From a virus, in IMG/VR virus record IMGVR_UViG_3300047667_001048, positions 1 to 22,406 of that record: 22,406 bases of DNA. One strand, given 5' to 3'. The notes under the pieces were generated by a model. The model saw only the letters and a program-made list of their open reading frames with translations, did no database searches and was not told the DNA's origin. The position numbers and the translations under genes were made by a program. Shown in pieces: positions 1-22,406 of this stretch; the first letter of the stretch is position 1; the number at the start of each line of letters is the position of its first letter.

Positions 1-1258
1 TAATCGCTCCACCCGTTGAATGTATTACAAATACTGCATTCGGGTTGCTTTGTCCGTCAAGATTAAGAATCCCAGCTACCGAAATAGCTCCAGCTACACT
101 ATAAACCCCAGCGGTTAATGTTTCGCCAGAACCAAAAGCAAGCCCGTGGCTAGGATTGGTAACTGTTAATGAGGTTATGTCCGCATAGATTAGGTTTAAG
201 TCTGCTTTTGCGGTTGCTGTATTAAATACGGTTGTGCTCGCTGCGTAGGGTATGTGATATTGAGCATTAAATTGAGCTGTATAAACTCCTGTGTCCTGTA
301 ATGTGATACTCATGCCGTTAACAATAACATTAGAAGTTGAGCTTATATTAGTAGGTACATTGTTTGATACAAAATCTTTTCTTCCTGCGCCACCGACTAG
401 AAGCCCGTTTATGCTTTGCAACTCTTCTAGCACCTTGTTTTGCGTCTCTTCTGCCGCTCTTAGTATCGTGCTTTGTATTTGCGCCAAAGGGACTAATTGG
501 TGCAATGCACCTGTTTGTGTATCCGAAGTTTCTGGAAAGGTAGAAAAGCCAAGTGCTCCAGCGCTTCCGTCTTCAAAGGATATAGAGTCTATAGCGGCAA
601 AGTCAGACGAAACAGGAATGAAATACAATTCAGCTTCACTTAATGCGGCATAGTAAATGTCCGATTGAAGCGTATTGAATAGCTGCGCCAGCTCCTTGGT
701 TGTTTCCGCTTTGGCATTAACCGTTAAATAAGAAACACTAACGCCGTTTATTTCCTGTGTAAAATCCGTAATATCTTGATAAGGCGGCGGATCTCCTTGT
801 GCTTGAATATCTAAAATATAGCCAATTTTCTTTGCCTCTAGCCTTTCGTTTGTTTCTGCCGTAGAGGTAGAAATAGAACTAGCTGAATTTTTAATATCAT
901 CGGCAATTACTATTTGTTCGTCTTGCTTTGCTATCGAAGCGTCACCGCCCGAGCCACCTCCAGAAGCACGGACAAAGTACTCGTTATTTAACTTATTTAC
1001 GAGTTCGTCTCTAGTTCCTACCCAAAGAGTAGGCGCACCGCTTACGTCTTGCACTTTCAATGTACCGTCAAAAACGATACTAGCAGTAGGTTTTCCTTTT
1101 GCGTCTAAAAACTGTATAACGTCGCTAATCGGTAAGCTCTTTGTAATGCCAACAGCAACGCAATCGACCGAAAAGGTTTCTATTATTTGCTTTCCAACAC
1201 CAAAGGATTCAATTACGATGTTTACTGCTCCTGTTTGAGCTTGAATTATTTTAGCCAT
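1..1258 (-). CDS. Fibre-like phage protein with DUF3494 (ice-binding type) domain, 3' end outside window
   Basis: ATG at 1258, one base after the stop of the preceding gene; the frame stays open to the left edge, so 419 codons are visible and the C-terminus is missing. Residues 1-99 form a compact N-terminal region, followed by a GGGSGG linker (100-105), helical or coiled-coil-like stretches (about 106-140 and 255-290), and a strand-rich part with GMSITLQDTGVYTAQFNA (about 314-332) that recalls the first strands of C1q/TNF-like jelly rolls in phage fibres. Residues 345-419 carry the DUF3494/ice-binding pattern: AKADLNLIYADI, then LTAGVYSVAGAISVAG, then LNLDGQSNPNAVFVIH. The usual N-terminal half of DUF3494 is not evident. 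Its place at the end of the tail genes and its modular build suggest a tail fibre or receptor-binding protein. I see the domain pattern directly; ice binding itself is not shown. Confidence 0.75.
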   Translation of the reverse strand, partial: MAKIIQAQTGAVNIVIESFGVGKQIIETFSVDCVAVGITKSLPISDVIQFLDAKGKPTASIVFDGTLKVQDVSGAPTLWVGTRDELVNKLNNEYFVRASGGGSGGDASIAKQDEQIVIADDIKNSASSISTSTAETNERLEAKKIGYILDIQAQGDPPPYQDITDFTQEINGVSVSYLTVNAKAETTKELAQLFNTLQSDIYYAALSEAELYFIPVSSDFAAIDSISFEDGSAGALGFSTFPETSDTQTGALHQLVPLAQIQSTILRAAEETQNKVLEELQSINGLLVGGAGRKDFVSNNVPTNISSTSNVIVNGMSITLQDTGVYTAQFNAQYHIPYAASTTVFNTATAKADLNLIYADITSLTVTNPSHGLAFGSGETLTAGVYSVAGAISVAGILNLDGQSNPNAVFVIHSTGGAI

Positions 1259-1259
1259 T

Positions 1260-1640
1260 TTATATTTTTTTAATTATTTGGTAATCTCTTGTATTTAAAG
1301 CCTTTATTATCTGTAAACTATTTTCTTGCTCAATATCATTAATCCCATACTTTACAATTAAGTCTATAAGGTCGGATTTGGCGACGCTTACGTTTTCGTT
1401 GATTAAGTAAGCTTGTCTTGCTTCATTTTCATTATTTATAATTACATCATAAATAGATTGAGGTATAACGCCCGTATTTAAAGAAGTGGTCAGTTTTTTA
1501 GACCAAAAAGAATAGTTTTTCTTAGGTTCGATTACAATGTATTCTTCAATTTGAGTCTCTTCTTTGTTTGCAGACAAGTAAGAGTATCCTAAAACCAAAG
1601 AAAGCTTATGTATTTCCTGTTTTTTTATCTTAAAACTCAT
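1260..1640 (-). CDS. Hypothetical phage protein, 126 aa
   Basis: Starts at an ATG at 1640 that overlaps the stop of the 520-aa gene as TAATG, and ends one base before the start of the fibre-like gene, so it is translationally packed between two structural genes. The protein is charged and mixed alpha/beta, with FWSKKL near residues 45-50 and an isoleucine-rich C-terminal helix region ending in IIKKI. There is no signal peptide, membrane segment or cysteine. I do not recognise a family. From its position it could be a tail-tip accessory protein or a fibre chaperone; that is inference from context only. Confidence 0.75.
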   Translation of the reverse strand: MSFKIKKQEIHKLSLVLGYSYLSANKEETQIEEYIVIEPKKNYSFWSKKLTTSLNTGVIPQSIYDVIINNENEARQAYLINENVSVAKSDLIDLIVKYGINDIEQENSLQIIKALNTRDYQIIKKI

Positions 1641-3202
1641 TAATATAGGGGTTTTACTTGTACTTGAAATTCTGTGAAAATCTCGTATCCTGTCGTGGTT
1701 GGCACTCTTAGTTTTACAGTGTGAATTGCCGTATCTGGAAGAGTAGCACTAAAGGAGCCTAATAATTGAATCGTAGAAGGCTGTATACTTGGATTCGTAA
1801 GAACTACGCCATCTAGCAATGTTTCGGCATCGCCTAACGCTCCAATATTACCCAATTCTGGATAGCCGCCTAAGGTTGTGACTCGGTCGTACTTGTAGGA
1901 GACTCCTACCGACATAGGGTTAAATCCATTTGTTAAATTTAGTACGTTTAAATATTGCAGCACTTCATTTGCAGGGTCGGGCGCAAATGTGAAATTATCA
2001 GTATCAAAACTGCCTCTGTAATTAGAGCCTATATAGCCAGCAGGAGTAGTAAAGACGCCACTATACCCGACCTCTGTCAATGACGTATTCCTAATTATAT
2101 AAGTATTCGAATAAGAATTAAAAGACTCTAAAACAACAGTTGATACAGTTGAAGAGGCACCAGAAGGAAGAATTATTTTTGTGTCAGAAATTGTGCTTAA
2201 TGTATTTTTTTGATTATCCTTGCCTATTGTTGTGATTCCATACTCCTTGGTGATTGGGTCCAAAACGCCTGCCGAATGAAACGCACCCCAAGCTGTATAA
2301 ACCAAGGCTAAGGTTGTTTTCTGAAACTCGCTGCCATCAATAGATAATTCAAAACGTAACGAAACGGCACGATCTTCTGTTTCGTCGCTATAGTATCCAT
2401 TGTCACGAGCAAAAGCCCCTTTGTTGAATCTAATATTATTTGTGTGCCCTATCGAATCTAAGACATTAAAATAGTCCCAAATATTTTGCGTTGACTGCCA
2501 GTTGTTCGAATCACTAAAGAGGTCTCCAAAATTACCACGAAATACACCTACTAAAGATTCTATTATATTACTTGGTGTTGATAGTTGAGATTCTGCATAA
2601 ACCCGAATAACGACATCGCCACTAGCGGCAGGGGTTATTCCATCGGCTTCATAGTAAAGCTGCCAAGTTTCAAAAAATAAATCTGAAAGTATAGCAGTTT
2701 GGAATCGTGCCTCTCCGTCAATATCCTTAGATCCGTTATTGTCATTATCGAAATAAGCTTCTTTTGAGGCTTGATTTATAAAGACCGAATCGTTATTTCT
2801 AGTAATTGGTTCGTTCTCGAATGTAATATCAACCTTTTGAACGGGTGCAAATTCTCCCCCCTGGTCCTCTATGTCGATATTTGTAATCGAAAATACCTCT
2901 CCAGTATCTATGTATTTTATTTCTTTTACATCGTGCTTGTCGATGGTTTTTAAAAAAGCTAATAGAGGCGAAATAGCTAATGTGTTTACAATGAATCGTT
3001 GAATAGATACGTTTTGAGTCCGTTTACTTTGCCCGTTAGAATCTATTGATGTTTCGATTATGTCCGAGAAGGTGCTTCTTTTTAAGTCTCCACAGAGGTA
3101 GAATACATTTTTGTAGTCAGCACCCCAAAAGACGTTTAAAGAAAGGTCTTCGCAACCTCCGTTTGATTTACTGTAATTGTATGCTGTTATCTTTGCTCTC
3201 AT
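1640..3202 (-). CDS. Phage structural protein, probable tail/baseplate, 520 aa
   Basis: ATG at 3202, just downstream of an intrinsic terminator. The first 140 residues look like a compact beta-rich domain of the kind found in distal tail proteins of Bacteroidota phages: MRAKITAYNYSKSNGGCEDL, then ISPLLAFLKTIDKH around 77-90, then a VQKVDITFENEP strand near 121-132. Residues 152-163 (DNDNNGSKDIDG) fit the D-x-D-x-N-G-x-x-D spacing of an EF-hand-like calcium loop. The remainder is Ser/Thr/Asn-rich and strand-rich, typical of virion surface proteins, and the end (FTEFQVQVKPLY) is beta-strand-like. It precedes a small gene and the fibre-like gene, which supports a tail-tip or adsorption-apparatus role. 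I cannot name a specific family. Confidence 0.65.
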   Translation of the reverse strand: MRAKITAYNYSKSNGGCEDLSLNVFWGADYKNVFYLCGDLKRSTFSDIIETSIDSNGQSKRTQNVSIQRFIVNTLAISPLLAFLKTIDKHDVKEIKYIDTGEVFSITNIDIEDQGGEFAPVQKVDITFENEPITRNNDSVFINQASKEAYFDNDNNGSKDIDGEARFQTAILSDLFFETWQLYYEADGITPAASGDVVIRVYAESQLSTPSNIIESLVGVFRGNFGDLFSDSNNWQSTQNIWDYFNVLDSIGHTNNIRFNKGAFARDNGYYSDETEDRAVSLRFELSIDGSEFQKTTLALVYTAWGAFHSAGVLDPITKEYGITTIGKDNQKNTLSTISDTKIILPSGASSTVSTVVLESFNSYSNTYIIRNTSLTEVGYSGVFTTPAGYIGSNYRGSFDTDNFTFAPDPANEVLQYLNVLNLTNGFNPMSVGVSYKYDRVTTLGGYPELGNIGALGDAETLLDGVVLTNPSIQPSTIQLLGSFSATLPDTAIHTVKLRVPTTTGYEIFTEFQVQVKPLY

Positions 3203-3211
3203 TTTGCTGAC

Positions 3212-3250
3212 TTAAATAAAAGCCCGAAAAGCTTGCACTCGTCGGGCTTT
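3212..3250 (-). terminator. Intrinsic terminator inside the late operon
   Basis: Read on the minus strand, a perfect 9-bp stem AAAGCCCGA/TCGGGCTTT (3250-3242 with 3227-3219), loop of 14 bases, is followed by a T-rich tail TTTTATTT. It lies between the stop of the 191-aa gene (3282) and the ATG of the 520-aa gene (3202). It probably ends or attenuates transcripts carrying capsid and tube genes, lowering output of the distal genes. No convincing Bacteroidota promoter is visible between the hairpin and 3202, so the distal genes probably depend on read-through. Confidence 0.8.
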
Positions 3251-3281
3251 ATCGTATAATACATAAAAACTAAATCCTTTT

Positions 3282-3857
3282 CTATAACGGGTTGATTAGG
3301 CGGTCGGGTGCATTTTTCGCTTTGAATTCAATGTTGAACTGAAAATATTCAACAGCGTTTTCCCCTTCTGGTTGCATGAATTCCACACTCCATTTAGTAG
3401 CGGTAATTCCCCCGTCTTTACCGTAAATATACCCACCCTCTGTAGTGTAGGCGATTAGCGGCTTTATTTGACCACATTGTACACTCCTTAAGTAATCGTA
3501 AGTTGCAGCCGTAAAAGTATAAAGCTTAAAACTTATTGGATAAACAGAAGGTAGTTTTTGTTTTTGGAAGCTACCTAGTTCGATTTCGTTTTCCGTAGGC
3601 TCTCCTACGCTACCGATTCCGAATACTTGCTTTTGCGCCACATCTAATGCGTCGGTATTGTCTATACTGAAATCTAAAGCCGAAAGCCCCACGCCCCAAT
3701 TATCAATTGGCGTTCCTAATGTTGGATGCCACCAAATTAAACTTTGTATTTGCGATAAATTAATATCGTTACAAAATTGATCTTGCGCCCCCATTGCGCC
3801 TAACGTGCCATCTGGGCAAGTTATATCACAAGATACGCTAAATATATTGTCGCTCAT
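3282..3857 (-). CDS. Phage structural protein, candidate major tail (tube) protein, 191 aa
   Basis: ATG at 3857, 10 bases after the preceding gene. Length and layout are like phage tail-tube proteins: a variable N-terminus, long beta-strand segments (SVYPISFKLYTF, about 104-115), a short helix before a turn (TYDYLRSVQCGQIKP), then strands around TEGGYIYGKDGG and a closing FQFNIEFKAK. Four cysteines are present, three of them in the first 29 residues (SC, TC, FC). It is the last gene before an intrinsic terminator, so it would be made at a level like the capsid protein, as a tube subunit should be. The alternative is a head decoration or head-tail connector protein. The assignment rests on fold-like pattern and position, not on a recognised signature. 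Confidence 0.5.
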   Translation of the reverse strand: MSDNIFSVSCDITCPDGTLGAMGAQDQFCNDINLSQIQSLIWWHPTLGTPIDNWGVGLSALDFSIDNTDALDVAQKQVFGIGSVGEPTENEIELGSFQKQKLPSVYPISFKLYTFTAATYDYLRSVQCGQIKPLIAYTTEGGYIYGKDGGITATKWSVEFMQPEGENAVEYFQFNIEFKAKNAPDRLINPL

Positions 3858-3867
3858 TTTATTCTTT

Positions 3868-5022
3868 TTAAATAGTTACTTTTATCATTTGATTACTTTT
3901 CGTGCAAACTAAGCAGTCTGTTACGGTTGAAGGCATATAATAAACTATATTATCAATAGCAGCAACGTATATTTTCATATACCGACCTCTTATTTCGTAC
4001 ATCTTTTTAGGGTCTTGAAGCATGGTGTAATGATTAATCCTACTACTATTCAAGATGCTGTTAATTAAATTAACAACGCACTTTGCACGTAATCCGTCCG
4101 CTAAAGCCATTCCTAGAGCTACATTTTCGCCCGTGTCGGTTGCAAAAGGTTGATTAGGTTTTTGCGCTAAATTACACAACCAACTATAATAGTCGCATTC
4201 GAACGAGGCGTTTACAAAAAGCCCATTCATTGTGCTGCTACTGCCTTTTATTTTGGTCTCTACTTCTGGTACCGTATCGGCTTGAATTCCTCCTATATTG
4301 CACATTAGTTGCAAATAAGGATTACGCTCAAACTTGCTGCCGTTGCAACATACTTTGATTTGAGATTCGTTACTAACTGGATTCGCTCCAACGGGAACGG
4401 TGTAAAGAAAATAAATACGCTCGTTTAGATCGTCTCTAATTTTTCCTAAATCAATAACCAATTCAGTAGCTAATGTCGCCTTAAAAAACTGTTTATTGCC
4501 CGTTACTGTCGCAGTAGACACGCTAAGGGGTATTGTTAAGTCTAAGCTAGAATAAACGCTAATATCTACATCTAAAGAACCAGCTATACCGTTAAAAAAT
4601 GCCAAATCAATAGATTGAATCTTAATTTTACCGCCCTTTATTCGATAAGGTTCAAAATAAAATCCTGCAACACTACCTTTTACCGCCTTTGCGGTTTTAT
4701 AGTAATCGTCGCCGATATGGTCAAATGGTAAAAACTGATTATGCTTAGTGGCTTGTGAAGCCATTAGGAAATCCTTAACGAAATCCCTAACCGCTCCACC
4801 TCTGCCATCTACTCCATCTCTGGACTGTATAACTAAATCCCAAATGCCGCCATTCTCACAATCCGCAGAACTGCCAACTATCCTCAAGGGGACGGTGTCA
4901 GCCTGTGAAATATAAAGCCCACTAGTTGACTCGTTAAGGTCTTCGAAGCTCGTAGGCTTCGTATTATCCCAGCAGTCGCAACCTGTGCCGCTTAATCCTA
5001 CTATTTTAGTTAGACAGTCCAA
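3868..5022 (-). CDS. Cysteine-rich phage structural protein next to the capsid gene, 384 aa
   Basis: The only plausible start is a TTG at 5022, two bases after the capsid stop; the next in-frame ATG comes more than 80 codons later and would remove the conserved-looking N-terminus MDCLTKIVGLSG. Translation may rely on ribosomes finishing the capsid gene. The protein has 12 cysteines, including GCDC near residues 14-17, an adjacent CC pair near the middle (KVCCNGSK), and DCLVC close to the C-terminus. The middle is strand-rich (about 110-220), the C-terminal third more helical. No signal peptide or membrane segment is seen. Position between capsid and candidate tube genes suggests a head decoration, minor capsid or connector protein. 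I do not recognise a family. Confidence 0.6.
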   Translation of the reverse strand: MDCLTKIVGLSGTGCDCWDNTKPTSFEDLNESTSGLYISQADTVPLRIVGSSADCENGGIWDLVIQSRDGVDGRGGAVRDFVKDFLMASQATKHNQFLPFDHIGDDYYKTAKAVKGSVAGFYFEPYRIKGGKIKIQSIDLAFFNGIAGSLDVDISVYSSLDLTIPLSVSTATVTGNKQFFKATLATELVIDLGKIRDDLNERIYFLYTVPVGANPVSNESQIKVCCNGSKFERNPYLQLMCNIGGIQADTVPEVETKIKGSSSTMNGLFVNASFECDYYSWLCNLAQKPNQPFATDTGENVALGMALADGLRAKCVVNLINSILNSSRINHYTMLQDPKKMYEIRGRYMKIYVAAIDNIVYYMPSTVTDCLVCTKSNQMIKVTI

Positions 5023-5024
5023 AT

Positions 5025-6155
5025 TTAAAGGGCTTTATTGATTCTGATAATACCTGTATTGTCTCCAATGACAGGGGCTAAAGCAAACATAGAACACATA
5101 TCTAATTCGTAAGTGTGATCGTGGCTTACTTTTCCGTTGTTATTGATCGCAGCATTACATTCTTTTTGATAACGAATGTCAATTCTTGCATTTTGAAGTG
5201 TTCCGTTATTTACAAACTGGACATTTCTTAGCGTTTTACCGCCGTTTTGATGATTGTCGTAGTAAGTAAATGGAACGCTAAAGATTTGAGTTCCTTCTTT
5301 ATCTCCTGTTGGCGTTGCCGTTGCAGGATATTCAGAATAAAAGTAAGATGCAATAACATTTGGATCAACTAAAAACACTGACTCCGCACCGATAATTGTA
5401 TCTAAAAAGTTAACATCATTGTACATTTTATTACGATCAAACATCGTAACAAAAGATCTTTCGTTGTCATTTAATGAGTGACTTTGCGCCAATGCCTTTG
5501 GAACCCGAAGCGCACGACCAGCCATAATTAAATAATTCTCTGGTAATCCCTTCATGTGAGCCAACATATCAAAAATAGCGACAGTGTCCGCAGCTTCCGC
5601 ACCTTTCCATTTGTCTGCGCCTGTGATTGTATACTCTCCAGTAACGCCGTCGATAGTTACATCATCTGGAACGTCGCCCATTGCGATACTTTTATTCGCC
5701 TCTAACTCTGTAATACAAAATTGATTAAAAGAGTTAGCGTAAAGGTGCATTTTATGACCTAAACCAAAAGCTAATTCATCGGAAAACTTGGAAGCGTTAT
5801 CACACTTTTCATCGTTTAACCTTACTTTTTGCTTTAGATAGTAATTAAGCTCGTACTCTTGCGATTCAGTACCTACGCCATCTCCTGTAGATAAGTCACA
5901 TTCACTAACCAAAGGAACTGCGCTACCTGTTGGGATGGTTGTATTGTCTGCCGTGTAAAACCAAACCTTTAGCGACATACACTTAACACCGCTTTCGTTC
6001 ATAATCGGCATTACATTAGTCGTTTGGTTCATTAATAAACCGTCGGCTGTTACTGGCTTAAGGTTAAGCTCTGGATTTACCGTTGCTCTCGTCTTAAAGA
6101 TATTAGACATTTTAATCAAAGTTGTTGATAAAACGCTATTCGTGAAATTTCCCAT
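5025..6155 (-). CDS. Major capsid protein (probable HK97 fold), 376 aa
   Basis: ATG at 6155, 8 bases after the scaffold-like gene; a GGAGC stretch about 15 bases upstream is a weak ribosome-site candidate. Length and layout fit HK97-fold capsid subunits: an N-terminal arm (residues 1-60); a long helix-prone segment KFSDELAFGLGHKMHLYANS that could be the spine helix; a mixed alpha/beta central region with VAIFDMLAHMKGLPENYLIM; then FLVDPNVIASYFY and a strand-rich C-terminus with GKTLRNVQFVNNG. Partners would be the scaffold upstream and the portal. No prohead protease gene of the ClpP or HK97 type is visible, so maturation may use a separate scaffold without cleavage. The call rests on position after a scaffold-like gene and general architecture; I saw no single diagnostic motif. 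Confidence 0.7.
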   Translation of the reverse strand: MGNFTNSVLSTTLIKMSNIFKTRATVNPELNLKPVTADGLLMNQTTNVMPIMNESGVKCMSLKVWFYTADNTTIPTGSAVPLVSECDLSTGDGVGTESQEYELNYYLKQKVRLNDEKCDNASKFSDELAFGLGHKMHLYANSFNQFCITELEANKSIAMGDVPDDVTIDGVTGEYTITGADKWKGAEAADTVAIFDMLAHMKGLPENYLIMAGRALRVPKALAQSHSLNDNERSFVTMFDRNKMYNDVNFLDTIIGAESVFLVDPNVIASYFYSEYPATATPTGDKEGTQIFSVPFTYYDNHQNGGKTLRNVQFVNNGTLQNARIDIRYQKECNAAINNNGKVSHDHTYELDMCSMFALAPVIGDNTGIIRINKAL

Positions 6156-6163
6156 AATTTATT

Positions 6164-7054
6164 TTATTGCTCCGATTGTGCTCGCTCTTCGATTTTAGCA
6201 GCTATAAAGTCGGCTTTTTGTGTTAATCCTTCACCCTCTGCCGCTTGGTAATCGCCAAGAGTAAGAGCTTCGATTTGTTCTTTTGAATACCCGAAATCTA
6301 CACCGTTTTTACCGTCAACTACTGGCGGTTTTTTGTTTGGAGTACCTTCGGTTGGATCTGTAAACTCTACAGGTGCATTTGCCTTTAAATAGTCCGCAAA
6401 TTCGTAATTTTTAGACGTTTGAGGGTTAACCAAAGGGTCTCCATCTTCATCTAAAACCACAACCTTACCATCAACTATTTTATGAGGCAATTGACCTAAC
6501 ATACTTTCAAGAGTTTTATTTTGTAGGTCTTTAAGAGCTTGTTTGGTGGAAAATTTACCTCCAATTTCACTCAAAACACCCATAGTTATACCCTTAACCG
6601 ATTGTAGGTTCTTGTATTGATTAAACTCCTGGTCCTTTGCATCGTACTTGTCGGCTTTTTCCTGTAAAGCCTCCGTGTGTGCTTTTACAAAAGGGAGTTT
6701 TAAAGCATCTTGTAGAGTTTTGATTTCTTTTGAATCTTTTGAATCGCCTTCATTAGCTTTTTGACTTTCTTTAATTTCGGTTAGCATTTCTGCTTTTAAT
6801 TTACCCTTGAATTCAAAATCTGGGTAAAGCTCCTTAATTAAAGATTCAGTTACTACGGATTCTTTACGGATCCCTTTACCGATAAGGTCTTTTTGTTGCT
6901 TATTATTGAAAGTTACAATCAAAGGCGAAATAGCTTTAATTGGGTCAAAATCTTCCGTTTCACCGTCCAATAAAGATTGAACGTCCTGCATTAGTGTTTT
7001 ATCGCCGAGAAGCGATACAGCTTTTAAAAAAGCTTCCTGTGTTATTGTCTTCAT
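6164..7054 (-). CDS. Capsid scaffolding protein candidate, 296 aa
   Basis: ATG at 7054. The protein is acidic and highly charged, rich in Lys, Glu, Asp and Gln, with helix-prone coiled segments around residues 80-150 (AEMLTEIKESQKANEGDSKD and EALQEKADKYDAKDQEFNQY), no cysteine and no membrane segment. Such low-complexity helical proteins lie directly before the capsid gene in many tailed phages and act as internal scaffolds that guide prohead assembly. The region near 200-215 (VVLDEDGDPLVNPQ) and a Pro/Thr-rich stretch (FTDPTEGTPNKKPPVV) separate the helical core from a C-terminal segment with EQIEALTLGDYQAAEGEG, which could be the capsid-binding tail. No protease motif is seen. Confidence comes from composition and position. 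Confidence 0.65.
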   Translation of the reverse strand: MKTITQEAFLKAVSLLGDKTLMQDVQSLLDGETEDFDPIKAISPLIVTFNNKQQKDLIGKGIRKESVVTESLIKELYPDFEFKGKLKAEMLTEIKESQKANEGDSKDSKEIKTLQDALKLPFVKAHTEALQEKADKYDAKDQEFNQYKNLQSVKGITMGVLSEIGGKFSTKQALKDLQNKTLESMLGQLPHKIVDGKVVVLDEDGDPLVNPQTSKNYEFADYLKANAPVEFTDPTEGTPNKKPPVVDGKNGVDFGYSKEQIEALTLGDYQAAEGEGLTQKADFIAAKIEERAQSEQ

Positions 7055-7081
7055 GTAATATACGGTTATTTTTATAAAATG

Positions 7082-7288
7082 TTAGTTTTTACCCTTCTTT
7101 TCTTCTGCTTCCAAATCCGCCGCACCCATACTAGGTGTTTTTTCGGGCTTAACCTTTTCTTTGAATTCAAAAAAATTAGGACGCATTTTTTCTAGTTTCT
7201 CCTTTTCTTTAACTGTACAAGGTTGCCAGTCTGAATGCACTTTGTGATGCTTGTCCGTTGATTTAAAGAACCATTTTTCATTTGCCAT
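7082..7288 (-). CDS. Small charged phage protein, 68 aa
   Basis: ATG at 7288, one base after the stop of the 207-aa gene. The N-terminal half has two aromatic clusters (EKWFFKSTDKHHK and NFFEFKEK); the C-terminal half is low complexity, Lys/Glu/Ala-rich and probably disordered. The stretch PEKTPSMGA resembles PKPTPSMKKP in the upstream 207-aa protein, which may mean a shared linker or chance. It sits between tape measure and scaffold and may be a small head or scaffold-associated protein. I do not recognise it. Confidence 0.6.
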   Translation of the reverse strand: MANEKWFFKSTDKHHKVHSDWQPCTVKEKEKLEKMRPNFFEFKEKVKPEKTPSMGAADLEAEEKKGKN

Positions 7289-7289
7289 A

Positions 7290-7913
7290 TTATAACGTTT
7301 TTAAGTAATTGATAATTCGTTCTTTTTTGTCTTCACCCAATTCTTTTGCCATTTCATTGGCACTAGCACCGTTTTTGTGCATTTCCTTGACCTTGCCTTT
7401 GTCGATATTTGAAAGGTTTTTTTGTGTCTCTACAATTGGTTCGACCTCTACGGTTTCGGTTACTACAGGGGTAGGCTTTTTCATGCTAGGCGTAGGCTTT
7501 GGAGAAGAAAACAAAGATAAAATTTCTTGCATTTCCTCATTCAAGCCATTGCCATCAATGTAGTACTGTTCAAATTTCCGAGTTCTAATAACCCTTTGAA
7601 GCTTTTGCGCTGCTTGGTTTGCTTGTGCTGTGCTATCGTACTTTGCGGTAGTGTTGTGATAGGTGTTTATTTGACGAATAGCAACCGCTTTAGAGGTTTG
7701 TCCGTACTTTAAATCATCTAACAAAAGGCTTTCTTTGCGCCCAAAAATACCGCCTACTTTATTTTTAATAACTCTACAAAAGGCAACTTTACCCTGTCGT
7801 ACTTCTTTTGGGAAATTTACGGACTCCAAAACCCTTAGGTCTTCATCTGTTAATCCTTCTGTGTTCATTTTCCAAGTAGGTACAACGCCTTGGGTTAATT
7901 TGTTCTTTCTCAT
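7290..7913 (-). CDS. Hypothetical phage protein with C-terminal helix-turn-helix-like segment, 207 aa
   Basis: ATG at 7913, about 20 bases after the tape measure stop. Three parts are visible: a basic alpha/beta N-terminal domain (1-130) with FPKEVRQGKVAFCRVIKNKV and a Gln/Ala-rich helix AQANQAAQKLQRVIR; a Pro/Thr/Val/Glu-rich linker (about 137-165) with PKPTPSMKKPTPVV; and a C-terminal helical segment where KVKEMHKNGASANEMAKELG looks like the helix-turn-helix of resolvase-type or regulatory DNA-binding domains. Its place between tape measure and scaffold genes suggests a virion or assembly role, but the C-terminal segment would allow nucleic-acid binding. No family recognised. Confidence 0.65.
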   Translation of the reverse strand: MRKNKLTQGVVPTWKMNTEGLTDEDLRVLESVNFPKEVRQGKVAFCRVIKNKVGGIFGRKESLLLDDLKYGQTSKAVAIRQINTYHNTTAKYDSTAQANQAAQKLQRVIRTRKFEQYYIDGNGLNEEMQEILSLFSSPKPTPSMKKPTPVVTETVEVEPIVETQKNLSNIDKGKVKEMHKNGASANEMAKELGEDKKERIINYLKTL

Positions 7914-7933
7914 TCTGTTTATTTAATGTTGAA

Positions 7934-10462
7934 TTAATTAGTTTTTATAACTTCTGTATTATCGCCTCTAAGTATCAAGCTAGACCCGTTCCCTTTATCT
8001 ATAACAATAGGGGCTTCTTTAGTTGCCTTTAATTGTTGTCTTAGTATACTGTTCTGCTCTTTAAATGCTTCTTGAATGCCTAAACTTATTGCTTTTTGTT
8101 CTTGCTTTTGCTTTTGTACGGCACCTTTATTTATTGACGTTGATACACGCCTATTTGTATCGCTTATATTTTCAGCTGTTGGGATTGCGCTATAATGATT
8201 CGCCAAAACGCCTTCTACTTTTTCTATCGGTACGTTTCTTAGTCCTAATTTTTGGGTTAACCCTTTGTCGAAAACATATTCGTCTTTATGAACACTTCCT
8301 GCGACTTCGTATTTCCCCCCTGATCCTGTGTATCCACCATCCGCAAATCCTGCCGCACTTGCTGCGGTTGACTTGGAGGCTACAAATGAACCAATCATTA
8401 CACCACTTAAAGCGGTTGCCAAGGCTACACCAATTCCGAAAGGAAGCCCAGATAAAGAAGCGTATAGCCCCGAAACGGCAGTAATTAAGTTGCCAGTCTG
8501 CAAAGCTGTATCAAGTACAAATTGAGCCTTGGCAGCTTCTTCACGCTCTCTTTGTGCTTCGTCACGGGCGGATTTTTCTTTCTTTAGATTCTCCCTTGCG
8601 CCCTCCAAGTCTGCCGCCCGACCCTGCTTACTAAGTTCTAATTGTAATTCAAAATCCTTTTGTGCTTCATTTACGGACTCGTTTTTTTTCTGAATCTCTA
8701 CATCTAGTAATCGGACACGTTCGCCAACTGCATCTGATATACTTTGCGTTACTTGTTGCAAAGCACCTTGAACGGCTTCTACTTGCCCTTGTTGGTCTCC
8801 TGACAAGCCAAGCAATCCGAATAGTCCCGTTCCTTTTTCTGCATCCGTAACAGCTTCGCCCCTTACTTCTGTACCAACACCTTTGAGCCTAGTTTTAAGT
8901 AGCTCAATTTGGGCGTTTAAGGCATTCGTTTCTTCTTCCGTCAAGGCTTTATTATATTCCTTATGTAGATTTAAACGTGCAATTTGAAATTTTAATTCCT
9001 GCTTAAGCTTTAGATTGTTTTGCTCTTCATTAAAAGCGGTTAATTCTTCTTCTGTTAATTTCGTTGCTTCTAAGCCTTGCTTTTCTATAAGTAATTCATT
9101 CTCTAAAAGTAGTTTTTCTTCCTTTGCTTGTGCTTCAAAAGAAGCCGAGCGCAAATCGAATAATTCTGCATCTTCTTTTATCTGCTCTTCTTTTCTTGTG
9201 TCTGCAAATTTATTTCTAATTGTCGAAATGCCACTCTGTAACTTCTCTTCATTTAGTAGTGTAAAAACCGCTTTTTCTTGGTTAGAAACCTTTAAGGCTT
9301 CAATTTGCCTTGCTACGTCTGCCGCTGCTTTTTCTGCACCAGAAATCGCCCTTTGCTCTTCGTCTCGTATTAGTTGCAATTCTAGTGCTTCACGGGCTTT
9401 AATTTCGGCATCAGCGAATTGCTTGCGAACTTTAGCTTTATCTTCTTCTAAAATTTTTTGTGAGTCTATTACGAATTTATTAAACAAAGACGTATTGGTA
9501 ATTGCTTTTTTGCCTTGCGCTTCTCGCTTTATTGCAATCTTATCTAAGGCTAATAAACGCTTAGTTAATTCGTCACGAATTAGGCTATCGAAAAGGTTTT
9601 GCGCTTGTATGGCTCTCTTTTTTCGGTCGTCACTCGCTTTTTTAGCGGCTTTTTCGCTTGAAATTTGAGTGCGAACAATGCTGGCTTCGTTAGACGAAAT
9701 AAGATTAGAGATCGAAAGTCTTTTTGCTCTTATTTCTATAACTCTTTTTTCCGCCTCCAACTCCTTTGTTCTGTCGGCAAAAACCCGATTAGATAACTTA
9801 GTTTCAAGATCCGAAAGTTCGTTCAAAAAACCAGCACGTTCAACCTCTAGCCTGCCTATGCTTTCTTTAAAAACAACAATCTTCTTAAGTCGAGCTTCTT
9901 CTTCGCTTAATCCTTGCAAAACCTGTAAGTCGATAGAAAGTAGCTTTCCTTCTTGAAATCCAGCCTCTAAGCTTTTTGATAAGCTGCCAATACTTGCCTC
10001 TAGTTCTTTGTTTTTCTTAATAATTTCATCATTATTAAGTCCTAGCTTTTCCGCAAAGAAAGAATAAGCGATTGTTGCCACTCCTGCGACTAGCGCAAAA
10101 GCTCCAAAAGGCGTGCCCGACAAAGCAGAACCCAAACCCCCTAAGCCCCTAGCAGCTTGACCGCCTACGCCTGTAAATCTAGAAATCATCGAAACGCTTC
10201 TGCCTCCTGCTTTTGTAAACTTAGAGAATCCAGAGGAATTTTTCTTAAGCTGCTTTTCTTGCTTACCTAACGATTTAGTACTTTCGTTTACTCCATTATT
10301 GAGCTTGCCAACACTACGAGGCTTAAAGGTGCTGTCTAGGGTTTTAGATAAGTCCTTAGCGGTGCTATCTAAAGCCATTGCTTCTGAGTTCACATCTTCA
10401 AAAGATTGAATAATTCCGCTATCATCTGCCGTTATTGGTATTATAATTTCTTCAATTGCCAT
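7934..10462 (-). CDS. Tail tape measure protein, 842 aa
   Basis: ATG at 10462, overlapping the 3' end of the frameshifted chaperone frame by 11 bases, the classical position of the tape measure gene. The protein sets tail length and fills the tail tube before DNA ejection. A glycine-rich region with a hydrophobic stretch (about 115-137, PFGAFALVAGVATIAYSFFA) precedes a very long Lys/Glu/Ala-rich helical region (about 140-650). A second hydrophobic region follows (about 655-700, LPFGIGVALATALSGVMIG), then GFADGGYTGSGGKYEVAG from residue 705, a motif common near the C-terminus of tape measure proteins. With the rule of thumb of about 0.15 nm per residue, 842 residues would match a tail of roughly 125 nm, consistent with a siphovirus. 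The call is secure. Confidence 0.93.
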   Translation of the reverse strand: MAIEEIIIPITADDSGIIQSFEDVNSEAMALDSTAKDLSKTLDSTFKPRSVGKLNNGVNESTKSLGKQEKQLKKNSSGFSKFTKAGGRSVSMISRFTGVGGQAARGLGGLGSALSGTPFGAFALVAGVATIAYSFFAEKLGLNNDEIIKKNKELEASIGSLSKSLEAGFQEGKLLSIDLQVLQGLSEEEARLKKIVVFKESIGRLEVERAGFLNELSDLETKLSNRVFADRTKELEAEKRVIEIRAKRLSISNLISSNEASIVRTQISSEKAAKKASDDRKKRAIQAQNLFDSLIRDELTKRLLALDKIAIKREAQGKKAITNTSLFNKFVIDSQKILEEDKAKVRKQFADAEIKAREALELQLIRDEEQRAISGAEKAAADVARQIEALKVSNQEKAVFTLLNEEKLQSGISTIRNKFADTRKEEQIKEDAELFDLRSASFEAQAKEEKLLLENELLIEKQGLEATKLTEEELTAFNEEQNNLKLKQELKFQIARLNLHKEYNKALTEEETNALNAQIELLKTRLKGVGTEVRGEAVTDAEKGTGLFGLLGLSGDQQGQVEAVQGALQQVTQSISDAVGERVRLLDVEIQKKNESVNEAQKDFELQLELSKQGRAADLEGARENLKKEKSARDEAQREREEAAKAQFVLDTALQTGNLITAVSGLYASLSGLPFGIGVALATALSGVMIGSFVASKSTAASAAGFADGGYTGSGGKYEVAGSVHKDEYVFDKGLTQKLGLRNVPIEKVEGVLANHYSAIPTAENISDTNRRVSTSINKGAVQKQKQEQKAISLGIQEAFKEQNSILRQQLKATKEAPIVIDKGNGSSLILRGDNTEVIKTN

Positions 10463-10751
10463 TCTTTGCGGTTATTCGTTTATGAATCTTTTGTAGGATC
10501 TTATAAAACTCTACAATGTATATTTCCTTTAGATAACCAGGGGAGTAATTGCTATTATTTACAATTAAATCAAAGCTATCAAAGGCAGCATCTTCTATTT
10601 TGTATATTCTGTCAACAGTTTTTAACTTTCCATTTACTATCTTAGCACTACTGTAGCGCCCTAAACTCTCGTCTTCGCTTGGTCTTATAAATCCGTGTAA
10701 TCGGTTTTCATAATCTCTTGACAAGCTATCGAAGAATGTAGAGCAAGCGAA
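10452..10751 (-). CDS. Tail assembly chaperone, -1 frame extension (gpGT-like)
   Basis: This frame has no ATG: a TGA at 10760-10758 closes it just upstream of a T8 run, and its first possible initiator is a TTG at 10724, inside the preceding gene. It is in the -1 frame relative to the 198-aa gene and ends inside the start of the tape measure gene. That layout (chaperone frame, slippery run, overlapping -1 frame, tape measure) matches the lambda G/GT tail assembly chaperones. A shift at the T-run would add 99 residues to the first 177 of the upstream product, giving about 276 aa. The extension is mixed charged, with GYLKEIYIVEFYKILQKIHK near the C-terminus. The long form would bind the tape measure and recruit tube subunits. 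Independent TTG initiation is the alternative. Confidence 0.8.
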   Translation of the reverse strand, partial: FACSTFFDSLSRDYENRLHGFIRPSEDESLGRYSSAKIVNGKLKTVDRIYKIEDAAFDSFDLIVNNSNYSPGYLKEIYIVEFYKILQKIHKRITAKNGN

Positions 10752-11281
10752 AAAAAATCAAACGGGTTTAAATTTTCCTTAATCCAGTCGTCTATTTTTT
10801 CATGCGCCAATTTAGGAGACCACGCCTTTAAGTCTTCGCCCTCTTTAATGATGAATAGAGTACAAAGATAGTAAGCTTTAGGTAGTCGCCTAAGGTTGCA
10901 AAAATTAGAGTCTTCGGTATTCCCCTTGATTGCATCAACAAAATTAATACAATCCCTTAGGTTTTCGTCTTGCATTTTCGCCCAATCGCCGCCCGTATTC
11001 CCCATTAATCTAACTTGATTAGAATAAAGCTTACCTACTTGCGTTGCTATTTGCTGGGGCGTTTGATTTAATGCTAAAGCCGTTTCTATTTGCTGGTACG
11101 CTATCTGTCTATTGAAGTTAAAAACATCGCTTGGGGCAAAAACTTGATAATCTGTACCGTTCGCCTTGAAACGTGTTTGAAACTCTCCGTCTTTAATTAA
11201 ACTTTTAGGTATACCTATAACCTTTATGTCTTCTATTATTTTGTCGAAATTCTCTTCTAGTTCGTCTTTTTTCTCTAACAT
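10685..11281 (-). CDS. Tail assembly chaperone, short form (gpG-like), 198 aa
   Basis: ATG at 11281; TAA at 10687-10685. It lies just upstream of the tape measure gene and overlaps a -1 frame at a run of eight T, the hallmark of phage tail assembly chaperones. The protein is cytoplasmic and mostly helical: a charged N-terminus (MLEKKDELEENFDKIIEDIK), a Gln-rich region around 61-85 (IAYQQIETALALNQTPQQIA), and a C-terminus with WIKENLNPFDFFSLAL, where FF is encoded by the slippery run. The short product would be the abundant chaperone and the shifted product the minor one. Function is assigned from gene order and frameshift architecture; I do not claim a family match from sequence alone. Confidence 0.8.
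   Translation of the reverse strand: MLEKKDELEENFDKIIEDIKVIGIPKSLIKDGEFQTRFKANGTDYQVFAPSDVFNFNRQIAYQQIETALALNQTPQQIATQVGKLYSNQVRLMGNTGGDWAKMQDENLRDCINFVDAIKGNTEDSNFCNLRRLPKAYYLCTLFIIKEGEDLKAWSPKLAHEKIDDWIKENLNPFDFFSLALHSSIACQEIMKTDYTDL
10750..10757 (-). other. Probable programmed -1 frameshift site (T8 slippery run)
   Basis: On the minus strand the 198-aa frame reads GAT TTT TTT TCG. The heptamer T TTT TTT (10757-10751) lets both tRNAs slip back one base and re-pair with TTT. The -1 frame is closed by TGA immediately upstream (10760-10758) and open for 99 codons downstream, so any shift must occur from here to the TAA at 10687. I did not find an obvious strong pseudoknot by eye. Confidence 0.8.
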
Positions 11282-11302
11282 ATTTATACGATTTGATTTA
11301 GT

Positions 11303-11602
11303 TTATTTTTCGTAAGACGCAAGCACTTGAACAATTGCCATTGTAAACAATGGCATTAACGCAAGATACACAATATCAACGTAATTGCAAAATTTGTAAT
11401 TACATATATAGTAACTACAGGTAATAAAAAAGCTTAACCAGCCACTTAAGCAATGGGCGCATTTTAGCGGCTTCTCTAACCTTAGAGGGTAATAAGCTTT
11501 TACGCCGTCAAATATCGACCTGTCAGGAGTCAATACTTCGACCCAAGCCCAACCGAAAACAGCGCAACACAAAGCAACCTTTATAAAAATATAATCTGTC
11601 AT
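11303..11602 (-). CDS. Small CxxC-containing membrane protein, 99 aa
   Basis: I choose the ATG at 11602, two bases after the stop of the 215-aa gene; an upstream start at 11665 would overlap that gene by 61 bases and add an unlikely basic stretch. Hydrophobic segments follow (FIKVALCCAVFGWAWVEVL near the N-terminus, LSGWLSFFITCSYYI in the middle, VYLALMPLFTMAIVQVLA at the end), so three membrane spans are likely. Between spans one and two lies KCAHCLSGW: a CxxC followed by a membrane-embedded Trp, a pattern seen in several small phage membrane proteins of unknown role. Candidates are a holin or other lysis factor, a membrane anchor, or a superinfection-exclusion protein. Placement between neck and chaperone genes is odd for lysis. 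Function unknown. Confidence 0.75.
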   Translation of the reverse strand: MTDYIFIKVALCCAVFGWAWVEVLTPDRSIFDGVKAYYPLRLEKPLKCAHCLSGWLSFFITCSYYICNYKFCNYVDIVYLALMPLFTMAIVQVLASYEK

Positions 11603-11604
11603 AA

Positions 11605-12252
11605 TTAAGAGTTTACACAATCTGTTGACGGCAATAACACGAAGTCCCCACCCTTTGCAAGGCATTGGTGTAATTCAAATTGAACGTCAATAGCGTAGTA
11701 ATCAAATGGATAATAATGATAAGGCGAATTAATAGGATAGGTATATTTCCCGAATATCGTTTTCGGATCCTTCTTGGCAAATCCCTTTGGTTGTATTTGC
11801 AACACTTGACCATCATATAAGCCGCCCGTTATCTTTTTATTACGAGTGATGATCTTCTCAATAGGCGGCACGGTCTTAATTGCATCTTTACAATTGTCAA
11901 TGCCAAGCTTATTTAAGTTAAGCCAAACAACTAAACGAGCCGTCCCGACGAACTTCTTTGTGTAAAAATCATTCCTTATCGACGTTCCTGTATTTTGCAT
12001 TGGTGTTACTTCCTCCCAATAAACGACACTTAATTTACTGTCGTCAGGCACTAGGTTTTGATAAACCCCAATATTGTTGCAATCAGCAATCGACACGTCA
12101 CAAGCTACAGGGAATCGCTGTTGAATGCCGTTTGATTCGCCACCATCGGCAATTTTATGCATAGTCTTTACTAAGCCGCCATATCTATCCACAAAAGACA
12201 ATACCTCTAAGTGTGGACTAAGCTCAGTATCTATTAAGTATTTTATTTTCAT
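11605..12252 (-). CDS. Probable tail completion/tail terminator-like protein, 215 aa
   Basis: ATG at 12252 overlapping the previous stop as TAATG. The protein is mixed alpha/beta with seven cysteines at most loosely spaced, a central strand region (TARLVVWLNLNKLG near 105-118) followed by a helix (CKDAIKTVPPIEKIITRN), and a C-terminal strand YYAIDVQFELHQCL. A strand-helix-strand core of this sort upstream of the chaperone and tape measure genes fits tail terminator or neck proteins, which cap the tail tube and join it to the head. The call is mainly positional: the preceding gene resembles gp10/gpG-like morphogenesis proteins and the next two structural steps are chaperone and tape measure. 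No signature motif was recognised. Confidence 0.55.
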   Translation of the reverse strand: MKIKYLIDTELSPHLEVLSFVDRYGGLVKTMHKIADGGESNGIQQRFPVACDVSIADCNNIGVYQNLVPDDSKLSVVYWEEVTPMQNTGTSIRNDFYTKKFVGTARLVVWLNLNKLGIDNCKDAIKTVPPIEKIITRNKKITGGLYDGQVLQIQPKGFAKKDPKTIFGKYTYPINSPYHYYPFDYYAIDVQFELHQCLAKGGDFVLLPSTDCVNS

Positions 12253-12788
12253 TACCTTAAATATTTTGATATTATATTATTTATCCTTTCTTCGTGCGCC
12301 TCTTTTACCATTTGCGCTTCATCTTCGCTTACTGAAAGTATGTTTCCGTGCCGCTCGGCTTGATGGCTTAGTATTTCAGCGGCTCGGGTTGTTTGACCGC
12401 CTAATGATACCGTTGTAGCGTATTGAGTGTTTTTAATAGTAACAATCCCAAGGTTACGCATCAAGTCTCCACTAAAAGTAAAATTTATCGCATCAGTTGG
12501 AAGGTTATTAGCTTCTCTGAGGTCTACATAAGATTGAAACCAAGCGCCCTTTTTTACTTTTTCTTCTGCTCCATCGCTTAGTGATTTTCCTTTAAGCATC
12601 CACCTTGGTACTACCGTTTCGGAGTATTGCCCGAATTCCGTGCCGTCGGCATCTTCTTTGTCATTTTGTATTCTATTTCTAACCAAAGCCATTGTGTCAT
12701 TAGCGATAATAATACTTTCTTCTTCTCTGGTGCTTATTAATTCACTAATCATGCCGCCTATATTATTAACAAAGTCTTCTATATTCAT
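12252..12788 (-). CDS. Virion morphogenesis/neck protein (HK97 gp10 or Mu gpG-like), 178 aa
   Basis: I choose the ATG at 12788, which overlaps the previous stop as ATGA; the longer frame begins with TTG codons at 12797. A long N-terminal helix (residues about 5-45, with ELISTREEESIIIANDTMAL) is followed by REANNLPTDAINFTFSGDLM. The F-x-F-SGD-L-x-x-(hydrophobic) pattern, the Thr/Val strands after it, and the C-terminal HQAERHGNILSVSEDEAQ resemble head-tail joining and morphogenesis proteins, where a motif like ER-G-(I/F)-hydrophobic-Ser-x-x-E is common. It would help connect tail to head. The following gene is translationally coupled to it. Family assignment is moderate. Confidence 0.6.
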   Translation of the reverse strand: MNIEDFVNNIGGMISELISTREEESIIIANDTMALVRNRIQNDKEDADGTEFGQYSETVVPRWMLKGKSLSDGAEEKVKKGAWFQSYVDLREANNLPTDAINFTFSGDLMRNLGIVTIKNTQYATTVSLGGQTTRAAEILSHQAERHGNILSVSEDEAQMVKEAHEERINNIISKYLR

Positions 12789-13234
12789 GGGCAACAATTA
12801 AAGGTCGTGAACTCTTCTGTGTAATAAGTTGCAATATCTGCGCTACTATTCCCTATAATTAGTTCGCCAACCCATCGGCTTTTTTTACAAGGTACTGGAA
12901 ATGTAAAATCATCGCTACTTTGATAAATGTATTTCTGGGTTCCGTCATCCAAGACAGACGCAACAAGTGCAACAGACCCAACGGGGGGTACAAAAAAAAC
13001 GCCTGTAAAATTATTTTTGCCTTTAGTTTCAAGGTACCTAAAGCTAACAAAAACCGCATAAGGTACCCATATTTGAAACGTCGGTGTTCTATCTGTAGGA
13101 ATATCCCACAAGCCTATAGAATCATTAAATCCTTTGTTTTCGTTACTAAAGATATGATCCTTATTTTCGTAAACAAGTAAGCCGCCCCCCTTTTGTCGCT
13201 TCGTAGATCCGTTTATTGCAAATAAATTACTCAT
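12785..13234 (-). CDS. Hypothetical phage structural protein, 149 aa
   Basis: ATG at 13234, overlapping the end of the 578-aa gene by 8 bases; its stop overlaps the next ATG. The protein is beta-strand-rich (FQIWVPYAVFVSFRYLE, GVFFVPPVGSVALVASVL) with no signal peptide or membrane helix, and ends in FTTFNCCP, a terminal CC pair. Composition and packing in the neck region suggest a virion component, perhaps a neck or head-completion protein. I do not recognise a family, so the role is inferred from neighbours only. Confidence 0.65.
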   Translation of the reverse strand: MSNLFAINGSTKRQKGGGLLVYENKDHIFSNENKGFNDSIGLWDIPTDRTPTFQIWVPYAVFVSFRYLETKGKNNFTGVFFVPPVGSVALVASVLDDGTQKYIYQSSDDFTFPVPCKKSRWVGELIIGNSSADIATYYTEEFTTFNCCP

Positions 13235-14963
13235 TATAGTTAATATTTAAGGTTATTCTTTTTGTTGAAAAACTGTAATTTGCAGAAATTAACGAACCTT
13301 TAGCGAAGCCCTTGCCGATTATCCGACTATAAGGGTCAAAGAAATACAAACTACATATCGGCATTTCTACAGGCTCCAAAACTTTCACGGGTTTGTTTTC
13401 TTCAAAACCAGTATTGATAAAATTCATTAAACCGCTTCCAAACGGTCTTCTATAAGGAAAAAATTTATTATGCAAAACGCCTGTGCTTTGTGGCATATTT
13501 GGCGCATAATCTTCTGTAATGGCTCCCTTTTCTGCCAAAGGGTCGTCTACCTTTAAAGAGTCTTTTGTAATCAAAACATAGCCACTACTCGGATAGGTTT
13601 CGGGGTCTTTTATAATACTCTCGACCTCAGTATAAAAGCTGTCAACATTGAACGTCTTAACACCTTCGGCTATCTCGTTGTCGTACTCAATCGGTACGCC
13701 TGTAAAATCAATACTACTGTCTTCACTTGGAAACTCTTCCGATCGTGGTATGTCCGTATTGTCGTAACTGTATTTACGGCTCGTTTGATGTTCTGTTACA
13801 TCGATAACACCTTGACTGAATATATCTTTGTTATTTTCGATAATTAAACGCTTCGTTCGTTCGTCAACTCTCCAGTAGCAATTATATTTGCCCTGTACAG
13901 CCCCTTCTAGTAATTGGCTCAATTTTATATCTTGTCTTGTCGCAGGGTTGGAAACGTCGGGGTTTTTAATGTCGTCTATTGCGTGGATTTGAATATCCTT
14001 TGTTGTGCTTGGCGTTTCTCCGTTAACGGGGTTGATTTCTTGCGTTAAGAATTGGCTTTGCACGTCCAATTCTGGAACGTCTTTATTTAATCCGTAATTA
14101 ATCACGTCAACTAATAAGCGTCCGTTATTTAGAGAGATTTCATCCTGTCTTAATACATTAAAATCTATCCAAAAAGATAATGATAACGAGGGATTTGTAT
14201 AAGTGTCCATTAATACCCAATCTTCATTTAAAACCGTTGTCGTTGGCGGCAAGGGAATAGTTGGCGGTACGCTATTCGTTGTCGTGAACGCAGTAAATAG
14301 CAGCAAAGGACTTATTAGTACATCGGGCTTTCTTGACCACGTACAAACTCCTTTTCCTACGCAATTATCAATATATAATTCCCAGCGATTACCAACTGGC
14401 TTCTGGGGCTTACCTCCTTGGCAGTACGTTGTTTTCAATTCCCTACCATAAGCTAAGGCACCAATAAAAGGACTACCGCTTGGAAATCTCTGAATATAAC
14501 TACCATAAAGAGGAGCGTCTTTAGGGTTACTACTTGGGTTTACGTCTATTTTATAATCATAATTCCCTGTACTTTCATACTCAGAACTAACAACATTAGG
14601 CGTTTCGAGCATATTAAAGGTCTTGTCGTAATTATCAACTAATCTTTGATATAAACTATCTTGCCTTACTTTACACTCTATTTGTTTGCTATCTACGCAG
14701 TTTATGCAATCCCTATTGGTAAAATAGCCTCTAAGTATTTCATAAGTTCCTGTTTCGCTTATCTCGTCAATCTTAAAGGCAACCTTTTGTCCATCAGAGT
14801 AATTCATTAAGAACGAATAAGCTAACCCGTCAAACTTAGGGGAACCGTTAAGGATGTATTCGTGATAATAAGCACCCTTTTCAGTCTTTAATGTAATGTC
14901 AATAGATAAATCCCCGACATTTAGCGGCTTATGCTCTTGGTTGTCTAAATAGTACTTAAACAT
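13227..14963 (-). CDS. Large structural protein, probable tail/baseplate component, 578 aa
   Basis: ATG at 14963, two bases after the stop of the secreted 156-aa gene. The N-terminal 120 residues (YLDNQEHKPLNVGDLSIDIT, YILNGSPKFDGLAYSFLMNY, then GTYEILRGYFTNRDCINCVD) follow a strand pattern often seen at the start of tail-tip or baseplate proteins of Bacteroidota phages: a 'coding' strand, a short loop with phi-x-G-x-x-x-F-x-G-x-x-Y, and a GYF-x-x-x-D turn. The middle is Pro/Thr/Ser-rich (TTTNSVPPTIPLPPTTT near 229-245). The C-terminal half is mixed, with SLYFFDPYSRIIGKGFAKGS near the end. Tail-tip function is inferred; its position upstream of neck and tape measure genes is unusual for that role. 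Confidence 0.55.
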   Translation of the reverse strand: MFKYYLDNQEHKPLNVGDLSIDITLKTEKGAYYHEYILNGSPKFDGLAYSFLMNYSDGQKVAFKIDEISETGTYEILRGYFTNRDCINCVDSKQIECKVRQDSLYQRLVDNYDKTFNMLETPNVVSSEYESTGNYDYKIDVNPSSNPKDAPLYGSYIQRFPSGSPFIGALAYGRELKTTYCQGGKPQKPVGNRWELYIDNCVGKGVCTWSRKPDVLISPLLLFTAFTTTNSVPPTIPLPPTTTVLNEDWVLMDTYTNPSLSLSFWIDFNVLRQDEISLNNGRLLVDVINYGLNKDVPELDVQSQFLTQEINPVNGETPSTTKDIQIHAIDDIKNPDVSNPATRQDIKLSQLLEGAVQGKYNCYWRVDERTKRLIIENNKDIFSQGVIDVTEHQTSRKYSYDNTDIPRSEEFPSEDSSIDFTGVPIEYDNEIAEGVKTFNVDSFYTEVESIIKDPETYPSSGYVLITKDSLKVDDPLAEKGAITEDYAPNMPQSTGVLHNKFFPYRRPFGSGLMNFINTGFEENKPVKVLEPVEMPICSLYFFDPYSRIIGKGFAKGSLISANYSFSTKRITLNINYNE

Positions 14964-14965
14964 AC

Positions 14966-15436
14966 TTATTGATTTATTGTGAACTTCAAAGAAATGCTAA
15001 TAGGCGCAGTAAAGTATTGATTTGTTGCAATTAATACGCCATGCCTTGAGGAAATGTATAGAAATACTCCCTTTTTTGGCTCTAAATGAAACCCGACCTC
15101 AAAGAATGCTATGTGTTTTCGAGCTTCTATTTCGTTGTAATCTACAGAATACCCAACGCCAGCCATTAAGAAGTGATTACCACCTCTTACGCCAAACTCT
15201 AAGCGATTGCCAGCCTTAGCGTAAAGGTCAAAATTCCGATTCCCAACCGTCAATTCAAACAAAGGCGAATAGGTGCTTTTAGCGCCCTTGAATTCGTTTA
15301 GTTCGTTATTGCACAAGGAGGGCGAATAAGACACACCAATAGTAACAAAAAGCCTGTCTTTGTATTCAAGCTCGCTTTGTTGACCAAAAACAAAAAGCGT
15401 ATTGATAAGTAAGAGTAAAGTTATTATATTTTTCAT
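14966..15436 (-). CDS. Secreted beta-rich, outer-membrane-barrel-like protein in the head operon, 156 aa
   Basis: ATG at 15436, two bases after the minor head gene. The N-terminus MKNIITLLLLINTLFVFGQQ is a clear Sec signal peptide with likely cleavage between G19 and Q20, as in many Bacteroidota exported proteins. The mature part consists mainly of alternating amphipathic strands (LFVTIGVSYSP, SPLFELTVGNRNFDLYAKAG, LEFGVRGGNHFLMAGVGYSV, IAFFEVGFHLEP, GVFLYISSRHG, PISISLKFTI), suggesting a small beta-barrel of about 7-8 strands in the outer membrane. The last residues are INQ rather than a terminal aromatic. It is an export-targeted protein among cytoplasmic assembly genes, so it may alter the host surface (superinfection exclusion), help lysis, or be a moron. 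It could also be a soluble periplasmic beta-protein. Confidence 0.8.
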   Translation of the reverse strand: MKNIITLLLLINTLFVFGQQSELEYKDRLFVTIGVSYSPSLCNNELNEFKGAKSTYSPLFELTVGNRNFDLYAKAGNRLEFGVRGGNHFLMAGVGYSVDYNEIEARKHIAFFEVGFHLEPKKGVFLYISSRHGVLIATNQYFTAPISISLKFTINQ

Positions 15437-15438
15437 GT

Positions 15439-16296
15439 TTATTTTTTATCGTATGTTGATTTTTCAATGTCTGGATTTACTCTTTTTGCTAATTGGTAGC
15501 TTATCCAGTCGTAATCGTGTCTACAGTTATAGCCCCCTGCGTCTATTAAAACGTTCCCGTCTTGGATTTTACCTTTCCAGTCAAGTTCATTCCATCCTTC
15601 GATAGTTTCTCTGTTGTAAACGTTGCCGTTTCGTTCGTTGCAAAAATCACGAGTGGTTTCGATTTCACCTCCTGCGTAAATGGCATAGTTTAATTTCAAT
15701 GCCTTACTAAATCCTTCATCTAAGGTTCTGGAGTAAGATTGAAGCTTGTCGTATCCATTGTTGTAGTGGTAGGACTCTACTAAGCCGAATTTATCTTCAC
15801 GCCCTTGTATTTGTGTTTCAAGTAAGGTTTTTAATTCGCTTACTTTTTGAGTGCTCGCAATAGCTCCACGAATAGAGTTTTGAATTGATCGTAAGATTTG
15901 ATTATTATCGAATAGGCTATCAAGTACACCATCTGTCAATAATTGCCCCTTACTATTGACTTGACCAATAAGACTTTTACTTGGGTTGAATTCGTTGTAG
16001 TAGCCATTAGTTCGTGACTGAATGCCGCTAAATTGATTGTCGTAATAATCGAACATTGCAACATCAATAACGCCCTTTAGGAACTTTTTAAGATTCTTTG
16101 AGGAATTGACTAGCTTTATATTCTTACTAGAATTAACAATAGAGCTGTTTTTTACGTCCAAAGAAGGCAACAACTTGCCTATTACGTAAGACTCTAACTT
16201 GTCCTGCATAATGGCAGATTTAGCCATGAGCCCCGTTTCGGACTCTCTAATAAAGGCGCTACGTTTGCGAGCTATTTTATTTAGTTTACTCAGCAT
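15439..16296 (-). CDS. Minor head protein, Mu gpF / SPP1 gp7-like, 285 aa
   Basis: ATG at 16296, overlapping the portal gene by 11 bases. The N-terminal two thirds are helical. Residues about 205-262 hold the MuF-type core: NYAIYAGGEIETTRDFCNER, then NRETIEGWNELDW, then AGGYNCRHDYDW, the GYNCRH motif being typical. These proteins bind the portal, enter the procapsid and act in head assembly or early DNA ejection. A short internal repeat NSSKN occurs at about 55-59 and 64-68. No fused C-terminal effector domain is present, so this is the bare head-protein form. Gene order portal then MuF is standard. Confidence 0.88.
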   Translation of the reverse strand: MLSKLNKIARKRSAFIRESETGLMAKSAIMQDKLESYVIGKLLPSLDVKNSSIVNSSKNIKLVNSSKNLKKFLKGVIDVAMFDYYDNQFSGIQSRTNGYYNEFNPSKSLIGQVNSKGQLLTDGVLDSLFDNNQILRSIQNSIRGAIASTQKVSELKTLLETQIQGREDKFGLVESYHYNNGYDKLQSYSRTLDEGFSKALKLNYAIYAGGEIETTRDFCNERNGNVYNRETIEGWNELDWKGKIQDGNVLIDAGGYNCRHDYDWISYQLAKRVNPDIEKSTYDKK

Positions 16297-18091
16297 CTAT
16301 ATCTAGCATTTCCATGTTACGGACGCTATTCGCCTGAACGGCTGCGTCTGAATATTTTTTCGCATACCCTTCTACGACCGCTTTTTTCTTGTCGTGCGTT
16401 AATGTTGTGAATGATTCGTTTTTAGCGATAATAGTATCAGTGATTTCCTTAAAATTAAGAAATAAAGCTTTTTGAATGTTAGAATCTGGAAGACTTAATA
16501 AATATGTATCTCTCAATTCAGCGCTTACGGCTCCGAACGGTTGAAACTTACGCATATCATTATAAATTGACATTGCATTACTTTCTGTTCTATTTTGCTT
16601 AATAAAGATACGTTCGTTTAGTTTCTCAATAACCTCTGGACTAGCTCCGTTTTCCTTGGCAAGTCCTAATTTTACTAAAAGCTCTTTTTCGCTTTCTAAA
16701 TCATATTCATTAGGATAAACTAATTCGCCTTTTAAGTCGGCATATTTTAAGTTTGCCGCCATATTCTCGACTATAAACTTAAATACCTTAACAGGGGCTT
16801 TTGTGAACTCTTCTAGTGTGTCCTGTGCCGTGTCATAGGCGTTGTTGTTTTCCGTAGCGGTCGCTGCTGCGTTTTTCGGTATCTGCGAAATATCTACACC
16901 AAATACCGATTCACATATCTTTTGAGGGGCTTCGTCTACTATCTCTCTTTGAATAGTCACTATTTCCGTTGGAACATTTACATAATGAACAAGGTCGGAG
17001 GGCTTAAGAGCTACGCCACTGTCTTCGTCTGGCATTTTCAACAACAATACATCTTGCGTAGATGTAGAAACCTCCATGCCTGTACCGTTGCATTTTGGAC
17101 ACTTTGACTTTGTGGTATTAATTATGCCGCTTTTACAAATCCCACCCTCTGGGGTCCTGTGCTTACAATCTGTATAATACTGAATCTTTTGTAGGAAAAT
17201 ATGCAATTTAAGCAATAAATCAAGGTCGCTTCCTGCATTAACAAGCTGCTTAAACAACTCTAAAGAGGAGTGCCAATAAGAAACGTAAGATCGCCCTTTT
17301 GTTAGGTCGTCTAATTTGTAACCTACTCTCGTAATCGAAACGCCTGGCACTTCGTTTTTATATTCCTTTTCAATAAAAAACTTACTGCCAGCCTTGATGC
17401 CTTCTGACAAAATTCCGTCTTCTTTAAAGCGTTCGTAGTAGCTTGTCTTTTTGTCTAGGTCAATAATGTACTCTACCGCCAACACTAAGCCAGTAGCCGT
17501 AAAATAATAGTAATAATCAACAGTTACAGGTTTGTTCACGCCTTCGGAAACTTCATAAGAAGCCGTATCAACACGTTTCATTATCGCATAATCGACAACC
17601 CCTTTGCTTATCTTAAAATCCTTAACCTCAGCGCTGCCAAACATAACAGGCTCGAAATTGCTCTCATTATCGGATACCTCGTGTCGATTCCATAACATAG
17701 CATTTGGATCTATGCCGTTATAATGCAACATAGATTGTTCAACCCATTCAATTAAAGGCTGTCCGTCGTTGCCGTACTTTTTTGTATATTGAACGAAACC
17801 GTCAACGCTAGAAGGTTTTTTCTCGCTCTCAAAAGAATACTTCAATTTATCTGGTCGATAAACACGACGCATAAAGCCGCTAATCTTTCCAAACACGGCA
17901 GTAGTTCTATTTTGGCTTATCAAAACACGGTTCTGGAACTGCTTTTCGCTCTCTCGTGCCGAGTATTGAGCTAAGAGCAATCTTTGTTCAACCCCTAGTG
18001 CTATTTGTCCGTATTCTGTTTGTAGCTTATTGACACGTGCGTAATCTTGGTGTACGTAGCCGTTTATAACTCTTCTTACTTGGTTGTCCAT
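16286..18091 (-). CDS. Portal protein with zinc-ribbon-like insertion, 601 aa
   Basis: ATG at 18091, 9 bases after the terminase stop. Size, helical C-terminal part and position between the terminase and MuF genes mark it as the portal: the dodecameric ring at one capsid vertex through which DNA enters and leaves. Visible elements are an N-terminal helical region, a strand-rich wing (about 145-260), helices at 275-305, and a Gln/Asn/Glu-rich helical C-terminal region. Residues 309, 319, 331 and 334 are cysteines (DCK ... GICK ... CPKCNGTG), spaced like a four-Cys zinc ribbon with a DnaJ-like CPKCNGTG knuckle, inserted after the long helix near the presumed clip/stem. Portal identity is strong by context; zinc binding is inferred. 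Confidence 0.87.
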   Translation of the reverse strand: MDNQVRRVINGYVHQDYARVNKLQTEYGQIALGVEQRLLLAQYSARESEKQFQNRVLISQNRTTAVFGKISGFMRRVYRPDKLKYSFESEKKPSSVDGFVQYTKKYGNDGQPLIEWVEQSMLHYNGIDPNAMLWNRHEVSDNESNFEPVMFGSAEVKDFKISKGVVDYAIMKRVDTASYEVSEGVNKPVTVDYYYYFTATGLVLAVEYIIDLDKKTSYYERFKEDGILSEGIKAGSKFFIEKEYKNEVPGVSITRVGYKLDDLTKGRSYVSYWHSSLELFKQLVNAGSDLDLLLKLHIFLQKIQYYTDCKHRTPEGGICKSGIINTTKSKCPKCNGTGMEVSTSTQDVLLLKMPDEDSGVALKPSDLVHYVNVPTEIVTIQREIVDEAPQKICESVFGVDISQIPKNAAATATENNNAYDTAQDTLEEFTKAPVKVFKFIVENMAANLKYADLKGELVYPNEYDLESEKELLVKLGLAKENGASPEVIEKLNERIFIKQNRTESNAMSIYNDMRKFQPFGAVSAELRDTYLLSLPDSNIQKALFLNFKEITDTIIAKNESFTTLTHDKKKAVVEGYAKKYSDAAVQANSVRNMEMLDIDAE

Positions 18092-18099
18092 TTTTTATT

Positions 18100-19575
18100 T
18101 TATTTAAGTATAGCTAAATAACCCAACGATTCAGGGTGGCAAATTTCGTACTGCAATGCGTCCAAATGATGCCCCCGTTCTTCGATGCCATCTTTATTTT
18201 TCTTCTTAAGCAAACGACCCGTTCCGTCGTCTTTACATTCTTCTAGGTCTAGGATTAAGCTTTTGCACTTCTTAGAGATTCGAACCCTAACGGGGAATCG
18301 TTCGCCTTGAAAACAAACATTGACCAAGGTCTTACGCCCTAAGCTGTGATGTTTTACACCATCGTATCTAGGGTTTGATTTTGGTATCCTGTCTTCACAA
18401 AGGTATTCGGCTTGCCCTAAACCCTTTTTAAGGTCGTGAAAATGACTCTTAGTATCCTTAATGCCTGAGCGCTTCATTCCGCTTGCGTCTCCATAAAGAT
18501 AAAAAATATTATTCAACTTGTATCTATCAACAAAGTATTCCCCTAAATAATAGGCTTCATTGTGTGGATACTCTGCATTTATCTCGTCAATTACTCTATA
18601 ATCCCAATAACTAGTATGTCCGTTCCAAAAATCATTTTCAATAAATTCCTTCTGGATAACTAAGCCCGACATTTGAGGAGCAACGTTAAAATCTACCGTT
18701 AGGCTCAATGGTAATTTAGGATCGTATTCTAAGGTTTCGTAAACGTGCTTTGTTGTGTCGAAATGCGGAATAAACCGAGAACCTATTTCTATTTGCCCCC
18801 AACGACCTAACTTGTAAATCCTGTAGTAATTCTGAGACATTGAAGCCATGAAGTCTAATTGACTCTTATATGCCTTGTCTATGAACTTATTATCAGAATA
18901 GGTGGTATTTAGTATCCTTGTGGTTAAAACGTTCCTTTCGCCCGTTTCTTCGTCAATCGTAATCTTATCAAATTCCCAGACCTTATTCTTTAGCAATATT
19001 CGCATATCACTAATATTATTAGGCTGGTCTTCTTTATCCAATAAAAGCGGCTCCACAAACTCAACTAAGAAATGTTTTTCGCTTACTGGATTAAAGCTAA
19101 ACACATATTGCAAAGGGTATTTAGTTATCCCTCTAAGCCTTAAATCAAGCTGTATAAAGTCATTACGCTCTAATTGGGTAACTTCCTCAACGTAAATGCC
19201 TGTTATCCCTTCAATAGACTTAATCTTCTCTTCATCGTCAATGCCTTTCATTATAATAAGGTTCCCGTTGGCGATACATTCGATACTACAAACGGTCTTA
19301 TTGAACTTGAAGAAGTCTGTTAAGCCTAAATCTCTAATCTCATTCTTAACACGCTTAAAGAGTGAATCCCTAATGGTTGTGCCAAACTTACGAACAAAAA
19401 GAAAGATGTGATTAGCGTCATGTTCTTGCAGCATCCTTGCTATGAACCACTGAGAAGCATAAACGCTTTTTCCGCTTCCTGCACCACCAAAAAAGCCCAG
19501 ATAACGCCCTTTGTAATTCTGGGCGTAGTCTCGGTATATTTCGTTTACTTTTATGTTAATGTGTGCTGTTGGCAT
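18100..19575 (-). CDS. terL: Terminase large subunit (ATPase-nuclease), 491 aa
   Basis: ATG at 19575 immediately after the 105-aa gene. Terminase motor that pumps DNA into the procapsid and cuts concatemers. Walker A is GGAGSGKS (30-37); the Walker B-like strand with catalytic carboxylate is GIYVEE (126-131); a coupling motif SFNP lies at 160-163. The RNase H-like nuclease domain follows, with candidate metal ligands D295 (SLTVDFNVAP), D363 (FYLYGDASG) and D472 (GHHLDALQYE). The pattern is that of the PBSX/Terminase_3 family and its length is normal. It acts with the small subunit upstream and docks on the portal encoded downstream. Confidence 0.95.
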   Translation of the reverse strand: MPTAHINIKVNEIYRDYAQNYKGRYLGFFGGAGSGKSVYASQWFIARMLQEHDANHIFLFVRKFGTTIRDSLFKRVKNEIRDLGLTDFFKFNKTVCSIECIANGNLIIMKGIDDEEKIKSIEGITGIYVEEVTQLERNDFIQLDLRLRGITKYPLQYVFSFNPVSEKHFLVEFVEPLLLDKEDQPNNISDMRILLKNKVWEFDKITIDEETGERNVLTTRILNTTYSDNKFIDKAYKSQLDFMASMSQNYYRIYKLGRWGQIEIGSRFIPHFDTTKHVYETLEYDPKLPLSLTVDFNVAPQMSGLVIQKEFIENDFWNGHTSYWDYRVIDEINAEYPHNEAYYLGEYFVDRYKLNNIFYLYGDASGMKRSGIKDTKSHFHDLKKGLGQAEYLCEDRIPKSNPRYDGVKHHSLGRKTLVNVCFQGERFPVRVRISKKCKSLILDLEECKDDGTGRLLKKKNKDGIEERGHHLDALQYEICHPESLGYLAILK

Positions 19576-19893
19576 TTATTTCTTTTTTATTGTCAACAAC
19601 CCTATTATGTCACGATACAACCCCCAAGCCAATCTTTCCTTATCGGTCAACCCTTGGAATTCCTCCTGAGTAAGACACCCCCAACTAAAGTGCGATTGAA
19701 TCTCCTTTAGTTCATCAATAAAAGCTTTTTGTAGGCAATTTTGTTCATTAGGTTTGAATTGAATCAAAGCAACAGGGTCGCCTAATAAGTGTAACGCAAT
19801 ACCGCCTTTAACCTCATACCCCAGAGACCCTAGAAGATGAGCGAATTCGTTATTGCCTAATGACTTCGTAAAACTCTTTGTTATTATTTCCAT
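19576..19893 (-). CDS. Hypothetical protein between terminase subunits, 105 aa
   Basis: ATG at 19893, 8 bases after the small terminase stop; its stop abuts the large subunit ATG. The protein is small, soluble and helix-rich, with GNNEFAHLLGSLGYEVKGGI at residues 13-32 and a charged C-terminal half (LTQEEFQGLTDKERLAWGLY). The length and location recall accessory proteins sometimes found between the terminase genes, but I recognise no domain. A role in packaging is inferred purely from the tight coupling with both terminase genes. Confidence 0.7.
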   Translation of the reverse strand: MEIITKSFTKSLGNNEFAHLLGSLGYEVKGGIALHLLGDPVALIQFKPNEQNCLQKAFIDELKEIQSHFSWGCLTQEEFQGLTDKERLAWGLYRDIIGLLTIKKK

Positions 19894-19901
19894 TTGTTTT
19901 T

Positions 19902-20417
19902 TTATGTTTGCGTAACTTCAAATACAAAATCTTTCAAAGCGTCCGTAGTGGTCGTCATGTCAAAGCCAAGCATTTTATTTAGTGCTGCGATTGCTTTTAT
20001 TTTATCGTGTGTCTTTACTTTTACAACCTTAAGTGTAATGTCTTCTCCTATTGCGGTTTCGGTATGTGTAATCTCTGAAATAGCTGCTTTTTCCGCTGCC
20101 GTAAGATCGCCCCACTCTTTGAACTCGTGCCAGTTCTTTTTCAAGTCTGCGACATTGGAATATGCAATATCTTTTAATGCTAGTATATTCCTTAGTTTGG
20201 TTACTCCAGATAACTTAACAAGATTCTTTTGTATTTCCTCAATATAAGCTGAAATGTTAGCTTTTGTAAGCAATCGACTGGCATTGGCACGAGCGGTTGA
20301 GTCTTTCTTACAACTAGCATAGGCGGCTTTATACGCCCTTGACCCGTTAAAGTCAATGACGTACTCTTCGCAAAACCTCCTGTGCTCAAACTTTAACCCC
20401 TCCTTTTCCTCGCTCAT
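19902..20417 (-). CDS. terS: Terminase small subunit (Terminase_2 family), 171 aa
   Basis: ATG at 20417. The N-terminus has the family pattern: RRFCEEYVIDFNGSRAYKAA, then a Lys-rich turn and ARANASRLLTKANISAYIEE, which is the DNA-binding helix-turn-helix with the N/G-(S/A)-x-(A/R)-A-x-x-A-Y core. The middle (AYSNVADLKKNWHEFKEWGDL) and C-terminal part (KTHDKIKAIAALNKMLGF) match the oligomerisation region of the same family. It recognises the packaging site and delivers DNA to the large subunit. Length is normal and the partner follows one gene downstream. Confidence is high. Confidence 0.92.
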   Translation of the reverse strand: MSEEKEGLKFEHRRFCEEYVIDFNGSRAYKAAYASCKKDSTARANASRLLTKANISAYIEEIQKNLVKLSGVTKLRNILALKDIAYSNVADLKKNWHEFKEWGDLTAAEKAAISEITHTETAIGEDITLKVVKVKTHDKIKAIAALNKMLGFDMTTTTDALKDFVFEVTQT

Positions 20418-20427
20418 TTCTTACGTT

Positions 20428-20652
20428 TTACTCCTTATTATCATTCAACATCGAAATGCCTACCAAGCTACTTGCTAACTCCTGCGCTTGCTTATTACTA
20501 AACGTAAAGCGAATAGAAACATCGTTTTCAGTCAACGTGATGCAAGCGAAACCGTTTATGTCCGCACCTACATTTATAGAGGTTATTATTGGCGGTGGGT
20601 TCGGTATGGCTTTTTGGTGTATTGATGGGTTCTTGATTTTTCCTTTCTTCAT
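20428..20652 (-). CDS. Small hypothetical phage protein, 74 aa
   Basis: ATG at 20652 overlapping the preceding stop as TAATG; the gene ends 10 bases before the terminase small subunit. The N-terminus is basic and proline-rich (AIPNPPPIITS at 15-25), followed by strands (GFACITLTENDVSIRFTF) and a C-terminal helix (NKQAQELASSLVGISML). No cysteine pair, signal peptide or membrane segment is present. It may be a small regulatory or DNA-end protein given its place before terS, but I do not recognise it. Confidence 0.65.
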   Translation of the reverse strand: MKKGKIKNPSIHQKAIPNPPPIITSINVGADINGFACITLTENDVSIRFTFSNKQAQELASSLVGISMLNDNKE

Positions 20653-20933
20653 TACGCAATAGCTTTTTCAACCTCAAAAAGCAACTGGATCAAGCCTTTA
20701 CACTTGTCGCTCATTTCGCTGTTGGGCGTTCCTGTTGGGGGTGTCGCTGTTTTTAGTCCTGCTAAAACTAAGTCCGTAAAATCATGCACACCGTAATCAT
20801 TGCACCTAACCTCCCATACACCTTTGTCGTCTAAGCAAACCTCCAAGTTATGGTCGTCTTCTACTATGTCTACATTAACATTGAGTTGATGTAAAACATT
20901 AATTATCTTTACGTCTCGTTTTGTAATCTTCAT
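20652..20933 (-). CDS. Small hypothetical phage protein, 93 aa
   Basis: ATG at 20933; an AGG sits about 16 bases upstream, too far for a good Shine-Dalgarno. The protein starts with a basic helix (MKITKRDVKIINVLHQLNVN), then acidic strands (VEDDHNLEVCLDDKGVWEVR), a Pro/Thr turn (TPPTGTPNSEMS) and a C-terminal helix. It is soluble with three cysteines. The stop overlaps the next ATG, so the two small genes are probably translated together. No family recognised. Confidence 0.65.
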   Translation of the reverse strand: MKITKRDVKIINVLHQLNVNVDIVEDDHNLEVCLDDKGVWEVRCNDYGVHDFTDLVLAGLKTATPPTGTPNSEMSDKCKGLIQLLFEVEKAIA

Positions 20934-20976
20934 AATATTTTATTTTACCTCGTACACAAAAAGCGTGTCGGGCTGG

Positions 20977-21390
20977 TTATTTTAACAATGATTTAAAAAA
21001 CTTCGTACTCATGCACTTTCTAAAAGCCCAATCGGATATTCTTAAATGTGACTCTCTATCTGTCTTTGTTATCTCTTCGCCTATACCTTGAAGGATGTAA
21101 TTCTTAAAGTGAGCGCATTCATGACTAAGTGTTACTATTTTATCCGCTGTAGGCTTATCTTTAAACGAATCAACATCGAACACAATACAAATAACACCCC
21201 CTTTTAATGGCGAAGTACAAAACGCATGAGAGTTAATTAAGCCGTCCTTGGTTTTAGATAAGTCCAAATCTATACTTGTTAGCCTTTTTGTGACCTTATC
21301 AAGGTGCTTTTGTTTGCTATACCGATAAACAATCAACTCTAACGTGACATCAAACATTTCATTATAAAAACTATCTACTTTTACTTTCAT
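20977..21390 (-). CDS. Putative zinc metallopeptidase (HExxH), 137 aa
   Basis: ATG at 21390, overlapping the previous stop as TAATG, with an unusually strong Shine-Dalgarno GGAGG just upstream (inside the end of the previous gene). Residues 90-94 are HECAH, the HExxH zinc-binding and catalytic motif, within the helix IVTLSHECAHFKNYI; E113 in TDRESHLRISDWAF is a candidate third ligand. Strands before the motif (GVICIVFDVDSF, 65-76) resemble the sheet of small phage-encoded peptidases of the 'HEC-x-H ... D-x-E' type. The target is unknown; a role in virion maturation, host takeover or lysis is possible. The motif is directly visible, activity is not shown. Confidence 0.75.
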   Translation of the reverse strand: MKVKVDSFYNEMFDVTLELIVYRYSKQKHLDKVTKRLTSIDLDLSKTKDGLINSHAFCTSPLKGGVICIVFDVDSFKDKPTADKIVTLSHECAHFKNYILQGIGEEITKTDRESHLRISDWAFRKCMSTKFFKSLLK

Positions 21391-21824
21391 TACACCTCCA
21401 GTTTATCATCACCTAAGTACGGCTTTAGCGTTTCGGTAAGGGTGCGTATATTGTCTTCAAATGGTTTTGTATAAACATTACTGACAGATGTGTAGTGTAA
21501 TAAATCCTTGTGCGCTTCAATCAAACCCCGAACCGCTGCAATCTGCTTTTGCATTTCAACGTCACGAGCTGCGAGCTTTTCGGCAAAGTATTTCGCAATG
21601 TTTTTCCCTTCAATGTCTGACCAAAACCCAACATTTATACTTCCAACTTTACACCAATTGCCATAATTAAAATCACAAGCCATTTGATATAGTATTTCTT
21701 CTTCTGTCATTTTGTTATTATTTTCGCAACAGTTATTTTTTTGATTAATTACAGATTCGCCATACAAGAAAGCCACCCTATTAACTCCTTCTGCTATTCC
21801 TTTGGCAACGAAATCCTTATCCAT
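21390..21824 (-). CDS. Hypothetical protein, first gene of the late operon, 144 aa
   Basis: ATG at 21824, downstream of the promoter candidate and leader terminator; GGAAAA right before the ATG is at best a weak ribosome site. The N-terminal half has a CC pair (NNCCENNNKMTEEE, about 31-44) and ends with NYGNWCKVGSINVGFWSD; the C-terminal half is one long helical stretch (about 75-110, AKYFAEKLAARDVEMQKQIA) followed by a shorter helix. No signal peptide or membrane segment. The next gene is coupled through TAATG. I recognise no family; its lead position could mean a regulatory or assembly-timing role, but this is unproven. Confidence 0.7.
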   Translation of the reverse strand: MDKDFVAKGIAEGVNRVAFLYGESVINQKNNCCENNNKMTEEEILYQMACDFNYGNWCKVGSINVGFWSDIEGKNIAKYFAEKLAARDVEMQKQIAAVRGLIEAHKDLLHYTSVSNVYTKPFEDNIRTLTETLKPYLGDDKLEV

Positions 21825-21832
21825 TTTTCCGA

Positions 21833-21908
21833 TAATTTAAGTCATTCGAGAATGTCGAACAACTGATTTAAAAACGGGGCGCAACTAATTACGCCCCTAT
21901 ATTTTATG
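21833..21908. repeat. Direct repeat copy A (76 bp), contains the leader terminator
   Basis: Matches copy B at 22047-22132 in the same orientation. A 30-base core is identical (21856-21885 and 22068-22097), and the flanks TAATTTAAG at one end and TAATTACGCCCC...TATTTTATG at the other are shared. Copy A lacks a 12-base loop segment present in B (22098-22109) and has two extra bases near 21850-21855. It also contains CATTCGAGAATG, a short inverted repeat not kept in B. Confidence 0.85.
21867..21897 (-). terminator. Leader terminator between promoter candidate and first late gene (copy A)
   Basis: Minus-strand hairpin with 6-bp stem GGGGCG/CGCCCC (21897-21892 with 21881-21876), optionally extended inward past a mismatch by two A-T pairs, followed by G and then TTTTT. 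It lies about 40 bases after the expected start of transcription and 43 bases before the ATG at 21824, so it would stop most transcripts unless anti-termination occurs. Confidence 0.75.
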
Positions 21909-21909
21909 C

Positions 21910-21923
21910 TTACCAATTGGTAA
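21910..21923. promoter_or_regulatory. Perfect 14-bp palindrome TTACCAATTGGTAA, operator candidate
   Basis: A perfect inverted repeat with no loop, placed between the promoter candidate and the leader terminator, about +13 to +26 of the predicted transcript. Such symmetric sites are typical for dimeric repressors or activators; as RNA it could also fold weakly. It is not part of the direct repeat. Function is inferred from position and symmetry. Confidence 0.5.
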
Positions 21924-21940
21924 CACCCGTTTCATTATTA

Positions 21941-21970
21941 CAGATGTACTATCTTTTTTATAATTAACAA
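21941..21970 (-). promoter_or_regulatory. Candidate late promoter, Bacteroidota type
   Basis: Minus strand: TTG (21970-21968), exactly 19 bases, then TACATCTG (21948-21941). The Bacteroidota housekeeping consensus is TTTG, about 19 bases, TAnnTTTG; here one T of the -7 box is C and the -33 box reads CTTG. The spacer is AT-rich. Transcription would start near 21935 and read into the whole minus-strand operon. No other candidate as good was seen in the interval. Confidence 0.6.
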
Positions 21971-22046
21971 GCTAAAAGTTTAGTGTTTTAAAAAAAATAT
22001 GTATTAGTAGTTTGGTGACCGTTGATACATTTTAATGATATTTTAA

Positions 22047-22132
22047 TAATTTAAGCCACTCGAAAGCCGAACAACTGATTTAAAAACGGGGCGCAACGCA
22101 TTTCGCCGCTAATTACGCCCCGATATTTTATG
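22047..22132. repeat. Direct repeat copy B (86 bp), contains the terminator of the upstream gene
   Basis: Second copy of the repeat at 21833-21908. It starts at the same TAATTTAAG and ends at TATTTTATG, which here includes the last codons and stop of the right-edge gene. Relative to copy A it has 12 extra bases inside the hairpin loop (22098-22109). The two copies bracket 138 bases of AT-rich DNA that hold the promoter candidate and palindrome. Confidence 0.85.
22079..22122 (-). terminator. Terminator of the right-edge gene (copy B)
   Basis: Minus strand: 7-bp stem CGGGGCG/CGCCCCG (22122-22116 with 22093-22087), 22-base loop, then TTTTT. It starts 5 bases after the stop codon at 22130-22128 and should separate the upstream transcription unit from the late operon. 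Confidence 0.8.
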
Positions 22133-22406
22133 AAACTTCTATAATATTGCAGCCCCATTTTTCGGCTAAATCTTTTGCAATCTGAACGCCCCCTTCAATC
22201 TTTCCAAGAAATACACAAACACCGTTTGATAGCTTGATATTCCGAATCATTGCTTCACGATCTCTTTCTATGCCTAAAGCTGTATTTCCGTACCAGCAAA
22301 CCGAAGGTGTGCCCTCAATGCTTTCAAAGAAAAATGGAACGTCAAGTGGTATGCCTTTTTTCCCCAAAAGCTCTTTTGGAAGAAAACAATTGTGTGCTAC
22401 GTGGTA
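22128..22406 (-). CDS. Partial gene, C-terminal part only; possibly Rossmann/SLOG-like
   Basis: The frame is open to the right edge of the window (92 codons visible), so the true start lies outside; a TTG at 22367 is internal and need not be used. The visible part includes HNCFLPKELLGKKGIPLD, then TPSVCWYGNTALGIERDREA, and a final alternating strand/helix segment GVCVFLGKIEGGVQIAKDLA followed by GCNIIEVS. The last segment (hydrophobic strand, G-x-x-x-G-G, helix, strand) resembles Rossmann-like nucleotide-binding proteins such as the SLOG/DUF2493 group, with low confidence. It is followed directly by its own terminator and so belongs to a separate, upstream transcription unit. Confidence 0.65.
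   Translation of the reverse strand, partial: YHVAHNCFLPKELLGKKGIPLDVPFFFESIEGTPSVCWYGNTALGIERDREAMIRNIKLSNGVCVFLGKIEGGVQIAKDLAEKWGCNIIEVS

Follow-up and report, generated by a model that had tools for sequence, protein, structure and literature searches.

A probable flavobacterial phage fibre protein with an exchangeable, ice-binding-type head: a DUF3494 domain that appears permuted and nested in a jelly roll

Results

The locus and its genes

The 22.4-kb IMG/VR virus fragment analysed here (22,406 nucleotides, all of which we refer to as the window) carries genes for a terminase large subunit, a portal protein and a tape measure protein, and its left edge cuts through a fibre-like gene (Table 1). 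Its structural genes lie in the same order in a relative, L003, at 30-58% identity. Several of the best full-length INPHARED matches of the terminase were Flavobacterium phages (~29%), in agreement with the link to flavobacterial phages made in a preliminary description of this DNA. The 520-aa gene was without a match in Pfam, PHROG and INPHARED, and no prophage copy of it, which could have served as a host link, was found in 299 Flavobacteriaceae genomes, in a search run without a positive control.

Table 1. Positions of the features discussed (window coordinates unless another locus is named)
Feature	Position	Strand	Basis or remark
Fibre-like gene	2..1258	-	419 aa in window, 3'-open at contig edge; PF11999 38.3 bits
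DUF3494 helix and start of C-half (residues ~346-416)	11..223	-	PF11999; CHALF profile 88.2 bits
JR1, first C1q/TNF-like jelly-roll strands (residues ~296-337)	248..373	-	JR1 profile 48.8 bits
Exchangeable cassette (from residue ~289, GLLVGGAGRKDF linker)	1..394	-	93.1% DNA identity to L002 (blastn, blastp)
N-terminal region (residues ~1-288), presumed virion anchor	395..1258	-	Related to L003 10001-10777
126-aa gene directly upstream of fibre-like gene	1260..1640	-	Syntenic in L003, blastp 40%
520-aa gene	1640..3202	-	57% identical to L003 counterpart, order kept
Tape measure protein	7934..10462	-	PHROG tail length tape measure matches
156-aa protein with signal-peptide-like start	14966-15436	-	Inside structural cluster; relatives in contigs of L003 (33%) and L002 (25%)
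Portal protein	16286..18091	-	phrog_7376
Terminase large subunit	18100..19575	-	phrog_3717; tblastn against INPHARED
DUF4402/chaperone-like/usher-like/nested-DUF3494/T9SS cluster	L004 1-8978, L005 595-9005, L006 651-9052, L013 4692-11996		

An ice-binding-type domain in the fibre-like gene

The fibre-like gene contains an ice-binding-type domain. The DUF3494 pattern that had been reported in the left-edge gene is present from residue 345, and the proposed HMM check against PF11999 gave a significant match at residues 308-413 (hmmscan; 38.3 bits, E 1.4e-9), above the curated cut-off of 28.7 bits. PF11999 scored 42.1 bits in the window by six-frame search and had no matches in 14 control genomes. 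Because the score exceeds the cut-off and the control genomes were empty, we consider the match real. The preliminary description had confined the domain to positions 1-260; the pattern is there, but the signal reaches further upstream, and the corresponding unit is a 394-bp cassette (window 1-394). The jelly-roll-like start that it had placed ahead of the domain was borne out by profile, model and Foldseek as the opening strands of a jelly roll of C1q type (JR1), which are seen in the model of a complete relative, P0001, described below, and in Foldseek matches to C1q/TNF-like domains. The window gene exposes JR1 and the beginning of the DUF3494 C-half only, the remainder lying past the contig edge.

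NCBIfam NF045625 (IBP_CFB) did not match the window protein, and its score for P0001, 38.9 bits, falls far short of the 400 bits set as the equivalog cut-off. The FfIBP-type motif T[AG]x[TN] was not enriched in any bacterial or nested group. Neither the window and L002 proteins nor four further modules had a tblastn match in INPHARED, where low-complexity filtering may mask weak ones.

The head as an exchangeable cassette

When the rest of the gene was sought in IMG/VR, the last gene of L002 proved to encode a complete relative (P0001, 441 aa; PF11999 score 93.5 bits), 94% identical over window residues 293-419. The DNA shared with L002 is the cassette of Table 1 and stops sharply at the linker; blastp found no match in L002 to the portal, terminase and capsid genes of the window phage. 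The N-terminal part of the window gene is found in the last gene of L003 (32% identity over residues 1-260, supported by alignment), the protein of which had no DUF3494 and no Pfam match. L003 was the only relative of this region that the scan returned, no known fibre family matched it, and AlphaFold modelled it, from a two-sequence alignment, with a pLDDT of 31. As the N-terminus is common to L003 and the head to L002, the head is an exchangeable cassette on a conserved anchor. The gene is thus modular and fibre-like, as had been proposed, with the conserved N-terminus and exchangeable C-terminal head by which phage fibres and receptor-binding proteins are recognized.

A circularly permuted and nested DUF3494

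In P0001 the order is jelly-roll part 1, DUF3494 helix and C-half, DUF3494 N-half, jelly-roll part 2, the N-half-like segment having been located downstream of the C-half by phmmer against 5UYT, an ice-binding protein from an Antarctic Flavobacteriaceae bacterium. This order indicates that DUF3494 is circularly permuted and nested in the B-C strand loop of a C1q/TNF-like jelly roll. One order was conserved throughout an alignment of 25 bacterial and viral modules, and the JR1, CHALF, NHALF and JR2 profiles cut from it were run on every ORF of the collected loci. With these custom profiles the order was JR1-CHALF-NHALF-JR2 for 25 ORFs of bacteria and 18 of viruses, and the canonical NHALF-CHALF for 77 bacterial ORFs (65 as tandem pairs, 12 single). 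The canonical PF11999 order of N-half, helix and C-half was found neither in the complete relative nor in the 43 ORFs.

An independent test used a profile made from segments upstream of canonical C-halves only. It matched 42 of 45 modules (E 4e-19 to 5e-7), after the C-half and with its best match at ~residue 205 of ~330, and none of 900 shuffled controls; hhalign gave a probability of 99.3 (E 1.6e-20). In nested records the match to PF11999 itself mostly begins at positions 16-90 of the profile (at 3-8 in one record), compared with 1-2 in most of 50 canonical viral records, and seven of ten isolated N-half segments had weak PF11999 matches, at profile positions 3-54.

The permuted, nested order is established on L002 and the family and, judging from this close relative, probably extends to the window gene. 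The preliminary description had considered the N-terminal half of the domain absent, which is true within the window; in P0001 that half is present, at residues ~308-358, after the C-half. As explained by the complete relative, the DUF3494 of the window gene would be rearranged rather than half-missing.

Predicted fold

AlphaFold, run on P0001 with 26 sequences, gave a model in which 286 of 441 residues had pLDDT >= 90; values were mostly above 90 over residues 101-441, and each ten-residue block from residue 101 on reached at least 72. The chain runs through jelly-roll strands, a helix (154-169), the solenoid, the N-half and six further strands. Four main strands lie ahead of the insert and six past the N-half, which makes ten, as in C1q, so that the model has both a beta-solenoid with a flanking helix and a ten-strand jelly roll. 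Foldseek aligned it with ice-binding proteins at ~2 A over ~150 residues and, more weakly, with the TNF/C1q-like heads of Pgp3, PLTL, BclA and F-BclA (E 0.01-0.05, probability 0.94-1.00). The beta-solenoid fold suggested for the window protein was in this way modelled on its complete relative. The order of the segments, the confidence of the model and homology suggest that the N-half completes the same solenoid as the C-half.

Distribution in bacteria and viruses

A tree of 45 modules grouped the window and L002 with F. weaverense, P. irgensii and a Flavobacteriaceae MAG (support 96/87), a clade then joined by F. gillisiae (99/99), and placed other phages in separate groups. The cassette was probably exchanged between flavobacterial phages and, judged from this tree, with secreted proteins of cold-living Flavobacteriaceae, the tree being silent on direction. 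Of 299 sampled Flavobacteriaceae genomes, three (the centre itself included) had a near-full-length match, so the nested module is rare. Among its named carriers, F. weaverense, F. gillisiae, F. xueshanense, F. urumqiense, P. irgensii, P. glomeratus and A. antarctica presumably come from cold habitats.

Bacteroidota surface proteins (F. weaverense L004, P. irgensii L006, F. gillisiae L010) have the module order of the phage protein, at about 31-51% identity. They differ in having signal peptides, apparent by inspection in the bacterial homologs, and in some cases pilus-like neighbours, whereas the phage copy has a phage anchor; inspection revealed no signal peptide at the start of the window or L002 protein. 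Loci L004-L006 and L013 share a conserved cluster of DUF4402 (pilin-like), chaperone-like, DUF4402, ~870-1000-aa usher-like, nested-module and T9SS-sorted genes, which is possibly an undescribed ice pilus. The pilus reading follows from DUF4402, gene order and inspection of the sequences; for the usher- and chaperone-like neighbours of the bacterial homologs, no match was obtained among solved structures or NCBI families.

The module is carried on a collagen stalk in bacterial L010 (PF01391) and on a collagen-like stalk in phage L086 (collagen-like adhesin models), and phages bear it on unrelated N-termini. Portal, head protease, capsid-like or sheath genes are found in L002, L084 and L095, and tail fibres in L086 and L091. 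Because capsid or portal genes are close to the module gene in L095, L084 and L002, the protein could equally be a head fibre or a tail fibre.

Tandem copies were also seen. Two nested-module genes lie side by side within one phage each in L084 (8129-12035) and L089 (9653-11873), and bacterial tandem paralogs number seven in L009 (1-12441) and four in L012 (4284-9579).

Discussion

We propose, with a probability of about two in three, that the product of the window gene is a fibre or decoration protein of the virion, its adhesive head being exchangeable and formed by a permuted DUF3494 nested in a jelly roll. Its N-terminal part would fix it to the particle. The head would be a C1q/TNF-like jelly roll that holds a complete permuted DUF3494 solenoid in its B-C loop, helix and C-half first and N-half second; the permutation would bring both ends of the solenoid together, and thus allow it to sit there as a loop of the jelly roll. 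Relatives of this C1q/TNF-like jelly roll are trimers on collagen-like or coiled-coil stalks. Were the head to trimerise, several solenoids per fibre tip could make the virion adhere to the surface bound by the bacterial protein, and the most likely target would be either ice or ice-living hosts, through their matrix and cell surface.

Because this block is shared by unrelated phages and by surface proteins of cold-living bacteria, the phages may carry a bacterial adhesion module, possibly one for attachment to ice or to hosts living in it. A bolder version, in which flavobacterial phages took over a bacterial ice-adhesin head, permuted and nested, and free virions stick to ice near gathering hosts, we regard as rather doubtful; if it is true, adherence to ice replaces adherence to mucus as a means of phage positioning. 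Taken separately, ice binding by the virion is on the unlikely side, and binding to host or matrix has a somewhat better, still less than even, prospect.

The head might, alternatively, be a receptor-binding one, with the solenoid as a rigid, variable scaffold for host glycans or outer-membrane proteins and ice irrelevant. We place this not far short of an even chance. Receptor-binding proteins typically swap C-terminal modules between unrelated N-termini, some TNF/C1q-like heads (PLTL, for example) are lectins, and the viral carriers include large contigs, with tail-fibre genes adjoining the module. However, many of the bacteria with the rearranged module bear names from cold habitats and, to our knowledge, the sole well-characterised activity of the DUF3494 fold is ice binding. 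It is improbable that the gene is instead an auxiliary one, whose ice-binding product keeps an infected host cell from freezing, as PMC11515562 proposes for PF11999 genes in Central Arctic viral contigs. In that study three such genes of viral OTUs were annotated as possible cryoprotective auxiliary genes, but the phage proteins have no apparent signal peptide on inspection, unlike the bacterial ones, the window gene closes the structural cluster and its N-terminal part is conserved, and the phage homolog L086 has a collagen-like stalk. A DUF3494 cassette misjoined to the window phage in assembly is just as improbable: the cassette takes up the final 394 bases of the contig and a search of IMG/VR found no second contig across the junction, but the reading frame stays open over the junction, which coincides with a domain border, 27 mismatches to the L002 cassette mean that it is no copy, and GC content is even along the gene. 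The preliminary reading as a whole is partly supported.

The proposed fibre protein resembles known systems in parts. DUF3494/PF11999 proteins (FfIBP, ColAFP, 5UYT, SfIBP_1 6BG8) have in common with it a score above the Pfam cut-off and a beta-solenoid with a flanking helix; in the phage module, however, the halves are swapped and nested in a jelly roll. BclA, F-BclA, PLTL and the C-terminal domain of Chlamydia Pgp3 share the ten-strand jelly roll (model, Foldseek), and some members of the nested family share the collagen stalk of such C1q/TNF-like heads, but the family has a ~220-residue solenoid in the B-C loop. T4 Hoc-like capsid decoration sticks phages to mucus. A virion-displayed adhesive domain would similarly concentrate phages near hosts, with another fold and proposed target, and is no homolog of it.

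PF11999 genes of Central Arctic viral OTUs linked to Flavobacteriales were read as host cryoprotectants (PMC11515562), an account in which no fibre context, nesting or permutation was seen. We did not find PF11999 in Synechococcus phage S-SKS1, which has homologs according to that study, or in Flavobacterium phage 11b, in searches where the controls were silent too. A literature search with preprints and most subscription journals outside its range found no work on DUF3494 and phage together, PMC11515562 alone for PF11999 and phage, and, among the matches listed, none on circular permutation in the ice-binding or DUF3494 literature. PF11999 in phages was known before; the permuted, nested architecture is new so far as the searchable literature goes.

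What emerges is a rearranged version of a widespread ice-binding fold, one that cannot be recognised from a standard Pfam hit and that phages and bacterial surface proteins have in common. Ice-binding genes of viral metagenomes may be parts for virion adhesion, not host cryoprotectants, and phage-ice binding becomes directly testable with one recombinant domain.

Several minor observations concern other viral records and the contigs themselves. Fifty IMG/VR contigs (G001-G050) carry PF11999 mostly in canonical order, with as many as six copies on one contig and in ORFs reaching 2730 aa; they count as viral records in IMG/VR, not necessarily all as phages. A single viral DUF3494 protein (Hyperionvirus) is found in BFVD, along with many collagen/C1q proteins of phages and giant viruses. 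Window positions 21386-21448, 21522-21559, 21826-21880 and 22041-22092 are short patches 85-100% identical to the L002 contig (L183 ~10239-10885, near a 124-aa ORF there), and form a second shared accessory region beside the fibre cassette, most other genes being unrelated. Both the window, at position 1, and L002 stop in the fibre gene or within ~180 bp past it, as if assemblies break at the variable region.
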